Shown here piece after piece: positions 1 through 64,000 of a stretch of DNA of 64,000 bases. Position numbers and translations under genes: made by a program. Position 1 is the stretch's first letter. Each line of letters begins with the position of its first letter. The stretch is from Spongiivirga citrea (lineage in GTDB: Bacteria; Bacteroidota; Bacteroidia; Flavobacteriales; Flavobacteriaceae), in contig NZ_JAABOQ010000003.1 of NCBI RefSeq assembly GCF_010671565.1, forward strand, positions 496,001-560,000. The letters run 5' to 3'. Below the pieces are notes generated by a model. The model saw only the letters and a program-made list of their open reading frames with translations, did not search any database and was not told the DNA's origin.

Positions 1-411
1 AAGAGCTGTACTTTTTGCCCCTCGTACCAAAGGAAAATCAAAAAAAGAAAGAAAATTATTATCAACGTACATGAAGTTTTTCTCTTCATATACAGTATCA
101 TCCACGTTAAAAAGTACATCTTGAAATTTTGTAATTCTAACTATAGATTCAATTTCTGACAGTTCATCTCTTAGATCAGGTCCCATTCCGGCGGAAGAAA
201 CTGCTGTCTTAAAATCTCCAGAATTGACAATAAATCGGTATGTTCTTTCAGAGTCTATATGAAATTGATCATAGCTTACTTCATTTTGTACCCATAATAA
301 AATAAGAATACTACAGGCCATACCAGTTGATAGGCCAAGAACATTAAGAATAGAAAAAGATTTACTCTTAACAAGGTTCCTCCAAGCGATTTTGATATAG
401 TTCTTAAACAT
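1..411 (-). CDS. FtsX/MacB-family ABC permease, N-terminal part only
   Basis: This is the first 137 codons of an inner-membrane ABC permease that runs off the left edge. I translated it from the start codon at 409-411: MFKNYIKIAWRNLVKSKSF, then a first membrane helix at about residues 20-43, then the beginning of the MacB-like periplasmic domain. It has the same N-terminal signature as the ten complete permeases to its right and follows the next one after 37 bp, so it is the eleventh visible member of the array and the most distal in transcription. No stop occurs inside the window. The array therefore continues beyond it by at least the rest of this gene. Substrate unknown. Confidence 0.93.
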   Translation of the reverse strand, partial: MFKNYIKIAWRNLVKSKSFSILNVLGLSTGMACSILILLWVQNEVSYDQFHIDSERTYRFIVNSGDFKTAVSSAGMGPDLRDELSEIESIVRITKFQDVLFNVDDTVYEEKNFMYVDNNFLSFFDFPLVRGAKSTAL

Positions 412-448
412 TAGTTTTTTGATTTATTTATAGTGATTGATGATTTTG

Positions 449-2860
449 TTATTCCGCTCGTAAACTTTTCACAGGATTTGCAATTGCCGCTTTAAAAACC
501 TGCGCTCCGACCGTAATAAATGCAATAAGAATGGCAACAAATGCGGCAGCGACAAATAATTGCCACCCTATACTAATTCGGTATGCAAAATTCTCAAGCC
601 ATCGATTTCCTAAAAACCATGCTAACGGACTCGCAACCAACATTGCCAACATTACTAGCCTTAAAAAGTCTTTTAGTTGCATTGAGGTAATACTAAATAT
701 TGATGCTCCCAGAACACGTCTTATTCCAACTTCCTTTTTGCGCTGTTCTGTCGTGAAAGAAGCAAGCCCAAATAAACCAATACAAGCGATGAAAATGGCA
801 ATTAACATGAATCCATATACAACAGTTGAAGTTTGTTTTTCTGCCTTGTAATTGGTGTTAAATCGCTCATCTAAAAAAGTATATTCAAAGGGTGTATCTG
901 GATTTACTTTGTTCCAAACACTTTCAATACTTTTAATGGTTGCTGCTAAATTTTGATCGTTTAAAGTCGCAATAAAATAGCTTGGCTGATTATCGCCAAG
1001 ACTTGCTAGGGCATAAGCGTCAATAGGTTCGTGTAGACTTTTAAAATTAAAGTCTTTTACCACACCTATAATTTCCATTTCACTTTTAATAGCCCCTCGC
1101 TCGTAAAAGACTCTTTTGCCTATCGCTGTTTCAGCTGTGTATCCTACTTTTCTGACCGCAGTTTCATTTAAGATTAATGAAAGTGAATCTACCGTATTGT
1201 TTTTAGTAAAATCACGCCCAGCTATTAAAGTGTAACCAAGCGTTTGAGTATAGTCGTCCAGTACTTGTGCATAACGCGTCCAAGTAGCATTTTCATTGGT
1301 TTGTTCTTCACCATAAAATGAGGTGTCACTTAATATTTGAATACCGGGATATGCATCTCCTGCTGTTGCAGATAGGATATTAGGATCTTTTAAAAGCTCG
1401 TTTTTTAAAGTTGAATAATTTTCTGCTGCATTTGGGTTACTGTATGGGATTAGTAATTGTCGTTCTTTTTTAAAACCCATGTCTTTGTTTTGCAAAAACT
1501 CCATTTGTTGCCATATTACACCGCCTACTAGAATTAGTGCTGCTGATATGGTAAACTGAAATACAACCAATCCTTTACGAATGTTTTTAGCAGAAATTGT
1601 GTTAATCAATTTGCCTTTTAAAACAGTTATAGGTTTAAAAGATGATAAGTAAAAGGCGGGATATAGGCCTGAAAGCAATCCTGTTATTAAGGCTAAACCT
1701 CCTATAAAAATTAAAAGACTTGGATATTGGGTAAGTACTAATTCTTTATTGGTAATGTCGTTAAAAAACGGCATGAAAAGCATAACTAGTACAATTGCAA
1801 TTACCAATGAGATTAAACATAGCAGCAACGATTCTCCTAAAAATTGAAAAACCAACGAATTTTTGTTCGCTCCTAGTACTTTTCGCATACCAACTTCTTT
1901 AGCCCTTTTTTCTGATCGAGCAGTGGACAAGTTCATGAAGTTTATGCAGGCAATAATTAGTAAAAAAGCCGCTATAGCACTAAAAATATAAATGTAGGTC
2001 ATGCTGCCATTTTGGTCTATTTCCCACATCATATTTGACTTTAAGTAAATGTCCTTTATAGGCTGAAGTAGATAGCGCCTTTCTACATTCATTGCTGCCA
2101 ATTGTTCTCCTATATGACGATCAACAAAAGCTGGCAATTTTTCTTCAAAAACCAACTCACTACTTCCTTTTTTCAACTTTAAATAGGTGTGAAAAAGATT
2201 ATTCCCCCATATCCCTTCTTGAGAGTCTACCCAATTACCAATACCTCCGTTTTTCATGGAGATTAGTAGCTTGGCATTAATGTGTGATTTGTTATCAGTT
2301 TTAAAAACGCCATCGATAGTATATATTTCGGATCCGTACGGCGTTTCAACTTCAATAGTCTTACTTATCGGATTTACATCTCCAAAAAACTTGAAGGCGG
2401 TTTCTTCAGATAAAACGATAGTATTTGGTTTTTTAAGTGCAGTGTTGGCATTTCCGTACTTAAAATCATAGCTTAAAACCTGAAAGAAAGTAGAGTCTAC
2501 ATAGTAGCCATTTGTTTCATAAAGTTTCTTTTCTAACGATTTATCTTTTAAAAGAAATTTATCAACGTTTGGAAACTTTAAAAAGGTTGCTATCTGTTCA
2601 ATTTCTGGAAATTCATTTTTAAGTTCTGTTGACATTGGCCCAGCCGTCGTCGCTAAAGAATTGTCTTCAGACTCCATATAAACACGATAGATTCTATCTC
2701 CATCGACGTGATGTTTGTCATAACTAGTCTCGTCTAAAATGTATAGAATTAATAGTAAGCAGGTAGCTAGGCCAACTGCTAATCCGAAAATGTTGATAGA
2801 TGAGAAAAGCTTGTTTTTAAGGAGATTTCTCCAGGCTATTTTTATATAGTTTTTAATCAT
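449..2860 (-). CDS. FtsX/MacB-family ABC transporter permease (array member 10)
   Basis: An 803-residue inner-membrane permease with the full family layout: one N-terminal helix (about 18-42), a MacB-like periplasmic domain, an FtsX helix bundle (about 290-450, including a fourth helix at 430-448), a second periplasmic domain, and a last FtsX bundle (about 680-790). The cytoplasmic coupling segments expected to touch the ATPase read EKRAKEVGMRKVLGA in the first half and EQRKKEVGIRRVLGAS in the second. The C terminus is NPVKSLRAE, the usual tail of these proteins. It follows the next upstream gene after 30 bp and is probably read from the internal promoter at 5408-5424 as well as from the main one. 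It has no ATPase domain, unlike true MacB, and must borrow one. Substrate unknown. Confidence 0.92.
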   Translation of the reverse strand: MIKNYIKIAWRNLLKNKLFSSINIFGLAVGLATCLLLILYILDETSYDKHHVDGDRIYRVYMESEDNSLATTAGPMSTELKNEFPEIEQIATFLKFPNVDKFLLKDKSLEKKLYETNGYYVDSTFFQVLSYDFKYGNANTALKKPNTIVLSEETAFKFFGDVNPISKTIEVETPYGSEIYTIDGVFKTDNKSHINAKLLISMKNGGIGNWVDSQEGIWGNNLFHTYLKLKKGSSELVFEEKLPAFVDRHIGEQLAAMNVERRYLLQPIKDIYLKSNMMWEIDQNGSMTYIYIFSAIAAFLLIIACINFMNLSTARSEKRAKEVGMRKVLGANKNSLVFQFLGESLLLCLISLVIAIVLVMLFMPFFNDITNKELVLTQYPSLLIFIGGLALITGLLSGLYPAFYLSSFKPITVLKGKLINTISAKNIRKGLVVFQFTISAALILVGGVIWQQMEFLQNKDMGFKKERQLLIPYSNPNAAENYSTLKNELLKDPNILSATAGDAYPGIQILSDTSFYGEEQTNENATWTRYAQVLDDYTQTLGYTLIAGRDFTKNNTVDSLSLILNETAVRKVGYTAETAIGKRVFYERGAIKSEMEIIGVVKDFNFKSLHEPIDAYALASLGDNQPSYFIATLNDQNLAATIKSIESVWNKVNPDTPFEYTFLDERFNTNYKAEKQTSTVVYGFMLIAIFIACIGLFGLASFTTEQRKKEVGIRRVLGASIFSITSMQLKDFLRLVMLAMLVASPLAWFLGNRWLENFAYRISIGWQLFVAAAFVAILIAFITVGAQVFKAAIANPVKSLRAE

Positions 2861-2890
2861 GGTTTGATGTTTTGATTGATTGTCACGCTT

Positions 2891-5341
2891 TTACTCCGTT
2901 CGCAAACTTTCTACCGGGTTACTATTTGCTGCAGCAATCGTTTTTGCGCTCATAATTACTAGTGCTAGTGCTATCATTGCAATGCCGCTTATACCGAAAA
3001 TCCACCAGCTTAGTGTAGTTTTATTTGCAAAATCTTGCAACCAATTATCAAGACCGTACCATGCAACCGGCGCCGCGATTAAAAATCCAATCCCGATTAG
3101 AATTAAAAATTCTTTGCACAACAAGAAGTTTAATTGCGATAAACTAGCACCCAATATTTTTCTAATTCCTATTTCTTTAGTGCGCTTTTCCGTAGTGTAA
3201 ATAACCAGCCCAAATAGCCCCAAACAACTAATCAATAATGATAGGCCCATTGCCCATTTTAGTAGCTTGGCTGTTTTACGTTCTTGCAAATAAAACCGAC
3301 TAACCATGTCATCCATAAAATTTAACTTGAACTCAGCATCCGGAAATGCATTTTCGAATTCCTTCTCTACTGAGACAAGCGTATTTTCCCAGGTTTCTGA
3401 GCCACCAGATAAAGAAAAGTGAACTGAGTTAAACTGTGAAAAACCTATATTGCGATAACCATCGCCAACCAAAGCCATTGGCTCGATTCCCGATTTCAAT
3501 GATCGTTGATGAAAGTCTTTCATAACACCTACAACAGGAAAAACTTCATCGCTAATTTTAAGTTGAACATTTAAGGCATCTTCAGGCTTTGTAAAACCCA
3601 ATAATTTCATAGCCTTTTCATTAATAACAAACTCTTTAATGGTATCGTTTAATCTTGATCTTCCTGCTAACAACTCAATACCATATACATCTGCATATTG
3701 TGTATCACCAAATAACTGTTGAAGGTCTAATTTTACCTCTTCTTGATCGTTGAAATACGAAATTCCAGCAGAATTATAACCAAAGGATGCTGGTGGCCTG
3801 CCGCCGATACTTGCAGTTTGTATTTGTGGTAAACTTTTCACTGCATTGAGAAAGCGTTCTTTTTTCTCAATAGATTTTTCGTGCCATGGCATATCAACAT
3901 ATACGACTGCATCCGTTTTGATGCCCATATCTTGGCTCATCATAAAATTAATTTGCTTACCTACCAAAAGCGTTGCAATGACAAAAATTTGAGCAATAGC
4001 AAATTGAAAAACCGTTAAGTACTTACGAAGTGGAATCCTACCATTACTAACGGCTAACTGATTTCTAATAGCGCTAGCTGGCTTGAATTTTGACAAGATC
4101 ATTGCTGGATAAAAGCCAGCGATAAAAGTTACTGTAATTAATAATGCTAGTATTCCTGCAATGACCATAGGTTCTGTAAATACATTAGCAGTTAATGATG
4201 CAGGAACAAAGTCTGAGAACAACTGCAGCAACCACATTGACAAAAGTATTGAGACTAAAGCAGAGGCTATCGTAAGTAAAAATGTCTCCGTTAAGAACTG
4301 GTATCTTATTTGGCTTTTTGATCCTCCAAGTGTTTTACGAACTCCCACTTCTTTTGATCGTTTAAAGCCTTGAGCGGTGTTAAGGTTAATAAAGTTTACA
4401 CAGCCCAACAGCAATAGAAAAAGCGCAATAAAAAATAATCCTTTTAAGGTTGACTTACTTGCTTGTGGTTGGCTATAATCATAGGCAGCATATGTAGGGC
4501 TAAAATGAATGTCGTTTAGGGGTTGTAAATGAAAACTGGTGATATCCCCATCTTGTTTCGACTCCTCGTCTTCATGCTCAAGAGCAAGTGCATCTAATTG
4601 CTGTTGTACAGATGCAGTCATTTCAAGATCATTCACCTTTACAAATAACTGTGAGTTAGAATTGGTGCCGCCCCAATTAGTACTGAACACCTGATCTTGC
4701 ATGCCAAAGGCATTGGCTGTTTCTAATGATATAAATTCTTCAAAAAACAGATCTGATCGTTCTTTAAAATTCTCGACCACACCCAATACTGTTACAACAA
4801 TAGAATCGTTGTATATTGTGGTCATACCCACTACTTCTTCTGGTAATAATCCAGGAAAATATTTTCCCGCACGTTTTTCAGATAAAACCACAGCATTTGG
4901 TTCTTTCAATGCGCTTTTCTTGTTTCCAGCTAGCCAGTTATAGGAAAACATGTCGAAATAATCGCCATTAGAAAGCATTACTCCTTGAGGATTTCTAAAC
5001 GCTTGATTAACTTGTTCTGAAGTAACTTTTACAGGATAGATCGTAAAAAAAGCAGCTGTGGTTCCTATTTCTTGAATACCATCCTTCAAAGTTTCACCAA
5101 GGGGTGCAGTAACTCCCGAATTATAGAATTGACCTCCGCTTCCAAAACTAAAACTAGTAGTCACCCGAAAAATACGATCACCGTCTTTGTGAAAACGATC
5201 AAAAGTCATGTCGTGATAAATCATCATCCCGATTACGAATGACGCACTTAATCCTATTGAAAGGCTAATGATATTAATAGCAGTGAAGAGCTTATTTTTT
5301 TGGAGGTTTCTCCATGCTATTTTTAGATAATTCTTGAACAT
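2891..5341 (-). CDS. FtsX/MacB-family ABC transporter permease (array member 9)
   Basis: An 816-residue permease, among the longest in the array, with the duplicated periplasmic-domain-plus-FtsX layout. The first coupling segment is FKRSKEVGVRKTLGGSK and the second is EKRTKEIGIRKILGAS. The protein starts MFKNYLKIAWRNLQKNKLF and ends NPVESLRTE. Its first periplasmic domain carries a Gly/Ser-rich stretch near residue 65 not seen in its neighbours. It is preceded by an unusually wide 205-bp gap that holds a sigma-54-like promoter and tandem activator sites. It is therefore the first gene of a second, internally started transcription unit. Specificity cannot be read from the sequence. Confidence 0.92.
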   Translation of the reverse strand: MFKNYLKIAWRNLQKNKLFTAINIISLSIGLSASFVIGMMIYHDMTFDRFHKDGDRIFRVTTSFSFGSGGQFYNSGVTAPLGETLKDGIQEIGTTAAFFTIYPVKVTSEQVNQAFRNPQGVMLSNGDYFDMFSYNWLAGNKKSALKEPNAVVLSEKRAGKYFPGLLPEEVVGMTTIYNDSIVVTVLGVVENFKERSDLFFEEFISLETANAFGMQDQVFSTNWGGTNSNSQLFVKVNDLEMTASVQQQLDALALEHEDEESKQDGDITSFHLQPLNDIHFSPTYAAYDYSQPQASKSTLKGLFFIALFLLLLGCVNFINLNTAQGFKRSKEVGVRKTLGGSKSQIRYQFLTETFLLTIASALVSILLSMWLLQLFSDFVPASLTANVFTEPMVIAGILALLITVTFIAGFYPAMILSKFKPASAIRNQLAVSNGRIPLRKYLTVFQFAIAQIFVIATLLVGKQINFMMSQDMGIKTDAVVYVDMPWHEKSIEKKERFLNAVKSLPQIQTASIGGRPPASFGYNSAGISYFNDQEEVKLDLQQLFGDTQYADVYGIELLAGRSRLNDTIKEFVINEKAMKLLGFTKPEDALNVQLKISDEVFPVVGVMKDFHQRSLKSGIEPMALVGDGYRNIGFSQFNSVHFSLSGGSETWENTLVSVEKEFENAFPDAEFKLNFMDDMVSRFYLQERKTAKLLKWAMGLSLLISCLGLFGLVIYTTEKRTKEIGIRKILGASLSQLNFLLCKEFLILIGIGFLIAAPVAWYGLDNWLQDFANKTTLSWWIFGISGIAMIALALVIMSAKTIAAANSNPVESLRTE

Positions 5342-5407
5342 AAGGTCCGTATTTTGATTGATGATTTTGACATTAAAGGTATTGAACCCCGAAGATCATC
5401 ATTTGAA

Positions 5408-5424
5408 AGTCTAATTCTATGCCA
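5408..5424 (-). promoter_or_regulatory. Internal sigma-54-like promoter inside the permease array
   Basis: On the minus strand the sequence from 5424 downwards reads TGGCATAGAATTAGACT. The TGGCA of the -24 box is present, while the -12 region has TTAGA in place of TTGCA. The same TAG variation is seen at the main promoter of the locus (29284-29300). The start codon of the next gene is 67 bp downstream (5341). The call rests mainly on the matching enhancer 64 bp upstream, see 5488-5526. Confidence 0.6.
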
Positions 5425-5487
5425 CATTTTCAAGTAATTTAAAATCAGTATGTTGCGTCGATTTGTCACAGAAATGACAACCAATAC

Positions 5488-5526
5488 TGTAAAATATTTT
5501 TACAAAAAGTGTCCAAAAATTGTACA
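5488..5526 (-). promoter_or_regulatory. Tandem activator-binding dyads (internal copy)
   Basis: Two TGT-N11-ACA dyads lie in tandem: 5488-5504 (TGTAAAATATTTTTACA) and 5510-5526 (TGTCCAAAAATTGTACA), with 22 bp between equivalent bases. The stretch 5488-5513 is identical at 23 of 26 positions to 29364-29389 in front of tolC. In both places the first dyad begins 64 bp from the first T of the -24 box. This is what an enhancer for a sigma-54 activator would look like. The obvious candidate protein is the NtrC-type regulator at 29653-31020. Confidence 0.7.
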
Positions 5527-5546
5527 CCAAATCTTAGTGCTAGGCT

Positions 5547-7931
5547 TTATTCAGTTCGTAAGCTATTTACAGGATTTGTCATCGCAGCTTTAATACTTTG
5601 GAATGAAACTGTAATTAGGGCAATTACTATTGCGCCTAAACCAGTAAAAACAAACACTGATATTGGCACATCAATTTTATATGCAAAACCTTCTAGCCAT
5701 CGTTTCATAAAAAACCAAGCGATAGGAGATGCAATTGCCAAAGCAATTAAGGTTAACTGAACAAAATCTTTAGAAATCATGGTGACAATTTGTGGGATAC
5801 TTGCGCCTAAAACTTTTCTTATACCAATTTCCTTATTACGGCGTTCGATGGTAAATGCAGCTAAGCCAAAAAGGCCTAGGGCAGCAATAAAAATTGCCAG
5901 ACTACAAAAAATGAGTCCAATTTGAGCGGTCTTTGCCTCTTTATTATAAAACTGCTGCACTTTATTATCTACAAACGAATAGTCAAACACCGCGTCGGGA
6001 GCTATTTTTCTATACGTTCTTTCCAATCCAGCAAGAGAATTTGAACTGCCTGAATTGTATCGAACTAATAGATAGGACAAATATTCTGTCCTACGGTTAT
6101 GAAACGCATAACCTCCTATAGGCTCTCGTAAAGACCGGAAATTAAAATTATCAACTACTCCGACGATATAGGCATTGTTGCCTAGCATCATATTTATCCT
6201 TTCGCCTATCGCTTGTTCTGGAGTAAGACCCAAATAATCGACTACCTTTTTGTTGACAACAACATCAACAATAGTATCAGTTATATTTTTATTTTCAGGT
6301 AGAGTCTTTCCAGCAAGTAATTTTAATCCTAAAGAGTTAATAATAGAAGCATCCGTCCTATTGCTGCGTACATTATACCCTTCCTCATCGCTATCACTTT
6401 TAAATACAGAACGGCCACTAACTCCAACACCAGGAAAGCCTTGTGCTTGCGAAACAGATGACACATAGCTTAGGCGACTTAATTCTTTTTGCAGTGCGTT
6501 CTGTTTTTCTGCTTTACCAATACCTGCTGTTGAAATGGCAATAACATTTTCTGGTTGAAATCCGAGGTCTTTTCCCTTTACATAATTTAATTGCATATAA
6601 ATTACTAACACTCCAATAATCAATATAGAGGACGCTACGAACTGGGTCACTACTAACCCCTTGCGGACAAAAATGCTATTCTTGTTTTGATTAAATGTTG
6701 GACTCAAGATGTTTTTAGGAGAAAATCCTGCCATAAAAAGTGCCGGATACGATCCAGAAACTAAGGTTGTTACAAAAAACACCAACGCCAAACCTAACCC
6801 AAACTCTACGGTTAGGGCTGTATTAATATCCAGGGTATTGCTAGTTAATTGGTTGAACAAAGGAACCAGCAACATCGCCATAAATAAGCCAATTGCTATC
6901 GCAATACATGTAACTAAAGCAGTTTCGGTATAAAAACGGATAATTAAATTCTTTTTAGTCGCTCCTAAGGTTTTACTAATACCAACATCAGTATTTCTTT
7001 TTTGGGTTTTAGCAGTTGTAAGATTCATATAGTTGATACAAGCAATCACAAGAATTAGAATTGCCAACAACAACATGCTTCGAACTTCAGCAATATTGCC
7101 AATATTGTTGGTGTATGTATCTGTATAGCTAGAAGAATACAAATGAATATCTGTGAGTGGTTGTAATGAAAATGAAAACCACTGATCCTGTTTTTCAATA
7201 TTCTTATCAAGCACCAATTGCATTTGAGTTTCTACTTCTCCAGCATTGGATGATTCATCTAGTAATACATAGGTTTCAAAACTGGCGTTATCCCAAGTAA
7301 GACTATTGGCTGCCCAGGTAGAGGAAAACGATCCTAGAATATCACATTGTAATGAACTATTTGAAGCAAAATCCTCAAAAACGCCTGTTATTTCTAAAGA
7401 TATTTCTTTATCAACCGTCAACACTTCTCCGATAGGATTACTACTACCAAAATACTTATTAGCCGTACTTTGAGAAATCATTACTGTTTTAGGTTTTTCC
7501 AGCTGATTTTGTTTTGCTCCTTGAGTAATCGTAACATCAAACAATTCAACAATTGAAGGGTCTACCCAATACAACTTACTTTCAATATAACTTTGCTTAT
7601 TTACATTAACGGCAGCGGTGCCTCCAAAATCATGCTGTAAGAGGCGGGTTGACTCTTTTATTCCTGGAATAACATCTTTCATTTCAGGACCTACTGCTGA
7701 TGGACTTGAGCACCAAATTTCTTTTGTTCCGTCATCATCAACATTTAAAAGAATACGGTGAAGCTGGTCTTTTTTACTGTACATTAAATCATGACTACGT
7801 TCGTAGTTAATGAAGAGTAATAGCAGAATGGTTAACGCTAGACCTAGCGATAATCCCAAAATGTTAATCGTTGAAAACAGCTTATTATATTGAAAACTCC
7901 TCCAGGCAATTTTTAAATGATTCTTAAACAT
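5547..7931 (-). CDS. FtsX/MacB-family ABC transporter permease (array member 8)
   Basis: A 794-residue permease beginning MFKNHLKIAWRSFQYNKLF and ending NPVNSLRTE. It has the two periplasmic domains and two FtsX helix bundles. The first coupling segment is QKRNTDVGISKTLGATK, so the usual KEVG.RK pattern has become TDVGISK. The second, ERRNKEIGIRKVLGAS, is canonical. If the first loop contacts the ATPase as in MacB, this member may couple differently. It is the last gene before the 205-bp gap with the internal promoter, and it follows the upstream permease after 32 bp. Confidence 0.92.
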   Translation of the reverse strand: MFKNHLKIAWRSFQYNKLFSTINILGLSLGLALTILLLLFINYERSHDLMYSKKDQLHRILLNVDDDGTKEIWCSSPSAVGPEMKDVIPGIKESTRLLQHDFGGTAAVNVNKQSYIESKLYWVDPSIVELFDVTITQGAKQNQLEKPKTVMISQSTANKYFGSSNPIGEVLTVDKEISLEITGVFEDFASNSSLQCDILGSFSSTWAANSLTWDNASFETYVLLDESSNAGEVETQMQLVLDKNIEKQDQWFSFSLQPLTDIHLYSSSYTDTYTNNIGNIAEVRSMLLLAILILVIACINYMNLTTAKTQKRNTDVGISKTLGATKKNLIIRFYTETALVTCIAIAIGLFMAMLLVPLFNQLTSNTLDINTALTVEFGLGLALVFFVTTLVSGSYPALFMAGFSPKNILSPTFNQNKNSIFVRKGLVVTQFVASSILIIGVLVIYMQLNYVKGKDLGFQPENVIAISTAGIGKAEKQNALQKELSRLSYVSSVSQAQGFPGVGVSGRSVFKSDSDEEGYNVRSNRTDASIINSLGLKLLAGKTLPENKNITDTIVDVVVNKKVVDYLGLTPEQAIGERINMMLGNNAYIVGVVDNFNFRSLREPIGGYAFHNRRTEYLSYLLVRYNSGSSNSLAGLERTYRKIAPDAVFDYSFVDNKVQQFYNKEAKTAQIGLIFCSLAIFIAALGLFGLAAFTIERRNKEIGIRKVLGASIPQIVTMISKDFVQLTLIALAIASPIAWFFMKRWLEGFAYKIDVPISVFVFTGLGAIVIALITVSFQSIKAAMTNPVNSLRTE

Positions 7932-7963
7932 GATTTCTAGTTTTATGATTGATGATGCTACTA

Positions 7964-10387
7964 TTATTCGTCTTTCAATGCCTCAATAGGGTTTCCATTG
8001 GCAGCTGTAAAACTTTGCCAACTTACGGTTAGCAGTGTGATTAGTAATGTGCTAATTCCAGCAAGAACAAAAATCCACCAGCTAATACTGGTTTTTACTG
8101 CAAAATTCTGTAGCCAGTTATTCATAAAGTACCAGCCTAACGGCACTGCAACTATAAATGCAATTCCTACCCATTTCACAAAATCAACATTTAGTAATTG
8201 CAAGATTTTAAATACGGAGGCTCCATTTACTTTACGAATTCCAATCTCTTTTTTACGTTGAATACAGGTATAAGATGTCAATCCGAAAAGGCCTAAACAG
8301 GCTATGAAAATTGCCAGCATAGTGAAAATACTGAAGGCCGTGCTGAATTTTTTATCCTCAGCGTACTGCGCTTCAAACTTTGAGTCTAAAAAAGTGTAGT
8401 TAAAAGTACTATATGGAAATAGGTCTTTCCAAGTGCTTTCAATCTGAGAAATTGCTCCTGAAAACCCTGCTATTGATGATGCCTTTTCATCCAATTTTAG
8501 TAAGATGTTATTATCCGATTGTCCATGCGTAATAACCATAGGCAAAACGGGATTTTTTAATCCAAAATGGTGGTAGTCCTTTACAACTCCTGTAACCAAC
8601 CAATCGTTACCCCAAAATCGGATTGTTTTATCAACTATAGCATTTGCTTCAGGAATATTCATAACCTTTAAAAAGGCTTCGTTTAATACTACATTATTAC
8701 TGGTTTTACGTGGTGTTTCTATAAAGGTTTTACCGGCGACAAAATCAATTCCCAACAATTCAAAGTAATCGTGTTGCGCGTAGTATTGATAAAAAATTTG
8801 CTTGTCATTTTCCATTCCTTCTGGAAGTATTATACCAACAGATGAAGAAAGTTGATCAAAACTTGCTCCGGGAATTGTTTTAGAGTTGGTAACCTTTTCA
8901 ACAAAGGGAAGTTTTGCCAACTCAGTTTGCAATACGTTAAATTCTTGTTGCAATAGTGAATCTTTCTTGGCCGATATAACACTTCCTTGAATAGATACAA
9001 TTTGATTTAAGTCAACCCCTGTAGGTTGATTTTGGATATAGTCTATTTGCTTAGTTACAACAAAAGTTCCTATGATAAGAATAATGGTGGCTAAAAACTG
9101 AGTAATGATTAAACCTTTTCTAATATTGAGTCCGCCCGCTGAAGCTCGAACTTTTCCTTTTAAGGCTTTTGATGGCGAATAGCTGCTTAGTAAAATTGCC
9201 GGGTACAAACCTGCAAGTACCATACCTAATAGTACAACACCTAAAACGGGTGCAAACTGCTTAAGGTTGGTTAGACCAATACCAAGCTCACTTCCTGTAA
9301 GATTATTATAAATCGGTAATAAAATGAGTGCTGCTCCTAACGCAATAACTATTGCTAAGGCATTAAGTACAATCGACTCTAAAAGTGATTGCACGATAAG
9401 TTGTCGTTTTTGTGCTCCGGCAACTTTCCGTATACCTATTTCTTTTGCACGCTCTAATGACTTAGTAGTAGATAAATTAATATAGTTTAACCAGGACAAA
9501 ATAAGAATGATAAATGCAATAGCAATCAGAAATTTTACTCGGGTGGAACTGCCATTTGCTTCAATTTCGAATGGCATGTTTGATTGTAAATGAATGTCTT
9601 GAATTGCCTGGATATTGTGACGCTCATCTGGATCATCTTCGATATCGTCAGTGATGATTTTTTGACGTAATTGGGCAACGTTGGTATTATTATCAACCTT
9701 AAAATAGGTGTAATAATTATTCATATTCCAGTTAAGATCGGTATGCCGTGGGCCAAAAATATCCCAAGCTTTTTGAGTGCTAAATGAAATTAGATATGCG
9801 TTTTTAAAATGAGAAGTTTTAGGAATATCCTGCATTACACCCCTAACCTTTAGTGTAAGATCATCACCATCCCATACCATTTTAACCGATTTACCCATGG
9901 GATCTTGATTGCCAAATAGTTTGTTCTTCAAACTTTCAGTAAGTACTATGGTGTTTGGTTCTTTTAAAGCACTTTCTTTAGTGCCTTGAAGGAGTTTATA
10001 ATTGAATATATTAAAGAAACTATCATCAGCCATTGAACCTCTAGACTGTTCAAGAATATTCTCTCCCACCTGAAATGTCACCTTCTCGAAATAGAAAAAC
10101 CGAACATAGTCTAATATTTCAGGATATTTCTCTTTTAAAGTGGGACCTGTTACATTGTAAGTCATAGCATCACCTGGAACGAAAGTGTCTCCTTCCAAAT
10201 AATCCATATATGTTCGATACACTTGTTCAGAGCCTTCAAACTTGTCATAGCTGCGCTCGTAATTCACATATACCATAATTAATATGAACGAGGCAACACC
10301 AACTGCAAGTCCGCCTATATTAATGAAAGAATACAGTTTGTTTTTTAGGAGATATCTAATGGCAATTTTGACGTATAGTGTGTACAT
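7964..10387 (-). CDS. FtsX/MacB-family ABC transporter permease (array member 7)
   Basis: An 807-residue permease starting MYTLYVKIAIRYLLKNKLY, slightly off the usual MFKNxxKIAWR start, and ending NPIEALKDE instead of NPVKSLRTE. The first coupling segment is LERAKEIGIRKVAGAQK and the second IQRKKEIGIRKVNGAS. Start and tail together make it the most divergent member visible, which suggests an older duplication or a different history from its neighbours. The domain layout is otherwise complete. Spacing to the upstream gene is 45 bp. Confidence 0.92.
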   Translation of the reverse strand: MYTLYVKIAIRYLLKNKLYSFINIGGLAVGVASFILIMVYVNYERSYDKFEGSEQVYRTYMDYLEGDTFVPGDAMTYNVTGPTLKEKYPEILDYVRFFYFEKVTFQVGENILEQSRGSMADDSFFNIFNYKLLQGTKESALKEPNTIVLTESLKNKLFGNQDPMGKSVKMVWDGDDLTLKVRGVMQDIPKTSHFKNAYLISFSTQKAWDIFGPRHTDLNWNMNNYYTYFKVDNNTNVAQLRQKIITDDIEDDPDERHNIQAIQDIHLQSNMPFEIEANGSSTRVKFLIAIAFIILILSWLNYINLSTTKSLERAKEIGIRKVAGAQKRQLIVQSLLESIVLNALAIVIALGAALILLPIYNNLTGSELGIGLTNLKQFAPVLGVVLLGMVLAGLYPAILLSSYSPSKALKGKVRASAGGLNIRKGLIITQFLATIILIIGTFVVTKQIDYIQNQPTGVDLNQIVSIQGSVISAKKDSLLQQEFNVLQTELAKLPFVEKVTNSKTIPGASFDQLSSSVGIILPEGMENDKQIFYQYYAQHDYFELLGIDFVAGKTFIETPRKTSNNVVLNEAFLKVMNIPEANAIVDKTIRFWGNDWLVTGVVKDYHHFGLKNPVLPMVITHGQSDNNILLKLDEKASSIAGFSGAISQIESTWKDLFPYSTFNYTFLDSKFEAQYAEDKKFSTAFSIFTMLAIFIACLGLFGLTSYTCIQRKKEIGIRKVNGASVFKILQLLNVDFVKWVGIAFIVAVPLGWYFMNNWLQNFAVKTSISWWIFVLAGISTLLITLLTVSWQSFTAANGNPIEALKDE

Positions 10388-10432
10388 AGTTGTTTGTTTT
10401 TGTACTGAAATAAATTCAGTAAGTGTGATTAA

Positions 10433-12850
10433 CTATTCACTTCTTAAACTTTTTAATGGTTTTATAAAGGCTGCACTTATTGATTGATAACTAATTGTCA
10501 ATAAAGCAATACCGATTGCTATAATAGCCGACAATGCAAAAACCTGCCAGCCTATCTCTATTTTGTAAGCAAAATCTTCTAACCACTTAGACATAATATA
10601 TGCACCAATAGGACCTGCAATTGCAATAGAAATGAGAATGAGTTTCATATAGCTCAAGGTTAGCAGCTTATAAATACTTTTAAAAGGTGCTCCTAATACC
10701 ATGCGAATACTGATTTCTTTTTTGCGTTGCTCTACCATAAAAGCAGACAGCGCAAATAGTCCTAAACAAGCCACAAAAATTGCAAAGAATGCAAAGCTGT
10801 TAAAGATGATACCCATACGTTTTACATCTTGGTGCATACTAGCAAAATCTTGGTCTAAAAATGTATAGTTAAAGTCTTGATTGGGCATATTAGCGCTCCA
10901 TACTTTTGCTATTGAAGCAATAGATTCACTAATATCGCCACCGGATAATTTAGCCATGATGGCACCATAATTTCGGCCGATAACTAATGATAACGGTTCG
11001 ATATCCTCTTTTAATGATTTGAAGTGAAAATCCTCGATGACACCAACGATCTTCCAAGTGGCGTAATTGTTATTGATGATTTTGCCAATAGGATCTTTAA
11101 GGCCTAGTTGACTTGCCATTTTCTCGTTGATGATAATTGACTCCGAAACATCAGACCCGTATTCTTTTGAAAAATTTCGGCCCTGCTTTACCTTAATTCC
11201 TAAAGTGTTTAGGTAGTTATAATCAACTCTCCATATTTGACCTGGAACTCCTCTTTCTTCAGCTCCTTCGCCTTCTTTTTTAAAGGTGTTTCCGTTTCGT
11301 TCGTATCCGTCTACTGGTAAATACGCACTTTGAGAAATAGCGTTTACAAATGACAATTCGCTTAATTGATTTTTAAAACTTTCAGCTTTATTCCCAAGTG
11401 ATTCGGCACCATTAATCACCAATACTTGCTCCTTATTATACCCAAGTTCTTTTTGGAGAATAAAGTCCATTTGCTTGTAAATTACTAGTGTGCTGATGAT
11501 AAGAATGACAGAAGTTGCAAATTGAAATACGACCAAGCCACTTCGCAGTCTACCGCTTTTTGCACCTACTTTTAAGCTGCCTTTTAAAACATTTACTGGT
11601 CTAAAAGCCGATAGATAAAATGCTGGATATAAGCCAGCAATTAGGCCTACTACCAAAGCAGATATAAAAATGACTGTAAGAAACCAGCCTTCAGCCCAAG
11701 GCATATTAATAGACTTTGCCGCGATGTTATTGAAGGTAGGAAGTAGTAACCAGGTTAATAAAACCCCCAGTACAAACGAAGCGATACTAAACAATACCGA
11801 CTCCGTTAAAAACTGGGTGACTAGATTACGCTTGAAGGCTCCAACAGTTTTTCGTAATCCTACCTCTTTAGCTCGGTTAGCCGATTTGGCGGTTGATAGA
11901 TTAATAAAGTTGATACAAGCCAACAACAATATAAAAATGGCAATTGCGGCAAATAACCAAATGAAACGTATGTCGCCATGTTGTAGTCCGTCATTCATTT
12001 TCAAATCAGACTTCAAGTGAACATCGGTTATTGGTTGTAATTTATACTCTATTGTTTTTAACACCTCAATAAAATCAGCAGATCTGCTACGTTCAATTTG
12101 AGCTGGAATTATATAATCTTCCATAATGGCGAACATCTTTTTCTCAAGTGCAGCCACATTCGCATTGGGGTCTACTTCGATATAGGTGAAGTAGTTTTGG
12201 TGTGTCCAGTTCATATTTTGATCCTCAATTCTCAATAAGAAATCAAAATTGAGGTGCGATTTACGTAATGTTGGTTTCATCACCCCTGTTACCGTGTAGG
12301 TCTTCTCAGTATCTTCATCTAAAACCACAGTTTTTCCAACAGCATTTCCATTTGGGAAGTAAATTTTTGCTTTTTCATGCGACAATACCATGCTATTTGG
12401 TTGTGTCATTGCATTTTTAAGATCTCCCTCTGCCAATGATATTTCTAATACTTCTAATGCATTTTGATCTGCAAGTAAAAAGCCATCTTCTAGATTATTT
12501 CTAGACTCACCACTAACCTTTAAGGATCGCTTCCCTGCTCCAAACAATTCTGAGGCATTGACCTTTCCTGCTTTTACGATCTCAGGAAAATCGTTTTGAA
12601 GAGCCCCAGCAAATGGTAATGGAAAGTGTACACTTTTCATTACTTCACCATTAAACATACCCTGCAAGACTACTCGATAAATCCGGTCTTTTTTCTCGTA
12701 GTGTTTGTCGTAACTCAATTCATCTTTTATGAAAAAAGCAATTAACAAACAGGCGGCAATACCAACTGCGAATCCTCCAATCTTGATACTGGTAAACAGT
12801 TTATCTTTTAAGATACTCCTCCAAGCTATTTTTAAGTGATTTTTGAACAT
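10433..12850 (-). CDS. FtsX/MacB-family ABC transporter permease (array member 6)
   Basis: An 805-residue permease, MFKNHLKIAWRSILKDKLF at the start and KPLKSLRSE at the end. Coupling segments are ANRAKEVGLRKTVGAFK and EQRKKEISIRMVLGAP. The second is altered (ISIRM for IGIRK, and P for S at the end). Both periplasmic domains and both helix bundles are intact, with no sign of decay. The gene follows its upstream neighbour after 25 bp and is presumably cotranscribed. Confidence 0.92.
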   Translation of the reverse strand: MFKNHLKIAWRSILKDKLFTSIKIGGFAVGIAACLLIAFFIKDELSYDKHYEKKDRIYRVVLQGMFNGEVMKSVHFPLPFAGALQNDFPEIVKAGKVNASELFGAGKRSLKVSGESRNNLEDGFLLADQNALEVLEISLAEGDLKNAMTQPNSMVLSHEKAKIYFPNGNAVGKTVVLDEDTEKTYTVTGVMKPTLRKSHLNFDFLLRIEDQNMNWTHQNYFTYIEVDPNANVAALEKKMFAIMEDYIIPAQIERSRSADFIEVLKTIEYKLQPITDVHLKSDLKMNDGLQHGDIRFIWLFAAIAIFILLLACINFINLSTAKSANRAKEVGLRKTVGAFKRNLVTQFLTESVLFSIASFVLGVLLTWLLLPTFNNIAAKSINMPWAEGWFLTVIFISALVVGLIAGLYPAFYLSAFRPVNVLKGSLKVGAKSGRLRSGLVVFQFATSVILIISTLVIYKQMDFILQKELGYNKEQVLVINGAESLGNKAESFKNQLSELSFVNAISQSAYLPVDGYERNGNTFKKEGEGAEERGVPGQIWRVDYNYLNTLGIKVKQGRNFSKEYGSDVSESIIINEKMASQLGLKDPIGKIINNNYATWKIVGVIEDFHFKSLKEDIEPLSLVIGRNYGAIMAKLSGGDISESIASIAKVWSANMPNQDFNYTFLDQDFASMHQDVKRMGIIFNSFAFFAIFVACLGLFALSAFMVEQRKKEISIRMVLGAPFKSIYKLLTLSYMKLILISIAIAGPIGAYIMSKWLEDFAYKIEIGWQVFALSAIIAIGIALLTISYQSISAAFIKPLKSLRSE

Positions 12851-12875
12851 ATTCTGATTGATTTATGATGATTGA

Positions 12876-15236
12876 TTATTCTGTACGCAAGCTTTTTACT
12901 GGATTAGTAATTGCTGCTTTAATACTTTGATAGCTGACTGTTAATATGGAAATAACTGTGACTAAAAAGGCTACTAATACAAAAACCCCCCAACTAATAT
13001 CTATTCGATATGAAAAATCTTCCAGCCAGTTTTGCATAGTATACCATGAGATGGGTACTGCAACCAAAAATGAGATTAGAATGAGTTTGAAAAAATCTTT
13101 AGATAACAAGGCTGCTATACTTTGTACAGATGCACCCAATACTTTACGCACCCCTATCTCTTTTTTTCTGTTTTCAGCCATGTAACTTGCAAGTCCGAAT
13201 AGGCCCAAGCAAGAAATAAATATGGTTAAAATGGTGAATAAACTTGCTAAGCTACCGACACGCTGCGTACTTCTAAACTTTCTAGCATATTGCTCATCTG
13301 CAAAGTAATATTCAAACGGATATTCTGGATTAAACTTTTTAAATATCGCTTCGGTCTTAGCCAAATTTTCTTTAATAGGATTATCATTATTAAATTTAAT
13401 ATGAATAACTCTGGCCCAAGGTGTAGCGGCTTCAATAACCATTGGCACTACTTTTTGGTAGGGCGACTCATAAATATAATCTTTAATTACACCTACTACA
13501 GTCCACTTCTTACCGTCATCAATTACAATTTGCCCTAAAGGCTCTTCAAAACCCATATGTTTTACAGCTGTTTCGTTTAAAATCATAGCTGAAGAATCAG
13601 TAGGAAATTTTTGTAAATCGATATCACGACCCGCAACTAACTCAAAGCCCATTGTTTTTACTATGTTTTGATCAGTACCCATACGTGTGATAGTTGTTTT
13701 GTCATTTTCATCTTTCCCTTTCCAAATCAATCCCCATGTATCACTATTTCTAGAAGTAATTGGCGAGGTCATTCTTGTAACCGATGTTGCAGCTCCAGAA
13801 GCCAATAATTCATTTTTTAAAAGCGAATAGTTCTTACTTAAATCACCTTCTGCCCAGGAAAACACCAAATTGTTTTGATTGTAGCCAAGAGATCGGTCCT
13901 GCGCATTTTCAATTTGTTCTCTTACGATTATCGTAGCGGTAATAAGTACGATTGCTACTGTAAACTGGGTAACCACTAATACTTTTCGCGGAGTGATAAA
14001 GGCATTTATTTTTTGAAATGTGCCTTTTAGCACAGCTGAAGGTTGAAAAGCGGATAAATACCAAGCAGGATAGCTGCCTGCTAAGATTCCTGTAAACAGA
14101 ATAACACCAACTGCGATGAACCAAAACCACTTATTCGAAAAATCTAACGAAAGTTCTTTGCCGACTAGCGAGTTAAATGAAGGCAGAACAATAAATACGA
14201 TAATAAGAGCGACCAAAGCCGCAATAAATGAGATAAGTATAGATTCTCCTAAAAATTGCGTTATCAACGTTTTTTTTCTGGCACCTATTACTTTACGAAC
14301 ACCTACTTCTTTTGCTCTTTTTTGGCTACGCGCTGTGCTTAAGTTCATAAAATTTATACATGCCATTACCAGCACAATAATTGCAATGATACCAAACAGT
14401 CTAATTGTATCAATTCGTCCACCTGATTCTAGTCCATTTTTAAACTTTGAATATAAATAGGTTCGTGAGAAAGGTTGTAGATAAGTAATCATGTCAGCCC
14501 CTTCCTTATCGTAATTTTTACGCAAATCTTTAATTTTTGCAGCGAATGCAGCATAATCAATTCCTTGTTTTAACATGACAAAAGTTGTCGTATTGTTGTT
14601 GCCCCAATAATCGCTAACCCAACCCCGTTGTTTGAGGTAAGACCAAGGAATTAAATACTCAAACTGAAACCGCGTATTGGTTGGCAAATTTTTAAGAACG
14701 CCAGTAATAGTAAATGTTTCTGAATTATCAACCTTTATTGTTTTGCCCACAGGGTTTTCAGCACCAAATAGTTTTTTTGAAAAATCTTCGGTAATAATCA
14801 TTGAATAAGCATCACTAAAAATATTTTCTTGATCTCCTTTTACAAGGGGGAAATCAAATATTTTCAAAAAGTCAGTATCAACAGCGTGACCGATACCTTT
14901 GATACGTTTTTCATCTTTTGAAAATAACACCGTGTTATCCCAATTTAATCTCGCGACACGTTCAACCTCTGGATAATCTTTCTTGATTGCTGCTGCCATT
15001 GGCTGCGGAGTCGTATTCCATGTTTGAATTTCGCCATTAACGGCTAATTGATTATTTGCCTCATAAATTCGATCAATATTTTGATGAAATTTATCGAAGT
15101 GAAGTTCATGATTGATCCACAACATAATCAGGGTGGTAACTGCCAGTCCTAGAGCAAGCCCTACAATATTTAGTATTGAAAAACTTTTATTTTGTACAAG
15201 ATTCCTCCAGGCTATTTTGAGATAATTTTTAAACAT
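12876..15236 (-). CDS. FtsX/MacB-family ABC transporter permease (array member 5)
   Basis: At 786 residues this is the shortest complete member. It begins MFKNYLKIAWRNLVQNKSF and ends NPVKSLRTE. Coupling segments are QKRAKEVGVRKVIGARK and ENRKKEIGVRKVLGAS. The first periplasmic domain is shorter than in its neighbours, which accounts for the length. Spacing to the upstream gene is 28 bp. Its start and tail are very close to those of the flanking members at 15265-17700 and 20211-22625, consistent with local duplication followed by divergence of the periplasmic parts. Confidence 0.92.
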   Translation of the reverse strand: MFKNYLKIAWRNLVQNKSFSILNIVGLALGLAVTTLIMLWINHELHFDKFHQNIDRIYEANNQLAVNGEIQTWNTTPQPMAAAIKKDYPEVERVARLNWDNTVLFSKDEKRIKGIGHAVDTDFLKIFDFPLVKGDQENIFSDAYSMIITEDFSKKLFGAENPVGKTIKVDNSETFTITGVLKNLPTNTRFQFEYLIPWSYLKQRGWVSDYWGNNNTTTFVMLKQGIDYAAFAAKIKDLRKNYDKEGADMITYLQPFSRTYLYSKFKNGLESGGRIDTIRLFGIIAIIVLVMACINFMNLSTARSQKRAKEVGVRKVIGARKKTLITQFLGESILISFIAALVALIIVFIVLPSFNSLVGKELSLDFSNKWFWFIAVGVILFTGILAGSYPAWYLSAFQPSAVLKGTFQKINAFITPRKVLVVTQFTVAIVLITATIIVREQIENAQDRSLGYNQNNLVFSWAEGDLSKNYSLLKNELLASGAATSVTRMTSPITSRNSDTWGLIWKGKDENDKTTITRMGTDQNIVKTMGFELVAGRDIDLQKFPTDSSAMILNETAVKHMGFEEPLGQIVIDDGKKWTVVGVIKDYIYESPYQKVVPMVIEAATPWARVIHIKFNNDNPIKENLAKTEAIFKKFNPEYPFEYYFADEQYARKFRSTQRVGSLASLFTILTIFISCLGLFGLASYMAENRKKEIGVRKVLGASVQSIAALLSKDFFKLILISFLVAVPISWYTMQNWLEDFSYRIDISWGVFVLVAFLVTVISILTVSYQSIKAAITNPVKSLRTE

Positions 15237-15264
15237 GATTTCTATTTTTGAATGATGACTGAAA

Positions 15265-17700
15265 CTACTCGGTACGCAAGCTTTTTACTGGATTAACGAT
15301 AGCCGCTTTTATACTTTGATAGCTAACCGTAAGTATTGAAATAATAATTGCAGCCAAAGCAGCTAGTACAAATACCTGCCAGCCAATATCTATTTTATAT
15401 GAAAAATCTTCTAACCACTTACTCATGGCGTACCAACCAAACGGAAGTGAGATAAGAATGGCAATACCTACTAGTTTTAAAAAGTCAATAGTTAATTTAA
15501 ATGCTATTTGAGAAACACTTGCGCCTAAGACTTTTCGAACACCAATTTCCTTTGTTCGTTTTTCAGCATTGAAAGCTGCAAGACCGAATAATCCTAAGCA
15601 CGCAATTAAAATCGAGAGTATGGTGAACACCACAAATATTCTTCCTAAGTTTTGCTCTGCTTGATAGGTTGTATTAAAAGCATCGTCCATAAATCGATAA
15701 GCGAATGGTTGCCCCGGTGCCAAGTCATTCCAAATATTTTCAACTGCAGCAATTGAATTTGAAAAATCTCCTGCATTCAACTTAATCGCCATAGAACCTC
15801 TAGAGTCACCGATAGTTAAACTAAGTGCCCCGATGTCTTTGCGAAGTGTTTCAAAATGGAAGTCTTTTACAACACCAATAACATTTAAGAATTGCATGTC
15901 TTGCTGAGGGCCTAAGTTTCTTGACAGGCGCATACCCAGCACATCTTCAGCTGATTTGCCTATAATTGCTAGGGCAGATTCGTTAATAATCATAGCAGTT
16001 GAATCGGCCGCAAAATCGTTGTTAAAATCTCTGCCAGCAACAATTTCCATGTTCATGGTTGGGATATAATCGTGGTCGACTACCCAAATTTGCATGTTAA
16101 TCGCATCCTCTTGGTTCATCTGACCTTCCCTTGCGAAACTGGTATTGCTTCTCGAAGAAGGGGTTGGCAAGTAACTAGTTAATGAAACGCTTTCAACCTG
16201 AGCCAGTTGCCCTACTTGTTGTTTAAATGAACTTGCTTTATCTCCTATTGCATAAGCATCTTCAATAATAAGAACCTGATCTTTAGTAAAGCCCAATTCT
16301 TTACTTTGAATAAAGCTTAATTGCTGAAATACAATTAATGTGCTAATAATTAGAAATACCGAAATAGCAAATTGAAAGACGACCAGTGTATTACGTACTT
16401 TAGAGTCACCCATATTTTTTGCACCTAATCCTTTTAGCACTTTTGCGGGAATAAACCGGGTCATAAAAAATGCGGGGTACCAGCCTGAAAAAAGCCCTAA
16501 AATAGCAGTAGCGACTAACAAAATAACCCAGAAGATCGGATTGAAAAATGGAAGCTCTATTGCTTTACCAGCTAGGGCATTGAAAAAAGGCAGTGCAAGA
16601 AATGCAATTACCAAAGCAAAAACCAAAGAGATGAATGTAATAAGGCCAGACTCTAGTAAAAACTGTTTAATCAAACTTGTTTTAGTGGAGCCTAAGGTCT
16701 TACGAATACCCACTTCCTTACCTCTTTTTAAAGAATGTGCGGTAGAAAGATTCATAAAATTAACACTAGCCAACACCAGTAAAAACAACCCAATAAATGA
16801 CAATATATACACATTTTTAATCGTGCTATTGGCACTCATTTCTCCGTCTATATCAGAGTGTAAGTGAATATCGGTTAAGGGTGTGCTACCAAAATAAAGG
16901 TGATTGCCTGAAGCTTCAAATTGTTCAGCAGTAATGCCTGGAAAAAAGTTTTGAGCATAGGGAATAACATATGTACCAAACATCGATTGCAAGGCAACTT
17001 GAAAATCGTCCATATTGGTGTTTGGCAAAAGCTTTACTAATGTGTAGTAGTTATGACTGGTCCATTCTGTATCAGAAGCATCTTCAAGACCAGCCATTGC
17101 CATAAAAACTGAATAATCTCTAAGAAATGAGTTCTTTGGTAGGTCTTCTATTACTCCAGTTACTGTATAGGTGTCAGTATTATCTAGAATTACAGTTTGA
17201 CCAATTGCATCATTTATTCCAAAATGTTTTTGAGCGGCCGTGCGTGTTAAAACAACAGTATTGGGTTCTTTAAGTGCTGTTTTTTTGTCACCACTGAGTA
17301 AATCTAGACCCAGCATTTCAAAAAAAGAAGCGTCAACAAATGTTGAAAATTGCTCATTGGTATTTTTCTGAGTATTTTCTTTCCTGATGAACATATTACC
17401 TGTGCTATTAAACCTTGTGGCTAGTTCGACTTGTGGAAAGTCAGCCATCATCGTTTCTGCCATAGGAGCAGATACTTCAGCCATGACACTTTCGGTACCA
17501 CCAAATTTGACATCGACATTCACTCGGTGAATCCGCTCTGCATCTTTAAACATTTTGTCGAAACTTAATTCGTCGTAGATATAAAGAGAAATAAGAAGTC
17601 CTCCTGCAATACCAATAGCAAGACCAAAGGTATTTAAGAAGGTAAAAAACGGCTGTTTTCTAAGGCTTCTCCAGGCTATTTTTATATAATTTTTAAACAT
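15265..17700 (-). CDS. FtsX/MacB-family ABC transporter permease (array member 4)
   Basis: An 811-residue permease. I place the start at 17700 (MFKNYIKIAWRSLRKQPFF) because all other members begin this way. An upstream in-frame ATG at 17727 would add only a non-conserved lysine-rich nonapeptide. Coupling segments are LKRGKEVGIRKTLGSTK and EKRTKEIGVRKVLGAS, tail NPVKSLRTE. Layout and membrane segments are as in the other members. The 71-bp gap upstream carries a small palindrome of the AACCT-N3-AGGTT type. Confidence 0.92.
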   Translation of the reverse strand: MFKNYIKIAWRSLRKQPFFTFLNTFGLAIGIAGGLLISLYIYDELSFDKMFKDAERIHRVNVDVKFGGTESVMAEVSAPMAETMMADFPQVELATRFNSTGNMFIRKENTQKNTNEQFSTFVDASFFEMLGLDLLSGDKKTALKEPNTVVLTRTAAQKHFGINDAIGQTVILDNTDTYTVTGVIEDLPKNSFLRDYSVFMAMAGLEDASDTEWTSHNYYTLVKLLPNTNMDDFQVALQSMFGTYVIPYAQNFFPGITAEQFEASGNHLYFGSTPLTDIHLHSDIDGEMSANSTIKNVYILSFIGLFLLVLASVNFMNLSTAHSLKRGKEVGIRKTLGSTKTSLIKQFLLESGLITFISLVFALVIAFLALPFFNALAGKAIELPFFNPIFWVILLVATAILGLFSGWYPAFFMTRFIPAKVLKGLGAKNMGDSKVRNTLVVFQFAISVFLIISTLIVFQQLSFIQSKELGFTKDQVLIIEDAYAIGDKASSFKQQVGQLAQVESVSLTSYLPTPSSRSNTSFAREGQMNQEDAINMQIWVVDHDYIPTMNMEIVAGRDFNNDFAADSTAMIINESALAIIGKSAEDVLGMRLSRNLGPQQDMQFLNVIGVVKDFHFETLRKDIGALSLTIGDSRGSMAIKLNAGDFSNSIAAVENIWNDLAPGQPFAYRFMDDAFNTTYQAEQNLGRIFVVFTILSILIACLGLFGLAAFNAEKRTKEIGVRKVLGASVSQIAFKLTIDFLKLVGIAILISLPFGWYAMSKWLEDFSYKIDIGWQVFVLAALAAIIISILTVSYQSIKAAIVNPVKSLRTE

Positions 17701-17750
17701 GATTTTCTTTTTTTGATACTGAAACAAGTTCAGTGCTGGTTGATGATTTA

Positions 17751-17763
17751 AACCTACAAGGTT
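17751..17763. repeat. Short REP-like palindrome AACCTACAAGGTT
   Basis: A perfect 5-bp inverted repeat around ACA in the gap between two permease genes. The core CCTACAAGG recurs in the larger hairpins at 25073-25255, so this looks like a minimal copy of the same dispersed intergenic element. Confidence 0.5.
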
Positions 17764-17771
17764 CCAGTTGA

Positions 17772-20156
17772 CTATTCAGTTCGTAAACTTTTCACAGGAC
17801 TTGTTGTTGCTGCTTTTAATGTTTGATAGCTTATTGTTATTAATGTGATGATCATTACTGCTACAATTGCTAATACGAAAAACCACCAATGTATTTTGGT
17901 TCGGTAAGCATAGCCTTGAAGCCACTGTTCCATAAAGTACCAGGCAAATGGAGTAGCAAGTGCCCCCGCGATAAGAATAAGTTTGAAAAAGTCGGCCGTA
18001 AAAAGCGTCAAAATACTCATCACATTACTTCCTAAAACCTTTCGAATGCCGATTTCCTTGGTGCGTTGTCCGACAAAAAATAAGATCAATCCGTAAAGAC
18101 CCAGACAACCAATAAAAATAGCCAGTCCTGCGAAAATTTTGGAAAGAGAAAGGTAGCGTTGCTCTGTTTCATACTGTTCAGCTACGCGCTCATCTAAAAA
18201 CCGGTAATCAAAAATATAGTCAGGGAATGCGCTAAGCCACTCTTTTTCGATAGCTCCCAAAGTTGACTTAATACTATTATGATTTATTTTTAGCCCGATC
18301 TCTCCATACCAATTCTGATTTGCCACAATCATTACAGGTCTAATTTCCTGAGTGAAATTGGTATCATGAAAATCTTTAACGACGCCTACAATGGTGGCAT
18401 TAATATCCCCGCCATTGGCTTCTATTTTTTTTCCTAATAATTCTTCGGAAGATGCCACGCCTATTTTCTTACCGAATTTTTCGTTCACTAAGACTTCGGT
18501 AATCGAATCGCTTTTGAAAAAATTTCGCCCCGTAGCCAATTCTATATCAAAAGTCTCAAGGTAATTTTCATCGGCAATCTTTGCCTGAATATTAAATTCC
18601 TCCGCCTCAGGTCTATTATTATATTTTACGCCAGTACCCCAATTATTTACCGCTCCTCCAGGACTGCTCAGACATGCAGAAACATTCTCGACTCCGGGAA
18701 TTCCTGCTAACCTTAGCTTTAAACTTTCAAACTTGGCAGGTTCAATGTCCGCAGGAATTTCAGACATTACAATTGACTCTTTATCAAAACCCAGATTAGT
18801 ATTTATTGCATAGTCTATTTGCCTGGAAATTATTAGAGTAGATACAATTAAAACTATAGAAATAGCAAATTGAGCAACTACCAAAAACTTTCGTGTAGAT
18901 GATCCTCCAGTATCATTGTGGTTCACTTTTCCTTTAAGAGCTAAAACAGGAGCAATACGAGACATAATAATTCCAGGATAACTCCCTGATAAAAATGAAA
19001 CCAATAGTAAAGCTCCAAATAAGAACCCAAAGAATTTTAAACTTAAAACGTCCTGAAAGGCCAGTTCAAGCTCAAAAAGACTATTAAACGAGGGTAAAAA
19101 TACTAGAGCAAGACCTGCGCCGACAAGCACAGCAAATAGGCTGATGACAAAGGTCTCCGATAAAAATTGCCAAAACAAATGTGTTTTAAAGCTTCCTAAT
19201 ACTTTTCGAACTCCAATTTCTTTTGAACGATAGAACGTTTGCGCGGTAGAGATATTCACAAAATTGATACATGCTATCGCCAATAAAAACAAGCCAATGA
19301 TTCCAAAAACCCATAGAATCACCGGATCAATGCCAGTATATTCAGGATTTAAATGTATGTCTGCAATAGATTGCAATTTATACACATGACGATTCTTGCT
19401 TTTTGGTCTATGCTTAGCCGGAAGTTCTTCAAGTGCCTTTTCAATCGCGCCAACATTCTGACTAGGATTAAGTAGTGTGTAACATTGTAAATTACTGCTA
19501 ATACCGCCCCAATTTTCGCTACCAGCAAACTGAAAAATGTCATTTATATTCTGAAAAGAAACAAACATCTCAGAATTTAAAAATGTCGTTTTAGGAAGGT
19601 CTTTTAATACCCCGACAACCTCAATTGTTTTGTTATTATTAAGCACAAAAGTTTCGCCAACGACATTGGTTTTACCAAAAATTCTTGCTGCGGCTTTCTC
19701 GGTTAAAACTCCTGTATTGGGAGCATCAAGTCCAGCAACTTTTTGTCCATTGGAAAGGGGAAAGTTGAAAATTTGAAAAAAGGCGGCTTCTACAAATGCG
19801 ATATCTTCTTTTAGTTTTACCGTTCTTCCATTCGCTTTTGCGTCAATAAGAAGTCCATCTTGAAACACAATTTTGGCAACTTTTTCGGCATATTCGTAAT
19901 CCTCCCTAAAGACCTTTGCGAAGGCTGGAGGAACGCTGGCTTCATATTCAACCTCATCGCGATGTTCTTCAGTATTTACCCTATAAATCCTATCAGAGTT
20001 CTCATGGAACTTATCAAAAGAAAGATGATAATTAAGGAATAGATAAATAAGGATAGCACTCCCAAACCCAATGGCCAATCCGAAAATATTAATAAAGGCG
20101 AAAACCTTTCGCTTGCGAAGGTTTCTCCATGCTATTTTTAGATAATTTTTAAACAT
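17772..20156 (-). CDS. FtsX/MacB-family ABC transporter permease (array member 3)
   Basis: A 794-residue permease, MFKNYLKIAWRNLRKRKVF at the start and SPVKSLRTE at the end. Coupling segments are FYRSKEIGVRKVLGSFK and GQRTKEIGIRKVLGSN. The first periplasmic domain contains a lysine/arginine-rich segment around residue 250. The complete two-domain, two-bundle layout is preserved. It lies 54 bp after the next gene upstream and should be part of the same transcript. Confidence 0.92.
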   Translation of the reverse strand: MFKNYLKIAWRNLRKRKVFAFINIFGLAIGFGSAILIYLFLNYHLSFDKFHENSDRIYRVNTEEHRDEVEYEASVPPAFAKVFREDYEYAEKVAKIVFQDGLLIDAKANGRTVKLKEDIAFVEAAFFQIFNFPLSNGQKVAGLDAPNTGVLTEKAAARIFGKTNVVGETFVLNNNKTIEVVGVLKDLPKTTFLNSEMFVSFQNINDIFQFAGSENWGGISSNLQCYTLLNPSQNVGAIEKALEELPAKHRPKSKNRHVYKLQSIADIHLNPEYTGIDPVILWVFGIIGLFLLAIACINFVNISTAQTFYRSKEIGVRKVLGSFKTHLFWQFLSETFVISLFAVLVGAGLALVFLPSFNSLFELELAFQDVLSLKFFGFLFGALLLVSFLSGSYPGIIMSRIAPVLALKGKVNHNDTGGSSTRKFLVVAQFAISIVLIVSTLIISRQIDYAINTNLGFDKESIVMSEIPADIEPAKFESLKLRLAGIPGVENVSACLSSPGGAVNNWGTGVKYNNRPEAEEFNIQAKIADENYLETFDIELATGRNFFKSDSITEVLVNEKFGKKIGVASSEELLGKKIEANGGDINATIVGVVKDFHDTNFTQEIRPVMIVANQNWYGEIGLKINHNSIKSTLGAIEKEWLSAFPDYIFDYRFLDERVAEQYETEQRYLSLSKIFAGLAIFIGCLGLYGLILFFVGQRTKEIGIRKVLGSNVMSILTLFTADFFKLILIAGALATPFAWYFMEQWLQGYAYRTKIHWWFFVLAIVAVMIITLITISYQTLKAATTSPVKSLRTE

Positions 20157-20210
20157 AACTGTTCGTTTTTTGATACTGATACAAATTCAGTATCGGTTGA
20201 TTGATTGATC

Positions 20211-22625
20211 TTATTCCGTACGCAAGTTTTTTACGGGGTTTTGCAATGCGGCTCTAATTGTTCCGGTACTGATTGTTGCTAAAGCGATGATGACAGCCAA
20301 TATACCCGCTGCTACAAAAAACCAAACCGACAGGTCTACATGATAGGTATATCCTTCGAGCCAGTTTTTAGCCGCAAGCCAAGCAAAAGGCACTATGATT
20401 ACGAATCCGATTACGACTAGTTTTACAAAATCTTTTGCCAACAGTACTGCTAATGATACCACACTAGCACCTACTACTTTTCTAACTCCAATTTCTTTGG
20501 TTCGCTGATTCACCACCAAAAGCGAAATTGCCAACAAGCCTATGCAGCTAAGTATAATTGCTACAATAGCCCCACTGGTAATTATGGTAATCATTATTTT
20601 TTCCCGTCGTAAGGCCCGGTCAATATTTTCATCTAAAAAAGAGCCTAAAAACTCGGCATTTGGTTCAATGGTTTTCCATGCTGTTTCAATGGCACTAAAA
20701 GATGAAGCAAGATTTTCTGGTGCTACTTTGATATAGGCATAATACAAATCCCAATCATCATTCATGAAAAGAGTAAGAGGCTCAATAGCTTTGTCTAGTT
20801 TGCTAAAATGATAGTCTTTAACCAATCCAACAATCGTATAATTAATGCTGTCACTTAAAACAAATCGCTTTCCTACAGGGTCTTGCTCGCCAAGCTCTTT
20901 AGCCATCGCTTCATTAATTACAACCGATAAACTATCTGCAGCAAAATCTCTATTGAAAGTTCTACCATCAACTATTTCAAGGTCCAGTGTTTCAGGGTAA
21001 TCATAATCAACCACCAACATATGGGTTTTCACTACTCGATCTTTATAGTCAAAACCTAGTCGGCTTATATATGCACTTCCGTCTTTACCCCGACCTAATG
21101 CGTTATCTGATCCCGAAATGCTGAGAATATTCCCATTCCCTGATAATTCTTCGCGTAATAATTGTACTGCGGTATATGAGTTTTTCTTTCCTATTAATGG
21201 TACTGATACTACTTGTTCTTTATTATAACCAAGATCTTTTGTCCGCATATACTCTAACTGCCCCCATAAAACGAACGTCCCACTGATCAATAAAATGGCA
21301 ATAGCGAACTGCACGACCATCAATACATTTCGTAAAGCATTACCACTTTTAACTTCTAATTTTCCTTTTAGTGCTTGTAGTGTTCCTAGCTTAGTTAATA
21401 GTAATGCAGGATATCCGCCTGCGATTAATGTTATTATGAAAAAGATGAAAAAAGAGCCTATTAATAAAGCTGGTGAAAAAGTGTTGCTATAGGTTGCTCC
21501 AGTTCTAAATAGCACTTTAAAATCTTCCAATAACAAGGCGCTTAGTAATGTTCCAATGATGATTGTCGCTAGAAATATCAGAACACTTTCATTCCAAAAC
21601 TGAAGAAAAACATGGCGTTTTGCGGCACCTAATGTTTTACGCATGCCGATTTCCTGTAATCGTCCGGTATTCTTGGCAATGCTCATGTTAATGAAGTTGA
21701 CACAAGCGATAAAAAGAATTAAGAAGGCAATACCTAATACAATATAGGGTAGGCTTTTATTGGTGGTCGCAGTCCCTCTTGAATAGCCTGTAAAGTAAGC
21801 GTCTTTAAAAGGCGATAGGCTTAAATTAATGTACTGGCCATCAGCATCAACTGAAGCACCATCGCGTTTCGCATTGTCTACTTCTTCTGCATAATGCAAA
21901 TTGGTAAATGAATTTGTTGCAGTCTCAAATTGAGATGTTGCGACTCCGTCTTCCAACATTAAAAATACCTGATGATTACTTGACCCCCAATCTTCCATTG
22001 CTTCGTCATGACCAGGATAATTCTCGAAATTGAGCAAAATCTCAAAATCCATGGTGCTGTTTCGCGGAGCGTCTTCAATAATAGCAGTTACCTTAAATGG
22101 TCTTGCTTCTCCCTCAATCATTAAATTGATGGTACTTCCAATGGCATTTTCATCACCAAAAACCGCGCTTGCAATTTCTTTTGCTACTACAGCTGTATTC
22201 CCCTCTTCAAAAGGTTCTTGCTCATTTCCTTTGATAACTGGAAATGAAAAAATAGAAAAGAAATCAGGATCAACCCATGTAAGATCAGCTCCTAACTCTT
22301 TGTCTTTATACACTAGTAATGTGTTTTCTTCTAAATGCCGTGTTATCTTAGCTATTCCAGGAACTTCATCTTTTAAAGTAGGAGCAAGTGGAATTGGATG
22401 TGAAGTATTCGCCTCGGTTCCTTTAGTGCGTTGTGTGGTTATATATACTTGGTGTATGTCATCAATATTTTCATGAAACTGATTGTATGATAACTCAAAA
22501 AGTGCAGCCATACTTAGTAGTATAGCGGCACCAAAAGCAACCGAAAGTCCGATAATATTAAGGAAGGTAAACCCCTTATTTTTTAAGAGGCTTCTCCATG
22601 CAATTTTTAGATAACTTTTAAACAT
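20211..22625 (-). CDS. FtsX/MacB-family ABC transporter permease (array member 2)
   Basis: An 804-residue permease, MFKSYLKIAWRSLLKNKGF at the start and NPVKNLRTE at the end. The first coupling segment GRLQEIGMRKTLGAAK differs from the common R.KEVG form, and the second is NQRTKEIGVRKVVGAS. The first periplasmic domain is acidic and includes a YFTGYSRGT segment where most members have an HLHSD-type motif. All expected membrane segments are present. It follows the first permease of the array after 21 bp. Confidence 0.92.
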   Translation of the reverse strand: MFKSYLKIAWRSLLKNKGFTFLNIIGLSVAFGAAILLSMAALFELSYNQFHENIDDIHQVYITTQRTKGTEANTSHPIPLAPTLKDEVPGIAKITRHLEENTLLVYKDKELGADLTWVDPDFFSIFSFPVIKGNEQEPFEEGNTAVVAKEIASAVFGDENAIGSTINLMIEGEARPFKVTAIIEDAPRNSTMDFEILLNFENYPGHDEAMEDWGSSNHQVFLMLEDGVATSQFETATNSFTNLHYAEEVDNAKRDGASVDADGQYINLSLSPFKDAYFTGYSRGTATTNKSLPYIVLGIAFLILFIACVNFINMSIAKNTGRLQEIGMRKTLGAAKRHVFLQFWNESVLIFLATIIIGTLLSALLLEDFKVLFRTGATYSNTFSPALLIGSFFIFFIITLIAGGYPALLLTKLGTLQALKGKLEVKSGNALRNVLMVVQFAIAILLISGTFVLWGQLEYMRTKDLGYNKEQVVSVPLIGKKNSYTAVQLLREELSGNGNILSISGSDNALGRGKDGSAYISRLGFDYKDRVVKTHMLVVDYDYPETLDLEIVDGRTFNRDFAADSLSVVINEAMAKELGEQDPVGKRFVLSDSINYTIVGLVKDYHFSKLDKAIEPLTLFMNDDWDLYYAYIKVAPENLASSFSAIETAWKTIEPNAEFLGSFLDENIDRALRREKIMITIITSGAIVAIILSCIGLLAISLLVVNQRTKEIGVRKVVGASVVSLAVLLAKDFVKLVVIGFVIIVPFAWLAAKNWLEGYTYHVDLSVWFFVAAGILAVIIALATISTGTIRAALQNPVKNLRTE

Positions 22626-22646
22626 GATTGATTATTTTGATGATGA

Positions 22647-25037
22647 TTATTCCGTACGCAAACTTTTTACAGGGTTTGCTAATGATGCTTTTACCGCATG
22701 AAAACCGACGGTTGCTAACGCTATAATGGATGCTGTAATTCCTGCAAGGGCAAAAATCCACCAATGTAAATCTATTTTATAGGCAAAGTTGTCTAGCCAT
22801 GATTTCATTGTAAACCAAGCAATAGGTGCTGCAATTAAAAATGCAATACCAACTAGTTTCATAAAATCTAATGACAGTAAATTGACCACCGTGCTAACCG
22901 AAGCACCTAGTACTTTTCGGATTCCTATTTCGCGACGACGCTGAAGCATACTATATGCAGCGAGGCCTAATAAACCAAGGCACGAGATAAAAATTGCGAG
23001 AACTGCAAAATTCACGAAGATCTTACCGAAACGTTGTTGCGTTCTGTATTGCCTGTCAAAAGCTTCATCTAAAAAGTAATAGTTAAATGGGTTTGTTGGC
23101 ATTACTTCATTCCATTCTTTTTCTATGCTAGCCATGGTTTGAGCCATATTGTTTGATGATAAAGTCACTGATAAAAAATCACCTCCTTGTTCAGAAACCG
23201 TCATACTTAATGGTCTTATATTTTCTTGAAGTGACTTGAAATGAAAATCTTGCACAACACCTACAATCTTCCCTTTTTTACCCCATTGCGAAAAGTTAGC
23301 GCCCAAAGCTTCTTCAGGCGAAGTGTATCCTAATAATGATACTGCCCGTTCGTTTATAAGCATGGCCGCCACAGAGTCGCTCGAAAAATCTCTTGAAAAC
23401 TCTCTTCCAGCAACGACTTTTAACCCATATTGATTGATAAAATCATAGTCGATAAAAAACGCATCGAGATGTACGGCCAGTTCCTCTTTATTACTGTCTT
23501 CTAAAAGCGAATATGCAACATTGCCTTGTACTCCGGGTACGCTCGAAGTGTAACTAGTTGATTTTATACCCGAAATCCCCTCTAATTTTTGCTGAAGCAT
23601 TTTTCGTTCAGGAACATATCCTGTTTCTAAAATCACCATATGCTCTTTATTGAACCCTAGCTCCTGATTACTCATATATTCCATTTGATTATAGATCACA
23701 ATAGTCCCTATTATCAATGCGATAGAAATGGTGAACTGAGCAATTACTAGGCCTTTTCGTAATAAAATACCTCGAGTTCCTGTGGAGAAATTACCCTTTA
23801 AAACGTTTACAGGTTTAAAAGAAGAAAGTACAAATGCAGGATAGATTCCAGCTAACGCACCAATTAACAATGAGGTGATGAATAGAATAAGTATGTAGCT
23901 AGGGTTTGAAAAAATCCCCTCGCTGATTTCCTTTCCAACTAATTCTTTAAAAGCTGGCAAGGCAATTACAGAAAGAACAACTGATACTAAAAATGCTAGT
24001 ATAGCAATGATAATTGATTCACCTATGAACTGTCTAGATAACTGATTCTTTTCGGCTCCTATTACCTTTCTAACACCAACTTCTTTTGCCCGCTCTACAG
24101 ATCGTGCTGTGGTTAAATTGATAAAATTGATGCAAGCAATGAGCAATATAAAAATGGCTATTATTGAAAATATATAAATTGAATTAATATCACCACTCAT
24201 ACCCTGATTTCGATCGGAATGCAGATACACGTCTTGAAATGGCTCCATTTTTAATGTGACTATTGACTTGTCGTTTCGCATTTGCTCACCAGTATATTTT
24301 TCTAGAAAGCCTATAAATTTTGATTCCAATGCGGCAACATCCACATTCGAATTAAGCCTAACAAAAGCCTCAGGGTCATAAGTGCCCCACATGTCATTAA
24401 TATGGGTCATCACCCCGTTAAAATAGGTGGAAAAAGAAATAACTAATTCAGGTCTAAAGCGAGAATTTTGAGGCGCCTCTTCCATAATACCCGTTACGGT
24501 AAATGTGATATCATTTATATCCTCATTCTTAATTTTTAAGGTTTTTCCAATACTATTTTCATTGCCGAAATATCGCTTTGCAAGCGCCGGCGTAAGTACA
24601 ACGGAATATGGTTCCTTTAACACTGTTGTTTCATCACCCTGTAATAAGGTATAATCAAACATGTCAAAAAACGTCTCGTCCGCTGCTATGGCATTTTCTT
24701 CCTTAAACTTTAAGTCATCATTTCTAACCGCTAATGAAAGACCCATAATTCGAACAGCATCTTCCACCTCAGCGAAATCTTCTTTTACATGCGGTGGAAC
24801 GGCAAGTGCAGGTCGGTCAATTTCTAGAACATCATTTGGCACCTCGACATCGGCTATCAAGCGATAGATATTGTCTTTTTTTGAGTGGAAGTTGTCATAA
24901 CTCAATTCGAAACTGATGTAAAGCACAATTAAAAAAGTTGCGCTTAGACCAACTGCAAGTCCAACAATGTTTATTGCAGAAAAACCTCTTCGTCTCCACA
25001 AGTTTCTAAAAGCGATTTTGATATAGTTTCTAAACAT
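22647..25037 (-). CDS. FtsX/MacB-family ABC transporter permease (array member 1, ATPase-proximal)
   Basis: A 796-residue permease, the first of the array in transcription order and 229 bp downstream of the only ATPase. Start MFRNYIKIAFRNLWRRRGF, tail NPVKSLRTE. Coupling segments VERAKEVGVRKVIGAEK and QRRREIGIRKVLGAS are both close to consensus, and the DVYLHSDRNQG segment near residue 265 is of the form shared by most members. Being next to the ATPase, it is the likeliest cognate partner. The gap between them holds REP-like hairpins that could reduce expression of the whole permease section relative to the ATPase. Confidence 0.93.
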   Translation of the reverse strand: MFRNYIKIAFRNLWRRRGFSAINIVGLAVGLSATFLIVLYISFELSYDNFHSKKDNIYRLIADVEVPNDVLEIDRPALAVPPHVKEDFAEVEDAVRIMGLSLAVRNDDLKFKEENAIAADETFFDMFDYTLLQGDETTVLKEPYSVVLTPALAKRYFGNENSIGKTLKIKNEDINDITFTVTGIMEEAPQNSRFRPELVISFSTYFNGVMTHINDMWGTYDPEAFVRLNSNVDVAALESKFIGFLEKYTGEQMRNDKSIVTLKMEPFQDVYLHSDRNQGMSGDINSIYIFSIIAIFILLIACINFINLTTARSVERAKEVGVRKVIGAEKNQLSRQFIGESIIIAILAFLVSVVLSVIALPAFKELVGKEISEGIFSNPSYILILFITSLLIGALAGIYPAFVLSSFKPVNVLKGNFSTGTRGILLRKGLVIAQFTISIALIIGTIVIYNQMEYMSNQELGFNKEHMVILETGYVPERKMLQQKLEGISGIKSTSYTSSVPGVQGNVAYSLLEDSNKEELAVHLDAFFIDYDFINQYGLKVVAGREFSRDFSSDSVAAMLINERAVSLLGYTSPEEALGANFSQWGKKGKIVGVVQDFHFKSLQENIRPLSMTVSEQGGDFLSVTLSSNNMAQTMASIEKEWNEVMPTNPFNYYFLDEAFDRQYRTQQRFGKIFVNFAVLAIFISCLGLLGLAAYSMLQRRREIGIRKVLGASVSTVVNLLSLDFMKLVGIAFLIAAPIAWFTMKSWLDNFAYKIDLHWWIFALAGITASIIALATVGFHAVKASLANPVKSLRTE

Positions 25038-25266
25038 TACTGTTTGTTTTTTGGTTGATGATTGATTGGTTAAAGACCTACAAGGTTTGTGGTTTTGGTT
25101 GATTGATTTTTGATTGATTATGTTTTTAAAAACCTTGTAAGTCTTGAATTAATGGTTGATTGATTTTTTTTGGTTGCTCTTATTCTTATAATATATGTTG
25201 CTCAGACCTACAAGGAAATCCCTACGTTTCACTTTGGGATGATACCTTGCAGGTCAGGAGATCCTG
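25038..25266. repeat. Intergenic region with two REP-like hairpins
   Basis: Between the ATPase gene and the first permease gene lie two inverted repeats built on the same word. AAGACCTACAAGGTTT (25073-25088) faces AAACCTTGTAAGTCTT (25129-25145). CAGACCTACAAGG (25203-25215) faces CCTTGCAGGTC (25245-25255). A single small copy occurs at 17751-17763. Such ACCTTGCAGGT palindromes are, from memory, scattered through flavobacterial intergenic regions. Transcribed, they would form stems able to stabilise or cut the polycistronic message. No promoter is recognisable here. Confidence 0.65.
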
Positions 25267-25971
25267 CTAGGCTGATGGGGCCGCTGCTGCAAATGGTTTA
25301 TTCTGGCTTTCGGTTACAATTTGTCCGTCAAAAAGATTGATCACTCTATGCGCGTAATGTGAATCGCGATCGGAGTGTGTTACCATTACAATGGTCGTTC
25401 CTTCTTGATTGAGTTCAGTTAATAAATTCATTACTTCGATCCCATTTTTGGAATCTAAATTTCCTGTAGGCTCATCCGCAAGAATTAGTTTCGGATTAGT
25501 TACTACAGCTCTGGCAATTGCCACACGTTGTTGCTGACCACCGGATAACTGCTGTGGAAAATGCTTCTCACGATGTGCTATTTTCATTCGTTCCAGAACC
25601 TTCATCACTTTCTCTTTACGCTCACTTTTTTTCATGTTGAGGTAAATAAGTGGCAATTCGACATTTTCGAAGACTGTTAGTTCATCGATAAGGTTAAAAC
25701 TTTGAAAGACGAAGCCGAGATTTCCTTTTCTAATTCCAGTACGCTGATTTTCTTTCAATCCGCCTACTTCGTGATTGGCAAAGTGGTAGGTCCCTTCCGT
25801 TGGGTTATCTAACATACCGATGATATTTAGAAGCGTAGATTTTCCACATCCTGAAGGGCCCATAATGGCGACGAACTCACCTTCAGCAACACTAAGGTTC
25901 ACATTATTAAGCGCTAAGGTTTCGACTTCTTCGGTTCTAAAACTCTTTTTTAAGTTTTTTGTCTGTATCAT
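25267..25971 (-). CDS. MacB/LolD-type ABC transporter ATPase
   Basis: A 234-residue nucleotide-binding subunit. Walker A is GPSGCGKST (about residues 39-47), the signature is LSGGQQQRVAIARA (about 142-155), Walker B with catalytic glutamate is LILADEPTGNLD, and the switch histidine lies in VTHSD. Length and the short PFAAAAPSA tail fit stand-alone LolD/MacB-type ATPases. Its ATG overlaps the stop of the upstream gene by 4 bp (ATGA), so translation is coupled. It is the only ATPase gene in the visible locus and would have to energise all eleven permeases, unless others lie left of the window. Confidence 0.96.
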   Translation of the reverse strand: MIQTKNLKKSFRTEEVETLALNNVNLSVAEGEFVAIMGPSGCGKSTLLNIIGMLDNPTEGTYHFANHEVGGLKENQRTGIRKGNLGFVFQSFNLIDELTVFENVELPLIYLNMKKSERKEKVMKVLERMKIAHREKHFPQQLSGGQQQRVAIARAVVTNPKLILADEPTGNLDSKNGIEVMNLLTELNQEGTTIVMVTHSDRDSHYAHRVINLFDGQIVTESQNKPFAAAAPSA

Positions 25972-26630
25972 TTCTTGATTGTTATGAATTCTAAATCTTT
26001 AAATTTTCCTGCTGAGTTAAAGCCAGTCCATAGTCCAACTTTATCCGATTTTGTTTTGGTTAATCTCTTTACTTTAAGTGATGGTTCTTTTGAATCGTTT
26101 ACAAAAACCGTTACATGATTCTCTTCAATTTTAATCATGGTCTTAAACCATTCTTCCGGATTTGGCGGATTCATTATCTCATTTTCAAACTCGTCCGTTC
26201 TTTCCTCTCTTAATTTTCTCCAAGTAAACTCAGGATGGTATATGTATTGAACCATATGTGATTTTCTTACTGGTTCTTTAGCGACAAAATTGAATGGCCG
26301 AAAATAAATGGCTTCATAAACAGAGTCATTTTGAATGTTGAATGCAAAGCCAACAAAACTTCTCCCTGGTTTGTTTTCTCCTTTTATTGACAGCGTTAAT
26401 GTCCCATGTTTGAATGATTGATCTTCCAAAACCCCAAGACCATCTCCTTCCTGAGCATTAAATACTATTGCTTCCTTATCCGTTTTATCAATATTAATAG
26501 TTCGGTTAACGGCTCTAATTTTCTTTTCATTTTGTTTAGTACCAATATTAATTGTTTGGGCCATCAATGCATTTGATTCCAACACCATTAAAAACACTAG
26601 TATTAAAAATTGACCTGATTTATACATCAC
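25968..26630 (-). CDS. Secreted jelly-roll (concanavalin/DUF1080-like) protein of unknown role
   Basis: A 220-residue protein with an N-terminal signal peptide (hydrophobic from about residue 8, ending near LMAQ at 25) and one beta-rich domain. Segments such as FVGFAFN...YEAIYFRPFNF, a WFKTMIKIEENHVTVFVND strand region and KVGLWTGFNSAGKFKDL resemble LamG/3-keto-disaccharide hydrolase (DUF1080) folds, which bind or cleave carbohydrates. I see no catalytic signature and make no enzymatic claim. It sits inside the export operon, 16 bp after the adaptor gene and overlapping the ATPase gene, so it is probably a periplasmic or secreted accessory of the exporter. Confidence 0.75.
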   Translation of the reverse strand: MMYKSGQFLILVFLMVLESNALMAQTINIGTKQNEKKIRAVNRTINIDKTDKEAIVFNAQEGDGLGVLEDQSFKHGTLTLSIKGENKPGRSFVGFAFNIQNDSVYEAIYFRPFNFVAKEPVRKSHMVQYIYHPEFTWRKLREERTDEFENEIMNPPNPEEWFKTMIKIEENHVTVFVNDSKEPSLKVKRLTKTKSDKVGLWTGFNSAGKFKDLEFITIKK

Positions 26631-26646
26631 TCTTCTTTTGTTTACA

Positions 26647-27897
26647 TTACTTTAAAACGATTCTTTCCGCATCACCAAAGCTATCATAGCCTGATGTAAT
26701 TACCTGCTCGCCAGCTTCGACTCCTTCTAATAACTCGTAATATCTTGAGTTTTGTTTTCCTATTCTAATAGGTCTTTTATAGGCTTCACCTCCGGCGCCA
26801 TCCACTACAAAAATCCATTGCCCTCCTGTACTTTGAAAGAAACTTCCTTTTGGTAGGAGTAAAGCTTCATTTGAAGCGCCTAATTGTAGCTTGATATTAT
26901 AACTTTGTCCTGTTCTTATTGTTTCTGGTTTCTCATCGGTAAAAACAAGATCCACTTTAAATCTTCCGTTTCTAACTTCTGGATATACCTTACGAACTCG
27001 AAGTTTATATTCTTTACCGTTTCGCTCGAACGAAGCATTTAACTCTCGTTTTACACGATCGATATAGTGCTCATCAATCTCTGCTTCAATCTTATAATTG
27101 GTCAATACATTTACCTGACCAATACGTTGTCCTTGACCGATATTTTGACCGATTTCTGCATCTAAAAATCCTAACTGACCATCGGCTGGAGCACGAACAT
27201 TTAAATGATCCAAACGCTCATACACCATCGATAATGTTTTCTGCATTCTATTGAGATCTGTATCAAGACCAGCTAATGAGGTTTTACGGAGTTTGTTATC
27301 CTGCTCAGTTTGTAGCTTGGCAATTTCGTATTGCTTTTGAGACAACTCGTAATTCTCTTTTGATGTTAAGTACACTTCCTTAGAGATCAGCTCTTCATCA
27401 AATAAGGTTTTGTTTTGATCATAGGCTCTTTTATTTCGTTGCAAGTCGTATTCAGCAGTAGCCAATGATCGTCTTCCTTCAACCTGTCTAGAATCAAAAT
27501 TTAATTTGGTAGAACGTAAATCATTTTGCTTTAATGCAAGGTTACTTTCGCTTGCTAAAATCTGCTCATATAAACTACTATTCTCTAGTTTTAAAATAAT
27601 ATCTCCTTTTTTAACCATCGCACCTTCTTCAATGAGTTTTTCGCTTACGCGACCTCCTTCATAGGCATCCATATAAATAGTACTTATTGGTGCAACCGAT
27701 CCATTTATGGTGATATAGTCATCAAATTTTCCAAAAGAAACGGCAGCAATAGAAACCTTCTCTTTATCCGCTCTATAGGTAGATCCAGAACCTCCTGAAG
27801 CTAATTTCCACACAGCAAAAAGCACGAGAGCTCCAATACCTATGTATAAATAGTGCTTTGGCCTAAGTCCTTTTTTCTTTTCAATTTTTATATCCAT
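26647..27897 (-). CDS. HlyD/MacA-type periplasmic adaptor (membrane fusion protein)
   Basis: A 416-residue protein: short basic cytoplasmic start, one membrane anchor (about residues 16-33), lipoyl-like half (ISTIYMDAYEGGRVSEKLIEE...), a long alpha-helical hairpin (about 105-235), the second lipoyl half (VRAPADGQLGFLDAEIGQ), then beta-barrel and membrane-proximal domains to LEGVEAGEQVITSGYD. It should link the inner-membrane permeases to the TolC-like channel across the periplasm. Its ATG shares one base with the tolC stop codon (TAATG), so the two are translationally coupled. Confidence 0.95.
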   Translation of the reverse strand: MDIKIEKKKGLRPKHYLYIGIGALVLFAVWKLASGGSGSTYRADKEKVSIAAVSFGKFDDYITINGSVAPISTIYMDAYEGGRVSEKLIEEGAMVKKGDIILKLENSSLYEQILASESNLALKQNDLRSTKLNFDSRQVEGRRSLATAEYDLQRNKRAYDQNKTLFDEELISKEVYLTSKENYELSQKQYEIAKLQTEQDNKLRKTSLAGLDTDLNRMQKTLSMVYERLDHLNVRAPADGQLGFLDAEIGQNIGQGQRIGQVNVLTNYKIEAEIDEHYIDRVKRELNASFERNGKEYKLRVRKVYPEVRNGRFKVDLVFTDEKPETIRTGQSYNIKLQLGASNEALLLPKGSFFQSTGGQWIFVVDGAGGEAYKRPIRIGKQNSRYYELLEGVEAGEQVITSGYDSFGDAERIVLK

Positions 27898-29255
27898 TAC
27901 TTTGTATTATCAATATTAAACACTGGTAGTCCGTTGTAAAAATCCAACGTGCTTTTATTTACTTTTAAACGCAATTTTACTTGCAAATTTTCATTCTGTG
28001 CGGTTGCAAAAAGGTTCTTTGCTTGATTTAATTCAATCGCATTTATTAGTCCTTTTTCGTAGCGTTTTTGTCCTATTTTAAACGACAACTCTTGTGATTT
28101 AACACGTTGTTCGCTTTGTTCGAATTCTGTTTGTAATGCATTGCCTTCTTGCACCAATTGTTGTATAAGTTGAAAAAGTTCTTGTTTTTGAACTTCATAA
28201 TTATTCTCGGCACGCATTAATTCCACTTTTTGCTGCTTCACTCTTGATCTAGCTGACCAACCGTTGCTTATTGGAATATTAAGCGCGACTCCTACAAATT
28301 GAGAAGCATTGTCTGTGATCTGTGTATTGAAAGGGATTACACTTCCATCGTCGTTTGTATTTGTTTCAAAAAAACCAGTGCCGTAACCTGCAAAAAGTCT
28401 TAATGATGGATACAGGTTTCCTCTTTCTGCCGCTAATTGTTTTTTAGCCGCTTTTGCTCTTAGTTCTTGCGCTTTTACAATTGGAATAAACTCTTTTGCC
28501 TTAGTAAAAATAGAATCTTGATCTACAATTTTTTCTTGTGCTTTCCTATCCGGATCGTAACCTGAAAGCGAATTAATTTCGATAGTCGATTCCTCTTTCA
28601 AATTCATTTCTTGCATTAAGGTTAGGCGGGCTGTTTTTAAAGTATTCTCATTTTGTGTCACCAATAATTTATCTGCTAATAAGGCAGATTCTGCTTCGTA
28701 TAAGTCAGCGCCGGCTCGTTGCCCAAGTTCAACTTGTCTTTTTACAAGATTATAATTTGTTTGAGATACCTCAACCTGTTCCTTAGAAATTTCTAGTAAG
28801 CCCTCCATAAATTGAATATCATAAAAAGCAGCCATCACTCTAAAAGCTAATAGATATTTTTGTTGTAGCACTTCTTCTTGTGTCGCTTTATAAATAAGCT
28901 TTGATGCCTTTATAGTATTGAGTTTTTGAAAACCCCTAAACAAATCTAAGTTGGCGTCTACAGAATAGTTGTTTGAGAAGAAATCAGTAAATACAATTGC
29001 ATTATTGTTTGGGTCAATTGAGCGACCATAACGAACAAAATAATTAGAAGAAGCATCTACTGTTGGTAATAAATTTCGAAATGATTGTCTATAGGTTTCT
29101 TTACCCGAATCCTTATTGTATTCGAAATCCTTTAATTGAAGGTTATGCGATAACGCATAAGAAACACAATCATCCAAACTCCACGCTTGCTGAGAAAACC
29201 CAGCAGTGATTGTGAGTAGGGTTAGGATGATCGTGAAAAAATACTTGTTGTTCAT
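27897..29255 (-). CDS. TolC-family outer-membrane efflux channel
   Basis: A 452-residue outer-membrane factor. The signal peptide is at about residues 1-21 (cut after AGFSQ). Two repeats of long helices follow with the beta-strand passages typical of TolC (FVRYGRSIDPNN, FAGYGTGFFETN). It is the first gene of the export operon. The sigma-54-like promoter at 29284-29300 leaves only about 20 nt of leader. With the adaptor, ATPase and permeases it forms a MacAB-TolC-like tripartite exporter. Typical substrates of the family are peptides, lipopeptides, siderophores or drugs. None is indicated here. Confidence 0.95.
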   Translation of the reverse strand: MNNKYFFTIILTLLTITAGFSQQAWSLDDCVSYALSHNLQLKDFEYNKDSGKETYRQSFRNLLPTVDASSNYFVRYGRSIDPNNNAIVFTDFFSNNYSVDANLDLFRGFQKLNTIKASKLIYKATQEEVLQQKYLLAFRVMAAFYDIQFMEGLLEISKEQVEVSQTNYNLVKRQVELGQRAGADLYEAESALLADKLLVTQNENTLKTARLTLMQEMNLKEESTIEINSLSGYDPDRKAQEKIVDQDSIFTKAKEFIPIVKAQELRAKAAKKQLAAERGNLYPSLRLFAGYGTGFFETNTNDDGSVIPFNTQITDNASQFVGVALNIPISNGWSARSRVKQQKVELMRAENNYEVQKQELFQLIQQLVQEGNALQTEFEQSEQRVKSQELSFKIGQKRYEKGLINAIELNQAKNLFATAQNENLQVKLRLKVNKSTLDFYNGLPVFNIDNTK

Positions 29256-29283
29256 TTATTGATTGTATATGATGCCAAACTAT

Positions 29284-29300
29284 ATACTATCCGCGTGCCA
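29284..29300 (-). promoter_or_regulatory. Main sigma-54-like promoter of the export operon
   Basis: On the minus strand from 29300 downwards the sequence reads TGGCACGCGGATAGTAT. The -24 box TGGCACG matches the sigma-54 consensus completely. The -12 region is TAGTA instead of TTGCA, at the correct spacing. The expected start point is about 20 nt before the tolC ATG. The neighbouring gene at 29653 encodes a sigma-54 activator, and its presumed binding sites lie upstream at 29364-29402. Confidence 0.75.
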
Positions 29301-29363
29301 TAAAATTAAGTGTTTGATTATCAAATGTTTGTGAGTACACGAGATTGAGATTAAAAATAATTG

Positions 29364-29402
29364 TGTAAAATTTTTATACAAATAGTGTCAATTTTTTTTA
29401 CA
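29364..29402 (-). promoter_or_regulatory. Tandem activator-binding dyads (main copy)
   Basis: Two TGT-N11-ACA dyads, 29364-29380 (TGTAAAATTTTTATACA) and 29386-29402 (TGTCAATTTTTTTTACA), are spaced 22 bp apart. The first begins 64 bp from the first T of the -24 box, exactly as at 5488-5526. They are the likely enhancer for the NtrC-type regulator encoded divergently just to the right. Confidence 0.75.
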
Positions 29403-29498
29403 GTTTAGAAAGAAGATGAGAAAGATGTTTTAGTTTTATTGGGAGAAAGAGAATAAAAAAGCTCCTTTCTTCAGCAAAGTCAAACTATTCTGAGAGGC

Positions 29499-29612
29499 TA
29501 ACAAGCCCCCTTCCATTGAGGGAAGGGTTGGGGATGGGTGTTAAACGTAAAAATATTAATTCTCTTAAATGTTACACCCCTCTAAATCTCCTCAAGGAGA
29601 GACCTACTTGTT
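29499..29612. repeat. Flavobacterial palindromic intergenic repeat
   Basis: A left arm around CCCTTCC-ATTGAGGGAAGGG with GGGGATGGGTGTT is followed by a right arm ACACCCCTC...CTCCTCAAGGAGAG. A second copy of the same design is at 37925-38075. The 29256-29652 gap otherwise holds only the promoter and enhancer described separately. The copies are non-coding, MITE-like or REP-like, and of unknown origin. Confidence 0.65.
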
Positions 29613-29652
29613 AAGGACCTTTATCGAGGGAATTGCAATAAAAATTAGATAG

Positions 29653-31020
29653 ATGCAAAAAGCCAAAATCTTAATAATAGACGATAATAAAAGTGTGTTA
29701 AGCGCTTTGGAAATCTTGCTTCAATTTGAGTATGAAAGTGTAGAAGCCATATCTAACCCTAATCAGATATCATCGTATCCTAAATTAGAAGAGTTTGATA
29801 TTGTGCTACTCGACATGAACTTTTCTGCTGGGGTAAATACCGGAAATGAAGGCTTGTTCTGGTTAAAAGAAATCAAGAAAAAAGCACCTTCCACATCTGT
29901 CATTATGATGACGGCATACGGTGCTATTGACCTTGCTGTTACTGCCGTAAAACAAGGTGCGTCCGATTTCATTTTAAAACCTTGGAAAAATGAAAAGTTA
30001 CTCCTTACAATTAAGTCGGCTATCGAGCTTCGTAAATCAAAAAAAGAAGTACAGCAGTTAAAAAGTAGCGAGAAGAATTTAAAACAAGTTATTAATCAGG
30101 ATAAAAACCTAATTGTTGGCAACTCCAAAGCATTACATGATGTGCTTAATCTTGTAAGAAAAGTTGCAAAAACCGATGTCAATGTTTTGATTACAGGTGA
30201 AAACGGTACAGGTAAAGAACTTATTGCTCGTGAACTTCATAGAGCATCAACCCGACAAAATGAAGTATTTATTGGCGTTGATATGGGATCAATTTCCGAA
30301 ACGCTTTTTGAAAGCGAACTATTTGGTCATACCAAAGGCTCATTTACCGATGCCAAAGAAGATCGCGCTGGGAAGTTTGAAGCAGCCAATTCAGGAACCT
30401 TGTTCCTCGACGAAATGGGAAACCTTTCGTTACAAACACAAGCTAAGTTGTTGTCTGCAATTCAAAATAGATCAATAGTTCGGGTTGGGTCCAACAAAAA
30501 CATTCCTGTTGATATTAGATTAGTTTGTGCTACCAACTGTAACCTTCCCGAAATGGTCGCAAATGGTATTTTTAGAGAGGATTTATTGTATCGTATTAAT
30601 ACGATTCATATTGAAGTCCCTTCTCTACGAGAGCGTGAAAATGATGTCATTGTTTTAGCAGAGTTCTTCTTGGATAAGTTTAGCAACAAATACGGCAAAC
30701 CGCAGCTAAGAATGAATCAATCAGCACAAGAAAAGTTACTTAACTATCGTTGGCCTGGTAATGTTCGAGAACTGCAACATACTATGGAACGTGCTGTAAT
30801 TCTATCTGATGGAAATGTGCTGAAACCAGAAGACTTTCTCCTAACTCCATCTAACAATAATATGCCCGATAACAGCCTCGCCACTTTGGATGAGATGGAA
30901 AAACAAATGGTAAAAAATGCCCTTCAAAAACATGATGGTAATTATAGCGCTGCCGCTGAACAATTAGGAGTTTCAAGACAAACCTTGTATAACAAACTTA
31001 AAAAATGGGGAATGTCATGA
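29653..31020 (+). CDS. NtrC-family sigma-54-dependent response regulator
   Basis: A 455-residue bacterial enhancer-binding protein. The receiver domain has its phosphoacceptor at Asp54 (VLLDMN). The AAA+ ATPase has Walker A GENGTGKE (182-189), a GAFTGA-type sigma-54 loop written GSFTDA (229-234) and the GTLFLDEMGN Walker B region. A C-terminal Fis-type helix-turn-helix is present (GNYSAAAEQLGVSRQTLYNK). It is divergent from the export operon and followed by its kinase with a short overlap. The tandem dyads at 29364-29402 and 5488-5526 are its most plausible targets, giving activation of the exporter in response to the kinase. Confidence 0.95.
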   Translation: MQKAKILIIDDNKSVLSALEILLQFEYESVEAISNPNQISSYPKLEEFDIVLLDMNFSAGVNTGNEGLFWLKEIKKKAPSTSVIMMTAYGAIDLAVTAVKQGASDFILKPWKNEKLLLTIKSAIELRKSKKEVQQLKSSEKNLKQVINQDKNLIVGNSKALHDVLNLVRKVAKTDVNVLITGENGTGKELIARELHRASTRQNEVFIGVDMGSISETLFESELFGHTKGSFTDAKEDRAGKFEAANSGTLFLDEMGNLSLQTQAKLLSAIQNRSIVRVGSNKNIPVDIRLVCATNCNLPEMVANGIFREDLLYRINTIHIEVPSLRERENDVIVLAEFFLDKFSNKYGKPQLRMNQSAQEKLLNYRWPGNVRELQHTMERAVILSDGNVLKPEDFLLTPSNNNMPDNSLATLDEMEKQMVKNALQKHDGNYSAAAEQLGVSRQTLYNKLKKWGMS

Positions 31021-32366
31021 TCGGAAAAAACTTTTATACACAAATTACATTCAGAGTACTATTTATGGTAGCGACTATATTTTTCGCCGCCTATTTTTTT
31101 AATAAAGCGGAGTACCTATTTCTAGCAATATTGTTGACCATTGTAGTAGTACAAACTGTATCACTCATTAAATATATTGATAGCACCAATCGTAAAATAG
31201 CCTACTTTTTTAATGCAATTAAAAACGAGGATTTCACGCTTAAATTTCCAGATCAAAAAAACGTTACCAGCTTCAAAGAACTAAACAAAAGTATTAACCG
31301 GCTTAATGCATTGGTACAAGAAGTTCATATTAAAAAACAAGAGCAAGAACAGTATTATTTAGAAATCTTAAAGCAAGCGCAAATAGGAGTACTAACTCAT
31401 AATAAAAAAGGACACATTATGTTTGTAAATCCTCGGGTGGAACAGCTTTTAAATTACACTCCTTTAAATCATATAAAACAGCTTAAAAAAGTAGATAATG
31501 AACTATATGAGCTGTTTGACGAAATGAAACCTTTTGAGCGAAAGTTGTTTCAACTTACCAATGAACGTGAAACTGTTCAATTAGCAATTAAATCAACCGA
31601 AATTAACTTAAACAAAGAGGTTCTTCGCTTGATTACCGTTCAGGATATTAAAAGTGAATTAGAAGAAAAAGAAACGGACTCGTGGATAAAATTAATTCGT
31701 GTATTGACTCATGAGATCATGAATACCGTAGCGCCAATTACCTCGATATCAGAATCTATCCTAAGCTATTATAAAGAAGGAGAGGATGCAACGACCATTG
31801 AGAATTTTGATCAGACCAAATTAAATAACACTGCAAAAGGGTTACAGGTAATTAAAGATCAAGGAAATGATTTAATGAACTTTGTACAGTCATATCGAAG
31901 CTTTTTAAGTGTCCCAAAACCTGACAAAAAGATCATTTTAGTAAAAGATTTGCTTGAGCGAATTAAAATGCTTGCCATACAAGAAGTTGGTTTTGATAAC
32001 GATGCCTGTACAATTACCAATCATCATCCGGAATTAGAGCTTTTTGCTGATGAAAAACAACTCTCCCAGGTGCTTCTAAATCTTTGTAAAAACGCCATTC
32101 AATCAATGTTAGCAACCGAAAATGCTCAACTTCATATTGAATCGGGAATGAGTAGCGAAGGCTATAAATTTATTGCTATTAAAGACAACGGTCCGGGAAT
32201 TCCTCAAGATGTTTTAGATCAAATTTTTATTCCATTTTTTACGACAAAGGAACAAGGAACGGGTATTGGTCTTAGTCTTTCAAAACAAATTATGCAGTTA
32301 CATGGCGGGAGTCTAAACGTATACTCTATTCCAAATAAGGAAACTGTATTCAGGCTTGTTTTTTAA
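31017..32366 (+). CDS. Sensor histidine kinase paired with the sigma-54 regulator
   Basis: A membrane-bound kinase with two N-terminal helices (about residues 10-52), a HAMP/PAS-like linker, a dimerisation segment VLTHEIMNTVAP carrying the phosphoacceptor histidine, and an HATPase domain (NLCKNAIQSM, DNGPGIP, TKEQGTGIGLSLSKQI). I take the ATG at 31017, which overlaps the regulator's stop as ATGA. An ATG at 31005 would add four residues. The short loop between the helices suggests it senses the membrane or its lipids, not a large periplasmic ligand. It is of the NtrB/ZraS-like group that works with sigma-54 activators. Confidence 0.94.
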   Translation: MIGKNFYTQITFRVLFMVATIFFAAYFFNKAEYLFLAILLTIVVVQTVSLIKYIDSTNRKIAYFFNAIKNEDFTLKFPDQKNVTSFKELNKSINRLNALVQEVHIKKQEQEQYYLEILKQAQIGVLTHNKKGHIMFVNPRVEQLLNYTPLNHIKQLKKVDNELYELFDEMKPFERKLFQLTNERETVQLAIKSTEINLNKEVLRLITVQDIKSELEEKETDSWIKLIRVLTHEIMNTVAPITSISESILSYYKEGEDATTIENFDQTKLNNTAKGLQVIKDQGNDLMNFVQSYRSFLSVPKPDKKIILVKDLLERIKMLAIQEVGFDNDACTITNHHPELELFADEKQLSQVLLNLCKNAIQSMLATENAQLHIESGMSSEGYKFIAIKDNGPGIPQDVLDQIFIPFFTTKEQGTGIGLSLSKQIMQLHGGSLNVYSIPNKETVFRLVF

Positions 32367-32378
32367 ATGAAAAAAGAA

Positions 32379-32413
32379 AACGCCAACTATAGCTAGTTGG
32401 CGTTCTTATTTTT
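32379..32413. terminator. Bidirectional intrinsic terminator
   Basis: AACGCCAACTA (32379-32389) pairs perfectly with TAGTTGGCGTT (32394-32404) around the tetraloop TAGC. T-rich sequence follows on the plus strand, and an A-rich run precedes the stem so that the minus strand is served too. It separates the kinase gene from the converging WYL gene. Confidence 0.85.
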
Positions 32414-32505
32414 GTACATCATGTAGGTTAAGATCCGTAAGAGTTTTATATACGATTGAAATTGACCTTTGGATTCTATGTTTTCAGGATTTATAAAAAA
32501 TCTTC

Positions 32506-33522
32506 TTAATCAACTTCATATTGCCCCAAAGCTCGCTCCAACTTCTTTCTAATTCGCTTTCGTAATTGCTTAGGCTCCAATACTTCAATACTATCACCAA
32601 AGCCAAGAATTAATCGCTCTAGCTCGAAATTAAGATGGACTTTCATCTTGAAAATCATTCCATTATCCGAAGCTCGTTCCACTAATTCTTGCGAGCTATG
32701 AAATGGTTTTGTCAACACATATGGAGCATTCTTATGATCTACTTTGATGATCACTTCTTGCAGTTGTTCTTCATTAAGAACAGTTACACCAATAGTATTT
32801 TCGTAAAAAGTATCTCCATCAAAATCTTCGTTTAAAAATGGAATTTCAAGATCATAGTCAATTGAAATTATTCGGTCTAAAGCCAATGTGATAATAGGTT
32901 TGTTTGCGGCGTTTTTTCCAACCAAAAACCATCGATTATTAAACTCCTTTAAAATAAAAGGATGGAATACTAAAATAGACGGATGTCTTGCCTTGAAAGA
33001 TTGATATGAAACTTTGAGCACAAGCTTTTTCAAAATGGCCTGATACAAAACATCTAAATGTTCCAATCCCTTTAAGCCATCATTCTTATCTAAATGAATG
33101 ATTGAAGATTGATGCGTTTTTTCTGTATACACCTTATCCTCCAGTCGTTGAATGATTCCGCCTAACTCCGAAAACAAGGAAAAATCTTTGAACTGTTTAA
33201 GCATTTCTACCGTTTCTGACAGCACATTCATGTCGTTTTCTGTGATAGGGATATCAGTTATTGAATACTCTGGATCTTCATAGCGATAGTACTTTTTTCG
33301 GTATACTTCAATAGGAGCGTTATAGCCCAATTTGTCACTTCGCATTAGCTGAATATCTAGTTGAACGGTACGTTTACTCACATTTATTTCACGCCCTTCG
33401 TATTCATATAAGGCATCAGAACAAGCGGTGATTAAATCATCTAAAGTCCACTTTCGATAGCCATTTTGTAAGCATTTATCAATGGTCTTGTAGCGGATTA
33501 ATGCATTTTTATTTAATGCCAT
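32506..33522 (-). CDS. WYL-domain helix-turn-helix regulator
   Basis: A 338-residue regulator: an N-terminal HTH region (about residues 15-75, with RTVQLDIQLMRSD) and a central WYL domain (about 150-225, with LVLKVSYQSF...HPFILKEFNNRWFLVG) followed by the usual C-terminal extension (FHSSQELVERA...). WYL proteins bind nucleic-acid or nucleotide ligands and often control phage-defence and RNA-repair genes. The gene follows the HD-domain gene with no spacer and is divergent from barstar-rtcB. The palindrome at 34158-34176 in the shared promoter, with a near-identical copy at 38101-38119, is the likely operator. Confidence 0.9.
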   Translation of the reverse strand: MALNKNALIRYKTIDKCLQNGYRKWTLDDLITACSDALYEYEGREINVSKRTVQLDIQLMRSDKLGYNAPIEVYRKKYYRYEDPEYSITDIPITENDMNVLSETVEMLKQFKDFSLFSELGGIIQRLEDKVYTEKTHQSSIIHLDKNDGLKGLEHLDVLYQAILKKLVLKVSYQSFKARHPSILVFHPFILKEFNNRWFLVGKNAANKPIITLALDRIISIDYDLEIPFLNEDFDGDTFYENTIGVTVLNEEQLQEVIIKVDHKNAPYVLTKPFHSSQELVERASDNGMIFKMKVHLNFELERLILGFGDSIEVLEPKQLRKRIRKKLERALGQYEVD

Positions 33523-34137
33523 TTATAGGGTGTTTAATTCTTGATTGAGGTTAACTTTTGCTTGTTCTTCATATTTAGAAATGAACATTTCGGTTTGATA
33601 AATCTGTTGCTTTTCTAAAAACTGTTTTAATACTCTTTTCCTTCCTTTTCGGTATAAAGGCATTGGTACCATTGAATATTCCTTACGGATTTTATTGGCA
33701 TATTTGTTATATACTTCTGCTGACTGCCCTAAAATTGCAAGATCAAAATCAATCATATAGGCTTCGTCATTGGTTTTGGCTTCATGAGTTTTAGTGCTGA
33801 GTATTAAATTATAAATTCGACCGACTCCCGTGGAATAATGGAGGCTACGTCTAAGAATTTGCTCAGCTTTTTCAGCGCTTTTTAGCTCATTATCCTTTTT
33901 CCAGATATTGTAAACGATGTCATGATAAAAAATCGCCCATTGAAGCTCTTCCTGGTGTTCTATCTCATTTTTATAGATTTCATAGTAAGAAAACAACTCG
34001 CTTAAATGGTCTAGATTATGGTATTTTCTGAAAGCTTCGGTATATGCTAGCTTTAGTTCATTCCATAGCTTAGTTATTAGATCGTCTGGCACATTACTAT
34101 TAAAAAGCAATGAATAATATCTATCTTTTAAATCCAT
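33523..34137 (-). CDS. HD-superfamily metal-dependent phosphohydrolase
   Basis: A 204-residue predicted phosphohydrolase. Metal ligands are visible in YHNLDHL (about residues 39-45), FYHDIVY (the HD pair, about 70) and IDFDLAILG (about 128-136). No membrane segment or signal is seen. It is the first gene of the operon with the WYL regulator. Related HD proteins act on nucleotides or phosphorylated RNA ends. In this setting an activity on damaged RNA ends or on a signalling nucleotide is possible but only inferred. Confidence 0.85.
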   Translation of the reverse strand: MDLKDRYYSLLFNSNVPDDLITKLWNELKLAYTEAFRKYHNLDHLSELFSYYEIYKNEIEHQEELQWAIFYHDIVYNIWKKDNELKSAEKAEQILRRSLHYSTGVGRIYNLILSTKTHEAKTNDEAYMIDFDLAILGQSAEVYNKYANKIRKEYSMVPMPLYRKGRKRVLKQFLEKQQIYQTEMFISKYEEQAKVNLNQELNTL

Positions 34138-34157
34138 AAGAAAGAGCTTTGCTTAAC

Positions 34158-34176
34158 TACGCAAAATTATTGCGTA
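34158..34176. promoter_or_regulatory. Palindromic operator in the WYL/RtcB divergent promoter
   Basis: TACGCAAAATTATTGCGTA has 7-bp arms TACGCAA/TTGCGTA around a 5-bp centre. A copy with one mismatch in 19 is at 38101-38119. Ten bp downstream on the plus strand is AACATTTG (34186-34193), one base from the Bacteroidota -7 consensus TAnnTTTG and placed to serve the barstar-rtcB operon. The operator would cover the -33 region of that promoter. The WYL protein encoded on the other side is the natural candidate binder. Confidence 0.75.
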
Positions 34177-34238
34177 CATAAAGATAACATTTGTATCGGA
34201 ATTATAAATAAGTCGATTAAAAAGACTTTAAAAGCAGT

Positions 34239-34266
34239 GTCTCGCCGAACAGGGAGTCGGCGGGAC
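34239..34266 (+). other. Leader hairpin of the barstar-rtcB operon
   Basis: GTCTCGCCGA (34239-34248) can pair with TCGGCGGGAC (34257-34266) over ten positions (one G-T), loop ACAGGGAG. It lies in the expected 5' leader, about 50 nt before the barstar start. There is no T-run, so it is not an intrinsic terminator. A post-transcriptional role is possible. Confidence 0.5.
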
Positions 34267-34319
34267 TTATATAAATTATCCTTAGAATAATACAGTAGAT
34301 AAGCCATTAATGAAATTCA

Positions 34320-36202
<1,883 letters not shown>

Positions 36203-36224
36203 TTGCATATTTGCACCAGCAAAA

Positions 36225-36338
36225 ATGAAAACAATACAATTACATAGCATTGAACGAAAGGCCTATTGCTTGAACGATTTTCCGTCGGTATTTACTGATG
36301 GGTTAGGACGTTATGTAACCGTATTGGAGTGTAGTTAA
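36225..36338 (+). CDS. Small hypothetical protein downstream of rtcB
   Basis: A possible 37-residue reading frame beginning MKTIQLHSIERKAYCLNDF and ending VLECS, 22 bp after rtcB. A -7-like CATATTTG lies at 36207-36214, so it may have its own promoter as well as rtcB read-through. A strong terminator follows at 36370. I recognise no family. It could be a genuine small protein or the remnant of a longer gene. Confidence 0.35.
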   Translation: MKTIQLHSIERKAYCLNDFPSVFTDGLGRYVTVLECS

Positions 36339-36369
36339 ATACAATGTAAACCAACCATTATAGTTGCAA

Positions 36370-36397
36370 AGCGTCCAAGAAATTGGGCGCTTTTTTT
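36370..36397 (+). terminator. Intrinsic terminator of the barstar-rtcB operon
   Basis: AGCGTCCAA (36370-36378) pairs with TTGGGCGCT (36383-36391) with one G-T pair and a GAAA tetraloop, followed by seven Ts. Confidence 0.9.
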
Positions 36398-36404
36398 GTT
36401 TTTA

Positions 36405-36540
36405 GCACAGTGTCACTTCGAGTGATCCCGATGGTAATCGGGATAGTATCGAGAAGCTTGGTTCAGACGAAAGGTTCTCGATACAGTTTTTCATTCGTAC
36501 CTCTGAAAAACCACTCGAACTGACATTTGTCTGAGGCAAC
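36405..36540. repeat. Flavobacterial palindromic repeat (TGTCA-CTCGA type)
   Basis: A nested imperfect palindrome: GTGTCACTTCGAGTG at the left is mirrored by CACTCGAACTGACA at the right, with inner CCCGATGGTAATCGGG and TATCGAGAAG/TTCTCGATA arms. Elements of this kind are, from memory, common between genes in Flavobacteriaceae. Non-coding. Confidence 0.65.
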
Positions 36541-36802
36541 AAAAAGAGAATTAAGAATGATAAAATGAAGGGATTCCCTCCTTGACTAGAATAAAATGAA
36601 AATAAAACGAGTTATCTGAAGCGTAATTTAAAACATAAACAAAAAGGCTTTTGCATAGTCAATTAATTGATGATCAAAACAATACCAAAAAAGCCAATAT
36701 CTGCTGAAAAGCGGACAGGGATTCTATTATCTAAATTTAACATAACTAATTGATTATCAATAAATTAAATTCAAATTTTATTTGAATAATTAAAAAATGC
36801 AT

Positions 36803-36986
36803 TTCATATTTGCACCGTTGAAAATTCAACAAAAAACAAATAGTAATTAATAACGAAGTAATGCGATTTTATCACATACAAGAAAATGACAAAACGTCAA
36901 GATCGATACTTCGGCATCTTCCATAACCAGAATCTCTGGTAATAGAAAGTCCGAAGTGTTCCAAGCGAATGTTTCGGACTTTTTTA
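36803..36986 (+). promoter_or_regulatory. Short attenuator-like transcription unit
   Basis: A -7-like CATATTTG (36805-36812) is followed by a leader with two overlapping mini-ORFs, a small stem ACCAGA-ATC-TCTGGT (36926-36940) and a perfect 10-bp terminator stem AAAGTCCGAA/TTCGGACTTT (36946-36955 with 36973-36982) ending in a T-run. The order promoter, short coding leader, small hairpin, terminator is that of a translation-controlled attenuator. The next gene on this strand is the TPR gene, 250 bp on. The rest of 36541-37238 shows no gene. The section 36600-36800 is AT-rich and featureless apart from this. Confidence 0.55.
36861..36926 (+). CDS. Putative leader peptide
   Basis: A 21-codon frame, MRFYHIQENDKTSRSILRHL plus one Pro, whose stop lies at the foot of the ACCAGA/TCTGGT stem. 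An alternative 18-codon frame (MTKRQDRYFGIFHNQNLW, 36886-36942) ends inside the same stem. Neither shows a run of one amino acid, so a specific amino-acid sensor is not indicated. If translated, it would report general ribosome progress. Confidence 0.3.
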   Translation: MRFYHIQENDKTSRSILRHLP

Positions 36987-37238
36987 TGTCCTTTTTGAAC
37001 ATAATTCATTTCTGAAACTTATACTAAGTCGACCGAAATATTGCGCCAATCTGCTTGTTCATTTTTCCCTATTCTTCTTTGAAGAAAATTTCCGTAGCTA
37101 ATGCTATGCAAACGTTCTTCGGCATCGAATAAGAAAAAAGCAACTGCGCATCTTTAACGTAAGATTTCAATCAACTTAGTATTAAAAGAAATTAAAGGGA
37201 ATAAATCCGTGTGGTTACTTCCCGCAAGAAGAACAAAA

Positions 37239-37760
37239 ATGGAAAATTTAATACATAACCCATATTTATTTAAGGCGTTAGCAGCCTACCCTTACGATCT
37301 AGAGGAAACCATGGAAGCATTAAACTATGCGTTGTCCTATGACGATCAAAATGTACAAGCACTTTGCTTGTTGGGTAAAGTCTATGCATACCACTTAAAT
37401 GAATATGAACAAGCAAAATCATGCTTTGAAAAAGCCATGGCGAGCAACCTAGAAATTCCAAGTATTTATCCGGATTATCTATACACCTTAATCCGCAATG
37501 AAGATTTGAAAGAGGCTCAAAGGCTACTAGACTTTGCGATGAAAATCAAAGGGGTTGACAAAGTTTACTTAATGTTGATACAAGGCCAGCTTTTTGAAGT
37601 GCAAAAGCAATTTAAACTCGCCTTGGTACAGTTTAAAAAGACTAAAAAGTCAGCTTTAAACAACAACTTTAAGCGATTTGTCAATGATGAGATAAGCCGT
37701 GTGAAGGAGAAGTTAGGGGCTAAGAAAAAAAGGAAGCGCAGAAAGAAGAAAAAGAAGTGA
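37239..37760 (+). CDS. TPR-repeat protein with a highly basic tail
   Basis: A 173-residue protein starting MENLIHNPYLF; I prefer this start over 37209 because it follows an A-rich stretch and begins the helical region. Residues 10-150 form helical pairs of the TPR type (NVQALCLLGKVYAYHLNEYE, then two or three weaker repeats ending in FKLALVQFKKTKKS). The last 14 residues are GAKKKRKRRKKKKK, a likely nucleic-acid-binding tail. It ends five bases before the first tRNA-like sequence and should be cotranscribed with it. RNA binding or presentation of the tRNA-like RNAs is a guess from this position. Confidence 0.75.
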   Translation: MENLIHNPYLFKALAAYPYDLEETMEALNYALSYDDQNVQALCLLGKVYAYHLNEYEQAKSCFEKAMASNLEIPSIYPDYLYTLIRNEDLKEAQRLLDFAMKIKGVDKVYLMLIQGQLFEVQKQFKLALVQFKKTKKSALNNNFKRFVNDEISRVKEKLGAKKKRKRRKKKKK

Positions 37761-37765
37761 TTCTT

Positions 37766-37837
37766 AGACCAGTGTTGTAATTGGTAGCATACAGGAATTT
37801 GACTCCTGAGGTATGGGTTCGAGTCCTATCAGGTTTT
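37766..37837 (+). ncRNA. Degenerate tRNA-like element 1 (Gln-UUG-like)
   Basis: D-arm region TTGTAATTGGTAGCA resembles Bacteroidota tRNA-Gln. The anticodon arm CAGGA-ATTTGAC-TCCTG is perfect and shows UUG. The T-arm ATGGG-TTCGAGT-CCTAT is canonical with one G-T pair. The acceptor AGACCAG/CAGGTTT has one mismatch and one G-T, and no CCA is encoded. It is too irregular for a standard tRNA gene and starts five bases after the TPR stop codon. Confidence 0.6.
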
Positions 37838-37843
37838 CTTCAT

Positions 37844-37918
37844 GGTGTCTATAGTGTACTGGCTAGCTCAAGGGGTATATCCTCTAAGATGAACGGGTTC
37901 GATTCCCCATAGACGCCC
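37844..37918 (+). ncRNA. Degenerate tRNA-like element 2
   Basis: Acceptor strands GGTGTCTA (37844-37851) and TAGACGCC (37910-37917) pair over eight positions. A GG-containing D-loop and the T-loop TTCGATT are present. The T-stem, however, has only three good pairs, and the anticodon stem AGGGG/CCTCT closes a five-base loop TATAT (or a four-pair stem with loop GTATATC). A decoding role looks impossible in this form. Confidence 0.55.
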
Positions 37919-37924
37919 TATATC

Positions 37925-38075
37925 AAGCTAACTTGCTCCCTTCCCTTGAGGGAAGGGCCGGAGATGGGTGTTAGTATTATCGAATAATAATGTCAAGTTA
38001 GAAAACCTGGTCTTATTTACTAAAGAACACCCCTCTATCCCGATAGCTATCGGGACACCTCAAGGGGAGACTTCA
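37925..38075. repeat. Flavobacterial palindromic intergenic repeat (second copy)
   Basis: The left arm CCCTTCCCTTGAGGGAAGGG with GAGATGGGTGTT and the right arm AACACCCCTC...CCTCAAGGGGAG are of the same design as 29499-29612. An inner CCCGATAGCTATCGGG palindrome is included. It separates tRNA-like elements 1-2 from the next promoter and may act as a transcript boundary. Confidence 0.65.
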
Positions 38076-38100
38076 TAAAAAGGAAAGAAACAAAATTTAC

Positions 38101-38119
38101 TACGCATAATTATTGCGTA
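38101..38119. promoter_or_regulatory. Second copy of the WYL/RtcB palindromic operator
   Basis: TACGCATAATTATTGCGTA matches 34158-34176 at 18 of 19 positions. Ten bp downstream is GAGGTTTG (38129-38136), in the same position as AACATTTG at the first copy. This predicts a transcript starting near 38143 that runs through the structured leader and tRNA-like elements 3-5 into the slipin gene, under the same control as barstar-rtcB. Confidence 0.75.
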
Positions 38120-38142
38120 GTTGATGTAGAGGTTTGTGGTGT

Positions 38143-38390
38143 TGTTAGGGTAAACCCCAGCTGAAAAGGGTTTACTAGGAGTTCCCTGCAGCAACGAGGC
38201 GTGTTGCAGGGATTTTGAAAAGAGTTCTTTGAATAAAATAATGAGATTTCTACTAGTGTAGAAATAAATATCGTGTAAAACGTGAAGAGATTTACGCTTT
38301 CGCGGAAATTATCAAGTTAAGTCTAGTTAGGTGTTTCTGTATAGCACCGATGTATAAAACATTGCGGTTTCGTATGATGGTTTTATGTAC
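38143..38390 (+). ncRNA. Structured 5' leader with strong hairpins
   Basis: The expected start of the slipin transcript folds into a series of stems: GTAAACCC/GGGTTTAC (38150-38157 with 38168-38175); TCCCTGCA/TGCAGGGA (38183-38190 with 38205-38212), extendable by three pairs; ATTTCTAC-TAGT-GTAGAAAT (38246-38265); and an imperfect long stem around 38350-38390. None is followed by a T-run, so they are not terminators. No convincing coding frame is present. Confidence 0.55.
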
Positions 38391-38397
38391 AACGAGG

Positions 38398-38467
38398 CTT
38401 GATACCGTGACTGTTTAACAAACGGTCATTTAACCAATGGGTCGTGGGTTCGAATCCCACTCTCAAG
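38398..38467 (+). ncRNA. Degenerate tRNA-like element 3
   Basis: CTTGA (38398-38402) pairs with TCAAG (38463-38467) as a short acceptor. There is a CCGT/ACGG D-stem-like pair, an anticodon-like stem TCAT-TTAACCA-ATGG, and a perfect T-arm GTGGG-TTCGAAT-CCCAC. The acceptor 3' strand TCTCAA can alternatively pair with TTGAGA of the next element over six perfect pairs with a GAAA loop. Confidence 0.6.
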
Positions 38468-38470
38468 AAA

Positions 38471-38535
38471 TTGAGATAATTCAGTCTGGTTAGAACAATT
38501 GGCATGCACAGGTTCGAATCCTGTCAAAGCAACCA
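38471..38535 (+). ncRNA. Degenerate tRNA-like element 4, without anticodon arm
   Basis: A clear D-arm TTCAGTCTGGTTAGAA and a perfect T-arm ACAGG-TTCGAAT-CCTGT (38508-38524) are separated by only about 15 bases, leaving no room for an anticodon arm. The 3' end CAAAGCA-A-CCA is tRNA-like, including an encoded CCA (38533-38535). Its 5' strand does not pair with this 3' strand, but CAAAGC pairs perfectly with GCTTTG (38540-38545) at the start of element 5. Confidence 0.6.
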
Positions 38536-38539
38536 TTTC

Positions 38540-38611
38540 GCTTTGTAGCTCAGTAGGCAAGAGCACTACACTTTTAATGTAGGGTATGGACTCAAAATCC
38601 ATAACTAAGCC
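38540..38611 (+). ncRNA. tRNA-Lys(UUU)-like element 5
   Basis: D-arm AGCTCAGTAGGCAAGAGC and anticodon arm CTACA-CTTTTAA-TGTAG are perfect and carry the anticodon UUU. The acceptor GCTTTGT/ACTAAGC has one T-T mismatch. The T-stem ATGGA/TCCAT pairs, but the loop is CTCAAAA instead of TTCxAxT, and no CCA is encoded. Combined with the T-arm and CCA end of element 4 it would make a more regular tRNA in circularly permuted order. Confidence 0.6.
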
Positions 38612-38916
38612 GATCATCTTATAAAACTGATCACCAAGCCATACCAGGCTCAAAAAAGGTAAAAAACAGCATTTATGACTCGGTTTTAAGGGTGGAGACA
38701 CTTTAAGAACAGTCTTGAAAATGCTTGAAATAACCATTTTATCGATGGTGTAAGCAATTACTTTTTAATATGCGGCTTTGCAAACGATATGGGATTTTAA
38801 TTTGATATCTGCTGCAAACTCAACTATTAAAAACTGGCTGTGGCGACCATACAAAAAAAGAGATTTCCGCATTGGAAAGATGGGTTGTTTATGCTGTTTT
38901 TGAATTGAAATATGAC

Positions 38917-39015
38917 CGCGTTAGGGATTGAGCCATTGTTGGAGCTCTTTTTGTTTTTCACAAAAAAGCGACTGGCGAAAGCCCGGCCATGACTTTTTCA
39001 GTCATGGCAACGCCC
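38917..39015 (+). ncRNA. Structured RNA element upstream of the slipin gene
   Basis: GCGTT (38918-38922) pairs with AACGC (39009-39013), enclosing a U/A helix (CTTTTTG/CAAAAAAG), a GGC-GAAA-GCC hairpin and a nine-pair stem GCCATGACT/AGTCATGGC (38986-38994 with 39000-39008). The GCGTTAGGGAT...GAAAGCCCGG...AACGCCC layout resembles, from memory, an element that recurs in flavobacterial genomes. I could not verify a family. The interval 38612-38916 has only short stems (for example CCAT/ATGG near 38735 and TTTCC/GGAAA near 38865). Confidence 0.5.
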
Positions 39016-39092
39016 AAAAATATGACATCGCCTCTGTTACGGGAATGTCTTTTAATTAATTGTGTAACAGGTTCGGTACAACGAACCAAAAA

Positions 39093-40202
39093 ATGAAAAC
39101 GATGAAACGAGTAAGAATTAATGCAGGTAAAGTCGGTTTGGTTTTTAGAAAAGGAAACTACCGCAATGTAATTTCAGCCGGTACGCACTGGATGTGGTTT
39201 ACAAACCGTGTATTTGTGTTTAATATGGCGAAAGAATTTTTAGCGCCAATTGCCATCGAGCTCTTATTAAAAGATACGGAGTTGGAGGCCATGCTTGAAA
39301 TTATAGAAGTAAAGGATGGTAACATCGCATTGCGTTTTGAAAACGACAACTTTAAAGATGTACTTACCGCTGGTAGATACTTTTTCTGGAAAGGTCTTAT
39401 TGATCACAGTTATGTGATTGCCGATTTGAATAAAATTTACATCACCGAGCAAATTGATAAGACGACTTTGGGTGCTTATAAAGTAAACCAATATGTACGT
39501 ATGTTCGAGGTTGCTGCTTATGAAAAAGCGGTGCTTATAATTGATGACAAATATGAAAAAACACTTGGCCCTGGTGTCTATAGGTTTTGGAAAAATAGTA
39601 CATCGATTAAGATTGCGAAAGCCGACTTGCGTATGCAACAATTAGAAATTGCTGGTCAGGAATTGTTGACCAAAGACAAAGCTGCAATTAGAATGAGTTT
39701 GTATGCACAATACAAGGTTGTCGATATTGAGAAAGCCTTGTTGAGTAACAAGGATTACGAAAAGCAATTATATGTTGCATTGCAATTGGTATTGCGTGCT
39801 TATATAGGCGGTTACACCTTGGATGAATTGTTAGAACAGAAAGAAGGTATTGCTAATGCGGTATTAGAGACTGTTCAAAAAGACATCGGAAAATTGGGTG
39901 TTAGCTTATTGAGTATCGGTATTCGAGATGTCATCCTTACGGGTGAGATGAAGGATATTATGAACCAGGTGCTTGTGGCTCAAAAAAGAGCACAGGCCAA
40001 CATCATTACCCGACGTGAAGAGACCGCTTCTACCAGAAGTTTGTTGAATACAGCAAAGTTGATGGAAGAAAACGAGATGCTCTTTAAGTTAAAGGAAATG
40101 GAGTATGTAGAAAAAATCGCCGATAAGATTGGCGAAATTACGGTTGCCGGAAACGGTGGTATGGTCAAACAGTTAAAGGAGATTTTTTCTGTCAATAAAT
40201 AA
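39093..40202 (+). CDS. Slipin / SPFH (band 7) family protein
   Basis: A 369-residue protein. Three short repeats ending in an aromatic (RNVISAGTHWMW, KDVLTAGRYFFW, EKTLGPGVYRFW) precede the SPFH domain (about residues 150-300: ELLTKDKAAIRMSLYAQYKV...LGVSLLSIGIRDV), and a helical oligomerisation segment follows (QKRAQANIITRREETASTRS...). No membrane helix is evident, so it would attach peripherally or form a soluble assembly. I chose ATG 39093; 39102 is also possible. A GGTTCG/CGAACC stem ends five bases before the start and could limit translation. Slipins are found near RtcB and Y-RNA genes in other bacteria (from memory), which supports a shared job in RNA damage. Confidence 0.88.
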   Translation: MKTMKRVRINAGKVGLVFRKGNYRNVISAGTHWMWFTNRVFVFNMAKEFLAPIAIELLLKDTELEAMLEIIEVKDGNIALRFENDNFKDVLTAGRYFFWKGLIDHSYVIADLNKIYITEQIDKTTLGAYKVNQYVRMFEVAAYEKAVLIIDDKYEKTLGPGVYRFWKNSTSIKIAKADLRMQQLEIAGQELLTKDKAAIRMSLYAQYKVVDIEKALLSNKDYEKQLYVALQLVLRAYIGGYTLDELLEQKEGIANAVLETVQKDIGKLGVSLLSIGIRDVILTGEMKDIMNQVLVAQKRAQANIITRREETASTRSLLNTAKLMEENEMLFKLKEMEYVEKIADKIGEITVAGNGGMVKQLKEIFSVNK

Positions 40203-40229
40203 ACAAGCCGGCAAATGCCGGCTTGTTTT
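40201..40229 (+). terminator. Intrinsic terminator of the slipin transcript
   Basis: AAACAAGCCGGC and GCCGGCTTGTTT pair perfectly around AAAT, beginning at the stop codon of the slipin gene and ending in a T-run. Confidence 0.9.
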
Positions 40230-40276
40230 ATACTACACAATCCTGATGAACCACCAGGAACTTATCCCCCCAGACG

Positions 40277-40468
40277 TTATGTAGTTTGCTTTAGAAAACC
40301 CAAATGCCTTTTTCGTTTAAGACTTTTTTGGAGTGTTTTCTTTTCCTCAATTTTTTTAATGGTTACTCTGCTTGAAAAATGAGTGGTGTTCTTTATAATG
40401 TGTTCTTGCGGATTCATTTTAAAGAAACCAACAACGAGGATAATTATAAGGATGATTTTACCTCTCAC
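40277..40468 (-). CDS. Possible small membrane or secreted protein
   Basis: A 63-residue frame starting MRGKIILIIILVVGFFKMN, that is one hydrophobic helix or signal, followed by a lysine-rich tail. No family recognised and no promoter identified. It is the only plausible gene in the 40230-40595 interval. That interval otherwise contains the 21-bp palindrome at 40537-40557 and AT-rich sequence. Confidence 0.25.
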   Translation of the reverse strand: MRGKIILIIILVVGFFKMNPQEHIIKNTTHFSSRVTIKKIEEKKTLQKSLKRKRHLGFLKQTT

Positions 40469-40536
40469 TTAACGAATTTAATAAAAGAAATAGCCCATTC
40501 TTCTTCTACAAATGTATTTGGTAAACGGTTGGAAGT

Positions 40537-40557
40537 AAATACTCAATTTGAGTATTT
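40537..40557. other. Perfect palindrome beyond the PAS-LuxR gene
   Basis: AAATACTCAA and TTGAGTATTT flank a single T. It lies 39 bp beyond the 3' end of the minus-strand LuxR gene, so it may end that transcript. The T-run is on the plus strand only, so an operator is an alternative. Confidence 0.4.
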
Positions 40558-40595
40558 TTCTAATTTAACATTTTCAAAATCAAGTCGAAACCCTC

Positions 40596-41363
40596 TTAAT
40601 AAATTCCATTATGTTTAAAGTAGCTGGCTAGCTCTGCAGTGGATGTTAGTTTTAGCTTTTTAATGATATTTCTGCGATGCGTATCAACAGTATGTGGGCT
40701 AATAAATAGCTTTTCTGCTATTTCGCGGCTGGATTTTTTTAGAATAAGTAGTCTAATAATATCCCTTTCGCGATTGCTTATATCCTGCTCTATGAGTTTT
40801 TGCGAGTAGTTGTTATAATATTTGGTTTCATACTCCCCATTTTGATTTAATTGCTTGGCCGATGCACATACATCTAACTTCATGTTTGCGTTTAAAGCGG
40901 TATAATGCGCTAGTCCGATAATGGGTTTATGGTCGCCATCTAGCTCCAAAGGTGTCGTGTTTTGAATGATGTTTACATACTCGTCATTCTTATTTTTTAG
41001 TCTGTAATTCCAAGTATAGTTCATCCGTAGTCGATCCTCCACTGGAATCTCACCTAAAGTATATACCATTAATCCCTTCAAGGCATTTAACCAAGGTTGC
41101 TGATCATCTGGATGAATGCGACTCCAGAAAAAATTCATGCCTTTTTCTTTTAACATATCTGAATCAAAACCAAGACTTATCGGCAAGTTCTTACTTACAT
41201 ATTCAAATGATAATTTGTGAGTGTTGGTGATACAGAAAAAGGTCGCACTGTGCGGTAGTAGCACGTCAAGTGCGCGCATGTTTTGAATGTGTTTTTCTAG
41301 GGTGACTCCTCCATATGATTTAAAGATGTCTCTATAGATCTCACGTATGCTTTTTAACTTCAT
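40596..41363 (-). CDS. PAS-domain LuxR-type transcriptional regulator
   Basis: A 255-residue regulator. A PAS-like sensor domain (about residues 35-165, with FFWSRIHPDDQQPWL and the PAS strand NYTWNYRLKNKNDEYVNI) precedes a LuxR/GerE helix-turn-helix (about 190-250: ISNRERDIIRLLILKKSSRE, then SPHTVDTHRRNIIKKL). No receiver domain, so the signal comes through the PAS fold. It is divergent from the H-NOX signalling operon with 178 bp between starts, and the LytTR-type site A lies in that interval. It may thus share control with, or control, that operon. Confidence 0.9.
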   Translation of the reverse strand: MKLKSIREIYRDIFKSYGGVTLEKHIQNMRALDVLLPHSATFFCITNTHKLSFEYVSKNLPISLGFDSDMLKEKGMNFFWSRIHPDDQQPWLNALKGLMVYTLGEIPVEDRLRMNYTWNYRLKNKNDEYVNIIQNTTPLELDGDHKPIIGLAHYTALNANMKLDVCASAKQLNQNGEYETKYYNNYSQKLIEQDISNRERDIIRLLILKKSSREIAEKLFISPHTVDTHRRNIIKKLKLTSTAELASYFKHNGIY

Positions 41364-41447
41364 TTAGGCACTTAGGGGATTAGTTTGCGAGTGAAAGCTA
41401 CGAAAAATTAGAGAATTTTCTTAATTTTATTAAACGTCCAGGAAGTA

Positions 41448-41518
41448 CCATTCGTCGACACTAAACCTTCTATTCACCGAAACTTGATAAAAAATATTGG
41501 AACAATGAGCATCTTTAT
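41448..41518 (+). promoter_or_regulatory. LytTR-type site A and promoter (signalling operon)
   Basis: Half-site CCATTCGTCGACA (41448-41460) is followed 22 bp later by ATTCACCGAAA (41472-41482), a direct repeat with the 21-22 bp period typical of LytTR binding. A -7-like CATCTTTA starts at 41510, 50 bp after the half-site. The site suggests that the operon encoding the LytTR regulator controls itself. Confidence 0.65.
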
Positions 41519-41541
41519 AAAAACTTAATGTCTCCTTAGCA

Positions 41542-41952
41542 ATGAAAACACTATCAATTTTACTCATTGAAGACGATGAAATAGAATCTATTAAATTCAA
41601 AAGAGTACTAGATACTATGGTAATAAAATACAATCTAACTCTTGCAAAAAATGGGGAAGAGGCTCTGATATTGGTACAAGAGGAAAATAAAATCCCTGAT
41701 GTTATCTTCTTAGATCTTAACATGCCTAAAATGAACGGCACGGAATTTCTAAAAATTCTAAAGAATGATACAGCGCTAAAATATATACCGGCGATGATTT
41801 TAACTACATCCAATAATCGAGCAGATATTTTAGAGTGTTATGCTGTTGGAATTGCTGGTTATATTCTAAAACCTTTGAGGTACGAAGATTATAAGGAAAA
41901 AATACAAGTTGCTGTTGAGTATTGGTCGCATAATGAATTAATAAAATTATAG
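41542..41952 (+). CDS. CheY-like single-domain response regulator
   Basis: A 136-residue stand-alone receiver. Acidic pocket EDDE (about 10-13), phosphoacceptor Asp58 in VIFLDLNMP, and conserved lysine in GYILKPL. No output domain. First gene of a tight five-gene operon, joined without spacer to the H-NOX gene. It probably takes or buffers phosphate from the neighbouring kinase or HPt protein. Confidence 0.95.
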   Translation: MKTLSILLIEDDEIESIKFKRVLDTMVIKYNLTLAKNGEEALILVQEENKIPDVIFLDLNMPKMNGTEFLKILKNDTALKYIPAMILTTSNNRADILECYAVGIAGYILKPLRYEDYKEKIQVAVEYWSHNELIKL

Positions 41953-42492
41953 ATGAAAGGAATTGTATTCACAGAGTTTTTAGAACTTGTTGAAGATAAG
42001 TTTGGCATAGAAATGGTCGATCAGCTTATTCAAGAATCTGACCTAGCATCAAAAGGTATATATACCGCTGTTGGCACTTACGAATTTGCCGAAATGTTAC
42101 GTTTAGTTTCTAATCTAAGTAAAAATACTTCAATTACAGTTGACCAGCTACTTTGTGTTTATGGAGAACATTTTTTTGATGTTCTTAAAAGAGACTATCC
42201 TCAGTTTATTGCTTTGTATACTGACCCTCTTGAGATGTTATCTTCTATTGAAGATCATATTCATGTTGAGGTACGAAAAATATATCCAGATGCCGAGCTA
42301 CCTACTTTTGAAATCATAGAGAAAAAAGAAAATTCTCTAATAATGATTTACCGCTCAAGCAGAGCATTACATCAGTTTGGGCTAGGATTAATGCGCAAAA
42401 CATTTCTTCATTTTGATGAAAAAGGAAGTATTGAAACCGAAAATATAATTGACGATGGTACTGAGGTGAGGTTTAATATTCAAAGACTTTAA
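41953..42492 (+). CDS. H-NOX (heme NO-binding) sensor protein
   Basis: A 179-residue soluble heme sensor. The proximal heme ligand is His104 in HIHVEVRKIYPDAELPTF (seven residues before Tyr-Pro, as in soluble guanylate cyclase). The heme-propionate motif YxSxR is Tyr133-Ser135-Arg137 (YRSSR). Its stop codon shares one base with the kinase start (TAATG). H-NOX proteins encoded beside kinases typically inhibit or modulate the kinase when NO binds. A Tyr in the distal pocket would favour O2, but I cannot place that position reliably. Confidence 0.95.
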   Translation: MKGIVFTEFLELVEDKFGIEMVDQLIQESDLASKGIYTAVGTYEFAEMLRLVSNLSKNTSITVDQLLCVYGEHFFDVLKRDYPQFIALYTDPLEMLSSIEDHIHVEVRKIYPDAELPTFEIIEKKENSLIMIYRSSRALHQFGLGLMRKTFLHFDEKGSIETENIIDDGTEVRFNIQRL

Positions 42493-44081
42493 TGACCAAA
42501 GAAATTGAGATATTAAAACGTGCTTTAGCACGTGAAAAGGAGGCTAGAAAACAAGCCGAAAAAATTCTGGAGGAAAAGGCTTCCGATTTGTTTCAACTTA
42601 CAACCGATCTGCGCACGGCGAATGAAAAACTTGAGGGCTTGGTTAGCGAAAGAACATCGGAGTTAGAAGGTGTTTTCGAAAACATAATCGACTCATATGT
42701 TGTCATGAACTTGTCAGGTGATGTTCTTAAAATGAATGATGCGGCAAAAGAATTATTCGGCTACGATATTGATAAAGAGCCTCTAAATGTACTTAGTCTT
42801 ATTTATAAAGAAGACATTCCGTACGCCATGCAATCATATCAGGAATTGGTTAAAGAAGGTGCGTTTACAAATTACAATGCTCGAGTATATACAAAACATA
42901 GGGAAGTTAAGAATGTACAAATAAATGCCAGCCTTATTTTCAATGTTAAAAAAGAACCTATTGCCGCCCAAGGAATTGTAAGAGATACAACAGACCAGGT
43001 TAAAAACCAACAAATTTTTGAAGAGCAAAAGAAACAGCTAAGTGTCATTGTAGAAAACTCTTCGTTAGGAATTGTATTGACACAATACGGAAAAATTGTA
43101 CAAACTAATGGTGCTTTCCAACAGTTGTTAGGGTTTACCGCAGATGAGCTAGTTACAATGAATGTGCAGGATATCTCTGTTAAAGATGAATACCATACTT
43201 CAAAAGAAAAAATGGAAGCTTTGAATAATGGGGACATTGATAGTTTTAGTATTCAAAAAAAATACCGGAAAAAAAATGGCGGTGTCCTAACCGCCAAAAC
43301 TAATGTAAGTGCTGTTTGGGATGACATGGGAAACGTAAAGTATCAAGTTGCGATCATTGAAGATATGACTGAACAGCTAAAACAACAATTAAAGGAAAAA
43401 AAGCTGTTGAACGATCTAGAAAAAAGTAATCAAGAATTGAATGATTATGCCCATATTGTTTCTCATGACCTAAAATCACCTTTGCGCAGTATTAGTAGCT
43501 TGATTTCTTGGCTACAAGAGGATTATGCTCAAGTGTTTGACGAAAAAGCCAGCACCACTTTTGACATGCTTCATAAAAAAGTGGATAAAATGGACCAATT
43601 AATTAACGGGGTATTACAATATGCAAGTATTGATAGAATTGAGAAGAAAGTTTATGATATTAACCTGAACCAGATTGTACAAGATATTATTGAGGTTATT
43701 TATATTCCAGAGCACGCATCTATAACCATAACCAACAAACTACCAACCGTTCGAGGTGATGAATTTAGGTTACAACAGCTATTTCAAAATTTAATAAGCA
43801 ACGCCATAAAATACAATGACAAAAAAAAGGGTGTAGTAGAAATTGGCTGCAAGGAAAAAGAGCAGTTCTGGGAGTTTTCTATAAAAGATAATGGTATTGG
43901 TGTTGAGCATAAATATTTTAAAAAAATCTTCAATGTGTTTCAAAGCCTGGAAAGTGAGAATAATTCAACTGGAATAGGGTTGTCAATTGTAAAAAAAATT
44001 GTCGATTTTTATGGTGGCGCAATTTGGCTAACCTCGCAATTAGGAGAAGGAAGTACTTTCTACTTTACCTTAAAAAAATGA
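42492..44081 (+). CDS. PAS-containing sensor histidine kinase (H-NOX partner)
   Basis: A 529-residue soluble kinase: N-terminal coiled coil (1-60), two PAS domains (about 60-170 and 180-295), HisKA with His325 in HIVSHDLKSPLRS, and an HATPase domain (NLISNAIKYND, DNGIGV, STGIGLSIVKKIV). No membrane segment, consistent with a cytoplasmic gas-sensor partner. Starts on the last base of the H-NOX stop codon and overlaps the HPt gene by 4 bp, so the whole relay is translationally coupled. Confidence 0.95.
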   Translation: MTKEIEILKRALAREKEARKQAEKILEEKASDLFQLTTDLRTANEKLEGLVSERTSELEGVFENIIDSYVVMNLSGDVLKMNDAAKELFGYDIDKEPLNVLSLIYKEDIPYAMQSYQELVKEGAFTNYNARVYTKHREVKNVQINASLIFNVKKEPIAAQGIVRDTTDQVKNQQIFEEQKKQLSVIVENSSLGIVLTQYGKIVQTNGAFQQLLGFTADELVTMNVQDISVKDEYHTSKEKMEALNNGDIDSFSIQKKYRKKNGGVLTAKTNVSAVWDDMGNVKYQVAIIEDMTEQLKQQLKEKKLLNDLEKSNQELNDYAHIVSHDLKSPLRSISSLISWLQEDYAQVFDEKASTTFDMLHKKVDKMDQLINGVLQYASIDRIEKKVYDINLNQIVQDIIEVIYIPEHASITITNKLPTVRGDEFRLQQLFQNLISNAIKYNDKKKGVVEIGCKEKEQFWEFSIKDNGIGVEHKYFKKIFNVFQSLESENNSTGIGLSIVKKIVDFYGGAIWLTSQLGEGSTFYFTLKK

Positions 44082-44398
44082 AAGAAACACCCAATCTGAA
44101 CTATGTAAATGAACTAGCTGCTGGAGATTCTAGCATCAAGACAAAATTAATTAGCATAATGAAAAAGGAGTTTCCAGAAGAACGAGCCGAATTTATGCTT
44201 TATATGCAATCCGCGAATTATACTAAAGCATCCGAGCAGGTTCATAAGCTAAAACATAAAATCAACATTCTTGGTTTACAGGAAGGTTACGTTCTGGCTA
44301 AGAGCTTTGAAAACGACCTTAAGAAGAATATTATCTCTTTAAACAAAGGTTTTAGTAAATTGCTGGACACTATAGAAAACTACCTAAATACTTTGTAA
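44078..44398 (+). CDS. Histidine phosphotransfer (HPt) protein
   Basis: A 106-residue helical protein with the HPt signature VHKLKHKINILGL, phosphoacceptor His56. I start it at 44078 (MKETPNLNYV), where ATGA overlaps the kinase stop; an earlier in-frame start would run deep into the kinase gene. It should carry phosphate between the kinase and the two receivers of the operon. Confidence 0.9.
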   Translation: MKETPNLNYVNELAAGDSSIKTKLISIMKKEFPEERAEFMLYMQSANYTKASEQVHKLKHKINILGLQEGYVLAKSFENDLKKNIISLNKGFSKLLDTIENYLNTL

Positions 44399-44406
44399 CC
44401 TACATT

Positions 44407-45108
44407 ATGAATTGTATTATTATCGATGATGAGGCAACTGCCAGAGCTATTATTAACCATTTATGTAATCAAACCCCACAATTAAATGTTGTTTCTGAAT
44501 TTCCAAATGCAATAGAGGCTATAAAGTTCTTAAACCAAAATGAGATTGATTTAGTTTTTCTCGATATTCATATGCCTGATTTTACAGGTTTTGATTTTAT
44601 ACAAACGCTTAAGAATCCTCCTAAAATCATATTGACTACTTCTGATACTAATTTTGCAATTCAAGCTTTTGAATACGATTGTATTGTTGACTATTTAGTA
44701 AAACCTATTCAATTAACCCGATTTCAAAAAGCAATTGAAAAAGCAGAACAAATGACGATTGTCGAGGAAAAAACTTCAGTTCAAAAACAAGACGGGAACA
44801 ATGACCTTTTCGTTAATATTGATCGAAGGTTAGTTAAAATAAACATTCCTGATATTTATCTAGTTGAAGCAAAAGGAGATTATATAAATATCAAAACAGA
44901 ATTAAAAAATTATATTGTTCATTCAACCTTAAAGAAAATAGAGGAGAAACTACCTGATACGCTCTTCCTAAAAGTGCATAGGTCTTACATTATCAACACA
45001 AAAAAAATTATTGATATTGAAGACAATAGTGTTCTAATTAAACAAGATATAATACCAGTAAGCCGCGCAAATCGACCAGAATTAATGAGAAGGCTTAATT
45101 TCTTGTAA
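44407..45108 (+). CDS. LytTR-family response regulator
   Basis: A 233-residue regulator: receiver (1-120) with Asp53 in LVFLDIHMP, then a LytTR DNA-binding domain (about 130-233: LFVNIDRRLVKINIPDIYLV, then TLFLKVHRSYIINTKKI). LytTR domains bind pairs of 9-bp direct repeats spaced by about two helical turns. Four such pairs are seen in this locus (sites A-D), making this protein the likely master regulator of the exopolysaccharide genes and of its own operon. Confidence 0.95.
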   Translation: MNCIIIDDEATARAIINHLCNQTPQLNVVSEFPNAIEAIKFLNQNEIDLVFLDIHMPDFTGFDFIQTLKNPPKIILTTSDTNFAIQAFEYDCIVDYLVKPIQLTRFQKAIEKAEQMTIVEEKTSVQKQDGNNDLFVNIDRRLVKINIPDIYLVEAKGDYINIKTELKNYIVHSTLKKIEEKLPDTLFLKVHRSYIINTKKIIDIEDNSVLIKQDIIPVSRANRPELMRRLNFL

Positions 45109-45129
45109 TTACTCATCGAACCATCAATT

Positions 45130-45199
45130 CCATTCGTCGACAGTAATTTAACCTTCTGTCGATTAATCTGACATAAACGACTTTATGGGGCTAGTTTGG
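45130..45199 (+). promoter_or_regulatory. LytTR-type site B and promoter (outer-membrane channel gene)
   Basis: CCATTCGTCGACA (45130-45142), identical to site A, with the second half CTTCTGTCGAT at 45153-45163. The -7-like CTAGTTTGG begins at 45191, 49 bp after the half-site. The start codon at 45204 is so close that the message would be almost leaderless. Confidence 0.65.
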
Positions 45200-45203
45200 C
45201 CGT

Positions 45204-46730
45204 ATGAAAGCCCCAATTTTCATAGTTCTATTATTAATATCTACAATAGCTAAAACACAAGAAATTGATTCGTTGCTATTGCAGAGTTACGATATATATA
45301 AGAATGCGGACACCTTACTTCACTTCCCGAATTCAAAGGATGATATCGATATTAATATCTTTTCAATCGCAGCCAAAAGCAGCCCTACTTTATATGAAAT
45401 CAAATTAAAAGAGCTAGAATCTAACTCATATAAAAAAGATTGGGGGCTACAAATTAAAGCCAACAGCTATTACAACTTTAGGGGAGTGCTTGATGAAGAA
45501 ACGAATAACATAACAGTATCGAGATTTAGCGCTGAACTTGAGTGGAATATTCTAAAAGGAGGATTTGTTGCAAACAGATCAAGAGCAACTGCCACATTAC
45601 TTGAAAAACAACTATTAGATGATGCTTTAGATCAAGAAAATAGAATCATTTGGCGTAGACAATTTCGCTTGCATTATAACTATTCTATAAATCAAGAATT
45701 ATTAAATCACTTCGAAAGAAAAAATAAATTTCTGGAACGATACTTCGACATCCTAAATACTCTTTATGTAAAAAAAATGATCAAAAGAGAAGAGATCATC
45801 AATATCTCTAACGAACTATTAAAGAGTCGTGAGCAGTACAATCAAATAAAGTTTTATCAAGAAAACATTTCGGATAGTATCCCCCCTTTTTTCTTAAATA
45901 AGCAACTCCCTTTAATAAAACTTCAGTTAAGTGAAATTGATATCTCTAAATCAATAGAAAACGAGATTAAAACAACACTTCAAAAAAACATAATCCAGCG
46001 AGAAAATCGAGCTTTTAAAGACATCAAATTTTCATTATATGCTAATTACAACTGGACTGAAACTATGACAAGGCAATTTAGCAGCCCGGTAATAGGTGCC
46101 AGATTTAGTGCTCCTATCCGTTTCAATAATCGAAAAAAAATAATTCAAACCAAAATACAACAAGCAGAAGCTAAACAAGAAGATAATCTGATAGGTAAAC
46201 AAAATCAGCTTGTTACCTATTTGAGTGCACATCAAGAAAAAATAAAAGATATACATACACTCTACAAGCAGTGGTTAATACTCGAGCAACGAAAAAGAAT
46301 AGCTCAAATTGTAAGAGAGGAACTCGGAGTAAGTAACTGTGGATTATTGATGCTGCAGTATACAAAGGAACAATATGATGTCATTGAAAATGTACTACAA
46401 CTAAAAAAACAATTATACACTGTGGTTTCACACATTGTTGAGCTTAATCAAAAACAAGATGTTCGGCATTTAATCTCGTCGATTTCATTTAATCAAGATA
46501 ATACTTTGAATAATGTAGTTATTACAAAAAATTCCTTTTCACAAAAACTGCAATTTCAATTCCTTAAAGCAAAAAAGATAGAACGTGTACAAATGACATT
46601 TCGAGATCATTCATTTGAAGATTTACTTAAAAAAGAAGGTGTCGAAATATCATTCACAAAACCAGCTCCTAATGCCATTTTTTTAGAAAAACTGATTTCA
46701 GACGAATTAAAAATAATCGCTAAAAAATAA
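45204..46730 (+). CDS. TolC-like outer-membrane protein of the polysaccharide locus
   Basis: A 508-residue protein with signal peptide MKAPIFIVLLLISTIAKTQ and two long helical repeats separated by strand-rich segments (ANSYYNFRGVLDEE; SLYANYNWTETMTRQFSSP with APIRFNN), the pattern of outer-membrane efflux factors. Sequence beyond about residue 430 is an extra, non-TolC extension ending in KIIAKK. It is followed after 5 bp by a HlyD-like gene. Together they could form a periplasm-spanning conduit for the polymer made by the GT2 enzyme downstream. Confidence 0.85.
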   Translation: MKAPIFIVLLLISTIAKTQEIDSLLLQSYDIYKNADTLLHFPNSKDDIDINIFSIAAKSSPTLYEIKLKELESNSYKKDWGLQIKANSYYNFRGVLDEETNNITVSRFSAELEWNILKGGFVANRSRATATLLEKQLLDDALDQENRIIWRRQFRLHYNYSINQELLNHFERKNKFLERYFDILNTLYVKKMIKREEIINISNELLKSREQYNQIKFYQENISDSIPPFFLNKQLPLIKLQLSEIDISKSIENEIKTTLQKNIIQRENRAFKDIKFSLYANYNWTETMTRQFSSPVIGARFSAPIRFNNRKKIIQTKIQQAEAKQEDNLIGKQNQLVTYLSAHQEKIKDIHTLYKQWLILEQRKRIAQIVREELGVSNCGLLMLQYTKEQYDVIENVLQLKKQLYTVVSHIVELNQKQDVRHLISSISFNQDNTLNNVVITKNSFSQKLQFQFLKAKKIERVQMTFRDHSFEDLLKKEGVEISFTKPAPNAIFLEKLISDELKIIAKK

Positions 46731-46735
46731 TATCC

Positions 46736-47788
46736 ATGAGGACATTTTCTTATCAAAAAGAAACCGCAAAGATTCGAACTCTTAAAGAACCGGTAGTTAA
46801 AAAAAAGAGATTCAATTTTGACCGATTGATCTATTTTATTCTTGTTTTAATAGCATTTGGCTTTTTAGCAAAGTATCTATACACCAAAGTTGCAATTATT
46901 GAGGCGAACGGGATGGTGGTTATGGACAAGATAGATGTGAATTTTACACAGGACATAAGGCTTAAAAGATTACAGGTACAAGAGGGGGATTCTGTTTTAA
47001 TAGGTCAAAATTTATTCTCATACCAACAGCATGAGTTTGATAATGAAGCCGCAGTAATATTGAGGTCTCAGGAGAAAACCGATAAAAAAAACAGCCACAT
47101 ACAAAATTTACATTTTAAAATAGCTCAAAAAAGAATAGAGCGTAACAATCTGTATAATCACATAAATCAACTTGAGCAACAGCTTGATAAAATGATCAAG
47201 TTGGTTTTATTAGATGTCTATACGAAAGAAAAATTAGATGGGCTCAAAAATCAGATCTTATTAGTTAAAAACAAGATTTCACTACTTAACAATGAGATCA
47301 GTTTCTTGAATTCGCAAACTAAACTTTTAATAAATAATGGTAGTTCATCATCAAACCCTAACAAACTTCTTGACGACAAAGAAGGGGCTTCTAGTTATAG
47401 AAGTAATTACCGATCTCCCATCAATGGTATTATCGGGCAAATTCATAAGAATAAAGAAGAATCTTGCTACAAGGGTGAACAGGTAATGACCATACACAAC
47501 ACTGAAAAAGTCTTTATAAAAGCTTACTTTGAAATAAAAGATATTTCCGAAATTAAGGAAGGGGATATTGTTAATGTTACATTTCCTGATAACCGAAAGG
47601 GGAAAGGTGTTATCAGTAAATTATATGTATCAACATACACCGCGCCTACCGAGTTTCAAAACAAGTATGAACCTACACAACGTAATATTCTAGCTGAAGT
47701 ACTCCCTATACAAGATAATCAAAAGCCCAGCTGGAGCGCATATCATATGCTTAATGTTTCTATTTCACTAAATAAGGTGTTGGATTAA
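46736..47788 (+). CDS. HlyD/Alg44-like membrane fusion protein
   Basis: A 350-residue protein with a basic cytoplasmic start, one membrane helix (about residues 29-50), a lipoyl-like half (LKRLQVQEGDSVLIGQNLF), a coiled-coil hairpin (about 100-200), the second lipoyl half (YRSPINGIIGQIHKNKEES) and a beta-barrel. No PilZ domain is recognisable in the short N terminus, unlike Alg44. Membership in an operon with a TolC-like gene and next to a GT2 suggests a role in polymer export. Confidence 0.85.
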   Translation: MRTFSYQKETAKIRTLKEPVVKKKRFNFDRLIYFILVLIAFGFLAKYLYTKVAIIEANGMVVMDKIDVNFTQDIRLKRLQVQEGDSVLIGQNLFSYQQHEFDNEAAVILRSQEKTDKKNSHIQNLHFKIAQKRIERNNLYNHINQLEQQLDKMIKLVLLDVYTKEKLDGLKNQILLVKNKISLLNNEISFLNSQTKLLINNGSSSSNPNKLLDDKEGASSYRSNYRSPINGIIGQIHKNKEESCYKGEQVMTIHNTEKVFIKAYFEIKDISEIKEGDIVNVTFPDNRKGKGVISKLYVSTYTAPTEFQNKYEPTQRNILAEVLPIQDNQKPSWSAYHMLNVSISLNKVLD

Positions 47789-47812
47789 AAACCACCGGTC
47801 GTAGGATAATGT

Positions 47813-47882
47813 CCATTCGTCTACAGTGGCTCTCTATCAAACTAAAAACCTAAGCCTTACATCAATATCAAAACTACTTTAG
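47813..47882 (+). promoter_or_regulatory. LytTR-type site C and promoter (sugar dehydrogenase unit)
   Basis: CCATTCGTCTACA (47813-47825) with second half ATCAAACTAAA at 47836-47846, 21 bp on. The -7-like CTACTTTAG begins at 47874, 49 bp after the half-site, as in sites B and D. Confidence 0.6.
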
Positions 47883-47916
47883 TCTCAGAAATAATAACCC
47901 ATTAAATCTTTATATT

Positions 47917-49281
47917 ATGAACACGCAATTAAAATATAACCTACAAGTACGTTCGAAAAATCAACCTACTATTGGTTACAAACAAAGTGATCTTTTCAAG
48001 AAATTAAAAAGCAAAGAAGAACAAATCGCTGTAGTCGGCTTAGGGTATGTTGGTCTTCCCTTAGCTGTGCACATGGCCAATCACTTTAAGGTGGCCGGGT
48101 TTGATATTAGTGATGAAAAAGTAATACAAATTGCTCAACATCAAGATCCTTGCGGCGAATTATCATCCGATGAGTTCAAAGGAAAAGATATTGTTTTTAG
48201 TGCCAATGAAAAAGTGCTAGCCAAGGCAAAGTTTTATATCGTAGCTGTTCCGTCTCCTATAGATCATTTGAAAAAACCAAACTTAAGACCTATTATGGCT
48301 GCTACAGCTACTGTGGCTAACCATTTGAAAAAGGGAGACTGTGTAGTTTTTGAATCCACTGTATACCCTGGTTGCACAGAAGAAGTTTGTGTACCCATAC
48401 TAGAACGCATTTCTCGATTAAAATATAATGAAGACTTTACTATTGGTTATTCTCCTGAACGAATTAATCCAGGGGATACACAACATACATTTACAAGTAT
48501 TAAAAAAATAGTGTCAGGTAGCACACCAGAAGCGCTGGAAGTGATTGCTGATGTTTATGGAACTGCCGTAGAAGCTGGTATTTATAAAGCTTCCAACATT
48601 CGAGTTGCTGAAGCAGCTAAGGTTGTTGAAAACATTCAACGTGATGTAAATATTGGTTTAATGAATGAGCTTTCTCAAATCTTTAATAAGCTAGATATTA
48701 ACACGAAGGAAGTTTTAGAAGCTGCGGGGAGCAAATGGAATTTTCATAATTATTATCCAGGATTGGTTGGTGGTCACTGTATAGGAGTAGATCCTTACTA
48801 TCTAATCCACAAAGCAAAACAACATAAGATCGAGCCTAAATTACTCCAGCAAGTTCGTAAGGTTAATGAAAGCATGGTTCCTCATATTGTTAATGAAATC
48901 AGCAAACGTTTATATAGAAACGGTTTACAGAAGAAGCAACGTTCAATTCTTGTAAAAGGAATAACTTTTAAGGAAAATGTAAATGATATACGTAATTCAA
49001 AAGCAGCTGAACTTTGTCTTTCACTTAAAGAAAAAGGGTTTAAGGTATGTGTTCAAGACTACATGGCTAATGCTGACGAGGTAAAACAACATTATGGAAT
49101 TAAACTAACTAAAAGTACATCAGAACGTTTTGATGCAGTAGTACTTGCTGTAGATCATACAGATTATCAGCACTTAGCATATTTCGATTTATTGAAAAAC
49201 GCCAAAGAAGATGCAATAATCTTTGACATTAAAGGGAACATGAAAGACAAAATCCCTGCTAGTGTATATATGTCGCTTTAA
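47917..49281 (+). CDS. UDP-sugar 6-dehydrogenase (UDP-N-acetylhexosaminuronate-forming type)
   Basis: A 454-residue NAD-dependent enzyme of the UDP-Glc/UDP-ManNAc/UDP-GalNAc dehydrogenase family. Rossmann motif VVGLGYVGLP (about 40-49), YSPERINPG, the helix around VVENIQRDVNIGLMNE, and the catalytic cysteine in GGHCIGVDPYYL. It oxidises C6 of a UDP-sugar to a uronic acid; similarity of the core to TviB/WbpA suggests UDP-GlcNAc or UDP-GalNAc as substrate. It presumably supplies an acidic sugar to the GT2 polymerase, and heads the third transcription unit (site C). Confidence 0.93.
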   Translation: MNTQLKYNLQVRSKNQPTIGYKQSDLFKKLKSKEEQIAVVGLGYVGLPLAVHMANHFKVAGFDISDEKVIQIAQHQDPCGELSSDEFKGKDIVFSANEKVLAKAKFYIVAVPSPIDHLKKPNLRPIMAATATVANHLKKGDCVVFESTVYPGCTEEVCVPILERISRLKYNEDFTIGYSPERINPGDTQHTFTSIKKIVSGSTPEALEVIADVYGTAVEAGIYKASNIRVAEAAKVVENIQRDVNIGLMNELSQIFNKLDINTKEVLEAAGSKWNFHNYYPGLVGGHCIGVDPYYLIHKAKQHKIEPKLLQQVRKVNESMVPHIVNEISKRLYRNGLQKKQRSILVKGITFKENVNDIRNSKAAELCLSLKEKGFKVCVQDYMANADEVKQHYGIKLTKSTSERFDAVVLAVDHTDYQHLAYFDLLKNAKEDAIIFDIKGNMKDKIPASVYMSL

Positions 49282-49314
49282 TAATAAACAAGCCCCCTAA
49301 CAACAAACCAAGTC

Positions 49315-50700
49315 ATGTTAAATGTTCTAAGACATAATGACCGTACTAACAAGATTCAGTTTTCTGGTTATACCCTGTTGAGAGTTGATCATATCTCATC
49401 AATACAGCAAGAGTCACTAACTTTTGTTGACGCTATTATAATCGATACGGAAAATAATGAACATGCAACTGACTTGGTTTTTTTTATTCGTAAAAATGCA
49501 GATTTAGCTATTGCCTTAAAGCCAATTTTTATAAATAACACTTGCCAACTAAACAAAACATTTGAAATACATACCGACGGTTATATCGATCTTAATGAGC
49601 TTTCTATAGCTATTAATCGTGTTGATATTATCACTAAACGGTCCAAAAGAATTTCTCACAAAAATACTGTAGGTCATGATTATCAGGTAAAGCAAAAAAT
49701 ATTAGCTTTTTTATTTACAAGAAATAGTACGATTGTACCCATTACCAACAGGGCAAGTTTAATTGGATATAGCTTCCCTTTTATTGATCTTTTTTATAAA
49801 GAAGAAGAGGTCATGTCTAAATTATCAATGCTTGAAAAAAGTGTTGAATGCGGTCACCTGAGTACTAACCTAAAGGACTTTGTTCATTTGTGTAAGCGTT
49901 GTCATGGTAACTATCTTAATTTCGTAGAAGCCTGTCCTAAATGCGATAGCATCGATATCAAAGCACAAGATATTGTACATCATTTTGTGTGCGCCCACGT
50001 AGCTCCCGAAAAAGACTTTAAAACAAAAGATGGTTTAGCTTGTCCAAAGTGTGATAAACAGTTAAGACATATTGGAATAGATTATGACAAGCCCTCTTCT
50101 ATGTATAGCTGTAATTGCTGTAACCATGAATTTCAAACAGCAAAGATGATAGCTAAATGTATTGATTGTAATGCAGAAAATGAGCTTTCAGCTTTAATAA
50201 AAAAAGCCATAGGCTCTTATAGTATCACATCAGCCGGTGAAGAATGGTTAAGAGGAGGTGAAGAACAAAGTAGTCAAGTTTCGTTATTAAATGATGGGGT
50301 AATGACGCTGTCTTTATTCAAAATCATTGCTAGCCAGGAATTAAAAAGAATAACAATAAGTAAATCAACAAGCCAAATTGCACATATACTATTTGTAAAT
50401 GAACGTCTTGATACGTTTGATGATGCTACAAAAAAGTTATTAGTGAAAGAAATCGGTGCAATCATTAAATCGTATCTATTACCTAGCGATGTGATGGCCG
50501 CCGACAATTACAATTCTTACTATCTATTACTCCCAGAAACCAAAGAACAGTTCCCAAAACGTTTGGAAACCATTCAATATAATCTTGGGAAACTTTTAGG
50601 AGATAATTTGCAAGAGCGATTGTTAGATATTAAGATCCAAACTCACCAACTAATAGAAAAGGAAACAGTTGATAGTATTATAAAACAATTCCATAAATAG
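49315..50700 (+). CDS. TackOD1-type zinc-ribbon protein with a GGDEF-like C terminus
   Basis: A 461-residue cytoplasmic protein. The middle (about residues 130-315) carries three CxxC pairs, CKRCHGNYLNFVEACPKC, CPKCDKQLRHIGIDY and CNCCNHEF...CIDC, matching the TackOD1 output/metal-binding domain as I know it. The C-terminal 130 residues (AIIKSYLLPSDVMAADNYNS, then YYLLLPETKEQFPKRLE) follow the fold pattern of a GGDEF domain but lack the GGDEF signature, so cyclase activity is not expected. It ends one base before the GT2 gene and may regulate the synthase by binding a ligand. Confidence 0.75.
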   Translation: MLNVLRHNDRTNKIQFSGYTLLRVDHISSIQQESLTFVDAIIIDTENNEHATDLVFFIRKNADLAIALKPIFINNTCQLNKTFEIHTDGYIDLNELSIAINRVDIITKRSKRISHKNTVGHDYQVKQKILAFLFTRNSTIVPITNRASLIGYSFPFIDLFYKEEEVMSKLSMLEKSVECGHLSTNLKDFVHLCKRCHGNYLNFVEACPKCDSIDIKAQDIVHHFVCAHVAPEKDFKTKDGLACPKCDKQLRHIGIDYDKPSSMYSCNCCNHEFQTAKMIAKCIDCNAENELSALIKKAIGSYSITSAGEEWLRGGEEQSSQVSLLNDGVMTLSLFKIIASQELKRITISKSTSQIAHILFVNERLDTFDDATKKLLVKEIGAIIKSYLLPSDVMAADNYNSYYLLLPETKEQFPKRLETIQYNLGKLLGDNLQERLLDIKIQTHQLIEKETVDSIIKQFHK

Positions 50701-50701
50701 T

Positions 50702-52021
50702 ATGTCGTTCCATATAGAAAATATAGTCCCTGAATATATTAACTATTGGCATGAAGTAGGTTTGTCAAAGTTTATAAGAGTATTCTGGTATTTTATTTTG
50801 TTTGAGTTTACTCGATATATAGTTATTGATTATATCATCGCATTTATATTCGGGGCTAATAAAAAAAAACGGGCTGAAAAATTCGAAAAAGCGCGACAAC
50901 TACTGCGTCTTGAAAATCCATTTGTGTCGGTAATTATCCCTGGAAAGAATGAAGGTAAACATCTGTTTAAACTTACAAGATCATTAGCAGAACAAACTTT
51001 TTCTAATTTTGAGCTTATCATTGTGGATGATGGCTCTGATGACGACACTCCAATAATTGGAAAAAACTTAGAACGCTTGGGTTTAATTGATAAGTTTATC
51101 AGAAATGAAATGCGAGGAGGTAAAGCTTCTGCTGCTAATCTGGCTTTGCGATATAGTAGTGGAAAATTCATAGTACATCTAGATGCTGATTGTTCCTTTG
51201 ATTATGATGCAATTGAAAATGTATTGGTTCCATTTTATATGAGCCCAAAAATTGCTGCTGTAGGAGGTAATGTTAAAGTTAGAAACTATAAGGAAAGTTT
51301 GTGTTCCAAATTACAAGCAATAGAATATTTAAAGACTGTTTCGGTAGGTAGAATTATCACTTCCTATCTTGGAATTTACAAAATAATATCGGGTGCTTTT
51401 GGTGCCTTTAGGGCCGATGTTATTGATGCTATCGGGGGTTGGGATATAGGTCCTGGATTAGATGGCGACATTACGGTTAAAATTAGAAAATCAGGATATA
51501 AAGTTTGTTTTGAACCTAGTGCAATTTGCCTTACAAATGCACCTTCAAAATTTAAAGTACTAACCAAGCAGCGTTTGCGCTGGGATAAATCTATCATACG
51601 ATTTAGGGTTCGTAAGCATAAAGACGTGTATTTCCCTAATGCTAATTTTAGTTGGTCTACTTTTTTTGCGCTTGCTGAAAATGTTTTTTACAATGTAGTC
51701 CTTGACATTTTGTGGTGGTTTTACATCATTGATATCATCATCAATTATAGCAGTCAGCTACAATTTGTCATCCCCATGAACTTTACCCTCTATTTTGTAA
51801 TGAGTTATGTACAGATGTGTAGCATCTATGTCTTTTCAGAACGAAGAAAAGAAGAATTATACCTTTGGCCTTATGTATCCTTAATGAGCATTTACACCGG
51901 CACGTACCTTCGTATTGTACGCACCGCTGCTTATTATAAAGAGTTCTTTTTTAAACGATCTTTTGAAGATACATGGAATCCCTATAAATCATCTGCTCAA
52001 GCAAAAAAGGCAGGCTTGTAA
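50702..52021 (+). CDS. Processive family-2 glycosyltransferase (polysaccharide synthase)
   Basis: A 439-residue membrane synthase. N-terminal helix (about 25-55), GT-A domain with IIVDDGSDDDTP, the DxD motif in VHLDADCSFD, the acceptor-site LDGDITVKIRKSG and the processive signature KQRLRWDKS (QxxRW), then C-terminal membrane helices (about 320-410). The family includes cellulose, hyaluronan, PNAG and alginate (Alg8) synthases that extrude the chain while polymerising it. With the dehydrogenase, HlyD-like and TolC-like genes it forms a synthase-dependent exopolysaccharide system. Product unknown, probably acidic. Confidence 0.92.
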   Translation: MSFHIENIVPEYINYWHEVGLSKFIRVFWYFILFEFTRYIVIDYIIAFIFGANKKKRAEKFEKARQLLRLENPFVSVIIPGKNEGKHLFKLTRSLAEQTFSNFELIIVDDGSDDDTPIIGKNLERLGLIDKFIRNEMRGGKASAANLALRYSSGKFIVHLDADCSFDYDAIENVLVPFYMSPKIAAVGGNVKVRNYKESLCSKLQAIEYLKTVSVGRIITSYLGIYKIISGAFGAFRADVIDAIGGWDIGPGLDGDITVKIRKSGYKVCFEPSAICLTNAPSKFKVLTKQRLRWDKSIIRFRVRKHKDVYFPNANFSWSTFFALAENVFYNVVLDILWWFYIIDIIINYSSQLQFVIPMNFTLYFVMSYVQMCSIYVFSERRKEELYLWPYVSLMSIYTGTYLRIVRTAAYYKEFFFKRSFEDTWNPYKSSAQAKKAGL

Positions 52022-52042
52022 CCAATAAACAAATTCTTACTT

Positions 52043-52113
52043 CCATCCATCTACAGTAAACGTCCATCCAACGAAAAACAAGTGTCATAAAAGACACTTA
52101 CAGCTAATTTTAG
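52043..52113 (+). promoter_or_regulatory. LytTR-type site D and promoter (small-protein gene)
   Basis: CCATCCATCTACA (52043-52055) with CCATCCAACGAAA (52064-52076), a clear 21-bp direct repeat. The -7-like CTAATTTTAG begins at 52104, 49 bp after the half-site. It places the small gene at 52138 in the same regulon. Confidence 0.65.
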
Positions 52114-52137
52114 TCATGAACTTAAAACCCGAATCTT

Positions 52138-52362
52138 ATGAAATGGATTGGAAATAAAAATTGGAAACACGTTAAAACCGGAGATGGATATCATTTAAAA
52201 GCTGAATTTTTAAGACCCTCAAAATTTTGGTGGATTGTCTATAAAGGCAATGAAATAGTACGTGTATCAAGAAACGAAAATGATCTTGAACCTTCATTAA
52301 TAATGGCACAAAAAAGAGCACAGTTATCAATGATTCATCACATTAAAAAAACATCTGGTTAA
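52138..52362 (+). CDS. Small hypothetical protein, member of the LytTR regulon
   Basis: A 74-residue, aromatic-rich basic protein (MKWIGNKNWKHVKTGDGYHL, then SKFWWIVYKGNEIVRVSR), with no signal peptide or membrane helix. I recognise no family. It has its own site D and promoter, so it is expressed with the exopolysaccharide genes and is likely part of that function. Confidence 0.65.
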   Translation: MKWIGNKNWKHVKTGDGYHLKAEFLRPSKFWWIVYKGNEIVRVSRNENDLEPSLIMAQKRAQLSMIHHIKKTSG

Positions 52363-52704
52363 ATAACGGATAAGATCTTTAACTGCTATATGTTATGAAG
52401 ATTTAGGTTTTGTAAATACTCCACCTGATTATCATGTACAGCTTAAACGTATTGTCCCCATAAATAAAGCGGTTGGTCCAACCAACCGTTCCCCTTGCTT
52501 ACTCAAGGTGGCGTCAGTAGAAATATTGGCGCCTTTTGGTTCATTAAAAAAGCCTCCCAATTTCTCAAAAGGCTCATTTTAATTCTGAGGTCCCACATAG
52601 ACTTCCCGATACTCGTCCCTCGATCGGGATAAACTTCTCGCCTATATCGAATACAAACAAAAAAGACGCTAGCCCAATTACTAACGTCTTTTCAAAATAT
52701 ATGT
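52363..52704. other. Intergenic region with hairpins, no gene
   Basis: Contains the stem CGGTTGG/CCAACCG (52470-52476 with 52482-52488), a weaker AAGG.GGCG/CGCC.TTTT stem near 52505-52537 that may terminate the preceding transcript, and a fragment (TTCCCGATACTCGTCCCTCG, then GATCGGGAT) resembling the dispersed repeat at 36405-36540. No credible reading frame. Confidence 0.55.
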
Positions 52705-52778
52705 GGTCCCACATGGGCTCGAACCATGGACCCCCTGATTATGAGTCAGGTGCTCTAACCAGCTGAGCTATAGGACCC
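52705..52778 (-). tRNA. tRNA with CAU anticodon (elongator Met or Ile2)
   Basis: A regular cloverleaf on the minus strand: acceptor GGTCCTA/TGGGACC, D-arm GCTCAGCTGGTTAGAGC, anticodon arm CCTGA-CTCATAA-TCAGG with CAU, and T-arm CATGG-TTCGAGC-CCATG. CCA is not encoded. Sequence alone does not separate elongator tRNA-Met from the lysidine-modified tRNA-Ile2. It serves as an internal contrast to the degenerate tRNA-like elements at 37766-38611. Confidence 0.95.
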
Positions 52779-52890
52779 CGTTTTTCTTCAAAACAGTCGG
52801 CAAATTTACATATTTGTACACTTAAGCACAAACAAATTCTCGCTTTTAGTAAAAGCAACATAACATCCTTCTTAAGCGTTGTAACTCCTT

Positions 52891-53310
52891 CTACTCCTTT
52901 AATACCTCGTTTAGAGCCTCTTGGCACAACTCAACCAATACACCATTAGTTGTCTTAGGATGTAGAAATGCTACCAGTTTATTATCCGCTCCCTTTTTCG
53001 GAGTCTCATTTAAAACTGTAAACCCTTCTCCTTTTAAACGGGATATTTCCGCTTCGATATCATCCACAGCAAAAGCGATATGGTGAATGCCTTCGCCTTT
53101 CTTTTCTATAAACTTGGCAATCGGACTGTCTTCTTTTGTTGCCTCTAATAATTCTATTTTATTAGGCCCCACCATGAAAAATGAAGTGTTTACCCCTTCA
53201 CTTAACACATCTTCAATCTTGTAATGTGGCTCTCCGAAAAGCTTAGCAAAAAGAGTGTTCGATTTTTCAATACTCTTTACCGCAATCCCTATATGTTCAA
53301 TCTTATTCAT
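52891..53310 (-). CDS. mce: Methylmalonyl-CoA epimerase
   Basis: A 139-residue glyoxalase-fold enzyme that interconverts the two epimers of methylmalonyl-CoA. Metal-ligand segments are HIGIAVKS near the start, IHHIAFAVDD in the middle and VLVELCQE near the end. I start it at 53310 (MNKIEHIGIAVKS), the family start; a longer frame adds ten non-conserved residues. It lies between the tRNA and the divergent rbfA gene. Confidence 0.94.
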   Translation of the reverse strand: MNKIEHIGIAVKSIEKSNTLFAKLFGEPHYKIEDVLSEGVNTSFFMVGPNKIELLEATKEDSPIAKFIEKKGEGIHHIAFAVDDIEAEISRLKGEGFTVLNETPKKGADNKLVAFLHPKTTNGVLVELCQEALNEVLKE

Positions 53311-53439
53311 GTTTTTTAAGAATAAAGATGCATGAACCAAGAATCAAGACCGTATGTCTCTTTTTTCCAGCTTCTTTTATCTTGTTTCCAACTAATGTAA
53401 ATATAAAGACTATCCGCCTAAAAAATGTACCTTTGCGCC

Positions 53440-53832
53440 ATGGAAAGTAATAGACAGAAAAAGATCGGAAGTGTTATTCAAAAAGACCTCGTCGATATTT
53501 TGCAGGGAGCAGTGCGTGAAGGTGGACTAAAAAATGTGATTATATCAGTTAGCAAAGTAAGTGTTACTGTTGATCTTTCTATTGCTAAAGTGTTCCTTAG
53601 TATTTTCCCCAATGATAAAGCTCAGGAATTACTTGAGGGAATTACTTCAAACAAATCATTGATCAAACACGATCTGGCTCAAAGGGTAAAACATCAGTTG
53701 CGTAAGGTTCCGGATCTAATTTTTTATGTAGATGATTCATTAGAATATATCGAAAACATTGAAAAGTCGTTAAAAGGCACCGAGGATCCAGTTAAAAATA
53801 GAGACCTGCTCGACAAAAGAAAGATGTTGTAA
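53440..53832 (+). CDS. rbfA: 30S ribosome-binding factor A
   Basis: A 130-residue KH-type protein needed for late 16S rRNA maturation. It begins MESNRQKKIGSVIQKDLVDI and contains the typical VTVDLSIAKVFLSIF strand and LRKVPDLIFYVDDSLEY. I chose ATG 53440, as an upstream frame adds only five residues. The permease gene follows after 2 bp. Confidence 0.95.
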   Translation: MESNRQKKIGSVIQKDLVDILQGAVREGGLKNVIISVSKVSVTVDLSIAKVFLSIFPNDKAQELLEGITSNKSLIKHDLAQRVKHQLRKVPDLIFYVDDSLEYIENIEKSLKGTEDPVKNRDLLDKRKML

Positions 53833-53834
53833 CA

Positions 53835-55046
53835 TTGAATTTCTCCCTTTATATAGCGAAGCGATATCTCTTTACCAAGAGTAGTCAAAATGCCATTAAT
53901 ATTATCAATTTTATTACAGCAGCTGTAGTTGTTGTGGGAGCTCTTGCTTTATTTATTGTGCTGGCAGGTTTCGCTGGACTAAAGACCTTTAGCTTATCAT
54001 TTAGTAATGCTTTTGATCCAGATTTGAAGGCAGTTCCAGCCACTGGTAAAATTTTCAATATAACTGCTGAACAAGAACAAAAATTAACCGCAATAGGTGG
54101 CGTTGTTCATTACAGCAAAGTGCTAGAAGAACGTGTTTTCCTTAACTATAACAATAAAAACTACACACCATTTCTAAAAGGTGTGGATACCAATTTTAAT
54201 AAGGTTACGGGTATTGATAGCATCATACGTTTAGGAAGTTGGCTACAACCAAACCAAAATGAAGTGGTGGTCGGTCAAACTATTGCCGCGCAACTTGGAA
54301 TTGTTATTAACGATTACAGCGATTTGCTTGAAATTATTGTTCCAAAACTAGGAAAAGCATCAGCGATTAATCTTCAAGACACGAGACTTTATTACAACAA
54401 ATTAGTCGTGCCTGTAGGCATGTTTAATATTGATGTAGATAATAATGGAAAATATGTGTTTTCTGATCTTGAGCTCGCACAAAATTTATTAAAACTAAAA
54501 CCAGATCAAATAAGTGGCGTTGAATTCAAACTCGATTCAAACGTAGATGAAGAAATAGTAAGAACGCAGGTTGCTCGTATTTTGGGAAAAGATGTACTTG
54601 TAAAAAACCGGGCAGAACTAAATGACTCACTCTACAAAATGCTAAATACTGAAAACATAGCCATATATCTCATTTTTACATTGATATTAATCATAGCATT
54701 ATTCAACGTAGTTGGCAGCACCATTATGACAATCCTCGATAAAAAAGGGAATTTAAAAACCTTATTTAGCATGGGTGCAACTATTAAACAAATACGGCGC
54801 GTATTCTTTTTACAAGGTACATTACTATCAGTTTTTGGTGGGCTCTTAGGAATTGCTGTAGGCTCTGTGGTAGTCGGACTTCAAATGATATTTGGTTTAA
54901 TTGCCGTGCCAGGGACAAACTTACCATATCCGATGGAATTACGATTAGAAAACTACCTCATCGTGTTTCTCACCATTACTGTGTTAGGGGTAATTGCTTC
55001 TAAAATTGCATCGAGTGCGGTGGGGAAAAAATTGATTGAGAACTAG
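53835..55046 (+). CDS. LolC/LolE-like ABC transporter permease
   Basis: A 403-residue permease of the lipoprotein-releasing type: N-terminal helix after MNFSLYIAKRYLFTKSSQNA, a periplasmic domain, and three C-terminal FtsX helices (about 275-395, including the coupling segment KKGNLKTLFSMGATIKQIRR). The start is a TTG directly behind rbfA; conservation of the first residues supports it. Half the length of the permeases in the 1-25037 array and of a different subfamily. Probably works with a LolD elsewhere in lipoprotein sorting. Confidence 0.9.
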   Translation: MNFSLYIAKRYLFTKSSQNAINIINFITAAVVVVGALALFIVLAGFAGLKTFSLSFSNAFDPDLKAVPATGKIFNITAEQEQKLTAIGGVVHYSKVLEERVFLNYNNKNYTPFLKGVDTNFNKVTGIDSIIRLGSWLQPNQNEVVVGQTIAAQLGIVINDYSDLLEIIVPKLGKASAINLQDTRLYYNKLVVPVGMFNIDVDNNGKYVFSDLELAQNLLKLKPDQISGVEFKLDSNVDEEIVRTQVARILGKDVLVKNRAELNDSLYKMLNTENIAIYLIFTLILIIALFNVVGSTIMTILDKKGNLKTLFSMGATIKQIRRVFFLQGTLLSVFGGLLGIAVGSVVVGLQMIFGLIAVPGTNLPYPMELRLENYLIVFLTITVLGVIASKIASSAVGKKLIEN

Positions 55047-56035
55047 GCAAACTCATAGCCCGCAAACTTCTCCAAAACCTCATCAAAAGCTGCAAAAACA
55101 CCCTCCGGTTGGTCGCTAGTAACCATTTTCATTCGGTAAGGTTTAAAGTCACGAATACCTTTAAAGTAGTTGGTATAGTGGCGTCTTGTTTCAAAAACAC
55201 CGAGTTTTTCGCCTTTCCAGGCAATCGACATTTCTAGGTGTCGTCTTGCAACTTCAACTCGCTGTTCTAAAGTTGGCCCTGCTAGGTGTTCTCCTGTTTC
55301 AAAAAAGTGTTTTACTTCGTTAAAAAACCAAGGGTAACCAATGCATGCGCGACCGATCATTGCACCATCAAGTCCATACGAATCCCTCATTTCCATTGCT
55401 TTTTCAGGAGTATTCACGTCTCCATTTCCAAAAACAGGAATATGCATTCTAGGATTATTCTTTACAGCTGCAATCGGTTTCCAATCGGCTTCGCCTTTAT
55501 ACATTTGCGCTCGAGTGCGGCCGTGGATTGAAATGGCTTTGATACCAACATCTTGAAGCCGCTCTGCAACCTCAACAATTTTAATGGAATCATGATCCCA
55601 ACCAAGTCGAGTTTTAACCGTAACCGGAAGATTAGTTCGTTTTACAATTTCAGCGGTCAATTTTTCCATCAGACAGATGTCCTTCAAAATACCTGCACCT
55701 GCTCCTTTACTTACCACTTTTTTCACTGGGCAGCCAAAGTTGATATCGATGATATCCGGATTCGATTTTTCCACAATGTCAGTTGCCTCTAACATGCTAT
55801 CCAAATTCGCTCCGAATATCTGAATACCTACCGGACGCTCCTTTTCATAAATATCCAGTTTCATAGTGCTTTTTGCCGCATCCCGTATTAGGCCTTCGCT
55901 CGATATGAATTCTGTATACACCACATCGGCGCCATTTTCTTTGCACAAAGCACGAAAAGGTGGGTCGCTTACATCTTCCATAGGAGCAAGAAGTAATGGG
56001 AAATCGGGAAGTTCTATGTCAGCAATTTTTACCAA
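55043..56035 (-). CDS. dusB: tRNA-dihydrouridine synthase (DusB type)
   Basis: A 330-residue FMN enzyme that reduces uridine to dihydrouridine in tRNA D-loops. Motifs: LLAPMEDVSDPPFR at the start, NFGCPVKKVVSKGAGAGIL with the catalytic cysteine, VKTRLGWD, SIHGRTRAQMY and VFGNGDV. Its 3' end overlaps the end of the converging permease gene by 4 bp. Confidence 0.95.
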   Translation of the reverse strand: MVKIADIELPDFPLLLAPMEDVSDPPFRALCKENGADVVYTEFISSEGLIRDAAKSTMKLDIYEKERPVGIQIFGANLDSMLEATDIVEKSNPDIIDINFGCPVKKVVSKGAGAGILKDICLMEKLTAEIVKRTNLPVTVKTRLGWDHDSIKIVEVAERLQDVGIKAISIHGRTRAQMYKGEADWKPIAAVKNNPRMHIPVFGNGDVNTPEKAMEMRDSYGLDGAMIGRACIGYPWFFNEVKHFFETGEHLAGPTLEQRVEVARRHLEMSIAWKGEKLGVFETRRHYTNYFKGIRDFKPYRMKMVTSDQPEGVFAAFDEVLEKFAGYEFA

Positions 56036-56166
56036 GGTGTTGAATTTGATGTTGCAAAATTACATATATCCTTCTGATATTCGCAAAAATGAGATTATTA
56101 ACAGGAGTTTGATATTTGTAATTGAAAACCCTATTGGAGTTTTTTTCTACTCACGCATGGGATGTT

Positions 56167-57402
56167 TTATTTGAACTCAATATCAGCTTCAACCTCTTCA
56201 CCATTTCTATCTACAACGACTTTTGTTTTATCTCCTTCTTCAAAAATGGAAAGTGCGCGCATATAACTCATCATATCCACCACTGTACTATCACCTAGCT
56301 TAACAACCACATCACCCTTTTGTAAACCTGCTTTTTGTGCTGGCTTATCCTCACTTACGCCATCAATACGCATCCCTTTTCCATCAAATAAGTAATCTGG
56401 AACAACACCAAGTGCGACTTTAAACCTGGGTACATCTTCACTTTCATTTTTCGTTTTTCTGAAAGCTAATTTTCCATTGTCATCAAGATCTTGAATGATG
56501 CTTGTAATATAATCTGCTATCATTTTCATACCCTCGTAGTTTAACTTCTCGGCATCATCTCCTGGTTTGTGGTAATCTTCATGCTGTCCTGTAAAAAAGT
56601 GCAGAACAGGAATGTCTCCTAAATAAAAAGAAGTGTGGTCTGAAGGGCCAACACCCGACTCATTAATCACCAATTTAAAATCAGTATTACTAGCATTGAT
56701 TGTTTGATTAAAAACAGGCGAAGTACCAACACCATATACAGCCAAAGTATTCTCATTTTTTAAGCGGCCCACCATATCCATATTGATCATATAATTGATG
56801 CTTTCCAAAGGAATCGTACTGTTCTTTACAAAGAAATTACTACCCAGTAACCCCATTTCTTCTCCAGAAAATGCCATAAACAAATAGTTGTTTTTGGTGT
56901 TTATTCCCTGAAGGTGTTTTGCTAAATGCATCATCACCGCAACACCACTCGCATTGTCATCAGCTCCATTGTGTATAGCTGAGCCTTCTCGATGCAATGA
57001 GCCTTCACCTCCCAAACCTAAATGGTCATAGTGCGCACCAATAACAATAGTTTTATCGGCCTTGTTATCTAAAAACCCTATTACATTAGTACCTGTGGTA
57101 ATGCTATCGCCTCCAGATGTGGTGTACTTAATTTCTTGATGAGGATCGGTCTTTGGTTTGAAACTAAATGTCTGCAAATAAGTGTTCGCATTTCCTTTGG
57201 GTGCTAAACCCAGGTTTTTAAATCGTTCAGCAATAAATGCCGCAGCCTTTAACTCATACTCCGAGCCTGTTTGTCGACCTCCAAGAGAGTCACTAGCCAA
57301 TACAAAAACATCTTCTTTAATACTGTTTTCGGGAATGACAACTTCCTTTTTACAACTACTTAAAATCAGTAAAAAACTGAATGCTCCTAATAATGCTCTC
57401 AT
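56167..57402 (-). CDS. M28-family zinc metallopeptidase lipoprotein with PDZ domain
   Basis: A 411-residue lipoprotein: signal MRALLGAFSFLLILSSC with the lipobox cysteine at 17, which decides the start at 57402. The M28 aminopeptidase domain has its zinc ligands in GAHYDHLG, GADDNASGVAV, SGEEMGLLGS, NMDMVGR and SDHTSF. A C-terminal PDZ domain (about 330-411: DGVSEDKPAQKAGLQKGDVV) follows. Probably an envelope or surface aminopeptidase. It is divergent from the beta-propeller gene with 35 bp between starts. Confidence 0.94.
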   Translation of the reverse strand: MRALLGAFSFLLILSSCKKEVVIPENSIKEDVFVLASDSLGGRQTGSEYELKAAAFIAERFKNLGLAPKGNANTYLQTFSFKPKTDPHQEIKYTTSGGDSITTGTNVIGFLDNKADKTIVIGAHYDHLGLGGEGSLHREGSAIHNGADDNASGVAVMMHLAKHLQGINTKNNYLFMAFSGEEMGLLGSNFFVKNSTIPLESINYMINMDMVGRLKNENTLAVYGVGTSPVFNQTINASNTDFKLVINESGVGPSDHTSFYLGDIPVLHFFTGQHEDYHKPGDDAEKLNYEGMKMIADYITSIIQDLDDNGKLAFRKTKNESEDVPRFKVALGVVPDYLFDGKGMRIDGVSEDKPAQKAGLQKGDVVVKLGDSTVVDMMSYMRALSIFEEGDKTKVVVDRNGEEVEADIEFK

Positions 57403-57407
57403 TACCT

Positions 57408-57415
57408 TATTTTTG
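57408..57415 (+). promoter_or_regulatory. -7 box upstream of the beta-propeller lipoprotein gene
   Basis: TATTTTTG fits the Bacteroidota -7 consensus TAnnTTTG exactly, 22 bp before the ATG at 57438. No clear -33 TTG at the usual distance. Confidence 0.4.
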
Positions 57416-57437
57416 CATAAAAATAACCAATATTCAA

Positions 57438-58541
57438 ATGACGAAGTCGATTTACGCACTGCTTATTTTACTTGTTTTTATCGGATGTAAATCTGAAAAA
57501 GAAAAGAAGTCTGCTCCCGCAGAAAACGCCGTTGAGGTTGCTAAAGATTCATTAATTTATCCTGAAGAAACACATTTTAAATCGATTAAACAGATCACTT
57601 TTGGTGGTGATAATGCTGAGGCATATTGGAGTTTTGACGATAAGCAAATCGTGTTTCAATCGAATTTTAAGGATTGGGGCGTAAACTGTGATCAGATGTT
57701 CTTAATGAATGCTGATGAAACTTTTAACGGCACAAAACCGCATATGGTAAGTACTGGAATGGGAAGAACTACTTGTGCCTATTTTCTACCTGACAATAAG
57801 CATTTTGTATATGCTTCAACGCATTTAGGTGATAAAGAATGTCCTGAAGTGCCTTTGCGTAAAAATGGAAAATACGTCTGGCCGGTATATGACGATTTTG
57901 ACATTTTTGTGTCGGATCTGGAGGGAAATATCGTCAAGCAACTAACTACCGAAAAAGGCTATGATGCCGAGGCAACAGTTTCACCAAAAGGAGATAAAAT
58001 TGTATTTACCTCAACTAGAAGTGGTGATTTGGAATTGTACACAATGAATATTGATGGAACTGATGTAAAACAAATTACAGACGAACTTGGATATGACGGT
58101 GGTGCGTTCTTTAGTCCTGACGGGACTAAACTTATATTCCGTTCATCAAGACCAAAAACTGATGAGGAGATTAAAGCCTACAAAGATCTGCTAGCTCAAG
58201 GTTTAGTTGAGCCTACCGATATGGAGTTATACATCTGCAATGCCGATGGAAGCGACCTGAAACAGCTTACGTTTTTAGGTAATGCGAATTGGAGTCCGTT
58301 TTTTCATCCTTCAGGAGAAAAAATCTTGTTTTCATCAAACTATGAAGCCGAAAGAGGTTTTCCTTTCAATCTTTATTTAATTGATATTGATGGAAAAAAT
58401 CTTGAACGTGTCACTCATGGTGAAACTTTTGATGCTTTCCCTGTATTTTCTAATGATGGAAAAAAACTGCTCTTTTCTTCTAACAGAAATAACGGAGGTG
58501 GGCGCGATACCAATTTGTTCGTGGCGGAGTGGACAGATTAG
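57438..58541 (+). CDS. TolB-like beta-propeller (PD40) lipoprotein
   Basis: A 367-residue lipoprotein, MTKSIYALLILLVFIGC, lipobox cysteine at 17. Repeated WD40-like PD40 blades follow: ATVSPKGDKIVFTSTRSGD, AFFSPDGTKLIFRSSR, PFFHPSGEKILFSSNY, PVFSNDGKKLLFSSNR. No catalytic domain, so it is a binding or scaffold protein. Start set by the lipoprotein signal. Confidence 0.92.
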   Translation: MTKSIYALLILLVFIGCKSEKEKKSAPAENAVEVAKDSLIYPEETHFKSIKQITFGGDNAEAYWSFDDKQIVFQSNFKDWGVNCDQMFLMNADETFNGTKPHMVSTGMGRTTCAYFLPDNKHFVYASTHLGDKECPEVPLRKNGKYVWPVYDDFDIFVSDLEGNIVKQLTTEKGYDAEATVSPKGDKIVFTSTRSGDLELYTMNIDGTDVKQITDELGYDGGAFFSPDGTKLIFRSSRPKTDEEIKAYKDLLAQGLVEPTDMELYICNADGSDLKQLTFLGNANWSPFFHPSGEKILFSSNYEAERGFPFNLYLIDIDGKNLERVTHGETFDAFPVFSNDGKKLLFSSNRNNGGGRDTNLFVAEWTD

Positions 58542-58611
58542 CAGGCGATAGCAGTCTTAACTAAGCCGTCACCCTTCCAATTTTTACACTTTTATTCCCT
58601 GATTATTGCAC

Positions 58612-58619
58612 TATATTTG
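58612..58619 (+). promoter_or_regulatory. -7 box of the lepA promoter
   Basis: TATATTTG matches TAnnTTTG exactly and lies 19 bp upstream of the lepA start at 58638. Confidence 0.5.
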
Positions 58620-58637
58620 CAAACCACAAAATGTGCT

Positions 58638-60434
58638 ATGAAGAACATCAGGAATTTTTGCATTATTGCCCATATCGACCACGGTAAAAGCACCTTGGCC
58701 GATAGGCTGTTAGATTTCACAGGGTCGGTTACCGAGCGTGAAAAACAAGAGCAGCTTTTGGACAGTATGGATTTGGAACGAGAGCGTGGTATTACCATTA
58801 AGTCGCATGCCATACAAATGGATTATGAATATGAAGGAGAGCAATACATTCTAAACCTAATTGACACTCCTGGTCATGTCGATTTTTCATATGAAGTATC
58901 TCGATCTATTGCCGCTTGCGAAGGTGCTTTGCTTATCGTAGATGCTGCACAAAGCATACAAGCGCAGACCATATCCAATTTATATTTAGCATTAGAGAAT
59001 GATTTAGAGATTATTCCTGTACTTAACAAGGTTGACTTACCTAGTGCAAATCCTGAAGAGGTTACCGACGATATTGTTGATTTGTTAGGATGCGACCCAA
59101 GTGAAGTAATACACGCCAGTGGAAAAACTGGTTTTGGGGTGGAAAACATCTTACAAGCAATTATTGAGCGTGTTCCGGCACCAGAAGGAGACCCAGATGC
59201 TCCTTTGCAAGCTTTGATTTTCGATTCAGTTTACAATACCTTTAGAGGTGTAGAAACTTACTTCAGGGTCTTTAATGGTGAAATTAAGAAAGGACAAAAA
59301 ATTAAATTCGTCGCTACTGGTAAAGAATATTTTGCGGACGAAGTTGGTACTTTAAAGCTGAACCAAGTCGTAAAATCAAGTGTTAAAACAGGAGATGTTG
59401 GTTATTTAATTACGGGTATTAAAACCGCTAAAGAAGTTAAGGTTGGTGATACCATTACCGATTTCGCAAACCCAACAACCAATATTGTTGAGGGTTTTGA
59501 GGATGTGAAACCTATGGTATTTGCAGGAATTTATCCGGTTGATACAGAAGATTACGAGGAGCTGAGAAACTCCATGGAAAAACTACAACTAAATGATGCC
59601 TCTTTAGTTTTTCAACCAGAAAGTTCTGCGGCTTTAGGTTTTGGTTTTCGTTGTGGATTCTTAGGAATGTTGCACATGGAAATTATTCAAGAGCGTTTAG
59701 AACGTGAATTTGATATGACCGTTATCACAACGGTACCTAATGTGTCATACCATGCGTATACCAATAAAAATCCTGATGATGCTTTTATTGTAAATAACCC
59801 TTCAGATTTACCAGATCCGTCGACTGTGAATCGTGTTGAAGAGCCTTATATTAAAGCGACCATTATTACAAAATCTGACTTCGTTGGAAATGTAATGTCG
59901 CTATGTATCGAAAAACGCGGTATGATTACTAATCAAACCTATTTAACGACTGAACGGGTCGAGCTTACGTTTGATATGCCTTTGGCCGAAATTGTATTCG
60001 ATTTTTATGATCGCCTAAAAACAGTTTCTAAAGGATATGCTTCTTTTGATTATTCGCCTATAGGGATGCGAGTTTCAAAACTTGTGCGCTTAGATGTCTT
60101 ATTAAACGGACAACCAGTAGACGCACTTTCCGCCTTAATACATGCGGACAATGCGCATACTATTGGTAAAAAAATGTGCGAAAAACTGAAAGAATTAATT
60201 CCACGTCAACAATTTGATATTCCAATTCAAGCAGCAATTGGCGCAAAAATAATATCCAGAGAAACTGTAAAAGCATTACGTAAAGATGTAACCGCAAAAT
60301 GTTATGGTGGAGATATCTCACGTAAGCGTAAACTACTAGAAAAACAGAAAAAAGGTAAAAAACGCATGCGTCAGGTTGGGAATGTCGAAATACCTCAACA
60401 AGCGTTTATGGCTGTGTTGAAGTTGAATGATTAA
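58638..60434 (+). CDS. lepA: Elongation factor 4 (LepA)
   Basis: A 598-residue ribosome-associated GTPase. G-domain motifs [17 protein letters not shown] and NKVDLPSA; domains II-V of the EF-G type; and the LepA-specific C-terminal domain ([20 protein letters not shown]). I start at [16 protein letters not shown] (58638); an upstream frame adds seven residues with no support. Confidence 0.97.
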
Positions 60435-60530
60435 AATAACGCAGGGATACTAAGATTTTCCATTACCAGAAAAAATTCCAATTAAGGAAACCACAAATAA
60501 CACTAGCTGGTTCTATTTTAGAAGTGGAAT

Positions 60531-62390
60531 TTATTCGGATATCTCTGCGGTTTCTTCCTCTTTAACCTCTATTTCCAACGGCATTCCTAAATACACAATT
60601 TTAAAGCCCTTTTTAATCGTAAGTTCCTTTACTGCGCTCGAAGAAATGATGTGAAGCACCCCTTCGTCATCCATTATAAAAAGAGGGATTGATTCGCGAG
60701 TATTATTCAGCTTGAGCATAAATTCACTATACTCCTGCTGATTGCCAACAGCTAGCTCTGTGATTTTAGGATAATCACGAGCAACTTCGCTTAAATTCAA
60801 ATAATCATCAGTACAACAAAACAAACCTTCTTCCGGTATAGGCTCGTTACTTTTCATCTCGGCATCAGTTACTAACCTAAATGCGCCATGTTCTCCAAGA
60901 CTTTCGGCAAAACGATTAATAGCATATTTATTCACCTCGGCGCTCCCAGTAAGCGCCAGTAAATATCCAATATCACTAAGCTCAATATCATTTTGAAGAT
61001 CGTCAGAAAACACATTGGCGGCCGCAGCATCTAAACCCATTGCCTTTGCGCGTTCGATATTATCGTTGTTACTATCTATGAGCACAACATGCCTATCATT
61101 GTCGTTTAAATATTTTCCTATTAAACGTGAAACATTCGAGGCACCAACAATCAAAATGCCTTCTGACTTTGTTAAAAATACTCCAACCAATTTTGCAAAC
61201 AAGCGGGCTGTTGTAGCATTTAATAATACCGTTCCTAATACCATGGTAAACACCAATGGGGTGATATATTCAGCACCCACTTCACCTCGGTCAACCAGTT
61301 TGCTACCAAATAAAGACGCGATACCAGCGGCTACAATACCACGGGGACCTACCCAGCTTATAAATAGTTTTTCGTTAAACTTTAATCCAGATCCTTGTGT
61401 GCTTAAAAAAACGCCTATCGGCCTAATTATAAAAATAACGACAGCTAATAAGATGGCTGTATTCCAATTATATACCAAAAGCAGATCCTCAATATTAATA
61501 TTAGCTGCCAAAAGGATGAATAAAATAGAGATTAACAGTACGCTAAGCGACTCTTTAAAATAAAGAAGCTCTTTTAAACTTGGTACATCACTATTACCCA
61601 AAAACATTCCCATAACCACCACTGCTAATAAACCTGATTCGTGTGCAAAAAGATCAGATTCTACAAACACCAAAAGCACTACCGACAGCGTTGCAACATT
61701 TAAGAGGTAATGTGGAATCCATTTTTTCTTTATAAACCAGTACAGGGCATATCCAGCTGAAATTCCGAAGGAAAAACCGATAAGCACGATCTTACCAAAT
61801 TCGATAAATGCTTGTTTTGTGAATCCGCCTTCGTCACCTACGCTAATAAATTCAAATACCAAAACAGCTACTAAAGCACCTATGGGGTCAATCAAAATTC
61901 CTTCCCATTTTAAAACTGCCGAAACATCTTTTTTAAGAGGAATATTTCTAAGAATTGGTGAAATTACAGTAGGGCCCGTTACGATAATGAGTCCTGCAAA
62001 GAGCAGCGAAATTTGCCAGTTTAATCCAAAAATGTAATGAGCAGCCACACCAGAACCGATAAAAGTAATTAGGCTTCCTAGGCTAATGAGTTTAACAATA
62101 ACGGGGCCTACCTTCGATATTTCGCTTCTTTTTAGGGTGAGGCCTCCTTCAAACAATATAATTCCGATTGCGAGTGAAACAAAATGAAATAGTCCCTCAC
62201 CAGGAAACAATCCTTTGTTGCCATCCCAAATAGGCTCGATCCATTTTGTGCCATCAACGGAAAACAGGGTAGAAAAAGGGCCAACTAACAAGCCTATTAA
62301 GATTAGTGGTAAAATAGCTGGTATTTTAAACTTCCATGCTACCCACTGTGCTAATATTCCTAATATGATGATGCCACCCAGTTCTAACAT
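60531..62390 (-). CDS. CPA1-type sodium/proton antiporter with TrkA-N domain
   Basis: A 619-residue transporter: about twelve membrane helices (residues 1-395) of the NhaP/CPA1 type, including ILFEGGLTLKRSE and the FAGLIIVTGPTVISPILR region, followed by a cytoplasmic Rossmann TrkA-N domain (GILIVGASNVSRLIGKYL). I start at 62390 (MLELGGIIILGIL) because the first helix begins there; a longer frame adds 39 residues without family features. It exports Na+ or K+ in exchange for protons and may be gated by a nucleotide. Confidence 0.92.
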   Translation of the reverse strand: MLELGGIIILGILAQWVAWKFKIPAILPLILIGLLVGPFSTLFSVDGTKWIEPIWDGNKGLFPGEGLFHFVSLAIGIILFEGGLTLKRSEISKVGPVIVKLISLGSLITFIGSGVAAHYIFGLNWQISLLFAGLIIVTGPTVISPILRNIPLKKDVSAVLKWEGILIDPIGALVAVLVFEFISVGDEGGFTKQAFIEFGKIVLIGFSFGISAGYALYWFIKKKWIPHYLLNVATLSVVLLVFVESDLFAHESGLLAVVVMGMFLGNSDVPSLKELLYFKESLSVLLISILFILLAANINIEDLLLVYNWNTAILLAVVIFIIRPIGVFLSTQGSGLKFNEKLFISWVGPRGIVAAGIASLFGSKLVDRGEVGAEYITPLVFTMVLGTVLLNATTARLFAKLVGVFLTKSEGILIVGASNVSRLIGKYLNDNDRHVVLIDSNNDNIERAKAMGLDAAAANVFSDDLQNDIELSDIGYLLALTGSAEVNKYAINRFAESLGEHGAFRLVTDAEMKSNEPIPEEGLFCCTDDYLNLSEVARDYPKITELAVGNQQEYSEFMLKLNNTRESIPLFIMDDEGVLHIISSSAVKELTIKKGFKIVYLGMPLEIEVKEEETAEISE

Positions 62391-62550
62391 ACTGTAAATT
62401 TTGGTTAAAATACTACTTTTTAGCTGTTCACCCTGAAAAAATAGTGTTACGGGCAAGTTATAAATTCTGTTAAAATCCCCATAATTAAATTGTTCATTTG
62501 AAAACAATATTGATTCGTTTTAGTAATTTGCTTCGCTTTATAAAATTCAA

Positions 62551-63411
62551 ATGAATTTATACCCTATTGAGGCTGGGAATTTTAAGCTAGATGGTGGTGC
62601 CATGTTTGGTGTGGTCCCGAAGACTATTTGGCAAAAGACCAATCCGGCAGATGCTAATAATATGATCGAGCTAGCAACACGTTGTTTGCTAATTGAAGAT
62701 AGTAATCGACTTATCTTGATCGATACTGGAATGGGAAATAAGCAGTCTGATAAGTTTTTTGGGTATTACTATTTGTGGGGAGATTATTCATTAGATAGTT
62801 CGCTTAAAAAAGCTGGCTTTCATCGAGATGATATTACCGATGTTTTTATGACCCACTTGCACTTCGATCATTGCGGTGGCAGTGTCGAGTGGAATGCCGA
62901 TAGAACTGGCTATCAAGTCGCATTTAAAAACGCTAAATACTGGACTAACGAAAACCACTGGAAATGGGCAATCGAACCCAACAAACGTGAAAAAGCATCA
63001 TTCTTAAAAGAAAATTTATCGCCCATGCACGAAAGTGGTCAGCTAAATTTTATTAAGGGAAAGGAGAGCAATATTGCATCGACTTCTGAACTCAATTTCG
63101 GAATTTTCTTTGCTGATGGACATACCGAAAAGCAAATGCTACCTATGATAAAATACAAGGACAAAACCGTTGTATTTATGGGTGATCTATTACCAACAGT
63201 TGGTCATATTCCTGTGCCCTATGTTATGGGTTATGATACACGCCCACTGCTAACATTATCAGAAAAAGAGCAGTTTTTAAACATGGCCGCAAAAGAAAAC
63301 TTGTATTTGTTTTTAGAACACGATGCTCACAATCAAATAATTACCGTAAAACATACTGATAAAGGCGTGCGTTTAAATGAAACGTATCGTTGTGAAGATA
63401 TTTTTAAATAA
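62551..63411 (+). CDS. Metallo-beta-lactamase-fold hydrolase
   Basis: A 286-residue cytoplasmic hydrolase. The zinc-binding motif is MTHLHFDHCGG (HxHxDH), with further ligands likely in FADGHTEKQM and FLEHDAH, and the early IDTGMGN turn. No signal peptide. Members of this group include lactonases and other ester or thioester hydrolases; the substrate cannot be told. The peptidase gene follows after 6 bp. Confidence 0.9.
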   Translation: MNLYPIEAGNFKLDGGAMFGVVPKTIWQKTNPADANNMIELATRCLLIEDSNRLILIDTGMGNKQSDKFFGYYYLWGDYSLDSSLKKAGFHRDDITDVFMTHLHFDHCGGSVEWNADRTGYQVAFKNAKYWTNENHWKWAIEPNKREKASFLKENLSPMHESGQLNFIKGKESNIASTSELNFGIFFADGHTEKQMLPMIKYKDKTVVFMGDLLPTVGHIPVPYVMGYDTRPLLTLSEKEQFLNMAAKENLYLFLEHDAHNQIITVKHTDKGVRLNETYRCEDIFK

Positions 63412-63417
63412 AGTACT

Positions 63418-64000
63418 ATGAAAAAGACCATTTACTCAATAGCCTCTATGCTATTGTTATCTGCATGCGGAAGCACCAATATTGTTTCAACTCCTATTGA
63501 AAATATTGATAATACTCCGCTAAAAGTTACTGATCTAACAGAACAACAGGAACAAACTTGGGGGCATCTCGATCTTGTAAGTGATACCATTCCAGGGATG
63601 AGCGTTGACAAGGCGTACAATGAGTTATTAAAGAATAAAAAAGGAACTAAGGTAATCGTAGCGGTTATCGATTCTGGTATCGATATCGATCATGAAGACC
63701 TTGATGGTGTTATTTGGACCAATACTGACGAGATTCCTAATAACGGTAAAGACGATGACAACAATGGATTTGTTGATGATATTCACGGTTGGAATTTTTT
63801 AGGAGACTCCTATGATGAACAACTAGAGCATGTTCGCATTTTAGCTAAAGGGTCGACTACCGATCCTAATTTTCAAAAAGCGCAAACAGCCTATAATGAA
63901 GATTATAATGAAGCTGTTCAGATTAAACAAAATGTTGATCAGTTGGTTCAAATTGAACCACAAGCTTCGGCTGTCTTAAAAAAACATCTTGGCAAAGATA
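63418..64000 (+). CDS. Subtilisin-like (S8) serine peptidase lipoprotein, N-terminal part
   Basis: The first 194 codons of a gene that leaves the window. MKKTIYSIASMLLLSAC is a lipoprotein signal with the cysteine at 17. The catalytic aspartate occurs in VIVAVIDSGIDIDHEDLDG (about 78-96), followed by a calcium-binding-like stretch GKDDDNNGFVDD and the S8 motif IHGWNFLG. His and Ser of the triad lie beyond the edge. It is an exported protease, possibly cotranscribed with the hydrolase upstream. Confidence 0.93.
   Translation, partial: MKKTIYSIASMLLLSACGSTNIVSTPIENIDNTPLKVTDLTEQQEQTWGHLDLVSDTIPGMSVDKAYNELLKNKKGTKVIVAVIDSGIDIDHEDLDGVIWTNTDEIPNNGKDDDNNGFVDDIHGWNFLGDSYDEQLEHVRILAKGSTTDPNFQKAQTAYNEDYNEAVQIKQNVDQLVQIEPQASAVLKKHLGKD

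Follow-up and report, generated by a model that had tools for sequence, protein, structure and literature searches.

The algD gene encodes a nucleotide-sugar dehydrogenase. AlgR, the LytTR response regulator of alginate in Pseudomonas aeruginosa, has the footprinted core CCGTTCGTC and, in the available extract of the source, occupies single scattered sites at algD (-470, -394 and -45 reverse) (PMC4064291). In the window analyzed here (64,000 nt of Spongiivirga citrea, NZ_JAABOQ010000003.1, positions 496,001-560,000, forward strand), four putative operators contain the core CCATTCGTC, which is identical to the AlgR core given in that extract at 8 of 9 positions (PMC4064291), and in both systems the sites precede a nucleotide-sugar dehydrogenase gene and exopolysaccharide genes. 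Unlike the AlgR sites at algD, the sites described here are strict direct repeats at 21-22 bp, lie next to predicted promoters and would be fed by an H-NOX operon. The PlnC/PlnD regulators of Lactobacillus plantarum match the sites in geometry: as far as the extract of the source goes, two 9-bp tandem repeats with a 12-bp spacer lie directly upstream of the core promoter, and the regulatory operon also bears the repeats, but the half-site is a different one, the signal is a peptide, the targets are bacteriocin genes and the promoters are of the -35/-10 type (PMC2714321). The initial annotation had held that the period and spacing of the sites agree with LytTR binding, and both the AlgR half-site match and the 9+12+9 geometry of PlnC are in line with this.

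On the signalling side, the closest described systems are those of Shewanella and the HqsK-LuxU-LuxO pathway of Vibrio harveyi, in which, according to the part of the source available, H-NOX and a histidine kinase have a biofilm output and, in V. harveyi, the relay passes through the phosphotransfer protein LuxU (PMC6769237). The outputs of H-NOX/kinase pairs named there are c-di-GMP enzymes or LuxO (PMC6769237), whereas the output at the locus described here would be a LytTR regulator with its own predicted operator. The closest solved relative of the H-NOX protein in the window is from Kordia algicida (6BDD, E 1.3e-74; 6BDE, E 1.9e-75); the available portion of its description terms 6BDD NO-sensing and gives no downstream pathway (PMC7356049). 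No description of a switch of this kind was found in the literature searched; nothing joining H-NOX with LytTR in Bacteroidetes, or H-NOX with Bacteroidota, was retrieved, and a query with the operator letters gave unrelated titles among the matches listed. Judged from the sequence, the four sites are probably operators of the REC-LytTR regulator encoded at 44407, as part of a switch of matrix genes that would respond to NO and do without c-di-GMP.

Putative operators and promoter geometry

The consensus CCATYCRTCKACA, derived from the four window sites, occurs in four copies in the window, 74-104 bp ahead of genes. The first half-sites, second halves and -7-like elements reported in the initial annotation were all recovered at their positions on the + strand (matrix scores are from a matrix derived from the sites of relatives):

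41448..41460, +, site 1 first half CCATTCGTCGACA, upstream of the signalling operon; matrix 48.4, R1 model E 2.9e-8
41470..41482, +, site 1 second half CTATTCACCGAAA, offset +22
41510..41517, +, site 1 -7-like element CATCTTTA, weak; best match in range, at the same offset as in the other three
45130..45142, +, site 2 first half, upstream of the TolC-like gene; matrix 35.3
45152..45164, +, site 2 second half CCTTCTGTCGATT, offset +22, weak (score 4.8)
45192..45199, +, site 2 -7-like element TAGTTTGG, best -7 match in range
47813..47825, +, site 3 first half, upstream of the dehydrogenase unit; matrix 26.2
47834..47846, +, site 3 second half CTATCAAACTAAA, offset +21
47875..47882, +, site 3 -7-like element TACTTTAG, best -7 match in range
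52043..52055, +, site 4 first half, upstream of the small-protein gene; matrix 44.1, R1 model E 1.1e-7
52064..52076, +, site 4 second half CCATCCAACGAAA, offset +21
52105..52112, +, site 4 -7-like element TAATTTTA, best -7 match in range

The model built from relatives gave sites 2 and 3 E-values of 0.04 and 0.4. The second half-site is weaker than the first in the four window copies, and two elements match poorly, the -7 element in site 1 and the second half in site 2. Counted from the first base, the -7-like elements start at +61 to +62, which places them 49-50 bp after the 13-bp half, and the best -7 match within a 55-nt range fell at the identical offset in all four sites. Among 258 sites from relatives, for which only spacings of 20-22 bp were allowed, the repeats were 21 bp apart in 230, 22 bp in 24 and 20 bp in 4; the exact AlgR core was found in 6. 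Direct repeats at 21-22 bp, an AlgR-like half-site and a nearby, co-occurring REC-LytTR gene are features that these putative operators share with the LytTR type.

The Bacteroidetes promoter consensus consists of a -7 element, TAnnTTTG, and a -33 element. In 87 sites, picked by a score and offset that already include the -7 element, the composition of this element was A 93%, T 99%, T 98%, T 87% and G 84%, with the leading T at only 43%. A -33 element was not found in the aligned sites of relatives, where no column from +34 to +61 exceeded 0.46 bits, and a generic sigma-70 scan was uninformative (48 promoters compared to 48.3 in shuffles). The predicted binding position adjoins the upstream side of a promoter with a -7 element and without a conserved -33 element, so that activation is the most likely effect of the regulator. 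The fixed distance between operator and -7 element, and the shift of the -7 element by one 21-bp repeat where relatives have a third half-site, would likewise be typical of activation, and these features argue against the regulator repressing the four promoters, or both repressing and activating them, with NO relieving repression. The sequence itself does not set the sign of the regulation, and PlnC (an activator) and PlnD (a repressor) share their repeats in the extract cited (PMC2714321), but on the geometry found here we regard repression as somewhat unlikely.

The signalling operon and its probable signal

The genes downstream of site 1 (41542-45108) had been read as a signalling operon, and the operon does belong to the predicted regulon; the haem sensor H-NOX and the phosphorelay had been missed:

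41542..41952, +, single-domain receiver (REC) protein, PF00072 8.3e-21
41953..42492, +, H-NOX protein, putative haem NO sensor, PF07700 9.1e-40, closest solved chains 6bde/6bdd
42492..44081, +, PAS-PAS histidine kinase, Pfam HisKA, HATPase_c and PAS
44078..44398, +, Hpt-like phosphotransfer protein, PF01627 weak (E 0.017, below cut-off)
44407..45108, +, REC-LytTR response regulator, candidate binder of the sites, PF04397 1.6e-20 and PF00072

The residues of the relay are invariant or nearly so, with Asp58 of the receiver in 110/110 homologues, His56 of the Hpt-like protein in 109/109 and Asp53 of the LytTR regulator in 116/116. A haem-ligand His and YxSxR are the hallmarks of H-NOX proteins. 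In the HNOB domain, the candidate haem ligands His102 and His104 were found in 93 and 95 of 95 sequences, and Y and S in 95/95 and R in 92/95. Selective NO binding by the window protein may be expected by analogy with the Kordia H-NOX. The H-NOX from K. algicida record L289, which looks identical to the 6BDD chain by eye, is encoded in an orthologous operon that also has LytTR and the sites.

In the proposed mechanism, H-NOX would sense NO via its haem and control the adjoining kinase, and phosphate would pass from the kinase to the receiver (41542), to the Hpt-like protein (44078) and then, in what we take as the probable order, to the LytTR regulator. Dimers of the phosphorylated regulator would bind the two 9-bp direct repeats, two helical turns apart, and the targets would be the signalling operon itself, as feedback, and genes that may make and export an acidic-sugar polysaccharide.

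The operon could alternatively serve a general control of matrix or attachment by PAS or partner signals, with H-NOX sensing redox state or CO or being accessory. The kinase has two PAS domains, the operon of many relatives holds more than one kinase-like stretch, and 11 of the 97 genomes with the LytTR orthologue lack H-NOX, 8 of which (one of them used in training) retain the motif. H-NOX is, however, present in the other 86 of these 97 genomes, and the Kordia protein is described as NO-sensing in the text available (PMC7356049), which renders an NO-independent switch unlikely.

A c-di-GMP output of an H-NOX pathway would involve GGDEF enzymes, and no GGDEF match (E≤0.001) was found in any of 16 carrier genomes, as compared to matches in 8 of 14 control genomes.

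Conservation and co-occurrence with the regulator

The initial annotation had assigned the sites to one LytTR regulon, and the comparison with relatives strengthens this assignment. In 12 of 15 relatives (all but L059, L066 and L070), the window consensus (≤1 mismatch; exact in 8) lay no more than 200 bp ahead of the gene for the orthologous receiver, and the antisense control gave none in 15. Three other genomes with the TackOD1-type cluster had sites at the same places. Over 80 named loci, 258 sense matches (255 of them intergenic) compared with 5 antisense matches. No site scoring ≥11 was found in L167, the LytTR of which is only 39% alike, and L317 had no site ≥20 ahead of its TolC or dehydrogenase genes. 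Given that many related flavobacteria combine this regulator with the same site at the same spacing, the sites are very probably bound by it.

Among 249 genomes of the family, the LytTR orthologue (E≤1e-60) was found in 97, the motif (E≤1e-3) in 94 and both in 88. In 233 further genomes, a count that leaves out the host genome, G018 and 14 training genomes, the motif was found in 72 of 81 genomes with the 44407 orthologue versus 6 of 152 without it, a contrast inflated by the shared descent of the genomes. G203, counted as having the motif only, does carry the orthologue, and in G129, counted likewise, the contig ends inside the kinase; G021, G031 and G181 have weak motif matches and no orthologue. 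Nine of the 97 LytTR genomes had no motif at E≤1e-3, and in two of these (G073 and G259) sites were found by the matrix. Within single genera, G262 and G268 have motif and LytTR and G006 and G017 have neither; a third pair is broken, as G260, another of the nine, has LytTR without the motif and G003 lacks both.

The sites could be real operators of another protein, either another LytTR protein, 24 LytTR domains being found in the host genome, or the PAS-LuxR protein at 40596, whose gene runs divergently from the interval containing site 1. In one genome, G072, the 24-kb contig bears sites together with the genes for receiver, H-NOX and kinase, but a LytTR gene is missing from it. The motif nevertheless tracks the 44407 orthologue in the counts above and is absent from G033, a genome that lacks the orthologue but has 19 other LytTR relatives, and the LuxR gene was not found (E≤1e-6) in the 17 stretches, each about 20 kb long, that surround the LytTR genes of relatives; a different binder is therefore very unlikely.

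Specificity within the host genome

With the matrix from relatives, no further match scoring ≥9 was found in the 64 kb on either strand (at places with a first half ≥4), and the top score in 60 dinucleotide shuffles of the window was 19.2. The host genome was searched by pattern and by the model built from relatives' sites, which placed the window sites at ranks 1, 2, 3 and 6 of 30 places listed, a ranking not fully independent because the relatives' sites were located using the window consensus. The best score elsewhere was 17.8 (58 candidate loci), versus 26-48 for the window sites. Of five exact genome-wide copies of CCATYCRTCKACA, four are the window sites; the fifth (C11:411911) was rejected as a regulon member, as it lies inside an ORF, lacks a second half and scores 12.0. 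Lone half-site matches do exist elsewhere (28 in the host genome at ≤1 mismatch, compared to 10 for a backwards control), but position, strand, spacing and conservation, together with the fact that 91 of the 235 sampled genera have the motif, make it negligibly likely that the sites are alike by chance or belong to a family of dispersed repeats without a role.

Predicted target genes and the proposed matrix switch

The genes beside the operon look like slime-polysaccharide genes:

45204..46730, +, TolC-like outer-membrane protein, no Pfam/NCBIfam match at E≤0.001
46736..47788, +, HlyD-type membrane fusion protein, PF13437 1.3e-6
47917..49281, +, nucleotide-sugar dehydrogenase, TIGR03026 above cut-off, nearest model TviB
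49315..50700, +, TackOD1-domain protein, PF18551 3.9e-52
50702..52021, +, GT2 polysaccharide synthase, PgaC/NodC-like, PF00535 4.8e-24, TIGR03937 3e-48 (below cut-off)
52138..52362, +, small protein of 74 aa, no Pfam match at E≤0.1

The TolC-like label was kept from the earlier reading because the gene recurs beside the HlyD gene. The dehydrogenase scored 407.6 bits against the TviB (UDP-GlcNAc C6 dehydrogenase) model NF011729, below its cut-off of 592. The TackOD1 structure prediction (two-sequence input) was too poor for use (pLDDT 39.1). A homologue of the small protein (49%) directly follows LytTR in L319, where the preceding site scores 19.2.

In relatives the same operator also stands ahead of other polysaccharide or adhesin genes, and G123 has an unlinked candidate target, a GT4 gene that, like its sites, is at least 1.7 Mb away from LytTR; 21 of 60 GT4 upstream regions had no site ≥20. 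The proposal of a four-site regulon comprising the signalling operon and the genes above is supported but incomplete, since the regulon appears to be a conserved matrix switch. A broader reading, to which we give about an even chance, is that much of the Flavobacteriaceae family, some two fifths of the genomes sampled, shares one c-di-GMP-independent NO switch made of an H-NOX phosphorelay, an AlgR-like LytTR activator and a fixed 21-bp-phased operator, with different matrix modules attached in different species. The modules attached under this reading are of the TackOD1-GT2 synthase type or the adhesin-STAS-flippase-GT4 type.

Wherever a genome has the orthologue, the operator can be used to predict members of the regulon, and, as a crystal structure of the Kordia algicida H-NOX exists, every step of the proposed pathway is open to a test. 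If true, the switch would supply the signal, the regulator and the operator by which a large bacterial group controls its extracellular matrix, and would explain a role for H-NOX where no GGDEF enzyme is found.

Putative operator sites in the window

The four LytTR-type direct repeats of the initial annotation were all found where it had placed them, each intergenic and on the + strand, and their second halves lie within the 21-22 bp that it had proposed.

Sites and neighbouring features (matrix scores are those of the motif matrix described below)
40596-41363, -: PAS-LuxR-type regulator gene, divergent from the signalling operon; the shared interval contains site 1
41448, +: site 1, signalling operon; second half at 22 bp, gene start 94 bp after first base, matrix score 48.4
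41542-45108: signalling operon of receiver, H-NOX haem sensor (PF07700, 9.1e-40), PAS-PAS kinase, Hpt-like protein (weak match, PF01627, E 0.017) and REC-LytTR (the 44407 regulator), in that order
45130, +: site 2, TolC/HlyD pair; 22 bp, 74 bp, 35.3
47813, +: site 3, dehydrogenase-TackOD1-GT2 unit; 21 bp, 104 bp, 26.2
52043, +: site 4, small protein; 21 bp, 95 bp, 44.1
52510-52533, +: terminator-like hairpin downstream of the small protein gene
52470-52693, -: three terminator-like hairpins within this interval

The first halves read CCATTCGTCGACA in two sites and CCATTCGTCTACA and CCATCCATCTACA in one each, and the second half of site 2 is a poor match. The -7 element was not used in finding these sites; its best match within a 55 nt range fell at the same offset in all four, as claimed. 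The -7 of site 1 is itself poor. At site 2 the -7 (45192) ends 4 bases ahead of the ATG (45204), which would imply either a leaderless transcript or a wrong start codon.

The genes downstream of the operon encode a TolC-like protein (a label of the initial annotation; zero Pfam models match), an HlyD-type protein, a nucleotide-sugar dehydrogenase nearest TviB, TackOD1, a PgaC/NodC-like GT2 synthase and a 74-aa protein. TackOD1 takes its name from archaea and has no assigned function (PMC5847659), and by eye its C-terminal part looks like a degenerate GGDEF domain.

Occurrence of the motif in the own genome

Thirty-seven sites in 14 other genomes, the host being excluded, served to build both a matrix and the sequence model R1. 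R1 ranked the window sites 1, 2, 3 and 6 among the 30 places it listed across the 4.15-Mb own genome (E-values by rank 2.9e-8, 1.1e-7, 0.043 and 0.41), a ranking that is only partly independent since the training sites had been located with the window consensus. Elsewhere in the window no place with a first half of at least 4 reached a matrix score of 9, and the maximum over 60 dinucleotide shuffles of the window was 19.2. Outside the four sites, the top score in the own genome was 17.8 among 28 pattern loci, where the matrix was applied to the matched place only, and 30 model loci.

Co-occurrence of the motif and the regulator

In a set of 60 genomes, made up of the own genome and 59 relatives, the motif was present at E<=1e-4 in 16/16 whose LytTR is at least 62% identical, 14 of these genomes having supplied the training sites, and in G038 (LytTR 51%); the other 43 had no motif at this threshold. 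LytTR was found in 97 of 249 family genomes, the motif in 94 and H-NOX in 92, with LytTR and motif jointly in 88. Without the own genome, G018 and the 14 training genomes, the motif occurred in 72/81 genomes with LytTR vs 6/152 without it (raw genome counts, kinship ignored), which supports the proposal of one regulon under the 44407 regulator. Two of the six exceptions are G203, which does carry the orthologue, and G129, whose contig stops within the kinase; G021, G031 and G181 have motif E-values of 1.8e-4 to 8.6e-4. As to the nine LytTR genomes without the motif, the matrix does find sites in both that were inspected (G259 and G073). Three genera include both states, and the motif tracks LytTR in two (G262/G006, G268/G017); the third runs against the pattern, G260 having LytTR but no motif and G003 neither. 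H-NOX is absent from 11/97 LytTR genomes and the motif is kept in 8 of these 11 (one a training genome), indicating that the operator's companion is LytTR rather than the sensor.

The sixth exception, G072, speaks for binding of the sites by some other regulator: its 24-kb contig (C9; L168, L325) carries receiver, H-NOX, kinase and operator sites, Hpt and LytTR genes were not found on that contig, and the H-NOX match contains an internal TAG. This genome and the partly circular model test take a little from our confidence; judging from sequence, we consider it probable that sites 1-4 are operators of the 44407 regulator, and quite improbable that another protein binds them.

Conservation in relatives

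Of 15 relatives with a receiver gene, 12 carry CCATYCRTCKACA, allowing one mismatch, within the 200 bp upstream of that gene (8 exact), the absences being L059, L066 and L070; in antisense it was found in 0/15 of these regions. Among named loci possessing a receiver gene, 64/73 have a site before it. Three or more tandem half-sites at 21-22 bp are common in signalling-operon operators (L060, L063, L165, L173, L180), and the window copy has two. The operon of many relatives includes extra kinase-like stretches (L061, L065, L066, L171, others), the window operon having one kinase, and one genome has a tandem pair of LytTR orthologues (G154:C1:1376298-1378238; 70 and 67% identity).

TackOD1 homologues (E<=1e-15) occur in 5/248 genomes, each with H-NOX or LytTR encoded no more than ~5 kb away. 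In L164, L165 and L166 the window gene set recurs, and the receiver gene, the TolC-like gene and the dehydrogenase gene have sites upstream, one of them weak (12.3). L164 has an additional site after GT2, upstream of a different gene. In L317 (Tenacibaculum holothuriorum), sites of at least 20 lie only upstream of the receiver and after GT2. L167, the second system of G158, serves as a natural negative control: its LytTR is 39% alike, and none of its sites reaches 11. A search of the other four TackOD1 genomes at E<=0.01 gave no match to the small protein; in L319, a 49% homologue comes directly after LytTR and is preceded by a site scoring 19.2. TackOD1, nucleotide-sugar dehydrogenase and GT2 synthase occur together in 6/6 flavobacterial clusters inspected (window, 49315-50700; L164, L165, L166, L167, L317).

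The 80 named loci span 1.52 Mb, and a training genome supplied at least one of them (L282). They hold 258 sense vs 5 antisense sites, overlapping pairs of tandem arrays each being counted; 72/80 loci are represented, and one shuffled strand per locus gave 0 sites. Of the 258, 255 are intergenic. Sixty of the 258 lie upstream of genes other than the query set, and the relatives' operator frequently precedes adhesin-like (Por_Secre_tail), STAS, flippase (PF13440) and GT4 genes. GT4 (E<=1e-100) is present in 63/248 genomes, 61 of them with the LytTR orthologue (the remaining two are G203 and G129), and was not found in the own genome at this threshold. Sites of at least 20 were found in 39 of 60 GT4 upstream regions (from 66 matches; 3 of the 39 in training), 92-146 bp upstream of the start, as compared to 0/60 in antisense (maximum 18.7) and 0/1200 mononucleotide shuffles. 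In G123, GT4 and LytTR are 2.3 Mb apart along the contig; on a circular chromosome the distance would be ~1.75 Mb.

Geometry of the putative operators and comparison with known systems

The logo of 87 sites, selected by a score that included the -7, reads CCATTCRTCTACA, CCATTCATCGAAA and (T)AnnTTTG, with the leading T in just 43%; no column from +34 to +61 exceeds 0.46 bits. In matrix offsets, single pairs have the -7 at +59 to +62 in 101/144 and at +80 to +82 in 26/144, and overlapping pair hits, which include a third half-site, at +79 to +82 (25/33 with a good -7). The -7 thus moves with the third half-site: it shifts in 21-bp steps and keeps its distance from the last pair. Such spacing fits an activator that would contact RNA polymerase.

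The AlgR core CCGTTCGTC (PMC4064291) is 8/9 identical to the half-site here. At PlnC/PlnD promoters, two 9-bp repeats separated by 12 bp lie immediately upstream of the promoter (PMC2714321), and their 21-bp period is shared with the sites here, in agreement with the LytTR spacing originally claimed. Among solved structures, 6BDE/6BDD are the nearest to the window H-NOX, and the H-NOX of the Kordia algicida operon L289 resembles 6BDD when compared by eye; 6BDD is termed NO-sensing (PMC7356049). No description matching this system was found in open-licence papers. H-NOX pathways known so far have output via c-di-GMP or LuxO (PMC6769237), and a GGDEF match was found in 0/16 LytTR genomes. For S. 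citrea, the NO input, the sign of regulation and the polymer are what we infer, and the operators and their assignment to the 44407 regulator are well supported.
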